Source of the DNA: Planctomycetota bacterium | Lineage (GTDB): Bacteria; Planctomycetota; Phycisphaerae; Phycisphaerales; SM1A02 | Length of the DNA stretch: 64,000 bases | Reading direction: 5' to 3' | Assembly (NCBI GenBank): GCA_003671025.1 | Contig: QWPW01000014.1 | Coordinates: 1 to 64,000, forward strand | In this document: positions 1 through 64,000 of the stretch, piece after piece | Layout of the letters: each line of letters begins with the position of its first letter | Position numbering within the stretch: position 1 is the stretch's first letter | The notes under the pieces: model-generated | What the model saw: the letters and a program-made list of their open reading frames with translations, nothing else | Told to the model about the DNA's origin: nothing | Databases searched by the model: none | Program-made: the position numbers and the translations under genes

Positions 1-2
1 CC

Positions 3-39
3 AAAAAACAGAAACGACGAGCTGCGCGCAGCTCGTCGT
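3..39 (-). terminator. Rho-independent terminator of tRNA-Val
   Basis: A 12-bp perfect stem (14-25 with 28-39) whose centre GC dinucleotide makes the whole element palindromic. On the minus strand it is followed by a run of six T (complement of A3-A8). It lies just past the 3' end of tRNA-Val, so it should end that transcript. Confidence 0.85.
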
Positions 40-49
40 CTCTCAGAAG

Positions 50-123
50 TGAACCGTACTGGACTTGAACCAGTGACCTTCTCCGTGTCATGGAGACGCG
101 CTAGCCAACTGCGCCAACGGTCC
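50..123 (-). tRNA. tRNA-Val (anticodon GAC)
   Basis: The reverse complement folds as a cloverleaf. The 7-bp acceptor stem GGACCGT pairs with ACGGTTC (one G-U). The D arm is standard. The anticodon stem TCTCC/GGAGA closes the loop ATGACAC, giving U33 and anticodon GAC (valine). The T arm carries TTCAAGT. The discriminator is A and CCA is not encoded. A monocistronic unit with its own promoter and terminator. Confidence 0.93.
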
Positions 124-135
124 GTTGCGAGGCGA

Positions 136-163
136 AGTATACACGTGACGCGAGTGTTGGCAA
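136..163 (-). promoter_or_regulatory. Sigma70-type promoter of tRNA-Val
   Basis: On the minus strand TTGCCA (158-163) is followed, after a 16-nt spacer, by TATACT (136-141). The -10 box ends 12 nt before the mature tRNA 5' end, which fits a short pre-tRNA leader. Confidence 0.75.
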
Positions 164-236
164 GTCGATGCCGCCGCGTGTGTTCGGCGCGTGATCGCCT
201 GATGCACACCTGACTCAGAGATGATTCACGCGTGCC

Positions 237-1946
237 TCAAGCCAGCGCCGTTGCCCATGCAACACAACGATCGATGCGCGCGAGTGCACTGGTACGCCCT
301 ACCAGAACTAGCGTGTCCCAAATTGGTGGGCTCACCGTTGTTCCTGAAACGGCGACGCGAAGCGGTTGTGCCACCGCGCCGAGTTTGCCTGCGGCGTGCT
401 CGACGGCGTAACTGTTCGCTGCAGTCTCGAGCGCGTGTTGCGTCCAATCCGTGGCAGAGCCAAGCAGCGAGCGCATCGCGCGCAGATGCTCGAGACCACT
501 GCGCGCGCCGTCGGCGGCAACGGTGCCAATTCCTAGGGCTTTGCGCACATTCTTGTCGTCGCTGAAGAGCAACGCATCGTCGGCGACGAGGAAGAAACCG
601 TTGGCGCGAAACGGTTCATCGAGCGTCTTCGATCGTTCGTGGGTTGCATTCATGAGCAACTCAAAGCGCGCGCTGTCAAACCGTTCGATGAACTCCGGTC
701 GAAACACGCGTGCATGCTGGCGGCAGCGACGGACGAATTCCTCACGCGGCATTGCGTTGATCGCGTCGGTGTTGAACGCCAACAACTTGATGCGATCAAA
801 CTTCGCGGGCGTCTTGATTACGCGATCAAGCGAGAAGCGCGCCTTGAGAAACTCAAGATCAAACTTCTCGACATCTCCACCGGGACTCCAACCGTTGAGC
901 GCAAGGAAATTGCAAATCGTTTCGGGCAGATATCCCGAGCGGCGAAAGTCATCGACATTGATTTCCGGCAGCGTCACCTTGAGCGCATCGGCGAGGCGAA
1001 TCGCGCCTTCGAGATCAAGCTGCACATTCTCATCGGTGATCCAACGCGTCCATTCTTCAGCGGTGACTGATCCGATGGGAGGCGAAGTAAGCGCCTTCTC
1101 TTTGACTGCCTTGCGCAACACTTTGTCTTTGTCGCGCTTGGACATCTTTGAGTCATCGGGATTCTTGATGATCGAAAGATGACCGTACGCGGGTCGACGA
1201 AAACCGAGCGCGTCTTGCAGCACCATGTGCTTGGCGGTGTTGGTGAAGTGCTCTTGCGCGCGCATGACGTGCGTCACGCCCATCAACTCATCGTCGACGA
1301 CGACCGCGAAGTGATACGTAGGAAAGCCATCCTTCTTGCGAATCACGAAGTCGTCGACTTCGCCCGCGGGCAGCGTGGCCTCGCCGAGGACTTCGTCGTG
1401 AATGGTGATCGCGACTTGTGGGGTACGAAAGCGCACCACCGCGCTGCGACCTTCGCGCACAAATTGCGCACGCTGTTCTGCGGTGATTTCCCCGCGAAAT
1501 CGGTAGCGAAACGCCTCTTTGCGCGCCATTGCTTCTTTGCGCAGCGCGTCGCCTTCTTCGGTGGTTTCCCACGCTTCGTAGGCCTTGCCTTGCGCGATGA
1601 GTTGTTCGCAGTAGCGGTTGTAAATCGTCAGACGCTCGCTCTGGAAGTACGAGCCGTTGGGACCGCCGCCCACGACGGCTCCATCGTCTGAGGTGAACGT
1701 TGGTCCTTCATCCCAACGAATACCCAACCAGTCAAGATCCTTGAGGAAACCCACGCTCGCGGCGTCCGAAGAGCGTTTCTGATCGGTGTCTTCGATGCGA
1801 ATGATGAAACGCCCACCGCGCCCCTTGGCATATGCCCACGCGTAAAGCGCGGTGCGCGCACCGCCAACATGGAGATGCCCCGAGGGCGAAGGCGCGAAAC
1901 GAGTCACAGGAACTACGGGCTCAGTCATCGACATGGTTGGCTCCAT
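237..1946 (-). CDS. gltX: Glutamyl-tRNA synthetase with large catalytic-core insertion
   Basis: Class I aminoacyl-tRNA synthetase that charges tRNA-Glu, and perhaps tRNA-Gln, with glutamate in the cytoplasm. The HIGH signature appears as HLHVG near residues 24-28 after FAPSPSG; the KMSKS loop appears as KMSKR near residue 266. At 569 aa it is about 100 residues longer than E. coli GltX. Much of the excess lies between KMSKR and the GYLPE segment, where a helical insert containing WTRWITDENVQ occurs; from memory a similar insert is common in planctomycetal enzymes. In-frame ATGs at 1946, 1934 and 1928 are all possible starts and none has a clear SD. Transcribed away from the phosphoesterase gene at 2191. 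Confidence 0.96.
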   Translation of the reverse strand: MEPTMSMTEPVVPVTRFAPSPSGHLHVGGARTALYAWAYAKGRGGRFIIRIEDTDQKRSSDAASVGFLKDLDWLGIRWDEGPTFTSDDGAVVGGGPNGSYFQSERLTIYNRYCEQLIAQGKAYEAWETTEEGDALRKEAMARKEAFRYRFRGEITAEQRAQFVREGRSAVVRFRTPQVAITIHDEVLGEATLPAGEVDDFVIRKKDGFPTYHFAVVVDDELMGVTHVMRAQEHFTNTAKHMVLQDALGFRRPAYGHLSIIKNPDDSKMSKRDKDKVLRKAVKEKALTSPPIGSVTAEEWTRWITDENVQLDLEGAIRLADALKVTLPEINVDDFRRSGYLPETICNFLALNGWSPGGDVEKFDLEFLKARFSLDRVIKTPAKFDRIKLLAFNTDAINAMPREEFVRRCRQHARVFRPEFIERFDSARFELLMNATHERSKTLDEPFRANGFFLVADDALLFSDDKNVRKALGIGTVAADGARSGLEHLRAMRSLLGSATDWTQHALETAANSYAVEHAAGKLGAVAQPLRVAVSGTTVSPPIWDTLVLVGRTSALARIDRCVAWATALA

Positions 1947-2031
1947 CAGTCACGCATCGAGAGTTCAGCACAGGCAGACGCCCCATGAGAATCCGTACGG
2001 GGCGGACAGCGTATCCGAAGCGAAAGTGCTT

Positions 2032-2078
2032 GTTTTCTGCGGAAAACGATTGACATCGTTCGGTCGTGCGTCACGATT
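2032..2078 (+). promoter_or_regulatory. Candidate promoter with adjacent inverted repeat
   Basis: A 6-bp inverted repeat GTTTTC-tgcg-GAAAAC (2032-2047) is followed at once by a consensus -35, TTGACA (2050-2055). The -10 is weak (ACGATT or GATTAC around 2073-2080). It lies in the gltX/phosphoesterase divergent gap, reading toward the phosphoesterase. The inverted repeat could be an operator, but this is a guess from position only. Confidence 0.35.
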
Positions 2079-2190
2079 ACTTGAGTTCGCTCGCGCAAGG
2101 TTCGCTCTCAAGAGCCGACTGCGCATCGTCAATCACTTGCGGTCTTCTGAATCCCGTCTTTTAAATGTTGAAACGCAGTTGCTCGACCTC

Positions 2191-2721
2191 ATGCACGACC
2201 TTTTGGGAATCATCTCAGACACGCATGGACAAACGCGGCGCGCGCGCCGAGCGATTGAGTTGCTCGTAGGCCGTGGCGCCACTCGGATCATTCATCTTGG
2301 TGATGTGGGAAACGAATCGATTCTCGATTTGCTCGCGGGTATCGAGTCGACCGTCGTCTTTGGCAATTGTGACGACGAACACTCGCTGGCGCGATACGCG
2401 CAACACCTCGGGATTCATGTGATTCACCCCGGCGCGATCATCGAGATCAAAGAGTGTCGCATCGGTATCACCCATGGACATATCGATCATGTGGTGAAAG
2501 ACCTGTTGGGAGCAACGGTTGACGTTCTCTTGCACGGGCACACCCACGAGATTCGCGATGATCGTGTCGGAGCAACGCGAATCCTCAACCCTGGTGCGTT
2601 GCATCGAGCCTCGCGATACACCGCGATGTTGCTTGATCCCTGCACAGGACACGCGGAGTGGATCGATGTCGATGCCGATGTGGTCGGGGTCGCCCGCACC
2701 GCGCGAACTGGTTCCGATTGA
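2191..2721 (+). CDS. YfcE/MJ0936-type metallophosphoesterase
   Basis: Small calcineurin-like phosphoesterase, predicted to hydrolyse phosphodiesters or phosphomonoesters with two bound metals; the substrate is unknown. Ordered metal-binding motifs are visible: GIISDTHG at the N-terminus, HLGDVGN, FGNCDD, GITHGH and HGHTHE, ending with the NPGA motif. At 176 aa it matches the usual 155-185 aa of the YfcE/MJ0936 group. The frame stays open upstream to 1852, but homology starts right at the ATG at 2191, two residues before the first motif, so I chose that start despite no SD. The corA-like gene follows after 59 bp on the same strand. Confidence 0.88.
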   Translation: MHDLLGIISDTHGQTRRARRAIELLVGRGATRIIHLGDVGNESILDLLAGIESTVVFGNCDDEHSLARYAQHLGIHVIHPGAIIEIKECRIGITHGHIDHVVKDLLGATVDVLLHGHTHEIRDDRVGATRILNPGALHRASRYTAMLLDPCTGHAEWIDVDADVVGVARTARTGSD

Positions 2722-2780
2722 CGCTTGCCGCGAGGACCGCTTGCATCCCTTCGCGGCCTCGGTGATCATCGCGCGCACTG

Positions 2781-3953
2781 ATGCAATCCACGTCTGAACC
2801 CTCCGCCGTGCTGCCGCGCATCGAAGTCATTTCTTACTCACGTGAGACACACCAACATCGCATGTGCGCCACGCTTGCAGAAGCTGCGGCGCTGTGTGCC
2901 GACTCCGTGTGCATGCACTGGATCGATGTTGAAGGCGTGTGCGCGGCGGAACTGGTTTCTGAAATCGAGCGCATTCTCCCGCTGCATCCGATGGCGGCGG
3001 ATCGATTACGCGAAGGATCGGCGCGCGCGGGAGTCGAAGACTTTGGCCCACACGTGTTGGCCACGATGATCTTCATCCACGATTCGCAGAACGTTGAAGT
3101 GATCGATTTCATCTTCAACGAGCACGTGCTCATCACGGTGCAAGAGAAGCCCGGCGATTGCTTCGATTCGGTGCGCGAGCGATTGCGTCTTGGCACTGGA
3201 CGTGTACGCGAACTCGGTTGTGACTTTCTCTTCGCGCTGCTCGGTCGCGCGATCTGCGAGAGCTACCAACCGATTCTGGGGAAGATCGACCAACGCATCG
3301 TTCGCCTCGAAGATCAACTGGCCGCGCGACCGGAACGCGGGCATCTGCAACGCATTCACCACTTGCGCACGCGGCTGATGCACCTGAGGCAAAAGGTTCT
3401 GCCGCTGCGCGAATCGATCTCGGGAATCCTGCTGCAAAGTCGTGGTGAGCATTCGTTGCGTCAGTTGTCGTTGCGTAGTTTGTTTGACGAACTGGCCGCG
3501 TTGCAAGACGAACTCGACTTCCAACGTGACGCCGTGCAGCGTCTGGCCGATCTGTACATGAACGGCGTCTCCAATCGCCTCAACGACGTGATGCGCGTAC
3601 TCACGATCATCTCGACGATCTTCATGCCGCTCAGTTTCATCGCGTCGGTATACGGAATGAATTTCAGCAACGACGCCAGTGCGTGGAACATGCCCGAACT
3701 CACCTGGTCGTACGGGTATCCCTACGCGCTCGCACTCATGAGCACTGTCGCGACGCTCTTTATGATTTCCTTCTGGCGCCGCGGTTGGTTGGGTAATCCG
3801 CTCAAGCAGCGACGGCATGGAATCGACGGACTCGCGCTCGACATGGTTGAGTTCGTGGGTATTCGCCCTGAGAGTGAGCCTGGTCGTCGTAGGCGCGGCC
3901 GAGCGCCGTTGCGTAGTTCCGCGAACGCCGTCATCCGCCATCGCGTGAATTGA
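2781..3953 (+). CDS. corA: CorA-family magnesium/divalent cation transporter
   Basis: Inner-membrane channel for Mg2+ (or Co2+/Ni2+/Zn2+ in some family members), working as a pentamer. The 390-aa protein has a long acidic cytoplasmic N-terminal region with helical segments (about residues 1-285), then two C-terminal membrane helices. The first helix ends in the diagnostic Y-GMN selectivity motif (near residue 291) and the second is followed by a basic tail ([14 protein letters not shown]) consistent with a cytoplasmic C-terminus. Exact ion specificity cannot be read from sequence. Probably cotranscribed with the phosphoesterase 59 bp upstream. Confidence 0.92.
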
Positions 3954-4212
3954 AGCGCACCCGCGCCGCACAAGATGCGTTGCCAAAAAGTCGCGAATTG
4001 CTCGTGCGTCAGAGCAACTTGCGCCGATTGCGGCTTCCTCTGATACTTGCACTTTGGTCTGGGGAATGTCCTCCGACTCGCCCGCAGCTTCACACGCGGA
4101 ACACCAACTCATGCCCTCTGGATCACCTCGCTCTGGCCGCGACCCGCGATTGAGCGATTCACCCTCCATTGCTTCTCGTTCCTCCGACGCTCGCTTTCAG
4201 GATTTCTCCTCT

Positions 4213-6357
4213 ATGGATTCACGCATGCCACACCGCGCTTCTGATTCGTTTGGCTCGTTGGTGTTTGCGGGCGACGTGATGCTCAAGCATCTTCCGCCTG
4301 ATGTGTTCATGAATTTGCAGCGCACCATTCAAACTGGTTCGCGCCTCGACCCCGCGATCGCCAACACCGTCGCAGCTGCGATGAAAGACTGGGCGCTCGA
4401 GCACGGCGCCACTCACTACTGCCATTGGTTCCAACCACTCACAGGCACCACCGCAGAAAAGCACGACGCGTTTCTTTCGACGACGAGCGATGGCGGCGCC
4501 GTCGAGAAGTTCAGCGGCTCGCAGTTGATTCAAGGTGAACCCGATGCATCGAGTTTCCCCAACGGAGGCATTCGCGATACCTACGAAGCGCGCGGATACA
4601 CCGCATGGGATGCGACCAGCCCCGCGTTCATCTATCGCTCAGGCAGCGAATCGACGTTGTGCATTCCCACGGCGTTTGTGAGTTACACCGGAGAAGCGCT
4701 CGACAAAAAAATCCCGCTTTTGCGCTCGATTCAAGCTGTTTCCAAACAGGCGATGCGCGTTCTGAAAATCTTCGGCGCCGATCACGGCGTCAATCAAGTC
4801 ATCACCACTCTCGGTGTGGAGCAAGAATATTTCTTAGTCGACAGCGAACTCGCGTCGCAGCGACCAGACCTCATGATCTGCGGACGAACGCTCATCGGCG
4901 CGCCCGCGCCCAAGGGACAGCAACTCGAAGACCATTACTTCGGCGCGATTCCAAAGCGCGTGCTTGCGTTCATGGCCGAAGCGGAAGCGCGCTTGTTTGA
5001 GTTGGGCATTCCCGTGAAGACTCGGCACAACGAAGTCGCGCCAGGACAGTTTGAGTTGGCGCCCACGTATGAAAACGCAAACGTCGCGGTCGATCATCAG
5101 ATGCTCACCATGAGTGTCTTGCGTGAGACTGCAGAGAATCACGGATTCGTCTGCCTCATGCATGAGAAACCGTTTGCAGGCGTGAACGGTTCGGGCAAGC
5201 ACAACAACTGGGCGCTCTCCACCGATAGCGGTGTGAATCTGCTCGATCCACGCGATGACACGCACACCAACATGCAGTTCCTCACCATCCTGTGCGCGGT
5301 GATTCGCGCGGTGGATGTGTACGCAGAAATGCTGCGCGGTTCGATCGCTACAGCGGCCAACGATCACCGTCTGGGCGCCAACGAAGCGCCGCCGGCGATC
5401 ATGTCGATCTTCCTCGGCGACATGTTGGCGGACATTCTCGATCAGCTCGAGTCAGGCACTCCAAAGAAGACCATGAAGGGCGGCGCGTTGGAGATGGGCG
5501 CGACCACACTTCCGCAGATTCCCAAGCACACCAGCGATCGCAATCGAACTTCGCCCTTCGCGTTCACGGGCAACAAGTTTGAGTTCCGCGCCGTCGGCTC
5601 GAGCGCTTCGGTGGCCTGGCCCAACACGGTGCTGAACACCATCATTGCCGAGAGCCTCGACTTCATGGCCACGCAATTGGAGAAGCGCGCGGGCAAAAAT
5701 CCCAACGCCGCGAAGCTCGAAACTGCGGTGAAGACATTGCTCAAAGAAGTGATCAAAGAACATCGTCGTGTCTGCTTTGACGGCGATGGCTACTCGCAAG
5801 CGTGGCACACCGAAGCAAAGCGTCGCGGGCTGGCTAATCACACTTCGACTGTTGACGCGATCGCGTGCTTCAGCTCGAAGAAGTGCGCCGATGTGTTCGC
5901 CAAGTACGGAGTGCTCTCCAAGCGCGAACTCGATGCGCGTTACGGCGTGATGGTCGAGCAGTACATCAAACTGTTGCGCATTGAATCGCGGACGCTTTCG
6001 ACCATCGCGCGCACTGCGCTGATTCCTTGCGCCACTCGGTTTCAAGCGGAGCTCGCGGATGCCGTCGGCGCCACCCAAGGGTGCGGGATCGAGTGCCCTG
6101 GTTCCGAATTGCAACTGCGCGAAGTGGTCACATCAGTTGAAGCGCTGCGCGTGGCGGTCAACAAACTCGAGAAAGCGGAGTGCTTCGCGCACGGAAAATC
6201 CGTCGATCACGAGAAGGAAGCGTGTCACTACCGCGATGTGCTCGTGCCCGCGCTCAACGAGGTGCGCGTGTTGTGCGACAGCCTCGAGCGCGTCATGCCT
6301 GCGGACCTGTATCCGTTGCCGACCTACGCGGAAATGCTGTTTTCGACGCGTTCGTAG
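4213..6357 (+). CDS. glnN: Glutamine synthetase type III
   Basis: ATP-dependent ammonium assimilation: glutamate to glutamine. At 714 aa from the chosen start, this is the long GSIII class (about 700-730 aa), not GSI or GSII. Characteristic segments include [10 protein letters not shown] (metal-binding catalytic Glu), [16 protein letters not shown], the glycine loop [15 protein letters not shown] and a C-terminal helical region. The frame is open back to a TTG at 4054, with ATGs at 4066, 4213 and 4225. I prefer 4213 because a CAGGA element lies about 10 nt upstream and the upstream 53 residues are low-complexity and Ser-rich. A good terminator follows. No GlnB or regulator gene is adjacent. 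Confidence 0.95.
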
Positions 6358-6391
6358 TGGCGAAGGTACGCGTCGTGCCATCACGAATATC

Positions 6392-6420
6392 GGAGGCCGT
6401 GCCATGCGCGGCCTCCTTTT
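6392..6420 (+). terminator. Rho-independent terminator after glnN
   Basis: 8-bp stem GGAGGCCG/CGGCCTCC (6392-6399 with 6409-6416), 9-nt loop, then TTTT. It lies 35 bp after the glnN stop. Confidence 0.8.
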
Positions 6421-6630
6421 CATTTCATCGCGAGGTGGGCGCGAACGAAGTTCATCGCGCGTGATTTCCGCTTCAAGTCCGCGGCGAAGAATCCCGAAAA
6501 GACCGCGCTGATTGGGGCTGCGACGCAACGCCTCCTCTGTATACTCGCCCCCCTTTCCCCCGACGGCGGATCTTCACTTGCAAGTGTTTGCGCCGCTCTG
6601 ACCTGCACGCCGTAACGACGGATCTACTCC

Positions 6631-8028
6631 ATGTCCATGATGTCCACCGCGACCGACCAAACGCTCGATGTTCAGATCACCATCACCGAGAGCGCGCCCT
6701 GCACCAAGCAGATCGCACTCACAGTGCCCGCGGCGGCGGTTGACGCGCGCCTCGAGCGCGCACTCTCTGCAGTGATCGCTGACAGCGCGTTTCCGGGATT
6801 CCGCAAAGGCAAGGCTCCGCGCGCATTGGTCGAGAAGCGTGTCGGCAGCGCACTGGTCAACGAGACGCGCGACCGGATGATTTCCGAGGCCTACAGCAAA
6901 GCGGTTGAGGATCACAAGCTGCGCCCGATCAGCGATCCGCGTCCTGTCGAAGGACAAGAGTTGCCTGAGTTGGTGCGCGGAAAAGCGTTTACCTTCGCGG
7001 TCGAAATCGAAGTCGCCCCTGAGTTTGCGATTCCTGAATTCACTACGTTTGATGTGAAGAAACCAACCATCGAAGTGACTCCCGAGCACATCGACGGCGA
7101 GATCTTGCGCCAGAGCTACCGCTGGGGAACTCCTGAGCGCATCGAAGGTCCATTCGTGAATCTCGATCGCATGCTGGGCAAGGCAGTGGTCACGGTTGAC
7201 GGCAAAGATGGCGTCTACTTCGAGACCGACAAGGCGCTGTGCGTCGTGCCCGCGCTCGAAGACGAAGGCAAGGGCGCGTTGCTTGGAATCATCGTGGAGA
7301 AACTCGATGTCGCGCTGATGGGTAAGAAGGTTGGCGACACCATCACTGTTTCCGCAGTGGGCTCCGAGAGTCACGAACGCGAAGAATTGCGCGGAAAAAC
7401 CATCTCCATCGCGTACTCGATCCAAGAGGCTGAGCGCATCACGCCACGCGCGGGCAAGGAACTCGCGGAGATGTTCGGCGTCGAAACCGAAGAGCTGTTT
7501 AAGGAACAAGTCAAGGACGCGCTCGAGCAGCGCCGCGATGGCGAACAGCGTGCAGCGATGCGCGAGCAAGTCGCCGAGATCCTCATCGAGAAGGTCGACA
7601 TCGTTCTTCCTGCGAAACTCTCCGAGACGCAGATGAGCCGCACCATCGAACAGCAGCGCATGGAACTTGTTTCGCGCGGACTCGATGAGAACGCCGTCGA
7701 GAAGCGCCTCGCCGAAACCCGCGGCCGCAGCGAGACCGTGTCCAAGAATCGCATCAAGTTGTTCTTCATCATGTCGCGCCTTCAAGAGCACTTCGGCGTC
7801 AACATCACTGAGCAAGAACTCAACGGACGCATCGCCTCGATGGCCGCGCAGCAGAATGTTCGTCCAGAACAAATGCGTCAGCAGATCGAGAAATCCGGCC
7901 GCATGAACGACGTCATCGCCGTCATTCGCGATGCGAAAGTTAGCGACCGCATCCTCGCGCAAGCGAAGATCTCCGACATCGATGCCGTCGAGTGGAACAA
8001 GATTGTGGAAGCGCGCGCGAAGAGTTGA
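6631..8028 (+). CDS. tig: Trigger factor (ribosome-associated chaperone)
   Basis: Binds ribosomal protein L23 at the exit tunnel and shields nascent chains. The 465-aa protein has the N-terminal ribosome-binding domain with signature FPGFRKGKAPRALVEKR (near residues 52-68). A degenerate FKBP-like middle segment (about 150-260) and a long alpha-helical C-terminal arm follow. Several Met codons cluster at the start (MSMMS); the first ATG is used here. A -10-like TATACT lies at 6540-6545 with no clear -35. A strong terminator directly follows the gene, so clpX is on a separate transcript. Confidence 0.95.
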   Translation: MSMMSTATDQTLDVQITITESAPCTKQIALTVPAAAVDARLERALSAVIADSAFPGFRKGKAPRALVEKRVGSALVNETRDRMISEAYSKAVEDHKLRPISDPRPVEGQELPELVRGKAFTFAVEIEVAPEFAIPEFTTFDVKKPTIEVTPEHIDGEILRQSYRWGTPERIEGPFVNLDRMLGKAVVTVDGKDGVYFETDKALCVVPALEDEGKGALLGIIVEKLDVALMGKKVGDTITVSAVGSESHEREELRGKTISIAYSIQEAERITPRAGKELAEMFGVETEELFKEQVKDALEQRRDGEQRAAMREQVAEILIEKVDIVLPAKLSETQMSRTIEQQRMELVSRGLDENAVEKRLAETRGRSETVSKNRIKLFFIMSRLQEHFGVNITEQELNGRIASMAAQQNVRPEQMRQQIEKSGRMNDVIAVIRDAKVSDRILAQAKISDIDAVEWNKIVEARAKS

Positions 8029-8086
8029 GCGCGGGGCGAAGCGCACCAATCGCCTTCGCAACAACGGCGAGTTTGCCGCACATTCG

Positions 8087-8130
8087 CGAAGCCCGATGAC
8101 TCTGCACCCGCGTCATCGGGCTTCGCTTTT
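8087..8130 (+). terminator. Rho-independent terminator after tig
   Basis: 14-bp perfect stem (8087-8100 with 8112-8125), 11-nt loop, then CTTTT. It separates tig from the SHOCT-like gene and clpX. Confidence 0.88.
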
Positions 8131-8221
8131 GAGCGGCGTTGCCCGAACCATTTCCAAGTGGCACGCGCTGGCGTAGGCTTCAGTTGACATCGTTCGCGGT
8201 CGAAGATTGAACTCACTGAAC

Positions 8222-8635
8222 ATGGCATCACTCGCGCGGCATTTTCTTCCACTTGAGTTTGGCACGAGCGTTGCCAACAACGGAAGCGTGGCGGTGATCG
8301 GCGCAGACGCGTTTGCGTTCTTCTCGAACATTCTTCCTGCCATTCTCGGACTGCTCGCGCTGGTCGCTGTCGGATGGTTTGCGCTCGTGCGGATTCGCCG
8401 CATGTTCAAGTCAGATCTCACCAGCGCACAAGGATTTACTTTGGAGGATCTGCGCCGCATGCGACGCGAGGGAACGATGAGCGAAGACGAATTCGCCTGT
8501 GCGCGCGAAGCGATGACCGCATCACTCCGATCAAAGGTAGTCACGCGCAATGAATCGATCGATGGCGCGACAAGTGAATCCACACGACCGAAAAATTCTC
8601 AGAAGCTCCCGCAGGGCAAACGCCCTATCCCCTGA
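8222..8635 (+). CDS. Small membrane protein with SHOCT-like tail
   Basis: Function unknown. The 137-aa product has one strong hydrophobic segment (about residues 30-55, IL..ILGLLALVAVGWFAL) followed by basic RIRRMFK, consistent with N-out/C-in topology. The cytoplasmic part contains FTLEDLRRMRREGTMSEDEF, which resembles the SHOCT motif (short C-terminal helix pair with L..L...G.IsEeEF). SHOCT segments are often C-terminal oligomerisation or targeting elements. The ATG at 8222 is chosen; a TTG at 8207 is the alternative. Lies between tig and clpX, the place clpP often occupies in other bacteria. A TTGACA (8184-8189) lies upstream. Confidence 0.6.
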   Translation: MASLARHFLPLEFGTSVANNGSVAVIGADAFAFFSNILPAILGLLALVAVGWFALVRIRRMFKSDLTSAQGFTLEDLRRMRREGTMSEDEFACAREAMTASLRSKVVTRNESIDGATSESTRPKNSQKLPQGKRPIP

Positions 8636-8713
8636 AACACCTTCATTCGAGAGCGCGTTTCCTTCTTCGATTGACGCGCATGCCTAGTCCCGCCCGATAC
8701 AGTTCTCTCGACT

Positions 8714-10237
8714 GTGACTCCCTCCGCCGTACCTTGCGCGCGGATATTTTTTGACGCGACACCAATGATCAATCCACTCCGCAACCACACCGCTTCGCAG
8801 TCACCGAGGCTCTCATCAGAGCCAACCACGCCACACGAAATCGTCTCCGCCAGCGGCCCAACTCGTCGCGGACCGACGGGCACTGGCGACGCCAATGGCG
8901 GCGGCAACGGCGCAGGCAATCGCGGTGGCGATGATTTCGCCGGCGGCACGGGCGGTGCTGGAGGCGGCGGCGGCGGCTTCCGTGGACGCAAGACCACGAC
9001 CTGCTCGTTCTGCGGCAAGACCAGTCGCGAAGTTGGCGCGATGGTTGAGGGTCCTGGCGATGTCTATATCTGCGCCAACTGCACCGATCTCTGCCAAAAT
9101 ATTTTCAAACAAGAGAAGCGTCGTGTTGCCGCAGCTCGTCCGCTGTTTGCCACGATTCCCGCGCCGCGACAGATCAAAGAGTTCCTCGATCAATACGTGA
9201 TTGGTCAAGATGGAGCCAAGCGCGCGCTCGCCGTTGCGGTGCACAATCACTACAAGCGACTCTCTACGGTCGAAGGCGAAGACAACGCGATCGAACTCGA
9301 TAAGTCGAACGTGTTGCTCATCGGTCCAACGGGAACTGGCAAGACGCTGCTCGCGAAAACGCTTGCGCGCATTCTCAATGTTCCCTTCGCGATTGGTGAT
9401 GCGACCACGCTCACCGAAGCGGGCTACGTCGGCGAAGACGTCGAGAACTTGTTGCTCAAGCTTTTGCAAGCTGCTGACTTTGATCTTGAAAACGCGCAGC
9501 GCGGAATCATCTACATCGATGAGATCGACAAGATCGGCAAGACTTCGCAGAACGTGTCGATCACGCGCGATGTCTCCGGCGAAGGCGTGCAGCAATCGTT
9601 GCTCAAGATGCTCGAAGGAACCGTGGCCAACGTTCCGCCACAAGGTGGACGCAAGCATCCTGAGCAGCAGTACATTCAGATGGACACGACGCACATCTTG
9701 TTTGTGTGCGGCGGTTCGTTTGTTGGTCTCGACGACATCGTTCGTAAGCGACTGGGCAAGAAGCGCATCGGATTCGGCTCGGATGTGAGCGAGGCGAAAT
9801 CGCGCGACGACACACTTCGGTCCGTGCTCGCGCAAGTACTTCCGCAAGACATCTTGCAGTTCGGCATGATTCCCGAGCTCGTCGGACGTCTGCCGATCCT
9901 GTGCCCGCTGATGCCGCTCGATCGTGAAGCGATGATCTCCATCCTCACCGAGCCCAAGAACGCCATCGTGCGCCAGTATCAGTACCTCTTCTCACTCGAA
10001 GGCGCGCGACTCGAGTTTTCGAGCGACGCGCTCATACTCATCGCTGAGCGAGCGTTGGCTCGAGAGACTGGCGCGCGTGCGTTGCGTGCCGTGATCGATG
10101 AGATCATGGTTCCGCACATGTATCACTTGCCCGACCTCGAGAATCGTGACGCGCTGTACACGCTCACGGCAGATGCGATTGAACACAAACTGCCGTTGGC
10201 GCAGTTCCTTACTCATCTCACGAAAGAGTCGGCGTGA
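8714..10237 (+). CDS. clpX: ClpX, ATP-binding unfoldase of the Clp protease
   Basis: AAA+ hexameric unfoldase that feeds substrates to ClpP. The C4 zinc-binding domain appears as CSFCGK...CANCTDLC. The ATPase has Walker A GPTGTGKT, pore-loop GYVGED, Walker [10 protein letters not shown] and a C-terminal small domain with the [13 protein letters not shown] sensor-2 region. At 507 aa it exceeds E. coli ClpX (424 aa), mainly through about 95 N-terminal residues including a Gly-rich stretch just before the zinc domain. The start is uncertain: GTG 8714 or ATG 8765, neither with a clear SD. A candidate TTGACG (8671) lies upstream with a weak -10. The stop overlaps the next gene's GTG (GTGA). Confidence 0.95.
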
Positions 10238-10884
10238 GTGGCCAATCGCGCCCCGCACAGGAGTTTGCGCTCCGCGTGCATGGCGCGGATGCGGTGCGCG
10301 TGAATTGCGGCGACGAAATGCTGTACGACGCGTTGCGTCGCGGCGCGTTGGAAATCTCAGTGCGCGTCCCCTGTCCGATGGATCGCCTCGCGCCGTTGTG
10401 TGATCTGTTGTGGAACGCGCTTTCTCCGCGCGGACTGAGCTGGGTTGGGTTCTATCTCGAAGATTCCACCAGCCCCGTCGACGCGCGACCGACCAACGCC
10501 GGTGACCTCGATCAAACCAGCCCCTCGCCGCGTGGCGAGCTTCACTTGAGCGCTCGTCGCGATACCCCCGCGTGCTCGCCCATCGGTTTGCAAGGCGTCT
10601 GCGGTCAGAGCTTTCTCGAGGAATCCGTGCGCTTGGTGGAGGATGTCGCGTTGCTAGGCAGCAACTACATTGCGTGCGATCCTCGCGACGCGTCCGAGGT
10701 CGTGATCCCGATTTATCGCCACAACATCCGCTGGGGAGTGCTTGACGCCGACAGTCACCGAGTCGCGTGCTTCGGTCCCGGCGACGTCGCTGGTTTGTGC
10801 GGAGTTCTTCGCGCGGCGGGTCTGCTCGAGCGCGACCTTCCTCTGCGCAGCGACCGCTTGCAGCGAACGGGACAAACGCTATAG
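10234..10884 (+). CDS. GAF-domain protein, probable free methionine-(R)-sulfoxide reductase
   Basis: Resembles the fRMsr (MsrC/YebR) family, which reduces free Met-(R)-O through a GAF fold. The match rests on the spaced elements ACSPIG, GVCG, YIACD, SEVVIPI and GVLDADS. All three cysteines used by that family are present at about residues 114, 123 and 148. At 216 aa it is longer than the usual 150-180 because of an N-terminal extension and a variable insert (about 78-112). Starts with GTG inside the clpX stop, implying translational coupling. Its end overlaps the rpmB promoter. Enzyme activity is inferred from the conserved cysteines; a sensory GAF protein is the alternative. Confidence 0.72.
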
Positions 10885-10885
10885 T
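10858..10885 (+). promoter_or_regulatory. Sigma70-type promoter of rpmB
   Basis: TTGCAG (10858-10863), 16-nt spacer, TATAGT (10880-10885). The -10 overlaps the stop codon of the fRMsr-like gene. Predicted mRNA 5' end lies about 40 nt before the rpmB ATG. Confidence 0.7.
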
Positions 10886-10930
10886 GCGCGGCTCGCTCGA
10901 GATCGAGCGCTTGAACCACGAGAAACTACT

Positions 10931-11209
10931 ATGCCACGCGTTTGCCATTTTTCCGGTGCGTCTACTTCTTCAGGTTGGATTTGCAAGTATCGCGGTAAAG
11001 CGAAGTACCTCGGCGGCGTCGGTATCAAGACCACGTCGCGTAAGAAGCGCACTTTCATGCCCAATCTGCAGAATGTCACGACGATGATCGATGGCACGCC
11101 GACTCGCATCAAAGCATCGACGCGCGCAATCAAAGAAGGTCTGGTCGTGAAGCCAATCAAGCGCAAGTACGCGTACACGCGGCGCCTGAAGGCCGGCGAG
11201 CTCGTCTGA
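10931..11209 (+). CDS. rpmB: Ribosomal protein L28 (bL28)
   Basis: Large-subunit protein. The 92-aa product begins MPRVCHFSG, the typical L28 opening, has a long basic insert GKAKYLGGVGIK, then the PNLQNV signature and a basic C-terminal region KPIKRKYAY. It is longer than enteric L28 (about 78 aa), as I recall for planctomycetal versions. The frame is open far upstream inside the previous gene, but homology and promoter position fix the ATG at 10931. It has its own promoter and terminator, so it is monocistronic; the usual partner rpmG is not adjacent. Confidence 0.92.
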   Translation: MPRVCHFSGASTSSGWICKYRGKAKYLGGVGIKTTSRKKRTFMPNLQNVTTMIDGTPTRIKASTRAIKEGLVVKPIKRKYAYTRRLKAGELV

Positions 11210-11298
11210 GTTCGCTGGAGCTGGACTCGAGATTGCGGAGAGAACTCGCTTGAGTTCCTGACGCGAAGGCAAGTTCATCCGCCACTCAAAATAATCGT

Positions 11299-11333
11299 CG
11301 GACTGCGGCCAACGCCGCGGTCCGCGTTTTTTT
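11299..11333 (+). terminator. Rho-independent terminator after rpmB
   Basis: 10-bp stem with one G-U pair (11299-11308 with 11315-11324), 6-nt loop, then CG and seven T (11327-11333). It lies 90 bp after the rpmB stop. Confidence 0.88.
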
Positions 11334-11441
11334 GTTCCGCGAAGCTCGAGAACGGCCAATAGCCGGACGGGGTCGTCCAGAGTAAGGCGCAACGGAAGCG
11401 CGCGCTGCGTTTGACCTCGCGCGCGTTCTTCGCGCTTCCCA

Positions 11442-11459
11442 CGAAAAATATATTTTTCG
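11442..11459. repeat. 18-bp AT-rich perfect palindrome
   Basis: CGAAAAATATATTTTTCG equals its own reverse complement. It stands out as 78% AT inside a GC-rich, gene-free stretch between rpmB and dnaG. It lies about 85 bp before the -35 of the candidate promoter at 11544, a position compatible with a regulator-binding site, but no family can be named. Confidence 0.6.
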
Positions 11460-11543
11460 AAATTTACTTGGGTTCATCGCGCGAGCGAACCCTCTCACTT
11501 TTAGAAATCGAGAAGAAATCAGAAGCGTTTTAACACGATCTGA

Positions 11544-11571
11544 TTGACCAAGCCCGATCTTGGGGTACTCT
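11544..11571 (+). promoter_or_regulatory. Sigma70-type promoter reading toward dnaG
   Basis: TTGACC (11544-11549), 16-nt spacer, TACTCT (11566-11571). A transcript starting near 11578 would run about 450 nt before the dnaG ATG. The architecture matches the tRNA promoters in this window. Confidence 0.6.
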
Positions 11572-12026
11572 CTGCGACGGCAGACAACCCGTTCGATGCT
11601 CCGCCGAGTGCGGGCCGAACACTTCTCCGACTGCCAAACATCCTCATTTTCCGTCGTATTCGCAGCGCGAAGATTTGTTCTCGTCGTGAATGGAAAAACC
11701 AGTGAAGCAATTCGCCGCGTCCGCGGTTGTGTATTGCTTCGCGCCGCCATTTGTCGGTGGCGTCGGAGCGTCGTTACAGCGCGCCGAAGGCTCAAGTTGG
11801 ATGAGCCAGAGACTGTGTGAGTGATGAGTCAGAGACTGTGTGAGTCATGTGTGAGTCATGTGTTGGATGGATTAGAAGACCGCCGAGGAGCGTGAAACGC
11901 GCCTTCCCATGCGGTCAGCCTACTGACAGAGTTCGAGAGCAAACGTTCACTCAATCCGTACAGAAACCTGCGTGCAAACGCCGCAATCAGCAACGCACCG
12001 CAGACCTTCACTTTCAACACCTGCTC
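11572..12026 (+). other. Long structured leader or small RNA region before dnaG
   Basis: Together with 11334-11543 this is an 800-bp gap between rpmB and dnaG with no convincing protein. Small open frames here are Arg/Ser-rich and look like noise. Features seen: a hairpin 11704-11740 (8-bp outer stem GAAGCAAT/ATTGCTTC with inner CCGCG/CGCGG), a hairpin GGCTCA/TGAGCC (11789-11794 with 11802-11807), and short tandem repeats at 11801-11861. It could be a long 5' untranslated leader for dnaG-rpoD or an independent small RNA. It does not match RNase P, tmRNA or SRP RNA hallmarks that I know. Confidence 0.4.
11801..11861. repeat. Short tandem direct repeats
   Basis: A 22-bp unit (11801-11822) recurs at 11824-11845 with one C/T difference. 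An 11-bp unit GTGAGTCATGT then recurs at 11840-11850 and 11851-11861. The 11- and 23-bp spacing is close to one and two helical turns. Located about 170 bp before the dnaG start. Confidence 0.75.
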
Positions 12027-14345
12027 ATGACCTTCGCCGCCACCAACTCTGACCGCGACCGCGTACTCGCCGCGACTGACATCCTGTCCGTCATCGGCGA
12101 AGTCATTGCATTGCGGCCCAAGGGAAATGAGCACCAAGGCTTGTGCCCGTTTCACGAAGATGGCTCACCTTCATTTTCGGTGGTGACACACAAGTCGAGC
12201 TACGGCGGCGGCGGCGGCTTCTACAACTGCTTCGCCTGTCCGACGAGTGGCAACGTGATCGACTTCGTCATGGCGTTTCATCGCATGTCCTTTCGCGAGG
12301 CGTTGGTGTATCTCGCCGAGCGCGCCAAGATCGAGCTCACGCCTTTTCGCGGACATCGCGAAGCGCGCGTTCCTGGTGAGCCGACGCCTGAAGACGTCCT
12401 GATCGCCAATGGCCTCGCCCGCAATTTTTACCGTCGAGTGTTTGAAGACACCTCCGCTACCGCAAACACCGCGGGCGTGAAGGCGCGCGCCGAAGTTGAG
12501 CGTCGCGGATTCTCCGAGACCACCATCGAAGAGTTCCAGATCGGTGCGGCGCACGCGGACTACGACCGATTGGCGCGCTGGGTGCAACGCAACCTCGAAC
12601 AGCACACGCCCGACTTTCCATCGTTGCAAACGTTTGTGCTCGCGGGATTGATTCGCGCCTCGCAATCGGGCAGCGGATACCACGATTTCCTGCGCAATCG
12701 TCTGGTGTTTCCCATCTGCGACGATCTCAATCGCGTCATCGCATTCGGTGCGCGCAAGCTCGACGATGATCAGCAACCGAAGTATCTCAACAGCCCAGAG
12801 ACTCCTGTGTTTCACAAGTCTCGCGCGTTGTATGGCATCAATCGCGCCAAGCGAGCAATCATCGCCTCCAAGCAGGCGATCGTCACCGAAGGCTACACCG
12901 ATGTCATCGCGTGTCATCGTGCGGGCGTGACCAATGCGGTCGCAACGTTGGGCACTGCGCTCACGCGCGAACATGCGCGACGGTTGAGTTTGCTCACCAA
13001 GAACGTCGTCTTGCTCTTTGATGGCGATCAAGCCGGACAACGCGCAGCTGATCGCGCTGTGGAGATCTTCTTTTCCGAAGCGATCGACATCAAGATTTGC
13101 GTGCTCCCGGACAATCTCGATCCCGACGATTTGCTGCGCCAAGAGGACGGTGTCAGGCGTTTCCGCGAAGCACTCGACAATGCGGTCGACGCGTTGCCCT
13201 TCATGACCTCACGTCTTCAGGCGCAGCTGAAGGGCGCGGGCATTTCGAATCGCCAAGAGATCATCCAGAAGACGATCACGAAGTTTCTCGACCTCGGCAT
13301 CAACACGATGAGCAGCTTGCGCCGGCAGCTGGTGATGCAGTCGCTCGCCGAGCTCTTCCGCGTCAACGTCTACGACCTCGAAACTGAGCTGCAGCGCGCC
13401 GCCGCGACAATGCGCAAACCGTCGCCGGCAAATGATTCGGCCGTTGGAGCGCCCGAACACGCGCGCAACAGCGTTGTGGAGGTCCCGTTGAACCTGCGAG
13501 GCAACGCTGGACAAACTGCTGGCCCGCGTGGTGCCGGCCCGCTCGGCGTCTCGCGCGGGTCTTTCCGAGCCGCTCAGATCGCCGCCGAGAATCGGCTGCT
13601 CGCCGTGTTATGCCTCAACCCCGCATTGATCGCCGTCGCCGTGCCCATTGAGGGCGACGCACCGCTTGCGCTCAGCGAGGCAATGACCCCGCAAATGTTT
13701 GCGGACGAGGGACATTTCGCAATTTTTGCGGCAATCCGAAACGCGCATGAGGATGGACGCGTACTTACATTTGAACAATTGCTCGGCGACCTTGGCACGC
13801 CAAGCCTCAAACATCTAGCATCAAACCTTTATCGGTTTGGGGTCCAAGCGGTCGATGCCGCTGCAGTTCAAACTGGCGGCACCTCTGCGAGTTCGAATCC
13901 GGCGACCGAGTTGATCGTGAGTTGGAAAGATCTCGAGAGTCTCGCTCGGCGTGAGCGATTTAGGAATCCAGAACTCGGTTTTTTTGGGGGGGCGACCATC
14001 ACGTCGCGTCATGTTTCATCGCCCGAATCAGTAGCACCCGCTTCCGAATCATCTCTCGACGCAGCCGCCGAGGCCGAATCAAGACTGAATTCGCCAAGCG
14101 ACGCATCCGTCGGGTCACCGCTTGGCACGTCAGACAGCTCATCACCGAATACACCCGCCGATCAATCAGACCAAACTTCAGACAATTCAACTCAATTCCC
14201 ACCAGCGGGACCACTCGGTCCTGCCGACGCCTTGGCCCGAATCGCGCAGTCGCGCCTTCGCGGACATGACGCCGCAGCAATGAATCCTAACTTCCGTCGT
14301 CGGCCCTCCGCCCCTTCGGAAACAAGCCGGAGCAACACACCGTGA
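12027..14345 (+). CDS. dnaG: DNA primase DnaG
   Basis: Makes RNA primers at replication forks. The N-terminal CHC2-type zinc domain shows CPFH (near residue 40) and FYNCFAC (near 70), followed by the RNA polymerase core with Toprim motifs EGYTDV (about 287) and DGDQAGQRA (about 331). A helical DnaB-interacting region follows and the C-terminus is a long Ser/Thr/Ala-rich low-complexity tail. At 772 aa it is longer than E. coli DnaG (581), mainly from that tail. The frame is open to 11847, but homology starts at the ATG at 12027. The stop overlaps the rpoD GTG (GTGA), giving the classic dnaG-rpoD coupling without rpsU upstream. Confidence 0.95.
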
Positions 14346-16288
14346 GTATGTCACTCGAGTCACTTGACCTCATTTCGCCCGTTCTGCGCCTGCTCGTGGA
14401 GCAGGGCATTAGCCGTCGATGGATTAGCTACGAAGAGCTCAATACTTGCTTGCCTGACGAGTTCGTTGATCCCGAAAAGATCGACGAATTGCTGGTATTC
14501 ATGGGTGAGCACTCCATCGAGATGGTGGATGAAGTCGAGCTTCGACGTAACGGGTGGAAGCCGTTCATCCAGCCGCTGCAGACCAATCTGAAGTTTCAGC
14601 GCGACGATCCCAAGCGTGGTTCGCGCTCGGACTCTGGTCACTCAGGTCCGTCGCAACCTTCGTCGGCGGCACTCGCTGCGGCCGAGCTTGAGATCAAGAA
14701 GAACAAGCGCAAGAAGAAGGCCGCTGACGGGGAAGCCAAGGGCGAAGAAGAGGGACCAGATCCCGATGACTTCGACGTTGAGGAGGACATTCTCGACGAC
14801 AGCGAAATGCAGGCGGCCGTCGAGAAGGCGCTCGCCGAGCAAGGCTCGAAGCGCATTGACGATCCGATTCGCATGTACCTCACGCAGATGGGCACGATCC
14901 CGCTGCTGACACGCGAAGAAGAAATCCGTCTGGCCAAGAAGATCGAAACCACGCGCATGATCTTCCGCCGCAAGGTGCTCGAGAGCGATTACGCGGCGGG
15001 CGAAGCGGTCAAGATCCTGCGCGACGTGCATGCTCAGAAGTTGCCCTTTGATCGCACCATGCGCATCAGCACGGCCGAGCCGCACGCGAAGCAGAAGATT
15101 GAGCAACGCATTCCCGCGAACCTCCCCACGATCGAGCGCTTGCTCAAGAGCAATCTCGCGGCGTGGGAGCAACTCGAAGCGGGCGGTTTGTCGGTGACTG
15201 CGAAGACGCAGCTGCAGCGCGAAATCAGTTTGCGTCGCCGTCGCATCGGCACGCTGCTTGAGGAATGCTGTCTGCGCACGGGACGCATCATTCCGCTTCA
15301 TCGCAAGCTCTTGGGCATCGTGTCCAAGATGCGTGAGATGCAGCGCAACCTCATCAAGGCTGACAAACATCCGGATCGTTACGACCCCGAAGATGTCTAT
15401 GTCATGCAAGAAGAGTTCGATGGACTGCGCAACTTGGTGCTTGAACCAATGGACGAGTTTGAGCGTCGCATGCGCGACATCATGCGCGTCTTCGGCGAGT
15501 ACGAACAAGCCAAGCGCGATCTTTCCGGCGGCAACTTGCGTCTGGTGGTTTCGATTGCCAAGAAGTATCGCAATCGTGGACTTCCCTTCCTCGACATCAT
15601 CCAGGAAGGCAACACTGGTTTGATGCGCGCGGTCGACAAGTACGAATACAAGCGCGGCTACAAATTCTCGACCTACGCCACGTGGTGGATTCGTCAAGCG
15701 ATCACCCGTGCCATCGCGGATCACGCACGCACGATTCGCGTGCCCGTGCACATGATCGAGACGATGTCCAAACTGCGCAATATCCAGAAGGCGTTGCTGC
15801 AAGAGTTGGGTCGCGAGCCGACCATCGAAGAGATCGCCATCAAGGCGAAGATGCCCATCGAAGAGACGCGTCGCGTGATGAAGATCTCGCGCCATCCGAT
15901 CTCGTTGGATCGTCCGGTGGGCGAGAGCGAAGATTCACACTTCGGCGATTTCATCGAAGACGAGCGTCAAGCAAGTCCATCCGATGCGGCGACGAGCGAC
16001 ATGCTTCGTCAACGCATCAACGATGTGCTTAAGACGCTGACCTATCGCGAGCGTGAGATTCTCAAGCTGCGCTACGGAATTGGCGACGGGTACACCTACA
16101 CGCTTGAGGAAGTCGGTCGCATCTTCAAGGTCACGCGCGAGCGCGTGCGCCAAGTGGAGTCGAAGGCGATTCGCAAGTTGCAGCACCCTGTGCGTCGTCA
16201 GCGTTTGGCCAGCTTTTTGCCCGGCCATCTCGCCGATCTCGAAAGCGAACCAGAAGCCGAGCAGGAAATCGCCAGCGCCGATGAATGA
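14342..16288 (+). CDS. rpoD: Primary sigma factor RpoD (sigma70/SigA)
   Basis: Housekeeping sigma factor, 648 aa. Region 1.1-like N-terminus, then an acidic and Lys-rich linker (about residues 95-160). Region 1.2 contains [22 protein letters not shown] non-conserved region lies between 1.2 and 2. Regions 2.1-2.4 include [12 protein letters not shown], the [19 protein letters not shown] segment and [13 protein letters not shown]. Regions 3 and 4.2 ([20 protein letters not shown]) complete the protein. Region 2.4/4.2 identity agrees with the TTGNNN/TATACT-like promoters seen here. Starts with GTG overlapping the dnaG stop; ATG 14348 is the alternative. Ends at a strong terminator. Confidence 0.97.
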
Positions 16289-16345
16289 GCGCGTGCGCGA
16301 GTGAGCGCGAACAGATCGCGACAAACCTAGCGCAAGACAAAAATC

Positions 16346-16385
16346 AAGACGGCTCGCGGAACTTCCGCGAGCCGTCTTTGTTTTT
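16346..16385. terminator. Bidirectional terminator between rpoD and WXG100-like gene
   Basis: 15-bp perfect stem (16346-16360 with 16364-16378), 3-nt loop, followed by TTTGTTTTT on the plus strand and preceded by an A-rich run (16338-16343). It can therefore serve rpoD and possibly the convergent gene at 16448. Confidence 0.88.
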
Positions 16386-16447
16386 CGACTGGATTGGTTC
16401 GCGATCCCGTCGCCGGTCGCGGACAACCACTCGGTCATCGCGTGCGA

Positions 16448-16720
16448 TCAACGCTGCTTGAGGTATTCCTCGAGCCGCTCTGCCTTGCGCACGAGGAACG
16501 GAACATGCTGCTCCGAGACGCGGATGAACTTGACCAGCACCTTCATGGTCTGATCAAACTCTTCGGCGAACTTCTGTTGTTCTTGATCTTTCCAAGTGCC
16601 TTGGAGGGATCCCAGCTTCGCGCCCATCGCGCTCACTTGCCCTTGAAGTTCGGCATTGAAGCGATGAAGGTCCTGTGCAAAGCGGCGGAGTTCGAGTGGG
16701 TCTGCAATTGCCTTAGCCAT
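16448..16720 (-). CDS. WXG100-like (ESAT-6-like) small helical protein
   Basis: 90-aa all-helical protein resembling the WXG100 superfamily of small type VII secretion substrates. Helix one spans about residues 8-38. A turn has GTWKDQ with Trp at about 43, followed by helix two with QQKFAEEF and a downstream Leu/Phe pattern. The classical W-x-G is replaced by W-K-D, which some distant members tolerate. No signal peptide. A TACACT box ends 6 nt before the ATG, so the mRNA may be near-leaderless. Lies 91 bp downstream of the 75-aa gene on the same strand. No EccC/FtsK-type ATPase is in this window, so a secretion role is inference only. Confidence 0.6.
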   Translation of the reverse strand: MAKAIADPLELRRFAQDLHRFNAELQGQVSAMGAKLGSLQGTWKDQEQQKFAEEFDQTMKVLVKFIRVSEQHVPFLVRKAERLEEYLKQR

Positions 16721-16811
16721 GCTGCAAGTGTACGGGATCGTCTTGACGCGATCGAGACGACTCGATGAGCAGCACTGCTCGATCTACACGCGGCGAAAAT
16801 CTGCGTTGGCT

Positions 16812-17039
16812 CTATCGTTGGCTATCGTCGCTGCACTCGCTGCGTACACGATTGAGTACGTCGTTCATCGAATCGAGTGCATTCATCGCCGCGCGTAACT
16901 GCTTGTCGATCGGCAGCACCGAGCGCTCTTCGAACGTGCGCGACAAATCATCGCGCCACACTTGCGAGACGTTGAACCACGCCTTGAGCATGTCGCGGTG
17001 CGCCGCATTCATGCGCGCCTTGGCGTCGGGCAAACTCAT
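16812..17039 (-). CDS. Small helical protein, possible divergent WXG-like partner
   Basis: 75 aa, soluble, predicted helical hairpin; unrecognised family. The centre has VWRDDLSRTFEER, which resembles the W-(K/R)-D-x(4-5)-F-x-E pattern of the neighbouring 90-aa WXG100-like protein, so the two could be remote paralogues forming a heterodimer. Its ATG overlaps the stop of the upstream 248-aa gene (ATGA), so the pair is translationally coupled. The coupling supports reality despite the small size. Confidence 0.6.
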   Translation of the reverse strand: MSLPDAKARMNAAHRDMLKAWFNVSQVWRDDLSRTFEERSVLPIDKQLRAAMNALDSMNDVLNRVRSECSDDSQR

Positions 17040-17782
17040 GGTGTTACTCCTCCGTCTTGCGTTCCTGGCGCGTTGGCGTCGGCTTGCGCGGGAGCGTTGT
17101 GCTGTGGGAGCGCGTGCTCTGTCTTCACCGCGCGCAGCGCCGCGTCTCGTGCTGCCGTGAGAACACGTTCGTCTGCTTGTAAGACTTCGGCGGCGGCGAG
17201 ATCCTGCAGTTCTTCGGCGGCGGTACGTAACTCTCCTGAGCGACGCATCGAAGCGACGTTGCCACGCGCGCGATCAAGCTGCTCGCCCAGCGTGACGTTT
17301 GGTGTCGCGAGATACGCCTCCAACGCGAGCGCCATGTTGCGCAACAACTGAATCGCCTCAGGCAAATCGCGATCGATCAAACTCGCCATGGGCGACATAT
17401 GGCTCTTGTACAGCGAGACCTCGCGCTCGAGCGTCATCAACCAACGCCGCGTCTTGTCGAAGCGCTCGCGCGCATCTTCGACTCGCGCCTTCGCTCGCCC
17501 CACCGCTTTCTTCTCATCGATGGTCGATGGCCGCTGCCCCGTGCCCATCGTTTGCATCTCTTTGCGAAAGAGCGCGGCCTTGGTCGAGGTGAGTTCTTCG
17601 TCGAGGCGAGGAACCGCACGTTTCCAATGCAGCATGCGATCGCGCTCGAGCCAAACAAATGTCGACTTCACATCGGAGTCAGCCTCGGCGACTGCCACGC
17701 CGAGCTCCTCGCGAAAGCGAATCAGCGCGCGACGGAACTCGTCGAGTGCGCCGATGTCTGTGATGTTTGCCGGACCGCTCAT
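17036..17782 (-). CDS. Hypothetical coiled-coil protein linked to WXG-like cluster
   Basis: 248 aa, no signal peptide or membrane segment. Residues about 10-200 are rich in Glu/Arg/Lys/Ala with heptad-like leucines, so mostly alpha-helical and probably coiled coil. A tryptophan-bearing hairpin (FVWLERDRMLHWKR) lies near residue 42. The C-terminal 40 residues are Ala/Pro/Gln-rich and disordered. Its ATG shares one base with the stop of the upstream MFS gene (TGATG), and its own stop overlaps the next gene (ATGA). Function not recognised. The coupling suggests it is made in step with the transporter and the 75-aa protein. Confidence 0.65.
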   Translation of the reverse strand: MSGPANITDIGALDEFRRALIRFREELGVAVAEADSDVKSTFVWLERDRMLHWKRAVPRLDEELTSTKAALFRKEMQTMGTGQRPSTIDEKKAVGRAKARVEDARERFDKTRRWLMTLEREVSLYKSHMSPMASLIDRDLPEAIQLLRNMALALEAYLATPNVTLGEQLDRARGNVASMRRSGELRTAAEELQDLAAAEVLQADERVLTAARDAALRAVKTEHALPQHNAPAQADANAPGTQDGGVTP

Positions 17783-19092
17783 CAGCTAGACGCAATGGCT
17801 CGCTTACTGGGATAGAACAGCAACAGCAGCACGAAGCACGCGATCGACATATACATCGGAACGGAAAACAGTTTCGTGTAATCCGTGGTGGCGGCCGCGC
17901 CTTCGCCAACCTTGGACCATTCACCGACGTACGCGGTCGCGAAGATGCTGCCCACGATGGTGCCGATTCCCACGATCACGAGATTGAAGTAGTTCTGCGC
18001 AGTAGCGCGGATGTCCGCAGTGGTGTTCTCGTCGACGATCATGAACGCGACAAAGATGAAGCAACCAAAGCACACTCCGTGCAGCGCGATGCCCGCGATT
18101 ACGAAGCCCAGCTCAGGCATGTAAGCCCACAGCGCCATGCGCAGCGCGTACGCCGCGAGACCGATCAAGAGCAGATGTTTGCGCGTGAGCACTTTGGTGA
18201 GGAACGGCATCATGGCCAACACCACGATCTCGCTCATCTGGCCGATGGTCATCAATCCGCCGCCGACGCCGAAGATCTCTTTGATGTTCGCGGAGAACCA
18301 GGACTCTTCGCCCGCTTGAATCCCGCTGATGAAGCCGTCCGCTTGCACGAAGTAGAACTGATGAATCATGCTCACGGGAACGGCGATGAGAAACAGCGTG
18401 ATCAACGGCTGCTTCGCGATCTCCATGAACCCCTCAAGCCACGCCGTCTTCTCCGTAGCACTCTTTGTCGGTGGAGTGTTGGGCAGCGTGAAACAGTAGA
18501 AGCCCATCAGCACGCCAAGCACTGCGCTGATGTTGAACGCGACGGCGCGACCGGCGTTTTGCTCAGCGAGCACAGCCGCTTCGTCAACGCCAGTTGGTGT
18601 GTAGAAACGGAACAAGATCTGTCCGACGGTGATACCCACCGCGATCCAACCAATCGTTCCCCACAAACGCACGGGACCAAAGTCGGCATCGCGATTCTTG
18701 ATGTGCGCGAACGTGAGCGAGTTGGTGAGCGCCATCGTCGGCGCATACACCAATCCGTAGATCGCTGCGAGTCCGAGGAAAGTCTCGAACTGCGCGGTCT
18801 GGCCCATCAGATAGACCAACAGCGCTCCAACCAAATGACTCACGCCGAGAATCTTCTGCGTGGCAAAGGAGCGATCCGCAAGTTGTCCCGCGAGGAACGG
18901 CCCAAAGATCGCGCCCAACGCGCCCGCCGAAAAGCAGTAACCGATCTGCGCACCGGTGAATCCCAAGTGACCACTCAAGAACAAGTACAGCACCGGAAGC
19001 CAAGCTCCCCAGATCGCATACTGCAAGAACATCATCATGCTCAGGCGTGCGCGGACAAAAGGGACGTTTGGAATCGCGAGTGTGTCGCTCAT
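17782..19092 (-). CDS. MFS transporter, nucleoside:H+ symporter (NupG) type
   Basis: Inner-membrane transporter of 436 aa with 12 predicted hydrophobic segments, resembling the NupG/XapB nucleoside:H+ symporter group. The N-terminus MMMFLQYAIWGAWLPVL and the loop GQLADRSFATQ are typical. Substrate specificity (nucleosides or another small solute) cannot be fixed from sequence. The start at 19092 is supported by a good SD: GAGGAG about 6 nt upstream. First gene of a tightly coupled minus-strand run with the three small helical proteins; no nucleoside-catabolism gene is nearby. Confidence 0.85.
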   Translation of the reverse strand: MSDTLAIPNVPFVRARLSMMMFLQYAIWGAWLPVLYLFLSGHLGFTGAQIGYCFSAGALGAIFGPFLAGQLADRSFATQKILGVSHLVGALLVYLMGQTAQFETFLGLAAIYGLVYAPTMALTNSLTFAHIKNRDADFGPVRLWGTIGWIAVGITVGQILFRFYTPTGVDEAAVLAEQNAGRAVAFNISAVLGVLMGFYCFTLPNTPPTKSATEKTAWLEGFMEIAKQPLITLFLIAVPVSMIHQFYFVQADGFISGIQAGEESWFSANIKEIFGVGGGLMTIGQMSEIVVLAMMPFLTKVLTRKHLLLIGLAAYALRMALWAYMPELGFVIAGIALHGVCFGCFIFVAFMIVDENTTADIRATAQNYFNLVIVGIGTIVGSIFATAYVGEWSKVGEGAAATTDYTKLFSVPMYMSIACFVLLLLFYPSKRAIASS

Positions 19093-19212
19093 AGAGGCTC
19101 CTCAAAACGGTTCATGGGCAAAATTGCGGGACGCGTTCGATGTGCGCAACGCGTCACTGCTAAGGACCCACGAATGCTAACGCAAGCGCAACGAATGCGT
19201 CCGCGAACGTCG

Positions 19213-19239
19213 TTGCGATCAACAACTGCGCTCTATACT
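19213..19239 (+). promoter_or_regulatory. Promoter of ispG, near-leaderless
   Basis: TTGCGA (19213-19218), 15-nt spacer, TATACT (19234-19239). The -10 ends only 8 nt before the ispG ATG at 19248, so transcription should begin within 1-3 nt of the start codon. Confidence 0.6.
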
Positions 19240-19247
19240 CCGCGCCA

Positions 19248-20504
19248 ATGAACCCTCGTCGATTGACTCGTCAAATCACTGTCGGCGACGCGCGCGTCGG
19301 CCGCGTCAAAATTGGTGGCGATGCCCGCGTGAGCGTGCAAACCATGACCGCGGGTTACACCCATGACATCGATGCCTGTGTGCGCGAGATCGAGCGTTAC
19401 GCCGCCGCGGGCGTGGACATCGTGCGCGTGGCCGTGCCCGAGCGCAAAGACACCGAGGCGTTGCACCACATTCTTCCGCAGGTTTCGGTGCCCATCGTGG
19501 CCGACGTGCACTTTCACTTTCAGCGTGCGCTCGAAGCCATCGATGCGGGCGTGCACAAGATTCGCCTCAACCCCGGAAACATTGCCGACCGCGATCAAGT
19601 CAATCAAGTGATCGATGCGTGCAAAGATCGCGGGATTCCCATTCGCATCGGCGTGAACGAAGGCTCGATCATCGAGCGCAAAGACAAACAGCGACGCATG
19701 GAAGAGCTGGGCAAGTTCTTTGCGGAACACAAGTCAGGACACATGCTCGCGCTGATGATTGCCAAGCTCGAGGAGTACCTCGACATCTTTGACGCGCGCG
19801 ACTTTCACGATGTTTCCATCAGCGCCAAGTCGATGGACGCGAGCATGGTCATCGACGTGTACACCGAGATTTCCAAGCGTTTCGACTACCCGCTCCATCT
19901 GGGCGTCACGCATGCGGGCCCGCGGGAGACCGGCGCAATTCGCTCGATCGTCGCACTGGGCACACTGTTGGCCAACGGCATCGGCGACACGTTGCGACTC
20001 TCGTATGCCAGCGACCACATCGATGAAGTGAAAGATGGACTCGAGCTGCTTTACTCGCTGGGCAAGCGCACGCGCAAAGGTATTGATCTCATCGCGTGTC
20101 CAACTTGCGGGCGCATCCAGGTCGATCTGTTCACACTGGTCAAAGAGGTCGAACGCAAACTGCTCCCGCAAATCGAACTGCCCATGAAAGTCGCGGTGAT
20201 GGGTTGCATCGTGAATGGTCCTGGCGAAGCCGAAGGCGCCGATGTTGCAGTCTTCGCGGGCGATCGCCGCGGAATCATCTATGTGCAAGGTCAACGCGTC
20301 GCCAATGTGCCCGAGCCAGAGATTCTTGATCGACTGCTGCAAGAGTGCCTCGCGTTTGAAGCGAAGGTCAAACGCGGCGAAGCCAAGTTGGGCGAGAAGG
20401 TTGTCGAAATCGTTCCACCGGACCCCATCGGCGCACTCGGTTCGGGTGCGGACAAAATTCGCGCGGGGTTTGTCGAACAAGTCACCATCGGCAAGACTTC
20501 TTGA
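19248..20504 (+). CDS. ispG: IspG/GcpE, HMBPP synthase
   Basis: Iron-sulfur enzyme of the MEP isoprenoid pathway; it reductively converts methylerythritol cyclodiphosphate to HMBPP. The 418-aa protein has the TIM-barrel N-terminus (SVQTMTAGYTHD, VADVHFHF, HKIRLNPGNI) and the C-terminal cluster-binding cysteines in ACPTCGR (about 283-286) and GCIVNGPGEA (about 320). The size suits the two-domain bacterial form. No SD, consistent with the near-leaderless promoter. The hydrolase gene begins 15 bp after its stop. dxs and a prenyl synthase, also isoprenoid genes, lie 5-6 kb downstream. Confidence 0.96.
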   Translation: MNPRRLTRQITVGDARVGRVKIGGDARVSVQTMTAGYTHDIDACVREIERYAAAGVDIVRVAVPERKDTEALHHILPQVSVPIVADVHFHFQRALEAIDAGVHKIRLNPGNIADRDQVNQVIDACKDRGIPIRIGVNEGSIIERKDKQRRMEELGKFFAEHKSGHMLALMIAKLEEYLDIFDARDFHDVSISAKSMDASMVIDVYTEISKRFDYPLHLGVTHAGPRETGAIRSIVALGTLLANGIGDTLRLSYASDHIDEVKDGLELLYSLGKRTRKGIDLIACPTCGRIQVDLFTLVKEVERKLLPQIELPMKVAVMGCIVNGPGEAEGADVAVFAGDRRGIIYVQGQRVANVPEPEILDRLLQECLAFEAKVKRGEAKLGEKVVEIVPPDPIGALGSGADKIRAGFVEQVTIGKTS

Positions 20505-20518
20505 TTCGGTCACAGGCC

Positions 20519-21328
20519 ATGAATTCTCCGCGCTTGCATGTAGTCACGCGATGCTGCGCAATCGTCTTCGCCTCTGCAGTGTTTGCGACGAGTGGGTGCT
20601 CGACGCCGCGTTGGACAGCGAATCCTTCATTCTCGATAGATCGCGAGAGCGCGCGTGCGGATCTCGCGCGCATGGCTTCGGCGCCCGTTCCCGCGCAGCG
20701 ACCAATCTTGGTTCTCGCGGGTATCGGTGATCTGCGCATCTCCAGCGGGGCGTTAGTGAGGGGCATCGCGCCGACGCTCGAGGGCCAGTTGATCGAGATC
20801 GATTTCTTCAGCGTGTCCACCTTCGCCGACGCGCGTCAAGCACTGCTGCGCGAAGCAGCCGCTGCGCTGGGGACCTCGCTCGAAAAAATTCCCGAAGTCG
20901 ACGTCATCGCGTTTTCCATGGGCGGGCTAGTGGCGCGTGACGCGGCGATTGTCGACAGCGCTGGTCGACAACTGCGCATTCGACGACTCTTCACCATTGC
21001 GACGCCGCATCAAGGCGCGCGGCTCGCAGGGATTCCCATGGGGATTCCCGTCGGCGAAGATATGTGCCCCACTTCCGATTTCATTGAGCGATTTCGGCGC
21101 ACGCGCTTCGATTACCAGTTGATTTGCTACACGCGACTCGACGACATCACCGTCGGCGAAGAGAACGCTGCGCCTGAAGGCGTTCCGTTGTGGTGGGTTC
21201 CGACTCCCTCGGGCGAGTGGTCGCACATGGCGGCGTTTGATGACCCGCGCATCCAAGCGGACATCGCTCGACGATTGCGCGGTGAAACTCCGTGGACCAC
21301 TTCGCCAGCCACGCCTCTTCCCAACTGA
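20519..21328 (+). CDS. Exported alpha/beta-hydrolase (lipase/PGAP1-like)
   Basis: 269 aa. The N-terminal hydrophobic signal ends near TSGCS (Cys around residue 27), which could be a lipoprotein cleavage site or an ordinary signal peptide. The mature part has the nucleophile elbow FSMGGLVAR (GxSxG variant F-S-M-G-G), a downstream TIATPHQGARLAG motif typical of lipase/PGAP1-type hydrolases, and a late His candidate in WSHMAAFDD. Probable substrate: an ester or lipid in the periplasm; not identifiable. The ATG 20519 has a weak AGG upstream. Likely cotranscribed with ispG. Confidence 0.72.
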   Translation: MNSPRLHVVTRCCAIVFASAVFATSGCSTPRWTANPSFSIDRESARADLARMASAPVPAQRPILVLAGIGDLRISSGALVRGIAPTLEGQLIEIDFFSVSTFADARQALLREAAAALGTSLEKIPEVDVIAFSMGGLVARDAAIVDSAGRQLRIRRLFTIATPHQGARLAGIPMGIPVGEDMCPTSDFIERFRRTRFDYQLICYTRLDDITVGEENAAPEGVPLWWVPTPSGEWSHMAAFDDPRIQADIARRLRGETPWTTSPATPLPN

Positions 21329-21446
21329 TTGCGTTGCTTTGCGGAGTGAGTGTCCAAACGCGGGTTCCACTTCGTGTGACGGAGCTTGCGACGCAGGCAT
21401 TCCGTATAGTGCGATGCCCCGCATCACGGGTCCCAACGGAGTTTCA

Positions 21447-22514
21447 ATGCCTGCATCGCGTCGATCTTTTTCTCGCGTGTTCAACCGAGCATTCACGCTC
21501 ATCGAACTGCTCGTCACCATCGGAATCATCGCCACTCTGTTGGCGGTTCTCTCGGTGGGCATTGCTCGCGCGGGCGAGAGCGCGCGACAGACGCAGTACC
21601 TCTCCAATCTCAAACAGGTCGGCACGGCGTGGACGCTCTACGCCAATCAGAATGAAGACCGCTGTCTTCCTGGCTACATGGACGACGGTGTGCAAGATGC
21701 GTTTCGAGTTCGTATCAAGACCGAAGCCGGAACCACCATGCGACCGGAGTATTGCCGCACCTACGGCTATCGACTGCTGCCCTATCTTGAGCACGATCGC
21801 ACGCTGATGTATGAGTACATCGCCGACTACGAAGACGTCTCAAACATCCCACCGCAAGTCATCGCCAACAATCCTGCCTATGGCTACAACGCGTATTACG
21901 TTGGCGGTTGGTGGACGATGGAAAACGGCGCGCCCAAGATGAAGTTCTCGGGAACGGGGTATTACAAAAATCCATCGACGCTCATTCCGCGATTGGAAGT
22001 TGTGGCTCGTTCGATTGGGCAGATTCGCGCGACCTCGAACTTGGTGATCTTCACGGCGAGCACTGCGGCGGCGATTGGTTTCATCAAAGAACCGCTCGAA
22101 TCAAGCTACGGTTCGGCGTGGGTCGTGCCGCACATTCTCGCGGAGACCAACATCTGGGCCGCCAGCGATGGAATGGCGTTTGACAACATCAGTGCGAACG
22201 CAAGCGATGACTCGGCGCCAATCGTTGCTGGCGCGTTCGCATCCATCGCGCGCTTTCACGCTTCGCTGTTGGGTGGTCATCGCGATGCAAGCGCTCAGGC
22301 GCAAGTGATGCGCGTTCAGGGTGGCGGCGCAGGCATGCAGGTGTTTGTCAAGCAGAGCGTTCCCCTGCGTCGCATCAAGAATGTGGTGCAGACGATTACC
22401 GCGGATCTCGCGACGACCACCCAAGGCTTGCGCGACCTGATGGATCAGCGCAAATGGATTGATGTCGCGGGCAACTGCGATGATCCGTACAACTTCAAGC
22501 ACCCAGCGCAGTAG
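21447..22514 (+). CDS. Prepilin-type (type II secretion/pseudopilin) protein
   Basis: 355 aa with the class III prepilin leader: a short basic N-terminus, then RAFTLIELLVTIGIIATLLAVL with Glu at position 5 after the predicted A-F cleavage. The -1 residue is Ala rather than the more common Gly. The large C-terminal part resembles the planctomycete H-X9-DG family of pilin-like proteins: a SNLKQVG segment, then LYANQNED. The exact role (surface fibre, pseudopilus tip or other) is unknown. GGAG (21438-21441) supports the ATG at 21447; ATG 21414 is an alternative. Convergent with the TraB-like gene. Confidence 0.8.
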   Translation: MPASRRSFSRVFNRAFTLIELLVTIGIIATLLAVLSVGIARAGESARQTQYLSNLKQVGTAWTLYANQNEDRCLPGYMDDGVQDAFRVRIKTEAGTTMRPEYCRTYGYRLLPYLEHDRTLMYEYIADYEDVSNIPPQVIANNPAYGYNAYYVGGWWTMENGAPKMKFSGTGYYKNPSTLIPRLEVVARSIGQIRATSNLVIFTASTAAAIGFIKEPLESSYGSAWVVPHILAETNIWAASDGMAFDNISANASDDSAPIVAGAFASIARFHASLLGGHRDASAQAQVMRVQGGGAGMQVFVKQSVPLRRIKNVVQTITADLATTTQGLRDLMDQRKWIDVAGNCDDPYNFKHPAQ

Positions 22515-22547
22515 GCGTTCCTAGGCGTGCCAGGCAAGTGATGCTCA

Positions 22548-23954
22548 TCACTGCGTCGGTGGTGGCGCAGTTTCGGTCGCGGTCGGCTCGACATTGGTGC
22601 GCGCGAGTCGTTCGTTCAACACGAGCAGTCGTTGATCGAGGCGCTCGATCGCGGGGCATGAGCCGCGCTGGTCATGAGTGAGGATCCCCGCGCGCGAGGA
22701 TTCGAGGCGCACAACGCGCGCACGAATGCGTTTGGCGTTCCACTCATCCGCGCCCATCGCGGTGAACCACTGCGACGACACCGGCACCATGTCGAAGTCG
22801 CGCCGCAGCGACTCTTCGAAATCAGGCATATGCGCGGCGCCGTAAAAGATCGCGATGCTTCGTGGTGCATCGGCGCGTTCGAGTTGATGGCGCAGTTCGA
22901 GCAAGACCGCATCGTTGCGTTCGTCGATGATCAAACGCGCGTCGACGCTGCCGAGTCCGCTCGACGACTTCTCGCCAGTTGCGCTCGCGGCCTTGCCCAT
23001 CGTCTCCACCACGAGTTTCTTGAACGGCAGCGACTTCGACACAAACGACAATAGAAAACGCAGCATGCCTTGGGCGAACCCGTTGTCGTTGGACAACATT
23101 TCGATGGTCATGCTGCGCTCACCGCGGCGCCACAAACGATCGAGCAATTCTTCGAGCGGCAAGTCCGCAGGAATCCAACCGGTACGGTCGTAGTCAATCG
23201 AGCGCACTTGCAACGCGACATCAAGCGCGTCCGCGAGTTCGCCGTACAAGTCGCGGCGTTCGTCGCGCGCAGAGTTCTTAGGCTTCTCGCTGCTATCCAC
23301 GAGTGCAGGCGCGTCGACCTCTTCGGGTGCGGGAAGCGCGCCGAGCACAAGATCCAACGCGTGATCGCGTCCGCCCTCACGCGCGTCGCTGCCGAGCGAA
23401 AGCAAAGTGAATGTCGTCGGACTCGCGAGGGCGTATGTGATCGCGCCGCCCCAACCGTCGGTGCATGCGAGATCAATCGGTCTTGCGAGACGCGTGTCGC
23501 GCGCCACGGTGAACGCGCGCAACTCCGCCATCGACGCGGGGTAACTTCCATGCACCCGTCGCATGCGCTCGAGCAAGGTGCGCAGAAACAGCATCGCCTC
23601 TTGCGTGCGAATCTGTTTGATTGCGTTGCTCTCGCCCCGCGTACCAAACGCGCCGCGCGGAAGCACGCTCTCATAGAGCACGACGTCGCTTTGCGCGAGA
23701 AGCTCAACCAGTTGTTGGTAGTACGCGCGATCGCCGATGTGCACCACACCGACCAAGGAAACCTCTGCGCCGCTTCCATCGCTTCGTCGATAGTGACGCA
23801 CGCGCGTTTGAAACGATGTGTATCCCTCCGATGATTCGGAACGCACAAACGAACTCACGCGCGCATCGTCGAGTGTTGCACTGGCCGAGAGATCCGACGC
23901 GTTGATCACGGATGCGCACGCCGCCACAAGGATGGTGGCGGCGCGGCACTTCAC
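22548..23954 (-). CDS. TraB/GumN-like protein with GspG-like insertion
   Basis: 468 aa. The N-terminus has a hydrophobic signal with a lipobox-like VAAC (Cys 13). The TraB/PrgY-type start shows VSLVGVVHIGDRAYYQQL (about 65-82) with DVVLYE after it. The family's C-terminal half reappears near IIDERNDAVL and FYGAAHMPDFE. Between them, residues about 119-202 look like a type II secretion GspG globular domain: LLERMRRVHGSYPASMAEL, then DGWGGAITYAL and LLSLGSDAREGG. TraB/GumN proteins are thought to be metal-dependent hydrolases, but the activity is unproven. The start overlaps the stop of the ExbB-like gene upstream (ATGA). Confidence 0.68.
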   Translation of the reverse strand: MKCRAATILVAACASVINASDLSASATLDDARVSSFVRSESSEGYTSFQTRVRHYRRSDGSGAEVSLVGVVHIGDRAYYQQLVELLAQSDVVLYESVLPRGAFGTRGESNAIKQIRTQEAMLFLRTLLERMRRVHGSYPASMAELRAFTVARDTRLARPIDLACTDGWGGAITYALASPTTFTLLSLGSDAREGGRDHALDLVLGALPAPEEVDAPALVDSSEKPKNSARDERRDLYGELADALDVALQVRSIDYDRTGWIPADLPLEELLDRLWRRGERSMTIEMLSNDNGFAQGMLRFLLSFVSKSLPFKKLVVETMGKAASATGEKSSSGLGSVDARLIIDERNDAVLLELRHQLERADAPRSIAIFYGAAHMPDFEESLRRDFDMVPVSSQWFTAMGADEWNAKRIRARVVRLESSRAGILTHDQRGSCPAIERLDQRLLVLNERLARTNVEPTATETAPPPTQ

Positions 23955-24583
23955 TTGCGAACCGACCAGTTGCGCGTGGGACCAAGACCTTGTTTCGCCG
24001 CGGAGACAATCGCTTCGAATCGGCCCAGTGCGCGATCAGCTTGTGCGCGAAAGATCATGTACGGAAACAGCGTCGCAAGCGCCACGATGAGTCCACCAGC
24101 CGTGGTAATCAACGCTTCACCGATGCCCGCCGAAACATCGCGTGGATCAACCAACGCTCGGGTTCCGCCGAGCAACTCGAACGATTGAATGATGCCCGAC
24201 ACTGTGCCGAGAATTCCCAACATCGGGGTCGCGGTCACGATGGTCGAGAGCAAGCCGGTGAAGCGTTCGGTTTGCGTGCGGAGATCTTCGACCGCCTCCA
24301 ACGCGATCGCGTCGTCGGGACCATCTTCAAGCAGACGCCGCGCGAGTTGGTCGTACACGCCGCCAGGTTGTTCGAGGCACTCTTCGGCGCGGGTGCGATC
24401 GCCATTGCGAAATGCTTTGAGCAGTTTGCGATAGCGCTGGGTTTCGCGTTGAGAGTGCAAACTCCACCAAAACCACGTGCGCTCAAGGGTGATCGCCACC
24501 GACAACACACTCACACCCAAGAGCGGCCACATGACGAGGCCGCCGCGTTCGACGATTGCAAAGAGATCCCATGCTGATGACAT
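23951..24583 (-). CDS. ExbB/TolQ/MotA-type proton channel subunit
   Basis: 210 aa, with an N-terminal membrane helix (about 17-35) and two C-terminal helices. The conserved channel segment reads TATPMLGILGTVSGIIQSFE, followed by GIGEALITTAGGLIVA. These proteins couple the proton gradient to outer-membrane transport or envelope stability, normally with ExbD/TolR. No ExbD/TolR partner is adjacent. The ATG at 24583 has an AGGA about 9 nt upstream; the ATG at 24592 is the alternative. Coupled to the TraB-like gene by a 4-bp overlap. Confidence 0.85.
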   Translation of the reverse strand: MSSAWDLFAIVERGGLVMWPLLGVSVLSVAITLERTWFWWSLHSQRETQRYRKLLKAFRNGDRTRAEECLEQPGGVYDQLARRLLEDGPDDAIALEAVEDLRTQTERFTGLLSTIVTATPMLGILGTVSGIIQSFELLGGTRALVDPRDVSAGIGEALITTAGGLIVALATLFPYMIFRAQADRALGRFEAIVSAAKQGLGPTRNWSVRK

Positions 24584-24688
24584 TGGGCGCATCCTAATCG
24601 CACTCAAGAATGTGCGGGTGCTTGCGGTACAGTCGAGTGTTCGCTCGCACACGGGTTCGAGCTCTCATCAACAGTTGATTTGAAATTT

Positions 24689-25576
24689 ATGAACGCACCG
24701 GCAACCACTCCTTCTGCGACTCCGCTCGATCCCGCGTTGCTTGAGTTGGTTGAAGAGGGCTTGCGCGAATTTCTCGCCGCACAAAAACTCCCCGAGAATC
24801 TGCGTGCGGCGTGCCTTCACGCGGTGCTTGCAGGGGGCAAACGTTTGCGCCCGATCTTGGTCCTCGAGTGTGCGCGCGCAGCAGGCGCCTCGGCGAGTGC
24901 GTCGTTGCCCGCAGCGATTGCCATCGAGTTCGTTCACGCGTTTAGTTTGGTGCACGACGATCTTCCTGCGCTCGACAATGATGCGTTGCGTCGCGGCAAG
25001 CCCACGTGCCATATTGCCTTTGGCGAAGCGATGGCGATTCTCGCGGGCGATTGTTTGTTGGCGTTAGCGCCGCTGGCTGCCGCGAAATCACCCCACGCGG
25101 CAGCGGCGATTCAAGAGGAACTCATGCGCGCTACCGTGAGCATGATCGCGGGTCAGGTCTACGACACGCTCGGAGGATTTCCTGACTCGCTCGCACCGAG
25201 CGCGCGTTTGGAACTCATCCATCACAACAAGACGGGCGCCTTGATCGAGGTCGCGTGCCGCATGGGCGCGCTTTCGGCGGGCGCAGACGAGACTACGGTT
25301 GCGCGATTGGCTACGTTTGGTCGAGCGACAGGATTGATGTTTCAGATTGTCGATGACCTCATCGATGCGACGCAAACGGCGCACCACGCGGGCAAAGCGA
25401 CGGGCAAGGACGCAGAGGCGGGAAAGCTTACCTATCCCGAGATTCACGGACTCGATGGCAGCCGACGCGAGATCGCTCGGCTCGAAGCGGAGGCTCGCGC
25501 TGCACTCGCCCACTTTGGTGCGGAGGCGAGTCCACTGCGCTCATTGCTCGAGTACCTCGTCGCTCGTACTCGATGA
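24689..25576 (+). CDS. ispA: Short-chain polyprenyl diphosphate synthase (farnesyl/geranylgeranyl type)
   Basis: Condenses IPP with allylic diphosphates. The 295-aa protein contains GGKRLRP (about 48-54), the first aspartate-rich motif DDLPALDND (DDxxxxD bacterial FPP-synthase spacing) with FVHAFSLVHDD before it, and the second aspartate motif QIVDDLID. The chain length of the product cannot be settled, so the symbol is provisional. ATG 24689 is preferred over TTG 24680. Upstream of dxs (137-bp gap) in the same direction, as in many bacteria. Confidence 0.9.
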   Translation: MNAPATTPSATPLDPALLELVEEGLREFLAAQKLPENLRAACLHAVLAGGKRLRPILVLECARAAGASASASLPAAIAIEFVHAFSLVHDDLPALDNDALRRGKPTCHIAFGEAMAILAGDCLLALAPLAAAKSPHAAAAIQEELMRATVSMIAGQVYDTLGGFPDSLAPSARLELIHHNKTGALIEVACRMGALSAGADETTVARLATFGRATGLMFQIVDDLIDATQTAHHAGKATGKDAEAGKLTYPEIHGLDGSRREIARLEAEARAALAHFGAEASPLRSLLEYLVARTR

Positions 25577-25713
25577 AATCCTCAGAGCAAAATCCTCGAC
25601 GCATGGCAACTTCCGACGGGAGAAGGCACGCGCGGAGCGATATAGTCAACACTTCCTGTGTGGCCTCGCGATGCAGTATCGCGCTTGCCACATGACACCC
25701 CTCGGATCCACGC

Positions 25714-27732
25714 GTGCCGCAGACCATTCTTTCGACTTTGACTTCGCCCTCCGTGTTGCGCCAGCTCTCGATGGAGGAGCTCACCCAACTCGCCGCAGAA
25801 ATGCGCAGCGCCATCTGCGCGCAAGTTTCCAAGTCGGGTGGGCATCTCGCCCCCAACCTCGGCGTTATTGAACTGTCGATCGCGATGCATCGCGTGTTCG
25901 ACTTTTCGCACGATCGTCTGCTGTTTGATGTCGGCCATCAGTGCTATCCGCACAAACTATTGACTGGTCGCTATCCGCTCTTCCACAAGCTGCGCCAACG
26001 CGATGGCATGGCGGGCTTTCCTGAACCACGCGAGAGCGCCTACGACCTCTTCTCGGTCGGTCACGCGGGCACGGCCATCTCCACTGCGGTGGGCATGGCG
26101 CGCGGCGATGATCTCAATCGTGAAGGATTCAACGAATCGACACCCGATGGTCGCCGCGTAGTTTCGATCATCGGCGACGCCTCAATCGTCAACGGTGTTG
26201 CGATGGAAGGCTTAAATAACGCGGGCACGCTCAAGCGCCAGTTTCTGGTCATCCTCAACGACAATGGAATGTCGATCGCGAAGCCTCAGGGCGCGGTCGC
26301 CGCATACTTCGACAAATTGCGGCTTTCGCACACATACGGCGAATTCAAGAAGGCCGCGAAAGAACTCTCGCGCAAACTTCCCGGCGGCCGCACCATGGCC
26401 GAGGTCTATCACAAGCTCGGCGAGATGTCCAAGACTTGCGTCAGCGAGAACGCGTGGTTTGAACACTTTGGCCTGGTCACCGTGGGCCCCGTTGATGGAC
26501 ACGACTTGCCCGCGCTCATTGGCATTCTCAATGAGTGCAAGCACTTCGATGCGCCAATGGTTCTTCATGTGAAGACGGTCAAAGGCAAGGGATTTGCCTT
26601 TGCAGAAGGTGACGCGACGACGTTTCATTCGCCGAGCCCCTTCACCATGCTCAACGACGATGGCGAAGAGTTGCAGAGCGAAGGTTGCCGCGTCGAGTTG
26701 AAGAAGAGCTCACGCAGTTTCACCAGCGCCTTCGGCGACATCCTCGCGGACTTGATGACGCGCGATCCCAAGGTGGTCGCGTGCACTGCTGCAATGCCCG
26801 ACGGCACCGGCATCTCCAAGGTCATCACTCGCTTTCCTGATCGCGTATTCGACACCGGAATTTGCGAGAGCCACGCGATGGACATGATGGCGGGCTTGGC
26901 GAAAACCGGATGGAAGCCGTTCTTCGCGCTGTACTCGACGTTCCTTCAGCGCGCGTTTGATCAGGCTTTCCAAGAGTGCGCGTTGCAGGGACTGCCGGTA
27001 CGCCTCTGCATTGATCGCGCGGGCTTCGTCGGCGGCGATGGTGCGGTGCATCATGGTTTCTGCGACATCTCGATATTGGCCACGCTGCCGCAAGCTTGCC
27101 TGCTCGGCGCGATGGATGAGCCGAGCCTCAAGGCCGCGATCGATTGGATGGCCGATTACGACAGCGGGCTTTCTGCGGTGCGCTATCCGCGCGACGGCGT
27201 GAGCACGCGATACGCATCAAGCAATTGCCCTCCGTTTGTGGCGGGCAAGGCGCGCGCGCTCATTACTCATGAGCACCCCCATGTCGCGTTGGTCGGCTAC
27301 GGCACCTCTGCCATCGACGCGTCCACCGCTGCCGATGAACTTGCGATCGATGGACTGCGCGCCGATGTGTACGACGCGCGCTTCGCAAAGCCGATCGACA
27401 TCGACTTGATTGCTAGTTTGATCACTCGCGGGATTCCCATTATCACGATTGAAGATCACTCGATTCGCGGCGGCTTCGGTGCCTGCGTGCTCGAGGCATG
27501 CAACGAGCGCGGGCTCGAGACGCGCGGCATCACTCGTCTGGCCATGCCTGATGGATGGGTCTATCAAGGTGAGCGCAAAGATCAGATGGCCGAAGCGGGC
27601 ATCGACTCTGCGGCGATCGTCGGTGCGGCACGTTGCGCGATTCAAAGTGCTCATGCGATCCATGCCGCGACACGCACGTCGCATGGCACCAGCAAGTCGT
27701 CGAGTCACACCCCCGCTACAACGCACCACTGA
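25714..27732 (+). CDS. dxs: 1-deoxy-D-xylulose-5-phosphate synthase
   Basis: Thiamine-diphosphate enzyme: pyruvate + glyceraldehyde-3-P to DXP, first step of the MEP pathway. At 672 aa it is slightly longer than E. coli Dxs (620), with a Ser/Thr/His-rich tail. Signature regions are FDVGHQCYPHKLLTGR, the ThDP motif GDASIVNGVAMEGLNN, GPVDGHD, and the transketolase central and C-terminal domains (GICESHAMDMMAGLAKTG, RAGFVGGDGAVHHG, EDHSIRGGFG). Starts at GTG with no SD. A TATAGT box lies at 25641-25646 without a recognisable -35. A stable hairpin follows the gene. Confidence 0.95.
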   Translation: MPQTILSTLTSPSVLRQLSMEELTQLAAEMRSAICAQVSKSGGHLAPNLGVIELSIAMHRVFDFSHDRLLFDVGHQCYPHKLLTGRYPLFHKLRQRDGMAGFPEPRESAYDLFSVGHAGTAISTAVGMARGDDLNREGFNESTPDGRRVVSIIGDASIVNGVAMEGLNNAGTLKRQFLVILNDNGMSIAKPQGAVAAYFDKLRLSHTYGEFKKAAKELSRKLPGGRTMAEVYHKLGEMSKTCVSENAWFEHFGLVTVGPVDGHDLPALIGILNECKHFDAPMVLHVKTVKGKGFAFAEGDATTFHSPSPFTMLNDDGEELQSEGCRVELKKSSRSFTSAFGDILADLMTRDPKVVACTAAMPDGTGISKVITRFPDRVFDTGICESHAMDMMAGLAKTGWKPFFALYSTFLQRAFDQAFQECALQGLPVRLCIDRAGFVGGDGAVHHGFCDISILATLPQACLLGAMDEPSLKAAIDWMADYDSGLSAVRYPRDGVSTRYASSNCPPFVAGKARALITHEHPHVALVGYGTSAIDASTAADELAIDGLRADVYDARFAKPIDIDLIASLITRGIPIITIEDHSIRGGFGACVLEACNERGLETRGITRLAMPDGWVYQGERKDQMAEAGIDSAAIVGAARCAIQSAHAIHAATRTSHGTSKSSSHTPATTHH

Positions 27733-27752
27733 TCGATCACGATTCAATCTCA

Positions 27753-27790
27753 CGCGGCGCATGATTTGTCACAACAGATCATGCGCCGCG
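27753..27790 (+). terminator. Stable hairpin after dxs, probable terminator
   Basis: 13-bp perfect stem (27753-27765 with 27778-27790) and 12-nt loop, followed by CTCTTGTCT rather than a clean T-run. It lies 20 bp after the dxs stop, in the convergent gap (27733-27914) before the amidotransferase-like gene. Confidence 0.6.
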
Positions 27791-27914
27791 CTCTTGTCTA
27801 TGAGCGCCTACACACGACGAATCCGCGCAGGAGTAACAGCGCACGAAAGCTGGTGATCGCAAACACGCGCGCGAGGCGCAGCGTTTGATCGGAGCATCGA
27901 AGTCGTCGCGTGTT

Positions 27915-28598
27915 TCAGTGATGAATGTCGCGCGCGCGGCCGGAAGCCATGCGATCGACGGGCATCAGCACAAGGCTCACGCGCTCGGCAAAGAGTCGGC
28001 CCGTGCGAGCGATGTCGTTGAGGACGGTTTGCGTGATGGGCGTTGCCGATCGCGTACCCGCCGCAATCTCAGCGGCGTTCCACTCGGGATGCCAATCGAT
28101 AGCAGTCACGAACGGACCAAGTCCCCATGCCGCGATGCGTGATGCGCCGGTGGACGCAAAGTTGATCGCGCCTTCGGGGAGCTTCGACACGCACTCGTCG
28201 TTCCAAATGGGTTGCTCACTCGACCACGGCTGTCCCGCGAAGAGCGGCTCTTCACGACCAACTTGGTTGAGCGAGACGCGCGTGACTGCGCGTTCAGAGC
28301 ACGGGCTCACTTCGCCGCCGAGCGCACGAGCCGCCAAGCGAGCGCCCGCGCCGATGGCGAGCACAGGGATCTGCGCGACATGTGCCGCGCGCACGAACCC
28401 TTCGACCGCGCCACTGGTCGCGGTCACAGACGCGCCACCACCCGAAACGATGATGCCGTGCACCTCGTCAAGATCGTGCGGCATGTTGTCACCGACCGAC
28501 GCCGTGATCTGACGAACCTGTTGCCCAAACTCGCGCAACACTTCGCCGAGCAACCCTGGAGTGCCGTGTGCATCGAGTTGAAAGTAGTAAATCGCCAT
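27915..28598 (-). CDS. Class I glutamine amidotransferase-like protein lacking the nucleophile
   Basis: 227 aa with the GATase class I fold pattern: HGIIVSGGGASV near the N-terminus and the nucleophile-elbow region PVLAIGAGARLAARALGGEV. The active-site Cys of the usual G-I-C-L-G-H is replaced by Gly (A-I-G-A-G-A). The C-terminal His-Glu pair survives in IDWHPEW. It should therefore not hydrolyse glutamine in the usual way and may be a binding or regulatory homologue. ATG 28598 has AGGA 9 nt upstream. Lies 42 bp downstream of pckA on the same strand and is probably cotranscribed. Confidence 0.65.
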   Translation of the reverse strand: MAIYYFQLDAHGTPGLLGEVLREFGQQVRQITASVGDNMPHDLDEVHGIIVSGGGASVTATSGAVEGFVRAAHVAQIPVLAIGAGARLAARALGGEVSPCSERAVTRVSLNQVGREEPLFAGQPWSSEQPIWNDECVSKLPEGAINFASTGASRIAAWGLGPFVTAIDWHPEWNAAEIAAGTRSATPITQTVLNDIARTGRLFAERVSLVLMPVDRMASGRARDIHH

Positions 28599-28640
28599 TC
28601 GTCGCATTCCTTCTGTTTGCTATCCGCACACCACGTCCAG

Positions 28641-30230
28641 TCAAACAAGCACAGCAACGCGCGGTCCCGCCGCACGCACGACATCACTCACCTTGAACTT
28701 GGTGTCGTTCTCGCGGAAACGCTTGGCCAAGTCGGTGGCCTTCGCGTCGTAGGCTGCTTTGTCGCTCCAGGTATCGCGCGGATTGAGCACTTCGCTGGGA
28801 ACGCCTGCAACGGCGGTTGGCATTTGCAAGCCAAAGATCGGATGCTCAACGAACGTCGCCTTCGCGAGCGAACCATCGAGAATGCCAGTGACGAACGCGC
28901 GCGTGTACGCGAGTTTGAAACGATGGCCAACGCCGTAAGGTCCACCAGTCCAACCGGTGTTGAGCAGCCATACATTCGCGCCGTACTTCTTGATGCGTTC
29001 GGCCAACATTTCGGCATAGACCATCGGCGCGCGCGGAAGGAACGGCCCGCCAAAGCATGGCGAGAAATTCGGCTGCGGCTCTTTGACGCCCGCTTCGGTT
29101 CCCGCAAGTTTCGAGGTGTAACCGTTGAGGAAGTAATACATCGCCTGTTCAGGCGTGAGCTTCGAGACCGGAGGCAACACGCCAAACGCGTCGGCCGAAA
29201 GGAAGACGACGTTCTTGGGATGAAGCGCGACCGAAGGAATCTTCGAGTTGGCGATGTACGACACGGGATAGGTCACGCGCGTGTTTTCAGCCTTTTGCGC
29301 GCTGTCGTAGTCGGGCACGCGCGTGATCGGATCCACGACCACGTTCTCAAGCACCGAGCCGAACCGAATCGCGTCCCAAATTGCAGGCTCGCCTTCTTGC
29401 GAAAGCTTGATGCACTTGGCGTAGCAGCCACCTTCAATGTTGAAGACACCCGCGTCCGACCAACCGTGCTCATCGTCACCGACGAGATCGCGATGTGGAT
29501 CGGCGGAGAGCGTGGTCTTGCCCGTTCCCGAAAGTCCGAAGAAGAGCGCAACGCTCGACGCGTCTTTGCGGTCCACGTTGCACGAGCAGTGCATCGGGAA
29601 CACCTTCATGTCGGGCAAGTCGTAGTTCATCGCGAAGAAGATGGACTTCTTCATCTCGCCCGCGTACTCGGTGCCCACGATGATGACCGTCTTCTTCTCG
29701 AGGCTCTGCACGATGCCAATGTGCGTCTTGATGCCAAACTCAGCGGGATTGGTGACCTTCATTCCGCAGGCGTTGATGATGGTCCAATCCGCCGCGAATG
29801 AAGCCTTTTCTGCGAGAGGCACGTTGATGAACAACGTCTTGGCGAAGAGCGAGTGCCACGCCTTCTCGGTAAACACGCGTACCTTGAGGCGATAGTTTGG
29901 ATCGGCACCCGCGTAGCCATCGAAGCGGAAGATCTCCGCCTTGGTCGCGAGATGCGCCAACGCCGCGGCCTTCAACTTTTCGAAATGCTCAGGCGAAACG
30001 GGCTGATTGACCTTGCCCCAGTTGATGTTGTTGTGGATGGCCGGGCTGTCCTCGAGGAACTTGTCGTCAGGACTGCGGCCAGTGCGCTCACCGGTATCGC
30101 ACTGCAGCGCGCCGTTGGCGGCGAGTTGTCCTTCGCCGCGCGCGAGTGCCATCTCGACGAGCACCGCCGTGGAGAGGTTGGCGAGAATCTTTGCGGAACC
30201 GAATTCGACCGGGAGGGTGGTGAGTGCCAT
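28641..30230 (-). CDS. pckA: Phosphoenolpyruvate carboxykinase (ATP)
   Basis: Gluconeogenic enzyme: oxaloacetate + ATP to PEP + CO2. At 529 aa it matches the ATP-dependent family. Visible elements: the TGRSPDDKF start region, YAGEMKKSIFFAMNY (metal and substrate contacts), the P-loop GLSGTGKTTLS, the DDEHGW kinase-2 motif, and the Mg-binding SADP. The ATG at 30230 starts MALTTLPVEF; the frame is open further upstream to 30287. Transcribed with the amidotransferase-like gene behind it. Confidence 0.96.
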   Translation of the reverse strand: MALTTLPVEFGSAKILANLSTAVLVEMALARGEGQLAANGALQCDTGERTGRSPDDKFLEDSPAIHNNINWGKVNQPVSPEHFEKLKAAALAHLATKAEIFRFDGYAGADPNYRLKVRVFTEKAWHSLFAKTLFINVPLAEKASFAADWTIINACGMKVTNPAEFGIKTHIGIVQSLEKKTVIIVGTEYAGEMKKSIFFAMNYDLPDMKVFPMHCSCNVDRKDASSVALFFGLSGTGKTTLSADPHRDLVGDDEHGWSDAGVFNIEGGCYAKCIKLSQEGEPAIWDAIRFGSVLENVVVDPITRVPDYDSAQKAENTRVTYPVSYIANSKIPSVALHPKNVVFLSADAFGVLPPVSKLTPEQAMYYFLNGYTSKLAGTEAGVKEPQPNFSPCFGGPFLPRAPMVYAEMLAERIKKYGANVWLLNTGWTGGPYGVGHRFKLAYTRAFVTGILDGSLAKATFVEHPIFGLQMPTAVAGVPSEVLNPRDTWSDKAAYDAKATDLAKRFRENDTKFKVSDVVRAAGPRVAVLV

Positions 30231-30463
30231 GTGCTTGGGTGTTTCTTGAGGAGTTCGTGCGGACTGTCCATGCGCATCAAGCCTCATCGAACGGCGAACC
30301 TTTAGGGAGTCGTCGTGCGCGCGGTGATGCGGAAAGGGCCAATACTAGCACACGGTCGCATCCGCGATCGTGAAAGCAGCGTCGTGGCTGGCGCGACCAA
30401 CCATCGCCTATTAGGCCGTGATCGTTCAAGCGGTGGCACACGACGAACAGATAAAGAAACCCA

Positions 30464-30507
30464 AGAAAAAACAAACTTCTCCGCGCACTGCGCAGAGAAG
30501 TTTGTTT
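30464..30507 (-). terminator. Rho-independent terminator of tRNA-His
   Basis: 13-bp outer stem (30469-30481 with 30495-30507) plus a 4-bp inner GCGC stem and 3-nt loop. On the minus strand it runs into TTTTTTC. It begins 5 nt past the tRNA 3' end. Confidence 0.88.
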
Positions 30508-30511
30508 GAGG

Positions 30512-30585
30512 GGAGACCAACGGGGCTCGAACCCGCGACAGCCGAAATCACAATCCGGCGCTCTACCAACTGAGCTATGGCCTCC
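30512..30585 (-). tRNA. tRNA-His (anticodon GTG)
   Basis: The reverse complement folds as a cloverleaf with an 8-bp acceptor stem including the encoded extra G-1 that pairs with C73, the identity element of histidine tRNA. The anticodon stem CCGGA/TTCGG closes loop TTGTGAT, anticodon GTG. T loop TTCGAGC. CCA is not encoded (CCT follows). Confidence 0.94.
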
Positions 30586-30596
30586 GTGTTCAAGAG

Positions 30597-30625
30597 AGAA
30601 TACCGCAGCCTACGCGGAAGGTCAA
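30597..30625 (-). promoter_or_regulatory. Sigma70-type promoter of tRNA-His
   Basis: On the minus strand TTGACC (30620-30625), 17-nt spacer, TATTCT (30597-30602), with the -10 box ending 11 nt before the tRNA 5' end. Confidence 0.78.
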
Positions 30626-30682
30626 CGCGCGCGACGCGCCATCTCACGACTGATGATTCGCGCGCGGCGGTACCTTGCCTCC

Positions 30683-31468
30683 ATGCAACTGCACGCACTG
30701 CAAACAGATCCTGTGTGGCGCGATTTCACTGCGAATCGATTGCACATCGAAGCTGCCATGAACACACTCGATTGCACGACGGGTGATTACGTAGTGCTCC
30801 CAGAAATGTGCGAAACGGGATGGACCAGCGACGCGGAGTCGTTGCAGTTACCGACGCAATCGCTTGCGTGGCTGAGCGCGTTAGCCGCGCGCCATGGTGT
30901 GTGGATTCAAGCGGGATTGGGCGAGCAGATTAGTCGCACCAACGTGGCCAACAGCGCCGCGGTCGCCGCTCCCGATGGATCTATTCGCGCGATCTATCGC
31001 AAGTATTTCCTCTTCCCTTCGGAGCGCGAGAGCTTCGTTGCGGGCGAGCAACTGTTTCTCATCGACACTGGAAAAGCCCTTGTTTGCCCGCTGATTTGTT
31101 ACGACCTGCGCTTCCCTGAACTGTGGCGCTTGGCAGCACTTGCGGGCGCTGAAGTCTTCGCGGTGAGCTCGTCGTGGCCCTCGGTGCGTCACGAACATTG
31201 GCGCGCGCTCTTGATCGCGCGCGCGATCGAGAATCAAGCGTATGTCGTTGCCGCGAACCGAACTGGGTCCGATCCAACGCAATCGTATTCGGGCGGTTCG
31301 ACCATTATCACTCATCAAGGCGAGCGCATTGATGAAGTGCTGTGCGAACAACGCAACGCGAGCGCGCGCTTCGCTCGCGAAGAACTCGTTGCATGGCGCG
31401 CGCAATTCCCAGCACTGGCGAACACGCAACATGCGCTTCTCGGAAGCACCAACATCGTGCGCGTCTGA
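30683..31468 (+). CDS. Carbon-nitrogen hydrolase (nitrilase/omega-amidase type)
   Basis: 261-aa soluble hydrolase of the nitrilase superfamily, probably cleaving an amide. The catalytic Glu-Lys-Cys triad is recognisable: E in VVLPEMCETGW, K in IYRKYFLFPSE, C in PLICYDLRFPE. The length and the short chain agree with the omega-amidase/YafV-like branch, which deaminates alpha-ketoglutaramate, but substrate assignment is tentative. The open frame extends upstream across the tRNA-His gene; the ATG at 30683 is the first after it and fits the family N-terminus. Confidence 0.86.
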   Translation: MQLHALQTDPVWRDFTANRLHIEAAMNTLDCTTGDYVVLPEMCETGWTSDAESLQLPTQSLAWLSALAARHGVWIQAGLGEQISRTNVANSAAVAAPDGSIRAIYRKYFLFPSERESFVAGEQLFLIDTGKALVCPLICYDLRFPELWRLAALAGAEVFAVSSSWPSVRHEHWRALLIARAIENQAYVVAANRTGSDPTQSYSGGSTIITHQGERIDEVLCEQRNASARFAREELVAWRAQFPALANTQHALLGSTNIVRV

Positions 31469-31662
31469 GAAACGACGACATCAACGCACACGAAAGTTTT
31501 TCAACGTGAGTCACGCGTAACTTTTTCTGCGCGAGTGTCGAAGCGAACGACGCTTTACTTCACGCGACAAATTTTTGTTTTCACATCACCTGCTCTGTGC
31601 ATCATGCGTCGCGCGCTACATTGCGCGCACGTTGGTGGAATCCAACAACAGGGAACCATTTG

Positions 31663-32634
31663 ATGAATGACAATCGACATGGACCTCTTCAACTGTCCGA
31701 CGACGTGTGCTGCGACGGAGTTCGCGGCGACATCATCACCGACAACAACATCAACGAGACGTGGAATGAGACTCGCGCTGCGCAGTTGGACGCGCGTGAG
31801 ATTCTTCCCGTGCGCATAGGTTCCAGCGACGCTGACATCCCACAAAACAGCGGCAAAACCAGCAAAACCGAGCGAGTTCGCGCCGAGGCACCTTCTGATG
31901 CTCGCGTTGATAGAACGTCTTCCGCGCGCAGTGCCGGGCGCAATGCCGGGCGCAATGATGCGAAGCCAGAGACGCTAGTCAAGAGCGAACTCGCACCGCG
32001 AGAGACCATCAAGAGTGCGTCGCTCAAGAACAAAGAGCAGCGATGCGACGAGCTCACATGCGATTGGGATGTCTACCAATCTCGTTTGCTGCGCGCGTTT
32101 TTTCGAGACGCCAATGCGTTGGCTTCTCGGTACCGCGTCTCGAGCGAGGACATCGTGAGCCATGTTCGCTCGCTCTCGCAACCGAAGATCGATCTCGGAC
32201 TCATGCTCAAGCCAGTCCCTTGTGTTGGTGATGTCACCGTCGCCGCGGCCTGTTGCCTTGGACGCGCGAATGCATGGAATGAACTGTGGGTCTTCGCCGA
32301 GCCCGCGATGACACGCGCTGCGTTTTCCCGTTTGCCCGAAGCATTGGCATTGACATGGACGCGACGCTTCTGGATGCAACTCGAGCGCACGACGCGACAA
32401 CCGCTTCGCGCACAGAACACGAAAGCATCACGCGCAGATGCGGTGCACACCAGCGCTCCGGCGTTGGCGATCACACTCGCGGCATACGACGGTTCGCGTC
32501 CGATTCGGCTGTGGATTGTCGAACAACTTCTCGGCGCAATCGAGGCAGAGCGATTGGCTGGACATCTTGAGATCAGACGCGAACAGTTGGGTCGACCGAT
32601 CCCGTTGCGTTTGGTTGGTCATTGCCTTGCGTGA
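31663..32634 (+). CDS. Hypothetical protein, two-part architecture
   Basis: 323 aa, family not recognised. The first 140 residues are polar, low in aromatics and likely disordered. From CDWDVYQSRLLRAFFRDANALASRYRV onward (second half, about 135-323) it looks globular: VPCVGDVTVAAACCLGR, then a Trp-rich block (NELWVFAEP, LTWTRRFWMQLE) and an amphipathic C-terminus. No signal peptide or membrane helix. The ATG at 31663 has GGGA about 10 nt upstream; alternative start 31597. Sits between the nitrilase and tRNA-Phe with no operon partner. Confidence 0.55.
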   Translation: MNDNRHGPLQLSDDVCCDGVRGDIITDNNINETWNETRAAQLDAREILPVRIGSSDADIPQNSGKTSKTERVRAEAPSDARVDRTSSARSAGRNAGRNDAKPETLVKSELAPRETIKSASLKNKEQRCDELTCDWDVYQSRLLRAFFRDANALASRYRVSSEDIVSHVRSLSQPKIDLGLMLKPVPCVGDVTVAAACCLGRANAWNELWVFAEPAMTRAAFSRLPEALALTWTRRFWMQLERTTRQPLRAQNTKASRADAVHTSAPALAITLAAYDGSRPIRLWIVEQLLGAIEAERLAGHLEIRREQLGRPIPLRLVGHCLA

Positions 32635-32705
32635 GTCGCAGCGCGGGGTTGGGGAACATCGCCAAAATTTGGCCCAAAACTGGCCCAAAACTCGCTGATA
32701 GAGGC

Positions 32706-32750
32706 TCAAAACGAAACAAGCCCGCAGCGTATGCCGCGGGCTTGTTTCGT
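32706..32750 (-). terminator. Rho-independent terminator of tRNA-Phe
   Basis: 15-bp perfect stem (32711-32725 with 32736-32750), 10-nt loop, then TTTTGAG on the minus strand. It starts 2 nt past the tRNA 3' end. Confidence 0.87.
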
Positions 32751-32751
32751 A

Positions 32752-32824
32752 TGCCAATTCCCGGACTTGAACCGGGGACACTCGCATTTTCAATGCGATG
32801 CTCTACCAACTGAGCTAAATTGGC
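32752..32824 (-). tRNA. tRNA-Phe (anticodon GAA)
   Basis: The reverse complement folds as a standard 73-nt cloverleaf: acceptor GCCAATT/AATTGGC, anticodon stem TCGCA/TGCGA with loop TTGAAAA (anticodon GAA), T arm with TTCAAGT, discriminator A. CCA is not encoded. Confidence 0.95.
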
Positions 32825-32848
32825 GCCGCCGTCAATGACGGGTCGCGG

Positions 32849-32876
32849 AGCGTATCCGAATCACTGACGCTGTCAA
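32849..32876 (-). promoter_or_regulatory. Sigma70-type promoter of tRNA-Phe
   Basis: Minus-strand TTGACA (32871-32876), 16-nt spacer, TACGCT (32849-32854). The -10 lies 24 nt from the mature tRNA end, a longer leader than for the other tRNAs. Confidence 0.65.
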
Positions 32877-32895
32877 GCGTTTGGCGCGTGGCTCG

Positions 32896-33378
32896 TCACG
32901 CAGCCTTGCGACCAAACAGCCCAGCGATTCCCTCGAGCATTCCTTTGTCCATTCCGCGGACGGGGTACTGATGCGCGAGCAATTGCTCAAGCGTGTGATC
33001 GTCGGCAACTTCAAATTGCGCCGGCATACCAAGGACGCGTGTGGCAAAGCGCACCGCGCGTGGAAGTTGCTTGCGACTCGTCGCTGCAACCAAGTGACCA
33101 TCATCGAGGCGCAGTGGAACGATTCCGAATTGCCACGCTTGTCGGCGAATCACGAGGTCGCGCACGTCTTCGTCGACGCCGCGATCGGCGTCAAAGAGCG
33201 TGGCACGCTCTTGGGTCTGCTCGATCCATGCATGTTCGATTTGTTCGTTGGACACGCTGAACAGGCGCTCAGCGATCGCACCAAATGGTTCGCTCGACGA
33301 CTCTTGCTCAGTAAGAACGGCATCGACTTGAGTTCGAGTGAGCACACCCATTCGAACGAGCATTTCTCCAATTCGCAT
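32896..33378 (-). CDS. Stand-alone MshEN (GspE/PilB N-terminal) protein
   Basis: 160 aa equal to the N-terminal domain of type IV pilus or type II secretion ATPases, without the ATPase. It begins MRIGEMLVRMGVLTRTQV... ending in a Gln, matching the MshEN motif R-[LI]-G-x-x-L-V-x-x-G-x-L-T...L-x-x-Q, which binds cyclic di-GMP in characterised members. A second half (VSNEQIEHAWIEQ) resembles the second motif, and a further globular part follows. AAGGAG about 8 nt before the ATG is one of the best SDs in the window. No pilus ATPase gene is adjacent, so it may act as a free c-di-GMP effector. This function is inferred. Confidence 0.7.
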   Translation of the reverse strand: MRIGEMLVRMGVLTRTQVDAVLTEQESSSEPFGAIAERLFSVSNEQIEHAWIEQTQERATLFDADRGVDEDVRDLVIRRQAWQFGIVPLRLDDGHLVAATSRKQLPRAVRFATRVLGMPAQFEVADDHTLEQLLAHQYPVRGMDKGMLEGIAGLFGRKAA

Positions 33379-33585
33379 GACACAACTCCTTAGACCTACA
33401 CAGCGTTCGTAGCAACCAATTGCGCCTCACTTGTAGGGTGTTTGAACTTCGGCTCGCGGCCATCCCTATCCTGTGCCAGCTACGACACTCTCGAAGAAAC
33501 TGTGCACACACAGGCTGCATAATCGGTAAGCCAGCCTTGGAAGTCGCCTTGCGCGATGCGCTGCGATTGCCGATAAACCCCGCAT

Positions 33586-34596
33586 ATGGCACGGCAATTG
33601 ACGCAACGCACCTCACTCAAGGCCCATCCACTCAAGCCTTTGATCGCTCGACTCGCGCGAGCATTTGCCGCACGCGAAGTCGAGTGGGCGCAACTCGCGG
33701 ATGCACGCTTGTTGCGACGCTTTCGCCGCGAACTCGACGCGATCAGTCAATCACTGGCACATGATGAATCCTTGAACACGCCCGCGCCGCGACACGATCG
33801 AGTTCGTTCGGTGTGCGCGGAGATTCTCATCGCAGCGCGTCTTCTCGAAGCGGGTTGTTCGATCGAGCATGAAGTGGAAACGCCGACGGGAAAGCATGTC
33901 GATTTTCGAGCGCGCAGAGATGGTGCAACGCTCAATGTTCACGTGAAGCGCGCGCCGCTTCCAACGTTGCGCGATGCCGAGGTTCAGATTCCTGTCCCAT
34001 GGCGCGTGCTCGAAACTGTGCCGCGCGGATTGGTGGTTGCACTCGCGCTGTCGCAGCAACTGCGTCCACGCGAAACGCAGGAAGCGATCCATGAATCGCT
34101 CGCGTTTCTAAAAGCTGCATCGGTCGGCGAAGAGATCGTGTTTGCCGGCGCGGATGTAAGCACTGCCGCGCGTCTGCGTGTGGTCGCTCCTTCAACATCC
34201 ACCCGCGTTGAACTCGTCGCTGATCTTTCGGCATCGTTTGACGATCACGTCCCCCGCTTTCAATCGACGCTGCGCAAAGCGTTCTCGCAGTTCATGCCCC
34301 GCAGCGAAAACTTGTTTGTCGTGTGCGGTTCCTCGGGAGGAATCGAGCCCTTCGCGACGGCGCTCTTGGGCTCCAACATCGAGCGATGGGACAAGCGTCC
34401 GCGCGCCGGCGAGCTCATCGCCTACGGCCGAGGAGGCGACGGCTTCTGGGCGGGATCGATGCGCAATCAATCGCGTATGGCGGTGTACTGGCCCTTGGTC
34501 CCTGGTGCGGGACCACTGTTGTTTCTGCGGGAAACCAGCGCGATGCGCAACGCTCCCACCCGTGCGGTTGAACTGGCGCGCTCGATCTTTGCGTGA
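33586..34596 (+). CDS. Hypothetical protein with PD-(D/E)XK nuclease-like core
   Basis: 336 aa, no signal peptide. Residues about 75-122 resemble a restriction-endonuclease-like fold: a helix with Glu 79 (AEILIAARLLEAG), a strand ending in Asp 106 (GKHVDFRAR), and a following strand NVHVKR with Lys 121. The usual E-x-K is H-x-K here, so catalysis is uncertain. The C-terminal half is a separate globular region with VVCGSSGGIEP and a late YWPLVPGAG stretch. Convergent with hflX. No methyltransferase or other restriction partner is nearby. Function unknown. Confidence 0.55.
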   Translation: MARQLTQRTSLKAHPLKPLIARLARAFAAREVEWAQLADARLLRRFRRELDAISQSLAHDESLNTPAPRHDRVRSVCAEILIAARLLEAGCSIEHEVETPTGKHVDFRARRDGATLNVHVKRAPLPTLRDAEVQIPVPWRVLETVPRGLVVALALSQQLRPRETQEAIHESLAFLKAASVGEEIVFAGADVSTAARLRVVAPSTSTRVELVADLSASFDDHVPRFQSTLRKAFSQFMPRSENLFVVCGSSGGIEPFATALLGSNIERWDKRPRAGELIAYGRGGDGFWAGSMRNQSRMAVYWPLVPGAGPLLFLRETSAMRNAPTRAVELARSIFA

Positions 34597-34620
34597 GTTG
34601 TCACACGTGAATCATCATCG

Positions 34621-36054
34621 TCACTCATCAGCGTCATTCGACGCCGACTCAACAACTTCAACGTGATGCGGCGAGCGACGCTTGCCACCGCCCCATGCCG
34701 CGCGCGGAGGTGCGGGATCTTTGCCATCGACAAGAAATGGTTCGCCCAACGGCAGCAGCGCTTCGATTTGCTTGTCGCCGATTTCGCAATCGAGCTCGAC
34801 ATCTGAATCGACATAGCGCCGCTCGAGCACAGTGCAACGCTTCTCGATGATGTCGATCAAGCGCGAGCCAAACAGAGGAACGCGCAGGGTGCGCCGTCGT
34901 GTGCCACCCGAGCACAACGCGAGGATCGCTGCGCGCAGTTCTTCGAAACCATCGCCGCGCAAAGCGCTGACTGCGATCGCGCCGGGCTCCTTCTCCTGCC
35001 ACTCGTCAAAAGTGCGCAGCGCCGAGCGCTGATCGAACGGTAACGAGGGAATGCGATCGGACTTGTTGAGCAACAAGAAGCGCGGTTGCGTGTTGGCACC
35101 GACTTCATCGAGCACTTTGCGCACGGTTTCCAACTGCATCGGCGCTTCACGGTCACTCGCGTCGAGCACGATCAAGAGCGCGTGCGCATGAATCGCATCT
35201 TCCAACGTCGCGCGAAAACTCGCCACGAGGTGATGCGGAAGATCACGAATGAATCCAACGGTGTCCGAGAGCAGCACGGCGTTGGCGCCGCCGACGTTCC
35301 AACGCTCGACGCGCGTGGCCAGGGTCGCGAACAGTTTGTCCGCGGTGTACGCGCCACCGCGGGTCAATCCGTTGAACAGTGTGCTCTTGCCCGCGTTGGT
35401 GTAGCCCACGATGCCGACGGTGACGTGGTCGGCACAACGCTCCGCGACTTCGCGCTTCTTGCGTGCTTGCACTTCTTCGAGTTCACGGCGCAGTGCCACC
35501 AATCGGCGCGAGACCAAGCGACGATCGATTTCGATTTGTTGTTCACCAGGGCCGCGCGTACCCACGCCAACCGGCGAGCCGCCAGTGACTTGACCCAAGT
35601 GACTCCACAGCGAGCGCAAGCGCGGCGCGGTGTACTGCAGCTGTGCGATCTCCACTTGCAATTGCGCCTCGCGGGTGGTGGCGCGATTGGCAAAGATGTC
35701 GAGAATCAACTCGCTGCGATCGATGACTTTGAGTTCGAGAATTTTTTCGAGTTGCTTGATCTGCGAGGGCGAGAGCTCGTTGTCAAAGATCACCACGCGC
35801 GCACCCAACTCTTTGGCCATCGCGTTCAACTCTTCAACTTTGCCTTTGCCCAGAAACGTGCGACCGCGTGGGGCCTCGCGATTTTGCAGCAATTCGCCGA
35901 CGACACGCGCACCTGCAGTTTCCGCCAGCGCGCGTAACTCACCCAGTGGATCAAGTTGATCCATGAGCGAGCGCCGCATGCGCACACCCACGAGCACAGC
36001 CAACTCCGCTTGCACGGCGACGCCTTCGCGCATGTCGGTATTCATCGGGCGCAA
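34621..36054 (-). CDS. hflX: GTPase HflX
   Basis: Ribosome-associated GTPase that splits or rescues stalled 70S ribosomes in characterised species. The 477-aa protein has the HflX N-terminal domain (TFLGKGKVEEL, VVIFDNELSPSQIKQLE), the linker GTRGPGEQQIEIDRR, the G1 loop GYTNAGKST, G3 DTVGFI, and G4 NKSD. A C-terminal extension of about 60 residues is acidic/basic. Possible starts are 36054, 36045 and 36033. Lies 28 bp downstream of tsaD on the same strand, a plausible two-gene operon for translation upkeep. Confidence 0.95.
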   Translation of the reverse strand: MRPMNTDMREGVAVQAELAVLVGVRMRRSLMDQLDPLGELRALAETAGARVVGELLQNREAPRGRTFLGKGKVEELNAMAKELGARVVIFDNELSPSQIKQLEKILELKVIDRSELILDIFANRATTREAQLQVEIAQLQYTAPRLRSLWSHLGQVTGGSPVGVGTRGPGEQQIEIDRRLVSRRLVALRRELEEVQARKKREVAERCADHVTVGIVGYTNAGKSTLFNGLTRGGAYTADKLFATLATRVERWNVGGANAVLLSDTVGFIRDLPHHLVASFRATLEDAIHAHALLIVLDASDREAPMQLETVRKVLDEVGANTQPRFLLLNKSDRIPSLPFDQRSALRTFDEWQEKEPGAIAVSALRGDGFEELRAAILALCSGGTRRRTLRVPLFGSRLIDIIEKRCTVLERRYVDSDVELDCEIGDKQIEALLPLGEPFLVDGKDPAPPRAAWGGGKRRSPHHVEVVESASNDADE

Positions 36055-36082
36055 CTCGTGGTGAGATCAAACCGGCGGCACA

Positions 36083-37195
36083 TCATGGCTTCACTGTACG
36101 CTTGCTCGTCGTTCCTCGCGCAAACGTCGAGACTGGTTCCGCGGGCATCGAGAGATCATCGCCGACTTCATCGGTCTGTCGACGCAACTGCGCGTAGCCC
36201 GCGATCATCGCCGCGTTGTCCACGCAGTGACGCGGCGCGGGAACAATGAGCCGCACTGCATGTTCCAAACTCCACGCGGTGAGTTCGCGGCGCAACACTT
36301 GGTTGGCCAACACTCCGCCTCCAACAAACAATGTGCGCGGATGGGTGAGACTCGCGGCATGGGTGAGGCGGTGCATCACTTGCTTCACCGCGGCGTGCTG
36401 AAAACTCGCGGCGAGATCCGCTCTGCGCGTCGCCGTCAAATCATGACTGCTGTGTGCAAACGTGGAATTGCTGCCTCGGCCTTGGGGCACTCCGCGCACC
36501 GCGTAGAGCAGCTTGGTTTTGAGCCCTGACAGCGAGAAATCAAGCGAATTTGGCAGTACCGGTGTAGTAAAGCGCAACACGCTCGCGTCTCCGTGCAATG
36601 CGCAGCGCTCAAGATTAGGTCCACCAGGATGCGGTAGTCCAAGCATTGCGGCGGCCTTGTCGAGAGCTTCACCAACCGCGTCATCAATGGTGCGACCGAT
36701 GAGCAAACATTCACTCGCACTACTCATGCTGAACAGACTCGTGTGTCCGCCCGAAACAACAAGTCCAAGCGCGGGGAAGTCTGCTGCAGACAAATCCGCC
36801 ACAGAAAGTTCTGGTGCGGATGATTCGCGCAGCAATCCCGCGAAGAGATGCGCGGCGACATGGTCGACGCCGTAAAAGGGAACGTCGAGCGACCACGCTA
36901 ACGCTTTCGCGGCACTCGTTCCCACCAGCAAACTTCCGATGAGGCCCGGACGAATCCCAACTGCGACGGCGCTCACATCGTTAAGGCTTAAACCCGATTC
37001 ACTCAGCGCCGCACGAATCACGGGCAGGAAGCGCTCAAGGTGCGCGCGGCTGGCGATTTCGGGAACGACTCCGCCATACTCGGCGTGCAAATCATGCTGC
37101 GAGGCCACGATGTCGCAGCGCACGCGCAACGATGCGTCGACCACCGCGGCCGCGGTTTCATCGCACGAACTCTCGAGTGCCAAGATGCAAGACAT
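36083..37195 (-). CDS. tsaD: tRNA threonylcarbamoyltransferase TsaD (Kae1/YgjD)
   Basis: Transfers threonylcarbamoyl to A37 of ANN-decoding tRNAs, with TsaB/E. The 370-aa protein starts ILALESSCDETAAAVV, shows the H-x(3)-H metal motif in VDHVAAHLFAG, the GIRPGLIGSLLVG loop, VSGGHTSLF, and PGGPNLE before the C-terminal half. Ends near a Thr/Arg-rich tail slightly longer than in E. coli (337 aa). Upstream of hflX by 28 bp and divergent from the release-factor-like gene (116-bp gap). Confidence 0.96.
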   Translation of the reverse strand: MSCILALESSCDETAAAVVDASLRVRCDIVASQHDLHAEYGGVVPEIASRAHLERFLPVIRAALSESGLSLNDVSAVAVGIRPGLIGSLLVGTSAAKALAWSLDVPFYGVDHVAAHLFAGLLRESSAPELSVADLSAADFPALGLVVSGGHTSLFSMSSASECLLIGRTIDDAVGEALDKAAAMLGLPHPGGPNLERCALHGDASVLRFTTPVLPNSLDFSLSGLKTKLLYAVRGVPQGRGSNSTFAHSSHDLTATRRADLAASFQHAAVKQVMHRLTHAASLTHPRTLFVGGGVLANQVLRRELTAWSLEHAVRLIVPAPRHCVDNAAMIAGYAQLRRQTDEVGDDLSMPAEPVSTFARGTTSKRTVKP

Positions 37196-37311
37196 CGCGC
37201 GTCATGGTAGAGAGTGTCGTGCGCGACACCGTCGCTTGAGTGCTTTCGCGCTTGTTGATGCTGTGCCACTCACGACTGCGTTCGCGTCTCGCATCCAATC
37301 ACGAAGCCAAC

Positions 37312-37869
37312 ATGGCCTACTACCCGCCTTACATCGACGAGCGCGCCATCACCATCAAAGGTCCGCATCCCTCGATGCTGCTCGAGCGCGACTTTCTCCT
37401 GCAGTGCGAAATCACTGCGGGCCGCGTCTCTGGTCCTGGCGGTCAACATCGCAACAAGGCCGACACCGCGATCTTCATCAAGCACATCGCGACCGAGATC
37501 GACACGCAGGCGACCGAGCGACGCAATCAAGTTCACAACCGTAAGTTGGCGATCTTTCGCTTGCGTCTGAAACTTGCATGCAAAGTGCGCACCATCACTG
37601 GACGCGACAGTCACGTGCCGAGTGAACTATGGAAGACACGTCGTCAAGGCGAAAAACTTCCGGTGAATGCCGAGCACGATGACTATCCCGCGTTGTTGGC
37701 TGAGGCGCTCGACGTCATCATCGCGCGCCGCTACGACGTGGCGGGTTCCGCGGGAATTCTCGGCGTCACCATGAGTCAGTTGACGCGCTTGGTGCGTCAT
37801 GAGCGACATGCGTTTGCGCGCATCAACGAAGCGCGCGAATCATTTGGACTCGCGCGCTTGCGGAGTTAG
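37312..37869 (+). CDS. Class I release-factor-like protein with GGQ motif
   Basis: 185 aa. The catalytic loop VSGPGGQHRNK (GGQ at 43-45) places it in the RF-1 domain superfamily, whose glutamine drives peptidyl-tRNA hydrolysis. It lacks the codon-recognition domains of PrfA/PrfB. It resembles ArfB/ICT1-like rescue factors, but the C-terminus (YDVAGSAGILGVTMSQLTRLVRHE) is a helix-turn-helix-like segment and not the Lys-rich tail of ArfB. Probably acts on stalled ribosomes or recycling; inference. ATG 37312 chosen. The M20 gene follows after 42 bp. Confidence 0.72.
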   Translation: MAYYPPYIDERAITIKGPHPSMLLERDFLLQCEITAGRVSGPGGQHRNKADTAIFIKHIATEIDTQATERRNQVHNRKLAIFRLRLKLACKVRTITGRDSHVPSELWKTRRQGEKLPVNAEHDDYPALLAEALDVIIARRYDVAGSAGILGVTMSQLTRLVRHERHAFARINEARESFGLARLRS

Positions 37870-37911
37870 CCTTCATCGCTTGCGCCTGCGGAGGTTGGTT
37901 ACCATCGCTTC

Positions 37912-39141
37912 ATGCCTGCGAATCCTTCATCGGTTCTTGCTGCTCGAGTCCGCACACTTGTCGCGGAAGAGACGCCACGCGCCGTCGCGCTTCGTCGCGA
38001 GTTGCACGGCTACCCCGAGATTTGTTACGAAGAATTCAAGACCGCCGCGCGTGTGCGCGACGAACTCACGCAGTCAGGCATCACGCACGCCGTAGGACTC
38101 GCTGGCGGCACAGGAACCATTGCGTTTTGCCCAGGAAATGCGGCGACTGCGGTTGGCCTGCGCGCCGACATCGATGGACTACCGATCGAGGAAGAGAACA
38201 CATGCGCGTGGAAATCGCGCACCAGCGGACGAATGCATGCGTGCGGCCACGATGGACACACCGCGATCTTGCTCGGCGCCGCGCGCGTGCTCAAGCGCCT
38301 GAGCGATGAATGCGCGTTGCCTCATCCAGTGCGCTTTCTGTTTCAGCCTGCGGAAGAAGGCGGCGCAGGCGGTGAGCGCATGGTCGCGGACGGCGCGTTA
38401 CGCGCGCATGAGCACGGTCCCGCCGTGCGCCGCATCTACGGACTGCACAATTTCCCTGGACTCGCGCTCGGTTCGCTCGCCACACGCAAGGGTGCGCTGT
38501 TTGCGTCGAGTGATCGCTTTGAGATCACTGTGCTCGGTCGCGCCGCGCATGCCGCGTGGCCGCATCACGGTCGCGATCCGATTGTCGCCGCGAGTGCGAT
38601 TGTGCTCGCGTTGCAATCACTGATCGCGCGCGAGATTGATCCAGTTGATGCGGGCGTCGTGAGCACCACCACGATTCATGGCGGCACTGCCACAAACCAG
38701 ATTCCATCGAGCGTGGTGTTGCAAGGCACCGTGCGCGCGCTGAGTGATTCGGTGCGGAAACATCTCGAGATGCGTCTGCAAGAGGTCGCGCGCGATTGCG
38801 CGCAAGCGTATCGCTGCGAAGCGCAAACCCGCTATTTCAATGGCTATCCCGTCACGCGCAATGACGACGCGAGCACGGTTGAGTTTGAACGCATCGTGCG
38901 TGAAGCGTTGCCCACGCACAAGTTCGAACACATGGAGTCACCAGTGATGGGCGGCGAGGATTTTGCGTACTACGCGCAACAGATCCCCGCGTGCTTCTAT
39001 CTACTGGGAGTCGAAGATGGTCAGTGGAAGAGTGCGCACTTGCACCAACCGACGTTTGATTTCAACGACGCCGCGATTCCATTGGGCATTGGAGCAATGG
39101 TGATGCTGGCGCTCGCAGATGATGGACGTTCGCGCGCCTGA
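37912..39141 (+). CDS. M20D-family amidohydrolase/N-acyl-amino-acid deacylase
   Basis: 409-aa zinc-dependent amidohydrolase of the hippurate/IAA-amino-acid/N-acyl-aminoacyl hydrolase type. The zinc-ligand and active-site motifs are clear: GLRADIDGLPIEEE, MHACGHDGHTAILLGAA, FQPAEEGGAGGE, GLHNFPGL and, near the end, MGGEDFAYY. No signal peptide, so cytoplasmic. The substrate is unknown. Cotranscribed with, or close downstream of, the GGQ-motif gene. Confidence 0.92.
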   Translation: MPANPSSVLAARVRTLVAEETPRAVALRRELHGYPEICYEEFKTAARVRDELTQSGITHAVGLAGGTGTIAFCPGNAATAVGLRADIDGLPIEEENTCAWKSRTSGRMHACGHDGHTAILLGAARVLKRLSDECALPHPVRFLFQPAEEGGAGGERMVADGALRAHEHGPAVRRIYGLHNFPGLALGSLATRKGALFASSDRFEITVLGRAAHAAWPHHGRDPIVAASAIVLALQSLIAREIDPVDAGVVSTTTIHGGTATNQIPSSVVLQGTVRALSDSVRKHLEMRLQEVARDCAQAYRCEAQTRYFNGYPVTRNDDASTVEFERIVREALPTHKFEHMESPVMGGEDFAYYAQQIPACFYLLGVEDGQWKSAHLHQPTFDFNDAAIPLGIGAMVMLALADDGRSRA

Positions 39142-39226
39142 TTTTGTTTTCGATTCAGTTGCAATTCCAAGGTTTACTCGCCCTTGAGGGCGATCCTGTG
39201 CCACATTCAACGTGAACGGAATTTCT

Positions 39227-41461
39227 ATGTTGATCACCACCCTCCTCGCTCTTCTTCCCGCGCTTACTTCTTCGCCGCTTCCATCGGTTCATCCACCGAG
39301 AGCGCTCAGTGAGCGTGCACGAATCACTGCCGCGCCGTTGCCAAGTCGACCACTGCGCACCAACGCGTATCGCCCCATCGAAGCGAACGAGTTTGCATCA
39401 CTGCGCAGCGGTGTTGACTCCGCGAGCTTGGTGATTGACTTACCCACGCGCGGATGTGTCCACATCAATGTGGTGCGCGCAACGCTGGTCACAGATGACT
39501 TCACGCTCGAACACTCGCGCATCGTCGAAGGCGCCACGCTCACCAACGCAGTTGCCGCGACGCTTCCGCTCGCCTATGAAGGTCGCGTCGCTGGAATTGA
39601 AGCGAGCCGTGTGTATCTCGGATTTGGAAGTGAAGGCGCCCAGAGCCTCGTCGCGGGCGTGATTGAGATCGGTAATGAATCGTGGTGGCTCTCGAGTGGA
39701 CCAGTGCGCGCGCGCGCCGCTGGTCTTCCCGCGATGATCGCTCATGAGTCGGCACTTGCGCCACAGTCGCTCGCGGGCCTTTCGTGCGCGGCCGATCAAC
39801 TCGCGGAAAACGCCGCAGATTCAGGCAAAAATGACACTGGTGAAGGCGGCGTCGCAGGCGGCGCAGGCTGCCGCGAGTTTCGCATCGCGGTAGACACGGA
39901 CACCGAATTCACCATGGCCGCGAACGCGGGCGACGAGATCCGCGCCTCGCAATACGCGCTCTTGCTCATGGGCGCCGCGAGTCAGATCTATGACCGCGAT
40001 CTCAACGCGAAACTCCCTGTGTCGTACTTGCGCTTGTGGACGGGCGAAGATCCGTGGACTCAATCCGAGATGGTCAATCAGCTGTACGAGTATCAGGCGT
40101 ACTGGAACGCGAACATGCCCTCGCTCTCGCGCGACCTTGGACACTTTCTCGCAGGACGCGGACTCGGCGGCGGCGTCGCGTGGCTCTCAGTGGTGTGCTC
40201 CAATCAGAACTATGGATACGGGCTTTCTTCGGGGATTGGCTACGGGTTTCCCTATCCGCTCATCGATCACGACAACGGCAATTGGGAACCGATGGTGGTG
40301 ACGCATGAGATCGGCCACAACTTCGGCGCGCCGCACACGCACAGCCAAACCCCTGCGGCCGACGGATGCGGCAACGGCGATTGCACTTTGGCGTGGGAGG
40401 GCACGATCATGTCCTACTGCCACGGCTGTGAGGGTGGGATGGCCAACGTTTCCCTGCGCTTTCACCCCTATTCGCTCGCGTCGATGAACGATCATCTCGC
40501 AAACGTGAGTTGCAATGATGCGGGCGTGCGCGCTGTCGCGGACGCGGCCAGCACCATCACTGGCGTCGCCGTTGATGTGCAGCCAATGCTGAACGACGCC
40601 TTCGTGAATTGCACGACCGTCACGCTCAATTCATTCAATCAAACCGGTTCAAATGGAGGAACTATCACGCTCGTGGACACCGCTCCTGGTGTGCCAGTGA
40701 CGCTGCGCTACACCTCTGCTCCTGGCTTCAGTGGCAATGATCGTTTTGTCTACTCCATCCGTGATGCAGGCGGCACACTCTCGTCCGCGGCAGTGAACAT
40801 CACGGTGCGCCAAGTACATCAGCAGCTCTTCGTTGATGGTGCCTCGCAGGGCGTTGCAACGTCGTGGTACGCGTTGGCCGATGGCATCTCGCAATTGCCT
40901 GATTACGCGGCTTTTCCGCCCTATGGCAACACGGTGCTCGCGAACATCGACATCGCTTCGACCAACGGAACGTTCTCCAGCAGCGGGCGGTCGGACACCG
41001 TCGGCGCGGTGTTCACCGGATTCATCGATGTGCCGACTTCGGGCGACTGGGAATTTGCGTCAGAGAGCGACGATGGATCGCGCGTGCTCATCGATGATGT
41101 GCTGGTGGTGAGCAATGATGGACTGCACGGAATGGTCAATCGCGCAGGGCTGATTGCACTTGAGGCTGGCTTGCATCGCTATCGCCTCGAGTTCTTCGAG
41201 AACGGCGGAGGCGCGGGTGAGATCGCACGTTGGCGCGCGCCGGGACAGAGCTCGAGTGTGATCCCCGCGTCCGCGTTCGTCCATGGCGGGCGCGTCATGC
41301 AACTCGACCTCAACGGCGACGGTGATATCGGTGCCGCCGACCTCGCGATTGTCCTCGGCGCATGGGGCTCGGTTGCTGCGGGAACCCCTGCGGACTTCGA
41401 CGCCAACGGCGCAGTTGACGCTTCCGATCTTGCGCGCGTCCTGGCCAATTGGGGGCAATAA
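39227..41461 (+). CDS. Secreted M12B-type metalloprotease with PA14 and dockerin-like modules
   Basis: 744 aa with an N-terminal signal peptide (MLITTLLALLPALTSS). Domains in order: propeptide-like region (to about 220), zinc protease with THEIGHNFGAPHTH (HExxHxxGxxH, His 360/364/370) followed by a Met-turn-like MSY, a Cys-rich stretch, an Ig/cadherin-like segment (about 430-530), a PA14-like beta-sandwich (DWEFASESDDGSRVLIDD; about 530-690) and two EF-hand-like repeats at the C-terminus (DLNGDGDIGAADLAIVL and DFDANGAVDASDLARVL) typical of dockerin/planctomycete tails. ATG 39227 has ACGGA 7 nt upstream. Probably extracellular protein degradation. Monocistronic. Confidence 0.85.
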   Translation: MLITTLLALLPALTSSPLPSVHPPRALSERARITAAPLPSRPLRTNAYRPIEANEFASLRSGVDSASLVIDLPTRGCVHINVVRATLVTDDFTLEHSRIVEGATLTNAVAATLPLAYEGRVAGIEASRVYLGFGSEGAQSLVAGVIEIGNESWWLSSGPVRARAAGLPAMIAHESALAPQSLAGLSCAADQLAENAADSGKNDTGEGGVAGGAGCREFRIAVDTDTEFTMAANAGDEIRASQYALLLMGAASQIYDRDLNAKLPVSYLRLWTGEDPWTQSEMVNQLYEYQAYWNANMPSLSRDLGHFLAGRGLGGGVAWLSVVCSNQNYGYGLSSGIGYGFPYPLIDHDNGNWEPMVVTHEIGHNFGAPHTHSQTPAADGCGNGDCTLAWEGTIMSYCHGCEGGMANVSLRFHPYSLASMNDHLANVSCNDAGVRAVADAASTITGVAVDVQPMLNDAFVNCTTVTLNSFNQTGSNGGTITLVDTAPGVPVTLRYTSAPGFSGNDRFVYSIRDAGGTLSSAAVNITVRQVHQQLFVDGASQGVATSWYALADGISQLPDYAAFPPYGNTVLANIDIASTNGTFSSSGRSDTVGAVFTGFIDVPTSGDWEFASESDDGSRVLIDDVLVVSNDGLHGMVNRAGLIALEAGLHRYRLEFFENGGGAGEIARWRAPGQSSSVIPASAFVHGGRVMQLDLNGDGDIGAADLAIVLGAWGSVAAGTPADFDANGAVDASDLARVLANWGQ

Positions 41462-41686
41462 CGGGCAAATACGAGGTTTTTGGGCACCGCCTCAGTGGGT
41501 GATGTTCATGCGGGCGACCCCGCTTCAATGAGTTGAGCGTCGACGCCGGGGGTGAACTCACTCGAACGAATCGAACATCGATGAGCGCGCAACGGGACTC
41601 TCACGGTCACCGATTGCGCAACCGCTCGGTGTCGTTTGATCTTCGCAACCATCGAAAAATTCGGGGAATGCAAGCCTCGCACACCC

Positions 41687-41715
41687 TTGCGGGTTCGTGG
41701 GGTGTTCGCTAGATT
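41687..41715 (+). promoter_or_regulatory. Promoter of the rplK operon
   Basis: TTGCGG (41687-41692), 17-nt spacer, TAGATT (41710-41715). The predicted leader of about 110 nt contains a 6-bp hairpin with a GCGA tetraloop (41755-41770) and a strong GGGAGG SD. Part of the 371-bp gap 41462-41833 after the protease gene; the rest of that gap shows no gene. Confidence 0.68.
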
Positions 41716-41833
41716 ACTCGACTCGACATTTCAAACCGCTCGAACTACCAGAGACCCACTGCGAAGTGGGGAGCACAGAAATCGACGACGCGTGTGCGCC
41801 GATTACTGAGGTCTGGTGGGAGGTCAACAGACT

Positions 41834-42262
41834 ATGGCTGCAAAGAAAATCACCAAGCAGTTCAAGATCATGGCGCCCGGTGGCAAGGCTACGCCTGCTC
41901 CACCAATCGGCCCCGTGCTCGGCGCTAACGGCGTCAATCCCGGCCAATTCATCACGAAATTCAATGATGCAACGCGCGCGCTCAACGGCCGCGTCGTCGG
42001 TTGCATCATCACGGTCTACTCCGATCGTTCCTTCGATTTCGAAGTGAAGTCCTCGCCCACTTCTGTCTTGATCGCTGCGGCGTGCAAGGTGGAGAAGGGT
42101 TCTGCGCGACCGAACACGGACAAGATCGGCACGCTCACCAGCGCGCAAGTCAAGGCCATCGCGATCGAGAAGTTCAAAGACCTCAACACCACCAACATCG
42201 ACGCCGCCATGCGCATCGTCGCTGGCACTGCGCGCTCGATGGGCGCAAAGGTGGAGGGCTAA
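41834..42262 (+). CDS. rplK: Ribosomal protein L11 (uL11)
   Basis: 142 aa, the normal size. Part of the GTPase-associated centre. KKITKQFKIMAPGGKATPAPPIGPVLG and the following GVNPGQFITKFND are the L11 N-terminal signature; the C-terminal domain includes SPTSVLIAAA and GTARSMGAKVEG. The frame extends 18 bp further, but a GGGAGG SD (41818-41823) supports the ATG at 41834. First gene of the L11 operon; rplA starts 3 bp after its stop. The secE/nusG pair that usually precedes it is absent here. Confidence 0.97.
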   Translation: MAAKKITKQFKIMAPGGKATPAPPIGPVLGANGVNPGQFITKFNDATRALNGRVVGCIITVYSDRSFDFEVKSSPTSVLIAAACKVEKGSARPNTDKIGTLTSAQVKAIAIEKFKDLNTTNIDAAMRIVAGTARSMGAKVEG

Positions 42263-42265
42263 ATC

Positions 42266-42943
42266 ATGACCACGATTTCTAAGCGCCGTAAGGCGAACCT
42301 CGCCGGAATCAGCAAGGACTCTGTGAGCCCCGCGGCCGCCATCACGGCGCTGCGCGCGTTCAAGGGTCCTAAGTTTGATCAGACTGTCAACGTTGTTCTT
42401 CACTTGGGCATTGATCCCAAGCAGGCCGACCAGATCATCCGTGGTTCGATCGGTTTGCCTCACGGCACCGGCAAGACTGCGCGCGTCGTCTGCTTCTGCA
42501 ACTCAGATAAGACTGCGGCAGCAAAGGCTGCTGGTGCGGTCGACGCTGGTGCGGAAGACTTGGTGGCCAAGATCGAAGGCGGTTGGATGGACTTCGACGT
42601 TGCTGTCGCGAGCCCTGACATGATGCGCGTCGTTTCCAAACTCGGAAAGGTCTTGGGTCCGAAGGGTCTCATGCCTTCGCCTAAGGCTGGCACCGTTGCG
42701 GCAGATGTCGTCAACGCCGTGCGCGAATACTCCAACGGTAAGCAGGAGTATCGCAACGACGATGGCGGCAACATTCACGGCATCGTGGGCAAGCTTTCCT
42801 TCGCGGACAGCAAGCTCGTGGAAAACCTCGAGGCGTTCATCGCGAACATCATTCGCGTGAAGCCCGCAGCCGCCAAGGGTCTCTACATCAAGAAGTGCGT
42901 CGTCTCTGCATGCATGAGCCCGAGCGTGCTGGTCACCGTCTAA
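42266..42943 (+). CDS. rplA: Ribosomal protein L1 (uL1)
   Basis: 225 aa. Large-subunit L1-stalk protein and, in many bacteria, autoregulator of the rplKA operon by binding its own mRNA leader. Typical blocks: KFDQTVNVVLHLGIDPKQADQ, RVVCFCN, the DMMRVVSKLGKVLGPKGLMP motif and SPSVLVTV near the end. It begins 3 nt after the rplK stop (TAAATCATG), so the two are coupled. The 73-bp gap to rplJ contains hairpins (see separate entry). Confidence 0.97.
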   Translation: MTTISKRRKANLAGISKDSVSPAAAITALRAFKGPKFDQTVNVVLHLGIDPKQADQIIRGSIGLPHGTGKTARVVCFCNSDKTAAAKAAGAVDAGAEDLVAKIEGGWMDFDVAVASPDMMRVVSKLGKVLGPKGLMPSPKAGTVAADVVNAVREYSNGKQEYRNDDGGNIHGIVGKLSFADSKLVENLEAFIANIIRVKPAAAKGLYIKKCVVSACMSPSVLVTV

Positions 42944-42955
42944 CTCGACTTTGAA

Positions 42956-43012
42956 CGCGTCCTCTTCTTGAGGAGCGGACGCGCAAGTGCGCACGTTGTG
43001 CGCTAAGGATTC
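42956..43012 (+). promoter_or_regulatory. Structured leader between rplA and rplJ
   Basis: CGCGTCC/GGACGCG arms form a 7-bp stem with an inner TCCT/AGGA option, followed by a GTGCGC-rich repeat; AAGGA lies just before the rplJ ATG. In many bacteria L10-L7/L12 autoregulates by binding this leader. The stem arms are seen in the sequence; the regulatory role is by analogy. Confidence 0.45.
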
Positions 43013-43016
43013 CATC

Positions 43017-43526
43017 ATGAGCAAGCCAGTCAAAGACATGATTGCTTCGGAGTACGGTCGCCGCTTCAAAGGCGTGACCGGAGCCGTTGTGGTCGAAATT
43101 CGTGGGCTCAATGCCCAAGCGACCACCACCATGCGCGGCTCGATGCGCGCGAAGGGCATTCAAGTTGCCGTGGTCAAGAACGCGTTGGCTCGTCGCAGTT
43201 TCAAGGGCGGCCCACTGGGCTCGATCGAGAAGGCACTCGTTGGTCCATCAGCAATGCTGTTTGGTCCTGAGAGCGCCATCATCATTGCCCGTGAAGTCGT
43301 GAAGGCCGCGACGGACGACAAGAAGATCGTGCTCAAGGGCGCGATCTTCGACAGCGAGTATTTCGACGGCGAAGATGGTGTCAAGCGCCTCAGCGCCATG
43401 CCTACTCGCGCGGAAGCTCAGTCCAAGATCGTCACTCTTCTGCTTTCCCCAGCACGCAACATCATGGGCGTGGTCAAGGAAATCCAGGAGCGCCTCGAAA
43501 AGGGCGAGTCCATCGCACGCGTCTAA
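43017..43526 (+). CDS. rplJ: Ribosomal protein L10 (uL10)
   Basis: 169 aa, normal length. Base of the L7/L12 stalk; binds 23S rRNA and L12 dimers. Conserved features: the N-terminal RNA-binding region with VVVEIRGLNAQATTTMRG and VVKNALARR, then a helical C-terminus that anchors L12 dimers. ATG 43017 has AAGGA about 7 nt upstream. rplL follows after a 218-bp leader. Confidence 0.95.
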   Translation: MSKPVKDMIASEYGRRFKGVTGAVVVEIRGLNAQATTTMRGSMRAKGIQVAVVKNALARRSFKGGPLGSIEKALVGPSAMLFGPESAIIIAREVVKAATDDKKIVLKGAIFDSEYFDGEDGVKRLSAMPTRAEAQSKIVTLLLSPARNIMGVVKEIQERLEKGESIARV

Positions 43527-43718
43527 ACGCGCGTTCGGTTTGCCTCTGAATCATGCGCGCGCTTCTCGAAAGCGCGTGACAAGATCTCAAAGCAAGCTCG
43601 TACTTTCAACGACTGCTCGCCAGCACAAATTAAGTATCCACCCGCATCCAGTCCGCCACCGACTGGTCCCGTTCGGGATGAAATGCCGCGCGTTGCGGCT
43701 CCTATCGGTGGCACGACA

Positions 43719-43736
43719 GTGGCGTAAGCCACGGAG
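43719..43736 (+). promoter_or_regulatory. GTAA-capped hairpin and SD of rplL
   Basis: GTGGC-GTAA-GCCAC (43719-43732) is a 5-bp stem with a GNRA tetraloop, immediately followed by GGAG (43733-43736), 8 nt before the rplL ATG at 43745. It could modulate ribosome access. It belongs to the 218-bp rplJ-rplL gap, which has no other gene. Confidence 0.5.
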
Positions 43737-43744
43737 TATTAGCA

Positions 43745-44134
43745 ATGTCTGACACGAAAACATTTGAAGCCAAAATCAGCACCCTCGGAGATTCGATCGC
43801 AAACCTTACGATCAAGGATGCAGTCGAGCTCACCGAGTACATGAAGGTCACCTACGGCATCGAACCAGCGGCAGGCGCCGTGATGATGTCCGCTGGCGCA
43901 GCAGCTCCTGCTGTCGTCGAGAAGACCGAATTCAACGTCGTCCTCAAGGCTGTGGGCGCGAGCAAGATCAACGTCATCAAGGCCGTGCGCGAAGCAACGG
44001 GCTTGGGACTCGCCGAGGCCAAGGCTCTCGTCGACTCCGCGCCAAAGACTGTCAAGGAGAACCTTGGCAAGGACGAGGCGAACAAGCTCGTCGAGGCCCT
44101 CAAGGCCGCCGGCGCCGAAGCCGTTTCCGAGTAA
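43745..44134 (+). CDS. rplL: Ribosomal protein L7/L12 (bL12)
   Basis: 129 aa, normal length. Stalk protein that recruits translation GTPases. The N-terminal dimerisation helix region and Ala/Gly/Pro-type hinge are followed by the conserved C-terminal domain: [39 protein letters not shown] ending in [16 protein letters not shown] with a hairpin just upstream. A structured region of about 400 bp lies between it and rpoB. Confidence 0.97.
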
Positions 44135-44179
44135 TTCGTATTTGAAGTGAATGTGAAGTGACTGTGGTGCGGATGGCGG

Positions 44180-44230
44180 GCGCTTGAGCGCATGACGCGT
44201 CTTCTTATGAAGACGCATCAGCTCAAGCGC
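44180..44230 (+). promoter_or_regulatory. Long hairpin after rplL, attenuator or processing site
   Basis: A contiguous stem-loop: 10-bp outer stem (44180-44189 with 44221-44230), a short bulge, TGA/TCA, a C-A mismatch, and an 8-bp inner stem GCGTCTTC/GAAGACGC capped by TTAT. No T-run follows, so it is probably not a full terminator. In E. coli the rplL-rpoB gap has a partial terminator plus an RNase III site, which makes a similar role plausible. Confidence 0.6.
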
Positions 44231-44309
44231 TCGTCTCCCCCGCTCCACAATCAGCTAGAAAACGCGCGCCGTCACGAGACTCAGGCCTGTGACCGCCCGC
44301 GCGCGAGTG

Positions 44310-44345
44310 TTCGTTTCCCGCCACTTCATAATGGCGTAAAACGAA
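44310..44345 (+). other. Hairpin within the rplL-rpoB gap
   Basis: 7-bp stem TTCGTTT/AAACGAA, a 2-nt internal loop and 5-bp CGCCA/TGGCG, with an 8-nt loop. No T-run. Part of the structured 400-bp region 44135-44531 that contains no gene. Confidence 0.5.
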
Positions 44346-44479
44346 GACTCGCACTCAGTGACTTCTAAGAGCATTGATAGATGTTGAACCCTGAGATCGT
44401 GCTAACACTCGTGATCTTCGACACAGGCTCGGCGGACTATTGCTGAACCAATACCTTGATCACACTCTGAAAACCACCC

Positions 44480-44518
44480 ACCAAACCGAAATCGTTCGGT
44501 CTGGTGCTTCTTTTATTT
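44480..44518 (+). promoter_or_regulatory. Terminator-like hairpin just before rpoB (putative attenuator)
   Basis: 9 of 10 bp pair in the stem (44480-44489 with 44496-44505), 6-nt loop, then a T-rich tract (TTCTTTTATTT). The rpoB SD AGGGGA follows directly. A terminator placed here would act on read-through from rplL into rpoB, so it may set the ribosomal-protein to polymerase ratio. Confidence 0.55.
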
Positions 44519-44531
44519 AGGGGACTCGTAG

Positions 44532-48356
<3,825 letters not shown>

Positions 48357-48360
48357 TCAC

Positions 48361-48398
48361 TGCTGATTCCACGCGCACTCTTGCGCGTGGAATCAGCA
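48361..48398 (+). other. 17-bp perfect hairpin between rpoB and rpoC
   Basis: Arms 48361-48377 and 48382-48398 are fully complementary with a 4-nt loop (CTCT). It lies 4 bp after the rpoB stop. No T-run follows, so it is more likely an RNA processing or stability element than a terminator. The remaining gap to rpoC (48399-48550) shows no gene. Confidence 0.75.
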
Positions 48399-48550
48399 TC
48401 ACGATGCGCTCGATGCGCACCGATCACAGCGAACAACGGCAACGTTTCCGCTCTCACTGAATTTGGTCAGTCAAGTCAGCACACGAAACTGCACACGAAT
48501 CACGTCCTACGGCACCCGCGCTTTGCGGGGCCATTTGGAAGGCCACTGCG

Positions 48551-51500
48551 ATGTCTGAAAGCGTTTACGACCGCGTCAACGATTACGGCTCCGTCAAGAT
48601 CACTCTCGCGAGCCCCAATGACATCCGAAGCTGGAGCTTCGGCGAGGTCAAGAAGCCTGAGACCATCAACTACCGCACCTACCGCCCGGAGCGGGATGGT
48701 CTTTTCTGCGAGCGCATTTTCGGTCCTGAGAAGGACTACGAGTGTGGCTGCGGAAAATACAAGGGCACGAAATACAAGGGCATCATCTGCGATCGTTGTG
48801 GCGTGAAGGTCACGCACAGCCGCGTGCGCCGCAAGCGCATGGGCCACATCAATCTCGCTGCGCCGATCGTGCACATCTGGTTCTTCAAGGCGATGCCGTC
48901 GCGTCTGGGCAACTTGCTCGCGATGAAGACGTCGGACCTCGAGAAGATCATCTACTTCCAGGATTACGTGGTCACCGATCCCGGTTCGACCGAGCTTGAA
49001 TACAAGCAAGTTCTCACCGAAGACGAATACCGCGCCGAAGTCGACAAGTACGGCACGGCGCAGTTCACCGCGATGATGGGCGCCGAGGCCGTTCGCGAAC
49101 TGCTGCAACAACTCGATTTGCCTAGCCTGAGCGCCGAAATTCGCGAAGACTTGGGTGCGACCAAGAGCAAGCAGCGCCAGAAGGATCTCTCCAAGCGCCT
49201 GAAGATCGTCGAGCAAATCCGCGGTTCGCAGAACGAACCCAAGTGGATGGTGCTCGATGTGATCCCCGTGATTCCGCCGGACCTGCGTCCGTTGGTGCTG
49301 CTCGAGAGCGGCAACTTCGCGACCAGCGATCTCAACGATCTCTATCGCCGCATCATCAACCGCAACAACCGTCTCAAAAAGCTCATGGACCTCAACGCGC
49401 CCGAGGTCATCGTGCGCAACGAGAAGCGCATGCTGCAACAAGCGGTCGATGCGTTGTTCGACAACGGCCGCTGCCGTCGTCCGGTGCTTGGTTCGTCCAA
49501 CCGTCCGCTCAAGTCGATCACCGACATGATCAAGGGCAAGCAGGGTCGCTTCCGCGAGAACCTGCTGGGCAAGCGCGTCGATTACTCGGCACGTTCGGTC
49601 ATCGTCGTTGGTCCCGAGCTCAAGATCTGGCAGTGTGGTCTTCCGAAAAAGATCGCGCTCGAGTTGTTCCAGCCCTTCATCATCCGCAAGCTCAAAGAGC
49701 ACGGACTCGCCGACACCATCAAGAGCGCTAAGCGCATGTTGGAGCGACGCGAGACTGAAGTGTGGGACATTCTTGAGCAGGTGATTCAGAATCACCCCGT
49801 CATGCTCAACCGCGCTCCGACCTTGCACCGCATGGGTATTCAGGCGTTTGAGCCGGTGCTCGTCGAAGGCAACGCGATCAAGATTCATCCTCTTGTGTGC
49901 ACGGGCTACAACGCCGACTTTGACGGTGACCAGATGGCCGTCCATCTTCCACTCTCGGTGGAAGCACAGGCGGAAGCGCATGTGTTGATGATGTCGACAC
50001 ACAACATCTTCAGCCCGGCCAACGGCAACCCCATCGTCAGTCCTTCGCAGGACATCGTCATGGGCGTGTACTTCCTCACCACCAGTCATGGTGATGCGCC
50101 GAAGAACCCGGAGTCGCTGCGTCGCTTCAAGGATCTTGAAGAGGCACTGCACTCGTTCAATCTCCCGCAGACGGATGAGCGCAGAATTTCCTTCCACGAT
50201 CCGATTCAAGTGCGTTTGGCGCGCTTCGCTGAAGTGGTGCAGGATGCCAAGAAGGCTCCTGAGCCGATGCCCGCGAACCGTCGCATCGTCACCACCCTTG
50301 GACGTTTGCTCTTTAACGAGATCCTTCCTGACGGCATGCCGTTCTACAACTGCGCGCTGGGCAAGAAGGGCGCGGCACGCGTCATCGACGACACCTTTGC
50401 ACGCAAGGGCAAGTCGCACACCATCGATCTTCTCGATGCGATGAAGCAGACCGGCTTCCGCTACTCGACGGTCTCTGGCCTTTCGTTTGCCATCACCGAT
50501 CTGCGCATCCCACTCGAGAAGAAAGAACTCCTCGACAAAACGCAGAAGAAGGTTGATCGCGTTGAGAAGGCCTATCAAGGCGGCGCGATCACCGAGCGTG
50601 AACGACACAATCAGTTGCTTGACTTGTGGCAGCAGTGCCGCGCAGAAGTGACTGTGAAACTGGTGGATGCACTGAAGCGAGATCGCCGCGACGCCAATGG
50701 CGCGGAGACCTCGATCGAGAAGGAAGAGGGCACCAAGTACCTCAACCCGGTGTACCTCTTCAGCGACTCGGGCGCCCGTGGTAATGTCAGTCAAATGCAG
50801 CAACTCGCGGGAATGCGCGGCCTCATGGCCAAGCCCAGCGGAGAGATCATCGAGACGCCGATCCGCGCGAACTTCCGCGAGGGTCTGTCCATGCTCGAGT
50901 ACTTCTCTTCGACCCACGGTGCTCGTAAGGGTCTCGCCGATACCGCGCTCAAGACCGCGGACTCCGGTTACCTCACGCGCAAGCTGTGCGATGTCGCACA
51001 GTCAGTGGTCGTGCTCGAAGACGAGTGCGGCACGCCCCATGGCATTCCAAAGAAGGCCATTTACAAGGGCGAAGAGGTCGATGTTCCGCTGCGCGACGTG
51101 ATCCGTGGTCGCACCAGCGTGGAAACCATCATCAATCCGATGACCGAAGAAGTCATCGTCAAGTGCAATCAGATCATCACTGATCCGATTGCGCTCAAGA
51201 TTGAATTGTTGGGTCTCACCAGCATCCACGTGCGTTCACCACTCACCTGCTCCACGGCACGCGGCGTCTGCGCCAAGTGCTACGGACAGGACATGTCGAC
51301 CGGCAAATCTGTCGAGATCGGCATGGCGGTTGGAATCATTGCGGCGCAAAGCATCGGCGAGCCTGGTACCCAGCTCACCATGCGTACCTTCCATACTGGT
51401 GGTATTGCGGCGCGCGGAATTCTCGACAACAGCTACAAGGCTCAGTCAGCAGGTTCCGTGCAACTGCGCGACTGTATGGAAGTCGAAGTCAAGCATGACG

Positions 51501-52993
51501 ATGGCAGCAAGACCGTGGTCGCGCTCAAGCGCAACGGCGAGATCTTGGTTGTCGATCAGCATGGACGCGAGTTGGAGAAGTTCAAGGTTCCCTACGGCGC
51601 ACAGTTGTTCGCGCGCACGGGTGATGTGGTCAAGCGTGGCGTCGTTCTCTGCGAATGGCAGCCCCATGCGACTCCGATTTTGGCTGAGAAGTCGGGCATC
51701 GTCCGCTTCAAGGACATGGTCGAAGACGTCACCTTCCGTATCGACGCCAAGAAGGGCGCGGGCGAAGTCGCCGAAATGATCGTCATCGAGCACACTGGTG
51801 AGAAGCATCCGCAGATCACCATCGAAGACGGCAACGGCAACATCCTCGACTTCCACCATCTTCCTGCGAAGGCGCGTATCGAAGTCAAGGACGGTTCCAA
51901 GATCGCCCAAGGCCAGATGTTGGCGCGTCAACCAAAGGAAGCTGCTCGTTCGGCAGACATCGTCGGTGGTCTCCCCCGCGTGACTGAGATCTTCGAAGCG
52001 CGTATTCCCAAGGAACCCGCCGTCATGGCGGAAATCTCGGGACGCGTTGAGCTGCACTCCGACAAGCGCAAGGGCAAGATGACCATTCGCATTCTCAGTG
52101 ATGCTGGTCTTGAGCACGATCATCACGTGCCGCAAGGCAAGGCGCTGTTGGTGCACACCGGCGACCGCATCGAAGCGGGCGATCCACTCACCGAGGGACC
52201 GCACATTCCTGCAGATATTCTGCGCATCAAGGGTGAAGACGCGCTGTACGTCTACATGCTTGACGAAGTGCAGAACGTGTATCGCGCGCAGGGCGTGCCC
52301 ATCTCGGACAAGCACATCGAGGTCATCCTCCGTCAGATGCTTTCCAAGGTGCGCGTGTCTAATCCCGGCGACACCGAGATCCTGCCCAACGATGTGATTG
52401 ACAAGTTCCTGTTCCGCGATGTGAACGAGTCGATCGCACGCAAGATGCGCATCGAAGACGCGGGCGGCACCAGCCTCCCCGTTGGTTCGCTCGTCGACAA
52501 GATGGAGATTCGCGAGGCCAACGCGCTCGCGGAAGCTGAAGGCAAGTCTGGATGCAAAGCCAAGAAGCCACGTCCCGCCACTGCGAAGACGCTGCTCTTG
52601 GGAATCACCAAGGCTTCGCTGCAAGCGGAAAGCTTCCTCTCCGGCGCGTCGTTCCAAGAGACCACCAAGGTGCTCACCGAAGCTGCGCTCAAGGGCGCAG
52701 TCGATCATCTCCTCGGTCTCAAGGAAAACGTTCTGCTCGGTCACCTCATCCCCGCCGGCACTGGATTCGAAGCCTACTCCAAGGCCAAGGTCAAGCGTCT
52801 CGTCGATGTGCCTGAGTACGACGATGAAGCAGCCGCGGCGATGTACGACGAAGCGGCGATGGAGGCCGAGTCGCTCGGCGCCGAGCGTCGCGGTAGTCCG
52901 GTGACGACGGTTCGTGATCGTCTGGCCAGCGCCATCGCAGCAGGTCAAGAGACTGTTGCCAGCGGCGAAGCGGACGAACTCATTCCGCTGTGA
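48551..52993 (+). CDS. rpoC: RNA polymerase beta' subunit
   Basis: 1480 aa, within the usual bacterial range (1200-1500). The N-terminal zinc finger has CGCGKYKG...CDRCGVK (about residue 64). The catalytic Mg motif [10 protein letters not shown] is at residue 454-463. A second zinc-binding group is seen around [12 protein letters not shown]. The bridge helix/trigger loop region includes [24 protein letters not shown]. Follows rpoB in the normal order. No rpsL-rpsG-fusA genes follow; a terminator-like hairpin and ffh do instead. Confidence 0.98.
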
Positions 52994-53037
52994 CGCAATG
53001 TTCGCGGTGAATCAGCCGCGAGGTATATGAAGTAACC

Positions 53038-53073
53038 CACGGCCCCGACCAACTTTGGTCGGGGCCGTGTTCA
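53038..53073 (+). terminator. Stable hairpin after rpoC, probable terminator
   Basis: 14-bp perfect stem starting CACGGCCCCGACC (53038-53051 with the complementary arm ending at 53069) around a 4-nt loop. Only a weak T-rich tail (TTCAT) follows. It lies 44 bp after the rpoC stop. Confidence 0.7.
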
Positions 53074-53153
53074 TGGCGTGTTCATGATGTTGAGGTGAAG
53101 CACGCGTGAGCAGCGCACGCATCCAACGAGAGCGCTCGTATCAACGCGCGCTC

Positions 53154-53159
53154 TATACT
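53154..53159 (+). promoter_or_regulatory. -10 box of ffh, near-leaderless transcript
   Basis: TATACT sits 11 nt before the ffh ATG (53171), predicting only about a 5-nt leader. The preceding bases (CGCTC) repeat those before the ispG -10. I found no good -35. Confidence 0.4.
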
Positions 53160-53170
53160 GCGAGAATCCC

Positions 53171-54655
53171 ATGTTTGAATCACTTTCCGAGCACTTCTCG
53201 TCCGCCTTCCGTTCGCTCTCGGGCCGCGGCACCATCAGCGAAGCGAATGTGCGTGAAGCGCTGGCGCAGATCCTCACTGCGCTGCTCGAAGCTGATGTGG
53301 AACAAGGCGTGGCCAAACAGTTTTGCGAAGATGTGATGACCAAGGCCATCGGCCGCGATGTCACCAAGAGTCTCAAGCCTGGACAAGAATTGGTCTCCAT
53401 CGTGCACGACGAACTCGTCGCGCTCATGGGGCCAGAAGACAGCAAGATCTTCACCGTTGAGCCAGGTCCTACGGTGATCATGTTGTGCGGACTGCAAGGT
53501 TCGGGCAAGACCACCACCTGCGGCAAACTCGCGGCCTACTTCAAAAAGACCGGTCGCTCATGCCTCGTCGCTGCGGCGGATTTGCAACGACCCGCGGCCG
53601 TTGAGCAACTCAAACAAGTGATCGAGAGCGTTGCCGCTGATGCCAAGGGCGGCGCACGCGTTGGCTTCCACGGTGAACCCGATCAATGCGCGGAATACGG
53701 CAAGGCCATCGGTGCGGCCGTGGGCGTCTGTCGTCGCGCCGTCGCCAAGGCGCGCAGCGAAGGCTTCGACGTGGTCATCCTCGACACTGCGGGACGACTG
53801 CATGTCAACGACGAGCTGATGAAGGAACTCGAGTCGGTGCGCCTGTCAGTGACGCCGCATCAGATTCTCTTGGTGATCGACGCGATGACTGGTCAAGACG
53901 CGGTTCGCAGCGCGAAGGCGTTTCACGATCGCTTGAAGGTCGACGGCGTGATCATCACCAAACTCGACAGCGACACCCGTGGCGGCGCCGCGCTGACGGT
54001 GAAGAAGGTCACGGGTGCGCCCATCAAATTCATCGGCACTGGCGAGAAGTTCGACGCGCTTGATGAGTTCAGTCCGACGCGTATGGCGGGACGCATTCTG
54101 GGCATGGGCGACGTTCTCGCATTGGTCGAGAAGGCTCGCGAAGAAGTGAGCGACGAAGAAGCAGAGCGCATGTCGGCGAAGTTGGCTAAAGGTCAGCTCA
54201 CGATGGACGACTTCCTCTCGCAGATGAAATCGCTGCGACGCATGGGGCCGATGAAGCAACTGCTGGGACTGTTGCCTGGCGTGGGCAGCGCGCTCAAAGA
54301 CGTCAACATCGATGACAAGCAATTCGATCGACTCGAAGGCATGGTCAACTCGATGACTTCGGCGGAGCGCAAGAATCTCAAACTCTTCAACAAGAGTCGT
54401 GTGCGTCGCATCGCCACCGGTTCGGGCACCACTGCAACCGAAGTGAATCGCCTCACCACCCAGTTTGAGATGGTGCAAAAGATGACCGCGCAATTGGCGT
54501 CGGGCGGTATGGCAGGACGGATGCAAGCCGCGCGCGCGATGGGCCAAGGCGGAATGCCTGGCATGGGCGGAATGCCCGGCATGGGCGGCATGAATCTCAA
54601 AGGCAGCAGTGCGACGCCTTCGATCAAGTCGAAATTCAAGCAGCGCAAGAAGTAA
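53171..54655 (+). CDS. ffh: Signal recognition particle protein Ffh (SRP54)
   Basis: SRP GTPase that binds 4.5S RNA and signal sequences and delivers ribosomes to FtsY. At 494 aa, slightly longer than E. coli Ffh (453). The N domain precedes a G domain with G1 GLQGSGKTTT (about 107), DTAGR (about 205), TKLD (about 262) and the GTGEK-FD closing block. The C-terminal M domain is Met-rich with Met/Gly repeats (PGMGGMPGMGG). No SRP RNA gene was found in the window. queA follows after 163 bp. Confidence 0.97.
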   Translation: MFESLSEHFSSAFRSLSGRGTISEANVREALAQILTALLEADVEQGVAKQFCEDVMTKAIGRDVTKSLKPGQELVSIVHDELVALMGPEDSKIFTVEPGPTVIMLCGLQGSGKTTTCGKLAAYFKKTGRSCLVAAADLQRPAAVEQLKQVIESVAADAKGGARVGFHGEPDQCAEYGKAIGAAVGVCRRAVAKARSEGFDVVILDTAGRLHVNDELMKELESVRLSVTPHQILLVIDAMTGQDAVRSAKAFHDRLKVDGVIITKLDSDTRGGAALTVKKVTGAPIKFIGTGEKFDALDEFSPTRMAGRILGMGDVLALVEKAREEVSDEEAERMSAKLAKGQLTMDDFLSQMKSLRRMGPMKQLLGLLPGVGSALKDVNIDDKQFDRLEGMVNSMTSAERKNLKLFNKSRVRRIATGSGTTATEVNRLTTQFEMVQKMTAQLASGGMAGRMQAARAMGQGGMPGMGGMPGMGGMNLKGSSATPSIKSKFKQRKK

Positions 54656-54818
54656 ACCCGGCAACGCGTGATGCAGAATCACCATCGCGATCCGCGTGCG
54701 AGAGATTCGCGTGCGGTTTCCTTGCCGCTCTTCCACCAACGATTCTCGACAACAACCCCCTTCGCGAATTTTCGAACCCGCGCGTTGTCGCGTCATCTCA
54801 CCACCTCATCATTCACTC

Positions 54819-55949
54819 ATGCAAACTACGCAACTCGATTACCACTTCGACGAAACGCTCGTCGCTACCACGCCTGTGCATCCTCGTGAAGACGCGAGAT
54901 TGATGGTGGTGAACCGTTCGCTGCAAACGATTGAACACGCATCGATCGGTGACCTCGCCCGCTACATCGACGCGGGCGATCGCTTGATTCTCAATCGCAG
55001 CAGTGTCTTGCGCGCGCGGGTGTTACTCGAAAGCAACGACACGCAGCGCACCACCGAAGGGTTGTTGCTCGAAGCGACGGCCACTGCTGATCACTGGCGA
55101 ATGTTGATGAAGCACTCGAAGCGTTTCGCGGTGGGAAATGTGATGACGCTGCGCAATGCGCATGGCGCGTTGACTGACGACACCATTCACTTGGTCGCAC
55201 GCGATCGTGAAGCGTGGATTGTGCGCGTCGAGGCGGGCGCTGGTGGCGGTTCGCTCGCCCAGATCCTCGAGCGATCAGGACACACACCGCTTCCCCCCTA
55301 CATCCTCAGCGCGCGTAAAGACGCGCAGCTCGAGATCGACGACGACATCGATCGCGTCGAGTACGAGACGGTGTACGCCGATCAACTGCAACGCGGTTCC
55401 ATCGCCGCGCCCACCGCAGGATTGCATTTCACGCACGAGTTGTTGGCGACTCTCGCCGCGCAAGGCGTGACTCAATCCGAAGTCGTGCTCCACGTGGGCG
55501 CGGGAACATTCAAGCCCATTGCCTGTGATGATCTCCACGATCATGTGATGCATCACGAGTCGTTCATGGTTCCGCGCGACACGCTGCGTGTGCTGGAGTC
55601 CCGAGAATTCTCGACGAATCCGCGCGCGCGCGGCCAGCGCTTGATTGCGGTGGGCACCACTTCGGTGCGCGCACTCGAGAGTCTCCCTGCGACGATTTTC
55701 GCAGCCAACGCGTCAGCAGAGATCGCGCACGACGGCGCCTATCACGGCTCGACACAACTCTTGATCACGCCAGGACACAACTTCCGCTATGTCGATGCGT
55801 TGCTCACCAACTTTCATCTTCCGCGCTCCACGCTGCTCGCGCTCGTCGGCGCGTTCGCGGGCATGGAACTCATGCACGAGGCGTATGCCACTGCAGTGCG
55901 CATGCGCTATCGCTTCTACTCGTATGGCGATGCGATGTTGATTGTGTGA
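54819..55949 (+). CDS. queA: S-adenosylmethionine:tRNA ribosyltransferase-isomerase
   Basis: 376 aa. Adds the epoxycyclopentane-ribose part of queuosine to tRNA with SAM. Conserved regions: LDYHFDETLVA near the start, RVEYETVYA, APTAGLHFT, LHVGAGTFKP and NFHLPRSTLL. The frame is open to 54696, but family alignment supports ATG 54819. The 163 bp after ffh hold no clear SD or promoter. Convergent with the HEVGHH gene (41-bp gap). Confidence 0.94.
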   Translation: MQTTQLDYHFDETLVATTPVHPREDARLMVVNRSLQTIEHASIGDLARYIDAGDRLILNRSSVLRARVLLESNDTQRTTEGLLLEATATADHWRMLMKHSKRFAVGNVMTLRNAHGALTDDTIHLVARDREAWIVRVEAGAGGGSLAQILERSGHTPLPPYILSARKDAQLEIDDDIDRVEYETVYADQLQRGSIAAPTAGLHFTHELLATLAAQGVTQSEVVLHVGAGTFKPIACDDLHDHVMHHESFMVPRDTLRVLESREFSTNPRARGQRLIAVGTTSVRALESLPATIFAANASAEIAHDGAYHGSTQLLITPGHNFRYVDALLTNFHLPRSTLLALVGAFAGMELMHEAYATAVRMRYRFYSYGDAMLIV

Positions 55950-55990
55950 GCGGCGTAATTGATGCGATGCATCATCAGTGCTCGGTCACA

Positions 55991-56698
55991 TCACGCCTTG
56001 CTCAACACAGGCGTCGCCGCAAAGGCCAACACTTCTGCGGGAAGTCGCTGAATTCCTCGACGAACGGACTTGGCCACCGCGTACTGCATCGATCGCTCAA
56101 AGCGACGCGCGACGGTTCCGTCGGTGGGCATCCCCAGTTCATTCATGCGATCGATGGCGAAGCGCCACGCGAGATATTCCTCAAGACAGCGCGGCTTGTA
56201 GATGCCCAAGCCAATGGCGTGATGTCCCACTTCATGGAGAAAAATCGCCATGCGCAACGGACTGGTGGGATAGGGCGACTCAACCCATTTCTCCGTGCGT
56301 CCATCGCGAAAAATGCGCAACGTCGCGAGACCCGAAAGCGAGTTGCGCCAACGGCGCACACGAAGCCCGTAGTGCGCGAGCATCTGCGCGGCAATCGCGT
56401 CATAACGCCGTTGCACGGGACGCGCGTGATCAATGCCACGCGGCGCGCGCAACAATGCGCGCATCGCGGCAGTCGTCATCGTGACCGGCATCACAACACC
56501 CGCGCACTCGGTTTCTTGCGGGACAAATGCGAGCGCGCTTTGAAGCGGATCATTCTCTTTAGCGGCGCGCCGAGTAGAAACAGGACGCCGTGTCCCACGC
56601 TCGCTCATCGGCGTCGCGACAACACCACCCGCGCGTCGTCGAACGACAGGCGCATCCTGTGGGCGGAAGAAGTCGAAGAGCAGTTGGACGAATCCCAT
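55991..56698 (-). CDS. Predicted zinc metallopeptidase-like protein (HEVGHH)
   Basis: 235 aa, no clear family name. Starts MGFVQLLFDFFRPQD; after about 65 variable, basic residues it contains PVQRRYDAIAAQMLAHYGLRVRRW and IFLHEVGHHAIGLGIYK. This has the HExxH zinc-protease motif, then EEYLAWRF with a possible third ligand Glu about 18 residues on. No signal peptide. ATG 56698 preferred over a GTG at 56713. Lies downstream of def-fmt on the same strand with a 146-bp gap. Whether it is an active protease is not shown. Confidence 0.6.
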   Translation of the reverse strand: MGFVQLLFDFFRPQDAPVVRRRAGGVVATPMSERGTRRPVSTRRAAKENDPLQSALAFVPQETECAGVVMPVTMTTAAMRALLRAPRGIDHARPVQRRYDAIAAQMLAHYGLRVRRWRNSLSGLATLRIFRDGRTEKWVESPYPTSPLRMAIFLHEVGHHAIGLGIYKPRCLEEYLAWRFAIDRMNELGMPTDGTVARRFERSMQYAVAKSVRRGIQRLPAEVLAFAATPVLSKA

Positions 56699-56844
56699 GA
56701 GATTCGCCTGCACGCACGCGAAATGCGGCGCGCGAGGCTGCGCATCTATCGGCGATTGGGGCGCGTGAACGCGAACGCGAGGTCACACAAAAAACTCGTG
56801 GGAATGCTGCGCGGGGAGATTCCTGACCAAGATTGCGCGAAGGT

Positions 56845-57792
56845 TTACGACGACGAACCCGCGCCCGGATGCACCGTTGCTCCGATGAGCTGCGCGCGTC
56901 CACGCAGAAACTCACTCATCGCCATAGGCTTGCCGCCGAGCACTTGAATCTCCAGCACCGCGATCGGTCCGTCTACCGCGCCGATGTGTCCTTCGCGAGT
57001 CAACACGCCGGGCGCGACGGTCGCCGCAGACGAACTCAACCGCGTGGGCAATGCGCCTACGCGCAACAACTTCACGGTGAGCGGACCGATGCGCGCGACG
57101 CAACCGGGCCACGAGTTGAGCCCGTTGATGCGCGCCGACGCTGTGCGCGCATCGAGACGCGCGATGTCAACCTCTGCATCGAGCTTGGACAACTTGCGCG
57201 CACGCGTTGCCTGCAACTCATCTTGCACCACGCCGTGCAAGTCGCCGCGCGCGTGGCGCTCCAACACATCAAGCACAACCTCGGGACCGAGCAACGAGAG
57301 CGCGTCATGCACATCATCGGAGGTGCAATCAGCAACGATGTCCATCATGCGCGTCGCGTACACCACGCCCGCATCCATGCGCTCCGCGAGCGCGATGACG
57401 CTCACGCCAGTCTGCGTGCAACCATCCATCACCGCACGTTGAATCGGCGCGGCGCCGCGATACGCGGGCAGCAATGAACCATGCAAGTTGATCGCAAACA
57501 CGCCCTCAAGCAGCGCGGCGGAAAGTTTCTGGCCAAACGCAATCACCACCCATGCATCTGCTTCGAGCGTGCGCAGTTGTTGGCGCACATCCTCGGCGTT
57601 GATGTCAAGAGGACGCGTCAACGCGAAGCCTCGCGTCAACGCATACGCCGCGATCGGAGTCGGAGTCAGCGTCTTGCCGCGGCCCGCAGGCTTGTCGCAT
57701 TGCGAAACGACATGAACGATCTCGTGCTTCGTCGCGAGCGCCTCAAGCGTGGGAAGTCCAAACGCGCCTGAGCCGAGAAACACGATGCGCAT
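56845..57792 (-). CDS. fmt: Methionyl-tRNA formyltransferase
   Basis: 315 aa, normal length. Formylates initiator Met-tRNA using 10-formyl-THF. N-terminus RIVFLGSGAFGLPTLEAL; the catalytic Asn-His-Asp set appears as NLHGSLLPAYRGAAPIQRAV and ERMDAGVVYA. The C-terminal beta-barrel domain includes INGLNSWPGC. Begins directly after the def stop (TGA-ATG touching), so the two are coupled, as in many bacteria. Confidence 0.94.
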   Translation of the reverse strand: MRIVFLGSGAFGLPTLEALATKHEIVHVVSQCDKPAGRGKTLTPTPIAAYALTRGFALTRPLDINAEDVRQQLRTLEADAWVVIAFGQKLSAALLEGVFAINLHGSLLPAYRGAAPIQRAVMDGCTQTGVSVIALAERMDAGVVYATRMMDIVADCTSDDVHDALSLLGPEVVLDVLERHARGDLHGVVQDELQATRARKLSKLDAEVDIARLDARTASARINGLNSWPGCVARIGPLTVKLLRVGALPTRLSSSAATVAPGVLTREGHIGAVDGPIAVLEIQVLGGKPMAMSEFLRGRAQLIGATVHPGAGSSS

Positions 57793-58296
57793 TCAGCCTC
57801 CCGCGCGCTCGAGGTCGCGCAACGCACGACGATTGGAAAGTCGATCGATGGGACGCATGCGATCGATGATGAGCATGCCTTCGAGATGATCAAACTCATG
57901 CTGCCACACGCGCGCCGCAAAGCCATCGCTTTCGAGGGAAAACTCGCTGCCATCGAGCGCCGTGGCGGTGATGCGCACGAAGGCCGGACGCAGGATGTCC
58001 GCGAAGATATCGGGGAGGCTCAAGCAGCCTTCTTGATGGGGCGATACCGCGCCCGCCACCTCGATCTTGGGATTGATAAAGACGCGCGGTTCCTCACCAC
58101 GACTCGGGCAGGCGAGAAAGATCCGCAGGCTCTCGCCCAACTGCGGCGCCGCGATGCCCGCGCCCTCTTCTTCGCCGACGACGCGATGCATATCGGCGAC
58201 GAGTTGGCGCACGAACTCGTCAATCTTGTCGACAGGTTTGGCGCGCGCGCGCAGGACTGGATTGGGATAAATGACGATGCCACGTTCACGAGCCAT
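57793..58296 (-). CDS. def: Peptide deformylase
   Basis: 167 aa. Removes N-formyl from nascent proteins. All three motifs are present: GAGIAAPQLG (about 45-54), EGCLSLP (about 89-95) and QHEFDHL (metal His 133/137). Frame open to 58542, but homology begins at the ATG at 58296 (ARERGIVIYPNPVLR). Coupled to fmt. The 336-bp gap 58297-58632 on the other side is divergent toward the TPR gene and shows a possible TTGACC...GATACC promoter (58345-58372), otherwise nothing. Confidence 0.94.
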   Translation of the reverse strand: MARERGIVIYPNPVLRARAKPVDKIDEFVRQLVADMHRVVGEEEGAGIAAPQLGESLRIFLACPSRGEEPRVFINPKIEVAGAVSPHQEGCLSLPDIFADILRPAFVRITATALDGSEFSLESDGFAARVWQHEFDHLEGMLIIDRMRPIDRLSNRRALRDLERAGG

Positions 58297-58632
58297 TAGA
58301 CGGATCCTACCGCCAAACACATGCGAACTCTGTGGTGGAATGAGTTGACCACGCGGCGGCAATGCGGATACCTTGACCCCTTCAGCGCGTACGCAACCCT
58401 TCGCTTGGGACTCATCTCCTGACTGGGCATTTGTGCGACGGGTTCTCAGAGGGTTTCTCGAACGCTCGGCTTTGATGGATGATTCCACAGGCGTGCTCGT
58501 TGGGTTCCCCGCGGAGTGCGTCGTGAGGCCAATGAGCGACAAGTTGCGGCGCTGGATTTTGTGGGCGATCCCGTGCGGACCCGTTGTGGGTCGCAGCTGA
58601 AATTACACCGCGTCTCGCGCAGGAGCATCGGA

Positions 58633-60135
58633 TTGGGTTTCTTTTCATTCGGCAAGAAGCAGCAAGAACCGACCAACGCTTCCGCGTCGGTTGAAGCGAC
58701 GGTGTCGGGCGCATTCGTGGCGCAGCCTGAGAAGGCGCGCAAATTTTTCGACCACGCCAAGCAGATGGCCAGCGTCGGAAACCACGAGTACGCGCTGATG
58801 CTTTACGCACGCGGCGTCAAACTCGATCCCTCAGCGATGGCGCAACACGAGGCGTTTTACCGAGTCGGCATCGCGTTCTATCAAGCGGGCGGAAAGCCGG
58901 CGCCGCGCGAGCAGATCAAAGAACTTGAAGGACCAGGTCCACTCGATAAGTTCGCGCAAGCGGAGTACATCTGGACGCGCGACATTCTCAATGTTGATGT
59001 GGCGTTCAAACTTCTTGATTGCACGGCGAAAGCGGGACAACTTGACTTTGGCGCGTGGATCGCGCCGCAGCTGATGAAACTCATTAGCAACCAGCAGAAG
59101 CAATCGAAGTCGATGTGGATCAAGGCCAAAGATTTGTTTTCCGCGATCGAAGCGTGGACTGAAGCGAACGCGTGCATCGCCGAAGCGGTGCGAATGGATC
59201 CCACCGACACGCAACTCGCGGCCGACTACAAAGAACTCACCGCGCGCCAAGCACTCGCCGCGGGTGGCTATGACAAAGTCGACGCGCATCAAGCGGGCGG
59301 CTTCCGCGCCAACGTGCGCGACGCGGCCAAACAGCAAGCACTCGCCGACGCGAACTCGCTCGCAGGCGGCGAAGACACCGACGCGCGCAATCTCGAACGT
59401 GCGCGCAAAGATCTCGCTGAGAACCCCATGTCCAGTGATGCGGTGCAGAAACTCGGCACGCTGTTGCGTCGCGCGGCAACGCCAGCGAGTGAAGAAGAGG
59501 CATGGAGCGTCCTTATGGGCGGCTTCGAGCGCCTCAGTGAATATCGCTTCAAGATGATGGCCGGAGAAATCCGCGTCATGCAAATGCGCCGCACACTGAC
59601 GGCGGCGAAGAACGCGCGCGAAGCACGGCCCGACGATGCCTCGGCGAAGGCGCACTACGACGAAGTGCGATTGCAGTTCCTCGGCCTCGAAGGCCAAGAG
59701 CTGCGCGAGAAACAGAAGGCGTACCCCACCGAACGTGCCATCAAGGCCGAACTCGGTCGCATCGAATTTGAACTGGGCAATTTCGAAGGCGCGATGGCTG
59801 CGTTTCAAGCGTGCAAAGACGAAGCGAAGTTGCGCATCATGGCCACCCATATGCTCGGTCGCTGTTTCGCGGCGGAGAACTGGCACGGCGAAGCGATCGG
59901 CGAATATCGCGAGGCGCTGCAACAACTCGGCTCTGGTGAGACCGAGCGCGAGTTGCCCATCAAGTACGACTTGATGGTGTCGCTCATGGAGTTTGCGCGC
60001 GCCGAGCGCAACGGCACCCACGCGCGTGAAGCGGGCGAGATTTGCTCAGTGATTCTGCGCCGCGATATTTCGTATCGCGACATTCGCGCCAAGCGCAAAG
60101 AGATCGATGCGCTGATGAAGGAATTCCCTGCGTGA
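58633..60135 (+). CDS. TPR-like repeat protein
   Basis: 500 aa, soluble. Contains helical pairs typical of tetratricopeptide repeats, for example ARGVKLDPSAMAQHEAFYRVG and, near the C-terminus, LGRIEFELGNFEGAMAAFQ and HGEAIGEYREALQQL. A central basic/acidic helical part is coiled-coil-like. Start chosen as TTG 58633 because AGGAG (58621-58625) has ideal spacing; the open frame runs back to 58516. The stop overlaps the kdsB GTG. Function unknown; the coupling suggests an envelope-assembly scaffold, but that is weak inference. Confidence 0.7.
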   Translation: MGFFSFGKKQQEPTNASASVEATVSGAFVAQPEKARKFFDHAKQMASVGNHEYALMLYARGVKLDPSAMAQHEAFYRVGIAFYQAGGKPAPREQIKELEGPGPLDKFAQAEYIWTRDILNVDVAFKLLDCTAKAGQLDFGAWIAPQLMKLISNQQKQSKSMWIKAKDLFSAIEAWTEANACIAEAVRMDPTDTQLAADYKELTARQALAAGGYDKVDAHQAGGFRANVRDAAKQQALADANSLAGGEDTDARNLERARKDLAENPMSSDAVQKLGTLLRRAATPASEEEAWSVLMGGFERLSEYRFKMMAGEIRVMQMRRTLTAAKNAREARPDDASAKAHYDEVRLQFLGLEGQELREKQKAYPTERAIKAELGRIEFELGNFEGAMAAFQACKDEAKLRIMATHMLGRCFAAENWHGEAIGEYREALQQLGSGETERELPIKYDLMVSLMEFARAERNGTHAREAGEICSVILRRDISYRDIRAKRKEIDALMKEFPA

Positions 60136-60917
60136 GTGTGGCGCCGTCGCGCAGGCATGACGCTGTTGCACGCACGCCGCGCACTGTCGGAGTGATTCCC
60201 GCGCGACTCGCGTCCTCGCGATTTCCCGAGAAGGTGCTCGCCGCTGCGACGGGAAAGCCGCTGGTGGTCCACGTGCTCGAACAAGCACGCAAAGCACGTT
60301 CACTCGACGCCGTGGTCGTTGCCGCGGATGACCCGCGCATCGTCGCCGCCGTCGAAGCTGCGGGCGGAACCGCGATTCTCACGCGGGTCGATCACCCCAA
60401 CGGAACCAGCCGATTGGCCGAGGTTGCCGCGCAGATTTCCGCTGACGTCTTCGTCAACATTCAAGGCGATGAACCGGAGATCGAGCCGGAGACCATCGAC
60501 GCCACGGTCGAACTGCTGCACGCCTCGCCGTGGGCGGATGTTGCGACGGTAGCGACGCCGTTTACCGCGTCTGAGTCGGTGCACGACCCCAATCTGGTCA
60601 AGGTTGTCATCGGTCTTGGCGGACGCGCGCTGTACTTCTCGCGCGCGGCGATTCCCTTTCATCGCGACAGCGCGGCGGGCAACATCGCGAAGTCTCAACC
60701 GCTGCGTCATGTGGGGCTTTATGCCTACCGCGCCGCGTTTCTGCCCTGCTTCCTCGCGTGGCCGAGCACTCCGCTTGAGGAGACCGAGATGCTCGAGCAG
60801 TTGCGCGTGCTTGAACATGGCCACGGCATCGCGGTGGCAATTCGATCGGTGGGTAGTCAAGGGATCGATACCGCTGAGCAGTACGCGAACTTCGTGATGC
60901 GCTATCGCGCTCGCTGA
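60132..60917 (+). CDS. kdsB: 3-deoxy-manno-octulosonate cytidylyltransferase
   Basis: 261 aa. Activates Kdo as CMP-Kdo for lipopolysaccharide core synthesis, implying a Gram-negative envelope. Signature VIPARLASSRFPEKVLA, then NIQGDEPEIEPE and a C-terminal QGIDTAEQY block. Starts at GTG overlapping the TPR stop (GTGA); a second GTG lies 6 nt on. About 20 residues precede the motif region. pyrG begins 107 bp downstream. Confidence 0.92.
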   Translation: MSVAPSRRHDAVARTPRTVGVIPARLASSRFPEKVLAAATGKPLVVHVLEQARKARSLDAVVVAADDPRIVAAVEAAGGTAILTRVDHPNGTSRLAEVAAQISADVFVNIQGDEPEIEPETIDATVELLHASPWADVATVATPFTASESVHDPNLVKVVIGLGGRALYFSRAAIPFHRDSAAGNIAKSQPLRHVGLYAYRAAFLPCFLAWPSTPLEETEMLEQLRVLEHGHGIAVAIRSVGSQGIDTAEQYANFVMRYRAR

Positions 60918-60989
60918 GTGCGGCACGCGCGCGCCGAAAAACCCCGTACATAAATTCTTGAGAATCTCATCGCAAGCAAGCAACCCGCC

Positions 60990-61019
60990 TTGCGTTCTCT
61001 CCCGATTAACGGCTACATT
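60990..61019 (+). promoter_or_regulatory. Promoter of pyrG, near-leaderless
   Basis: TTGCGT (60990-60995), 18-nt spacer, TACATT (61014-61019). The ATG at 61025 begins 6 nt after the -10, so the first transcribed base is about at the start codon. Confidence 0.5.
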
Positions 61020-61024
61020 CGGGA

Positions 61025-62866
61025 ATGCCCCACTCGGAACCCTCTCCCGCTGATCAACCAGAAGGCGCGGGGTTTCTCTCCCAGTTTGGAAAGAGTGAAG
61101 AGAGCACGGAGTGGCATTCGCCCGCTCCTGCGGGATACCTCCGTGGCAAGACCAAATTTGTGGTGGTCATCGGCACGGTGATGAGCGGCCTCGGCAAAGG
61201 AATCTTTGCCAGCTCGCTCGCGAAACTCATCAAAGATAAAGGTCTGTCGGTCTCTCCCATCAAGATGGAGGGCTATCTCAATATCGATTCGGGCACCCTC
61301 AATCCCTATCGCCATGGCGAAGTGTTTGTGCTCGCCGATGGATGCGAAACCGACATGGATTTGGGCACCTACGAGCGCATTCTCGGCCAGGAGCTCACGC
61401 GCAAGAATTTCATTACCGCGGGACAGGTGTACACCGAGGTGCTCGAACGCGAACGTCGCGGCGGCTATCTCGGCCGCGATGTGCAGATGATTCCCCACGT
61501 CACTGGTCTGGTGAAGATGCGCTTGCGCGAGTTGGCCATGACGGGCAACAACGGCAACCAAGTCGATGTCGTGTTCGTTGAAGTCGGCGGCACTGCGGGC
61601 GATTACGAAAATGGTTTCTACATCGAGGCTCTGCGCGAACTCGCGTTTGAAGAAGGACCAGAGTCGACATGCTTTGTCGCGCTCACGTACATCTTGGAGC
61701 CTTCGATTCTTGGTGAACAAAAATCAAAGGCCGCACAGTTGGGCATCAAGCGATTGATGGAAGCAGGCATTCAGCCGCACATCGTCGCGTGTCGCGCCAA
61801 GAATCCCGTCACCGAAAAAGTGATGGAGAAGATCGCGATGTTTTCCAACGTACCGCTCAAGCGCATCTTCTCGATGCACGATCGCGAGAGCGTGTATGCG
61901 ATTCCCGAAGAGATGCGCGCGGCCGGACTCGACCGCGAGATCCTTTCGATTCTCAATCTGCACGACCGCACCAATCCTGCCAAAGAGGACACCGCGCGCG
62001 TGGCGTGGCTCGATTTCTCGCGCCGCATCTTTGCCACCCGTCGTCATCAGATTGAGTTGGGCATTTCGGGAAAGTACGCGGCACTCCGCGACGCCTACGC
62101 GTCGATTGATAAAGCGATCGAGCATTGCTCGGTGCATCTCTCCTGCGATGTTCGCGTGCGCTGGATCGATACCAGCGACTTGATGGATGATGCGCAAGCA
62201 GCGCGCGCGCTCGACGGCGTCCAAGCGGTCATCGTTCCTGGAGGTTTCGGTCAACGCGGCGTGGAAGGCAAGATTCGTTGCGCCAAATGGGCGCGCGTCA
62301 ACAAGGTTCCGTTCCTCGGGATCTGTCTTGGGTTTCAAGTTGCGGTCATCGAGTTTGGGCGCAACGTGCTTGGTCTCGCAGGCGCGAACTCCACCGAGTT
62401 CGAGCCCAACTGCGCTCATCCGATGATCTCGGAATTGCCCGATCAGAAAAAACTCGAAGGCATCATGGGCGGCACCATGCGTCTGGGCACGCAACAAGTG
62501 TTGCTTGAGCCTGGTTCGCTCGCGAGCTTCCTCTACGGCGGAAAGTTGGAGATGCGCGAGCGTTTCCGTCACCGCTACGAAGTTGAGCCTTCGTACATCG
62601 AACAACTGCATGAGGCCGGGCTGCGCTTCAGCGGCCGCCACCCCAAGTTCCCCATCATGCAGTTGCTGGAACTTCCGCAATCGATGCACCCCTACTTCGT
62701 GGGCGGACAGTTTCATCCCGAACTCACCAGTCGTCCGCTCGCGCCCAATCCGATGTTCATGGGATTGGTCGCCGCAGCGATCGCCAGCCGCGAACCAGAA
62801 TTCGCCGCGACTGAACTCGGTCGACGATGGGTGCGCGGCGCGGCCAAGCCTGTGGCAGCGCACTGA
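61025..62866 (+). CDS. pyrG: CTP synthase
   Basis: 613 aa, longer than the usual 540-550 by an N-terminal extension of about 45 residues. UTP + ATP + glutamine to CTP. The synthetase domain has the P-loop GTVMSGLGKG, Mg site in GCETDMDLG, VEVGGTAGD; the C-terminal amidotransferase has GICLGFQ (nucleophile Cys) and QFHPEL. The first domain diverges from the consensus: canonical DPYINVDPGTMSP reads EGYLNIDSGTLNP, so it belongs to a distinct branch, with catalytic residues kept. No SD; a -10 box lies 5 nt upstream. A terminator follows. Confidence 0.95.
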   Translation: MPHSEPSPADQPEGAGFLSQFGKSEESTEWHSPAPAGYLRGKTKFVVVIGTVMSGLGKGIFASSLAKLIKDKGLSVSPIKMEGYLNIDSGTLNPYRHGEVFVLADGCETDMDLGTYERILGQELTRKNFITAGQVYTEVLERERRGGYLGRDVQMIPHVTGLVKMRLRELAMTGNNGNQVDVVFVEVGGTAGDYENGFYIEALRELAFEEGPESTCFVALTYILEPSILGEQKSKAAQLGIKRLMEAGIQPHIVACRAKNPVTEKVMEKIAMFSNVPLKRIFSMHDRESVYAIPEEMRAAGLDREILSILNLHDRTNPAKEDTARVAWLDFSRRIFATRRHQIELGISGKYAALRDAYASIDKAIEHCSVHLSCDVRVRWIDTSDLMDDAQAARALDGVQAVIVPGGFGQRGVEGKIRCAKWARVNKVPFLGICLGFQVAVIEFGRNVLGLAGANSTEFEPNCAHPMISELPDQKKLEGIMGGTMRLGTQQVLLEPGSLASFLYGGKLEMRERFRHRYEVEPSYIEQLHEAGLRFSGRHPKFPIMQLLELPQSMHPYFVGGQFHPELTSRPLAPNPMFMGLVAAAIASREPEFAATELGRRWVRGAAKPVAAH

Positions 62867-62919
62867 GTTCGATGCGTAACTGATAGCGGTTGATCGCGGA
62901 TGATCGCAAGCGATCGCAG

Positions 62920-62945
62920 GCGGCGCAGATGCGGCGCCGCGTTTT
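62920..62945 (+). terminator. Terminator after pyrG
   Basis: 7-bp stem GCGGCGC/GCGCCGC (62920-62926 with 62934-62940), 7-nt loop, then GTTTT. It lies 54 bp after pyrG. Confidence 0.65.
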
Positions 62946-62968
62946 CCCGTTCAACTTTCCCGTTCAAC
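62943..62968. repeat. 13-bp tandem duplication
   Basis: TTTCCCGTTCAAC occurs twice in direct tandem (62943-62955, 62956-62968), between the pyrG terminator and the 3' end of tRNA-Met. Confidence 0.8.
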
Positions 62969-62978
62969 TTTGGGGTAA

Positions 62979-63053
62979 TGCCGATGGGTGGACTCGAACC
63001 ACCGACCTCCGGGTTATGAATCCAGCGCTCTAAACCAGCTGAGCTACATCGGC
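62979..63053 (-). tRNA. tRNA with anticodon CAT (Met elongator, or Ile2)
   Basis: 75-nt cloverleaf on the reverse complement: acceptor GCCGATG/CATCGGC, D arm, anticodon stem CTGGA/CCCGG (one A-C mismatch) with loop TTCATAA, anticodon CAT, and T loop TTCGAGT. It lacks initiator features such as an unpaired first base. The ATTCATAACCC context favours elongator Met, but a lysidine-modified Ile tRNA cannot be excluded. No CCA encoded. Confidence 0.9.
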
Positions 63054-63064
63054 AAGGGTCGGAG

Positions 63065-63092
63065 AGTATACAGAAAGCGTGCGTTGACTCAA
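63065..63092 (-). promoter_or_regulatory. Sigma70-type promoter of tRNA-Met
   Basis: Minus-strand TTGAGT (63087-63092), 16-nt spacer, TATACT (63065-63070). The -10 ends 11 nt before the tRNA. Directly upstream lies the 11-bp repeat array. Confidence 0.72.
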
Positions 63093-63099
63093 GCCCCCT

Positions 63100-63154
63100 G
63101 AGTCTAGATCGAGTCTAGATCGAGTCTAGATCGAGTCTAGATCGCGTCTCGATC
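63100..63154. repeat. 11-bp tandem repeat array
   Basis: The unit GAGTCTAGATC occurs four times without change (63100-63143) and once degenerated (GCGTCTCGATC, 63144-63154). It starts 7 bp upstream of the tRNA-Met -35 on the minus strand. The 11-bp period is about one helical turn. The rest of the 62867-63287 gap is otherwise tRNA, promoter and terminator; 63155-63287 shows nothing recognisable. Confidence 0.88.
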
Positions 63155-63287
63155 GAGCCTTCATCCTCACGAGTGCAGAGGATCGATACAGCGGACACGA
63201 GGCCCGCGTGTCTCACTGCAGGAAATCGCTTGTTTTGCAGTGGTTTGCGGCGCCTTCGCTGTGACGCGATTCGTTCCACGCACGCCT

Positions 63288-64000
63288 TCACAAAATCGGC
63301 GAGAGCAATCCCACTGCGTTTTCGATCAGGCGTTTCCATGCTGGTCGCGCGCACCACTCCGCTCGATCGACACGATGACTCTTGTCTAGATAGCGTTCTT
63401 GCAACGCGCGCAACGCGGCGCTGGTCTTCTCGTCGTACACGACGAGACTCGCTTCGAGATTGAGTTCGAAGCTGCGTCGATCAAGATTCGCGCTGGTCAT
63501 CAAACACGTGCGTCCGTCCGCGACAATCGTCTTTGCGTGCAGTAGTCCGCCGCGATACTGCCAAATCTCAACACCCGCTTCGAGCAACCGTTCGTAGAAG
63601 CGACGACTGGCGAGACGCACGAGCAGCGAATCGTTGTGTTCGGGCACGATCAACACGGTGCGTACTCCTCGGCGCGCGGCGGTCAACAGCGAGACCATCG
63701 ATGCTTCATCGGGAACAAAGTACGGCGTGGTCAACACCACTTCGTTCAGCGCCAAGTGCACCATCGAGAGAATCATTTGCGGCATCGCGTTTTGATAGGT
63801 CGCGGGACCTGTGCCCAGCACCTGCGCAATCGCGGGCGTCGCCTTATCGATGCGCCCTTCGGAGACCAGCGGCCATCGCGCTTCGTCGGTTTCGAGAAAC
63901 CAATCTTCAACAAAGATCTTCTGCAAGTCGTTCGCGACGGCGCCCTTCACGCGCATGGTGGCGTCGATCCACGGCGCGTACTTCTCCTTGACCTTGAAGT
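63288..64000 (-). CDS. cls: Cardiolipin synthase (phospholipase D family), 3' part
   Basis: Partial: the frame continues to the right edge of the window without a start, so the N-terminal half including the first HKD motif lies outside. The visible part contains the segment before ATMRVKGAVANDLQKIFVEDW, VVLTTPYFVPDEA, then the second HKD motif LLHAKTIVADG (H-x-K-x4-D) and SANLDRRSFELNLE, typical of Cls. The enzyme joins phosphatidylglycerol units to make cardiolipin at the inner membrane. The exact subfamily cannot be judged from half the protein. Confidence 0.85.
   Translation of the reverse strand, partial: FKVKEKYAPWIDATMRVKGAVANDLQKIFVEDWFLETDEARWPLVSEGRIDKATPAIAQVLGTGPATYQNAMPQMILSMVHLALNEVVLTTPYFVPDEASMVSLLTAARRGVRTVLIVPEHNDSLLVRLASRRFYERLLEAGVEIWQYRGGLLHAKTIVADGRTCLMTSANLDRRSFELNLEASLVVYDEKTSAALRALQERYLDKSHRVDRAEWCARPAWKRLIENAVGLLSPIL

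What the first reader, a model, noticed from the sequence alone, without database searches (positions are those of the whole stretch)
16448..19092. Nucleoside-type transporter coupled to WXG100-like small proteins
The MFS gene, a 248-aa coiled-coil protein and a 75-aa protein overlap by 1 and 4 bp. A 90-aa WXG100-like protein follows 91 bp later on the same strand. The 75-aa and 90-aa proteins share a W-(K/R)-D...F-x-E pattern and may be remote paralogues. I know of no described system joining a nucleoside transporter with WXG100-type proteins. Whether a type VII secretion ATPase exists elsewhere in the genome decides how to read this.
Basis: partly seen in the sequence, partly recalled or inferred. 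Interest (0 to 1): 0.62.

Follow-up and report, generated by a model that had tools for sequence, protein, structure and literature searches.

The report
Split minimal type-VII-like export module
Three small helical-hairpin genes next to a nucleoside-type transporter gene turn out to be three parts of a four-part, type-VII-like protein-export module whose motor gene sits elsewhere in the same genome; the transporter is most likely a bystander that came to lie beside them in one genus.

Summary
The 90-aa protein passes the Pfam WXG100 cut-off; the 75-aa protein is its distant paralogue, modelled as the same two-helix hairpin; the 248-aa protein is modelled as a long helical hairpin. In relatives these genes form an operon, WXG90-CC-P75-ATPase: of 80 named loci (mostly planctomycete, 11 with verrucomicrobial names), 79 have CC, 78 P75 and 73 the adjacent ATPase, an EccC/EssC homologue of about 1300 aa. 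In 294 planctomycete genomes WXG90 and the ATPase occur together in 40, the ATPase alone in 1. The transporter adjoins the trio only in this genus; in 37 other genomes of the family with both genes, none is seen beside it. Four plasmid relatives carry longer proteins in the CC position, one with a WHH nuclease beside a SUKH immunity gene. Best reading: a dispersed, toxin-less, stand-alone type-VII-like system, of a kind mentioned only in passing in the papers seen. Export itself is inferred, not shown.

The parts
16448..16720 (-). WXG90: 90-aa WXG100 protein with W-K-D at the hairpin turn; EsxA/HP0062-like
   Evidence: PF06013 39.4 bits, over cut-off; best solved relatives HP0062 of H. pylori 3fx7 E 1.6e-12, then EsxB and EsxA; 38-94% identity to the rows of alignment A1, 92-97% in the genus
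16812..17039 (-). P75: short WXG100-like helical hairpin, W28-x-D30 at the turn, Cys69 invariant in A6
   Evidence: AlphaFold2 model pLDDT 93.5, helices 3-27 and 31-73; profile hits to WXG90 59/80 vs 0/80 reversed; conserved next to CC in 78 of 80 named loci
17036..17782 (-). CC: 248-aa long helical hairpin, proposed carrier/trafficking protein without a recognised cargo domain
   Evidence: AlphaFold2 model mean pLDDT 86.5, helices 10-76 and 88-159; conserved in 79 of 80 named loci; longer proteins in this position on four plasmids
17782..19092 (-). MFS transporter of the Nuc_H_symport family, genus-specific neighbour, probably not part of the export module
   Evidence: PF03825 E 2.7e-84; TIGR00889 nucleoside permease 224.5 bits, below its cut-off of 446.1, so substrate not established; adjacency seen only in the genus
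14342..16288 (+). rpoD, anchor of the locus: many relatives carry the export operon beside dnaG-rpoD
   Evidence: sigma-70 domains; rpoD within the fetched stretch in 36 of 80 named loci
19248..20504 (+). ispG (GcpE), divergent neighbour of the MFS gene
   Evidence: PF04551 E 7.9e-118; kept beside MFS in genus loci

Best explanation
The three small genes are the non-motor half of a four-gene, type-VII-like protein-export module, present in 40 of 294 sampled Planctomycetota and in some Verrucomicrobiota. Its parts are: (1) WXG90, a WXG100 hairpin dimer that keys the substrate complex to the motor; (2) P75, a short WXG100-fold adaptor comparable to the Lap partners of LXG toxins; (3) CC, a long helical hairpin that acts as the carrier (the trafficking half of a toxin in mobile relatives); and (4) an EccC/EssC-type ATPase with membrane segments and one active ATPase domain, which would hexamerise in the inner membrane and pull the hairpin complex through. 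In this genus the module is split: the ATPase is on another contig behind topA, and the trio lies, reordered, between rpoD and a nucleoside-type MFS gene that now shares its strand. Shown: homology of WXG90, P75 and the ATPase, hairpin models, gene order, co-occurrence, conservation, ATPase presence in the same genome. Inferred: dimer/complex formation, binding to the ATPase, export, and the carrier role of CC.
For: WXG100 match over cut-off. Operon WXG90-CC-P75-ATPase in 73 of 80 named loci; of the 7 exceptions 4 end at a contig edge and 3 (L110, L126, L160) have no ATPase within the fetched stretch, and all 7 genomes hold it. Co-occurrence in one draw of 294 planctomycete genomes: WXG90 40, ATPase 41, all 40 shared; CC 39 of the 40 (Fisher 1e-48, not corrected for kinship). 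Co-occurrence survives separation: five genomes have WXG90, CC and ATPase at three places, two have the ATPase apart, and two members of the window's genus (the two checked) have it apart. The ATPase is nearer EccC/YukB than FtsK (4nh0 1.6e-36, EccC5 1.1e-29, YukB 1.5e-28, FtsK 1.1e-9), has exactly one Walker A (22 of 22) and, by a plain hydropathy count, two or more N-terminal membrane segments in 57 of 62 ORFs over 1200 aa of the named loci and 16 of the 22 in A4. Toxin link: on a Helicobacter sp. plasmid the order is WXG - protein with a C-terminal WHH nuclease - SUKH immunity - 77 aa - ATPase.
Against: No export, complex or expression data. Homology of CC to WXG100 proteins is weak (hhalign 36% and 4%; CC profile 5 of 80 WXG90 vs 0 reversed, but WXG90 profile 0 of 59 CC). 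P75-WXG90 hhalign is 87% with one P75 set and 26% with the other. The CC profile does not hit the Helicobacter nuclease protein, and the small proteins in the P75 position of three of the four plasmids hit the P75 profile at E 0.097 to 9.7 only. Known T7SS partners were not found in this genome: YukD/EsaB 0 in G000; EccB 0 of 10, but that search rang in no control genome. In A4 six of 22 ATPases show fewer than two membrane segments. How cargo would cross the outer membrane is unaddressed, and most CC proteins have no recognisable cargo domain.
Confidence: 0.68

Rival explanations
1. A real transporter-WXG100 partnership: the MFS protein and the hairpin proteins work together, for example in nucleoside uptake or regulation.
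For: MFS and CC overlap by 1 bp in the window and MFS stays directly upstream of CC in the genus (13 of 14 fetched loci, the other cut by a contig end).
Against: 37 family members outside the genus hold both genes without visible adjacency (29 on different contigs, 8 on one contig 63-255 kb apart; adjacency across a contig end, as conceivable in G376, cannot be excluded); outside the family only 2 of 105 sampled genomes of the order (G365, G434) hold both, against 29 with WXG90 and 17 with the MFS. The trio is instead tied to the ATPase.
Confidence: 0.07
2. The module is not a secretion system: the one-active-domain ATPase and the hairpin proteins form an intracellular coiled-coil machine, for example a defence or envelope-organising complex that resembles type VII parts.
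For: Similar genes sit in the CoCoNuT III-A defence operons (PMC11090510, section 10); the Caballeronia plasmid copy lies among VWA, CARF, phosphatase and kinase genes. Other T7SS parts were not found (inconclusive).
Against: Membrane segments in 57 of 62 ATPase ORFs over 1200 aa, which the CoCoNuT copies are said to lack; a nuclease plus immunity gene beside the WXG and ATPase genes of a plasmid relative fits export. Whether defence genes recur near the chromosomal copies was not tested: neighbour clusters were not annotated beyond the four genes.
Confidence: 0.2
3. Relic of a lost system, kept by chance after the ATPase moved away.
For: Trio and ATPase are unlinked here.
Against: Long open ATPase frames in the same genome and in a second genus member; purifying selection on WXG90, P75 and CC; CC in 15 of 16 genus genomes, the other 78% complete.
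Confidence: 0.05

Closest known systems
Stand-alone 'solo WXG plus YueA-like ATPase' systems (footnote 6 to a table in Zhang et al. 2012, PMC3482391, passages seen; Anantharaman et al. 2012, not read, seen only as cited)
   Same: WXG100 protein with a distinct three-domain FtsK/HerA ATPase of which only the middle domain is active; planctomycetes and verrucomicrobia are named there.
   Different: The passages seen mention neither the CC and P75 genes nor a fixed four-gene order, splitting or membrane segments; the systems are called mobile there, whereas the copies here are mostly a conserved operon, often beside rpoD.
CoCoNuT type III-A EssC-like extension (PMC11090510, passages and section 10 read)
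   Same: EssC-like ATPase with only D2 predicted active and a long N-terminal coiled coil, two WXG100-fold proteins (one without WxG), and a coiled-coil protein in the same operon.
   Different: There the ATPase is said to lack membrane helices and the coiled-coil protein is fused to a nuclease, inside a defence operon; here most ATPases show membrane segments, the window's CC has no recognised nuclease domain, and the neighbours checked in the window are dnaG, rpoD, ispG and a hydrolase-like gene.
H. pylori HP0062/HP0066 'WXG100 secretion system' (PMC4978471 and PMC3397514, passages seen)
   Same: HP0062 is the best solved relative of WXG90 (E 1.6e-12) and has WRD at the hairpin bend; described with an FtsK/SpoIIIE-domain protein.
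   Different: HP0066 and other neighbours were not compared here; whether P75 and CC exist there is untested.
T7SSa/T7SSb and T7SSc-j (PMC11217815, abstract and sections 4, 7, 16 read)
   Same: EccC/EssC-type ATPase plus WXG100 protein; long substrate hairpins with small helical partner proteins (LXG/Lap, PE/PPE).
   Different: Planctomycetes and verrucomicrobia rather than Actinomycetota/Bacillota; no YukD found in the window's genome (EccB search inconclusive); two further hairpin proteins encoded with the WXG100 protein; one Walker A site.

Membership tests
WXG100 superfamily (90-aa protein) | Profile match to PF06013 and two-helix hairpin with W-x-G-type turn | tested here: met
   39.4 bits vs cut-off 27.3; profile matches HP0062, EsxB, EsxA chains over most of its length. 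The turn is W-[KRQ]-D, not W-x-G; WXG90 itself was not modelled.
WXG100 superfamily (75-aa protein) | Profile match to PF06013 over cut-off | tested here: not met
   Window protein none; 3 of 60 family members at E<=0.01, best 4.3e-4.
WXG100 superfamily (75-aa protein) | Hairpin fold with the W motif at the turn and homology to WXG100 proteins | tested here: met
   Model pLDDT 93.5, W28-x-D30 between helices; 59/80 vs 0/80 reversed. Fold matches alone (Z about 8 to Esx chains and HP0062) are within the range of unrelated hairpins; Foldseek E-values exceed 1.
WXG100 superfamily (248-aa protein) | Homology or fold match to WXG100/LXG/PPE proteins | tested here: inconclusive
   hhalign 36% and 4%; CC profile 5/80 WXG90 vs 0/80 reversed, WXG90 profile 0/59 CC; listed fold matches are generic coiled coils.
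Type VII secretion system | EccC/EssC-type membrane ATPase in the genome | tested here: met
   G000:C16 about 47791-51840; 44% to the L031 ATPase over its residues 257-1380 (the match counted there runs past the ORF's own stop); hydrophobic segments 234-260 and 267-300, one Walker A; nearest solved chains EccC/YukB.
Type VII secretion system | WXG100 protein linked to or co-inherited with that ATPase | tested here: met
   40 of 40 WXG90 genomes have the ATPase among 294.
Type VII secretion system | Ubiquitin-like EsaB/YukD | tested here: not met
   PF08817: none in the window's genome; 3 of 10 planctomycete genomes have a match; control B. subtilis rang.
Type VII secretion system (T7SSa) | EccB | tested here: inconclusive
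   0 of 10 genomes, but no control genome rang.
Type VII secretion system (T7SSb) | EssA, EssB, EsaA | not tested
   No genome search left.
Type VII secretion system | ATPase-dependent export of the WXG100 protein | not testable with these tools
   Needs an experiment.
Nucleoside permease (TIGR00889) | Score over the curated cut-off | tested here: not met
   224.5 vs 446.1 bits; it is a Nuc_H_symport/MFS protein (PF03825 283.9 vs 25.9).

The most novel reading that the evidence does not exclude
A type-VII-class secretion system of planctomycetes and verrucomicrobia that runs on one motor and three different helical-hairpin proteins, fixed in many chromosomes and unburdened by a toxin: a domesticated descendant (or the chromosomal stock) of plasmid toxin-export cassettes, in which the toxin's trafficking half was kept for a housekeeping job at the cell envelope, and which still works as a dispersed system when its genes are scattered.
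Probability: 0.35. Interest if true: 0.72.

Novelty: new variant of a known kind. Interest (0 to 1): 0.52.

Why it matters
Type VII secretion is studied mainly in Actinomycetota and Bacillota; a widespread minimal version in planctomycetes and verrucomicrobia would show which parts are indispensable (one motor and hairpin partners) and how a toxin-delivery cassette can become, or come from, a housekeeping system. The conserved four-gene set gives a ready target in cultured bacteria such as Chthoniobacter flavus Ellin428, whose locus holds all four genes in order (L135).

Tried and rejected
Transporter-WXG100 coupling: rejected as a general system because adjacency is seen only in the genus. 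RNA genes in the roughly 1.5-kb rpoD-WXG90 gap of relatives: none at Rfam gathering scores in the four loci scanned apart from two tRNAs elsewhere; in L185 the gap holds an ORF that I recognise by eye as aldehyde-dehydrogenase-like. 'The ATPase is just FtsK': rejected, since the genome has a separate 953-aa FtsK-like frame scoring only E 5.4e-9. CC as a recognised Pfam domain: only scattered hits, none shared by more than 2 of 59 members. CC fold search: generic coiled coils. First iterative HMMs drifted between the three families and are not used as evidence for homology; families were rebuilt with best-profile assignment. Homology of P75 to CC: none found (1 of 59 and 0 of 60). Loci L067, L068 and L069 (weak PF06013 hits) hold no member of any of the three families and were dropped from the counts. 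A1 holds 37 of the 38 WXG90 proteins (L033 left out); A2 30 of 31 P75 (L046 left out); A3 27 of 32 CC (five with unclear starts left out); A4 the window genome's ATPase and 21 of the 28 loci (partial or over-long frames left out). A5 holds 58 of the 79 CC and A6 59 of the 78 P75 proteins of the named loci plus the window's own, to keep starts clean and thin near-copies. Of 98 plasmid records with an ATPase match I looked at the best four. Literature: (eight of ten searches) showed no description of the four-gene set in planctomycetes; the library holds open-licence papers only, and Sutcliffe 2011 is not held.
Full report
What is there. Four minus-strand ORFs stand exactly as described: an MFS gene (17782-19092), a 248-aa gene (CC, 17036-17782), a 75-aa gene (P75, 16812-17039) and a 90-aa gene (WXG90, 16448-16720), with a 1-bp and a 4-bp overlap and a 91-bp gap. 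They lie between rpoD (14342-16288, +) and ispG (19248-20504, +). WXG90 passes the PF06013 cut-off (39.4 vs 27.3 bits); P75 and CC have no Pfam family above cut-off; the MFS protein is Nuc_H_symport (E 2.7e-84), but reaches only 224.5 of the required 446.1 bits for the nucleoside-permease model.

The trio is widespread. PF06013 matches 41 of 294 planctomycete genomes. After removing three loci with no family member (L067-L069), the fetched surroundings (10-20 kb, one of 3.5 kb) plus the window gave 38 WXG90 loci; 32 also hold a CC and 31 a P75 homologue close by. In those 80, CC is found in 79, P75 in 78 and the large ATPase downstream in 73, in the order WXG90-CC-P75-ATPase on one strand. Of the seven without an adjacent ATPase, four end at a contig edge and three (L110, L126, L160) have none in the fetched stretch; all seven genomes contain it.

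The missing motor. The ATPase (about 1300 aa) has a single GxTGSGKS Walker A (22 of 22 aligned). By a plain hydropathy count, 57 of 62 ORFs over 1200 aa in the named loci, and 16 of the 22 in A4, show at least two N-terminal membrane segments. Its closest solved relatives are EccC of Thermomonospora (4nh0, 1.6e-36), EccC5 and YukB; FtsK is far behind (1.1e-9). The window's own genome holds it on contig C16 (about 47791-51840; E 3.3e-238 to the L031 protein), downstream of topA, as does a second member of the genus. For these two genomes the matches that count stops run past the end of the open frame. A separate FtsK-like frame is also present.

Co-inheritance without linkage. In one draw of 294 genomes searched three times, WXG90 was found in 40, the ATPase in 41 and CC in 39; every WXG90 genome has the ATPase (the extra one is G219, 80% complete in 880 contigs), and only G107 of the 40 lacks CC. 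Fisher's exact p is 1e-48, not corrected for common descent. More telling, five genomes of family f30 (G024, G087, G105, G137, G194) carry WXG90, CC and the ATPase at three separate places, two (G152, G216) carry the ATPase apart, and the two checked members of the window's genus carry it apart: the parts stay together in genomes although not on the chromosome.

What the small proteins look like. P75 is modelled as a hairpin (helices 3-27 and 31-73, pLDDT 93.5) with W28 and D30 at the turn and Cys69, all three invariant in A6. Its profile finds 59 of 80 WXG90 proteins at E<0.01 against none of the reversed or shuffled sets; the converse is 9 of 60 against none. hhalign gives 87% with one P75 set and 26% with the other. 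Of the top 11 structural matches 10 are Esx proteins or HP0062 (Z 8.0-8.5), but unrelated hairpins reach 7.5-8.3, so the fold match alone proves little. WXG90's nearest solved relative is HP0062 of H. pylori (1.6e-12), ahead of EsxB (4.6e-8) and EsxA (3e-5); HP0062 has WRD at its bend (PMC3397514, passage), like the W-[KRQ]-D here. CC is modelled as a long hairpin (helices 10-76 and 88-159, mean pLDDT 86.5). A relation of CC to WXG100 proteins is hinted at by a P-x-x-L-x-x-F near the start of both consensus sequences (the window's CC lacks the proline) but is unproven: the CC profile hits 5 of 80 WXG90 proteins against 0 reversed, while the WXG90 profile hits 0 of 59 CC proteins.

Why a carrier. 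Of 98 plasmid records with an ATPase match I looked at the best four. On a Helicobacter sp. plasmid the order is WXG, a 340-aa protein with a helical-looking N-terminus (judged by eye) and a C-terminal WHH/colicin-type nuclease (PF14414 E 1.1e-11), a SUKH-type immunity protein (PF09346 E 1.6e-6), a 77-aa protein and the ATPase. On the Caballeronia, Rhodococcus and Deinococcus plasmids, proteins of 436, 314 and 326 aa near the WXG and ATPase genes hit the CC profile at E 4.5e-4, 1.6e-9 and 9.2e-5 (Z=1000), the best reversed control being 0.044; these three have no Pfam family above cut-off, and the gene order differs on the last two. The Helicobacter protein does not hit the CC profile, and the 73-77-aa proteins of three plasmids hit the P75 profile only at E 0.097 to 9.7, so those equivalences rest on position; the Deinococcus 144-aa protein hits it at 6.8e-6. 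Most chromosomal CC proteins scanned show no shared extra domain, but the 9 long ones (342-430 aa; Phycisphaerae/Phycisphaerales titles and one unnamed bacterium) carry a C-terminal extension, which matches Imm33-like PF24719 in 7 at E<=0.01 and in 4 over the cut-off.

The transporter. In 14 fetched genus loci MFS lies directly upstream of CC on the same strand in 13, the fourteenth ending at a contig edge; all four genes are seen in order in 10. In a draw of 151 genomes of the order, 40 family members outside the genus have WXG90 and 37 of these have the MFS (two of them, G324 and G417, by 40% matches that may be paralogues); 29 have the two on different contigs and 8 on one contig about 63-255 kb apart. 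Adjacency across a contig end cannot be excluded in every fragmented assembly (G376 is a candidate). Outside the family, of 105 genomes 29 have WXG90, 17 the MFS and 2 both. rpoD occurs in the fetched stretch of 36 of 80 named loci: upstream in 30, mostly about 1.5 kb or only about 0.1 kb from WXG90, and downstream of the ATPase on the other strand in 6. I infer that the rpoD site is ancestral and that in this genus the trio was reordered there while the ATPase moved and the MFS came to lie upstream. L126, which holds the trio near a related MFS gene on the other strand and has its ATPase elsewhere, may be an intermediate.

What is known. Zhang et al. 2012 note in a table footnote that planctomycetes, verrucomicrobia and others have solo WXG domains with a distinct YueA-like ATPase whose middle domain alone is active (PMC3482391, passages). 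The CoCoNuT paper describes such an ATPase with two WXG100-fold proteins and a coiled-coil nuclease in defence operons and cites Anantharaman et al. 2012 (not read) for stand-alone forms (PMC11090510, section 10). Poulsen et al. 2014 found WXG100 proteins almost only in Actinobacteria and Firmicutes (PMC3935865, passages); a passage of PMC6471051 credits Sutcliffe 2011 (not held) with finding them in Verrucomicrobiae and other phyla. Garrett et al. 2024 classify T7SSa-j in Gram-positive phyla (PMC11217815, sections read). None of the text seen describes the four-gene set, its spread or its splitting; eight searches of an open-licence library cannot exclude that it is in print.

Verdict. It works like a type VII system as far as anatomy shows; full membership is not claimed, since YukD was not found in this genome, other partners were not properly tested, and export is undemonstrated.

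Noticed in passing
L130, L138, L143, L144, L146, L147, L150, L158, L159 (CC genes): Long CC proteins (342-430 aa) carry a C-terminal extension; 7 of 9 match the Imm33-like domain PF24719 at E<=0.01, 4 over its cut-off.
   Followed up: partly
L206 3746-8148 (Helicobacter sp. NHP19-012 plasmid): A WHH/colicin-type nuclease gene, a SUKH immunity gene and a 77-aa gene lie between a WXG gene and the EssC-like ATPase gene.
   Followed up: partly
window 16289-16447; L185 4962-6419: In the genus locus L185 an aldehyde-dehydrogenase-like ORF (judged by eye) fills the rpoD-WXG90 gap and abuts WXG90; the window has only about 160 bp there, so the gene seems lost or moved in this species. A similar ORF borders WXG90 in L126.
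   Followed up: partly
P75 family, window residue Cys69 (16833-16835): A cysteine near the C-terminus is invariant in the 60-sequence alignment A6 and in at least 90% of A2; its role is unknown.
   Followed up: no
L200, L201, L202: YukD/EsaB-like matches over the Pfam cut-off in 3 of 10 planctomycete genomes that carry the module, on other contigs than it; possible extra component.
   Followed up: no
L042 (G107): One large planctomycete genome has WXG90 followed by the ATPase with neither CC nor P75 recognised between them.
   Followed up: no
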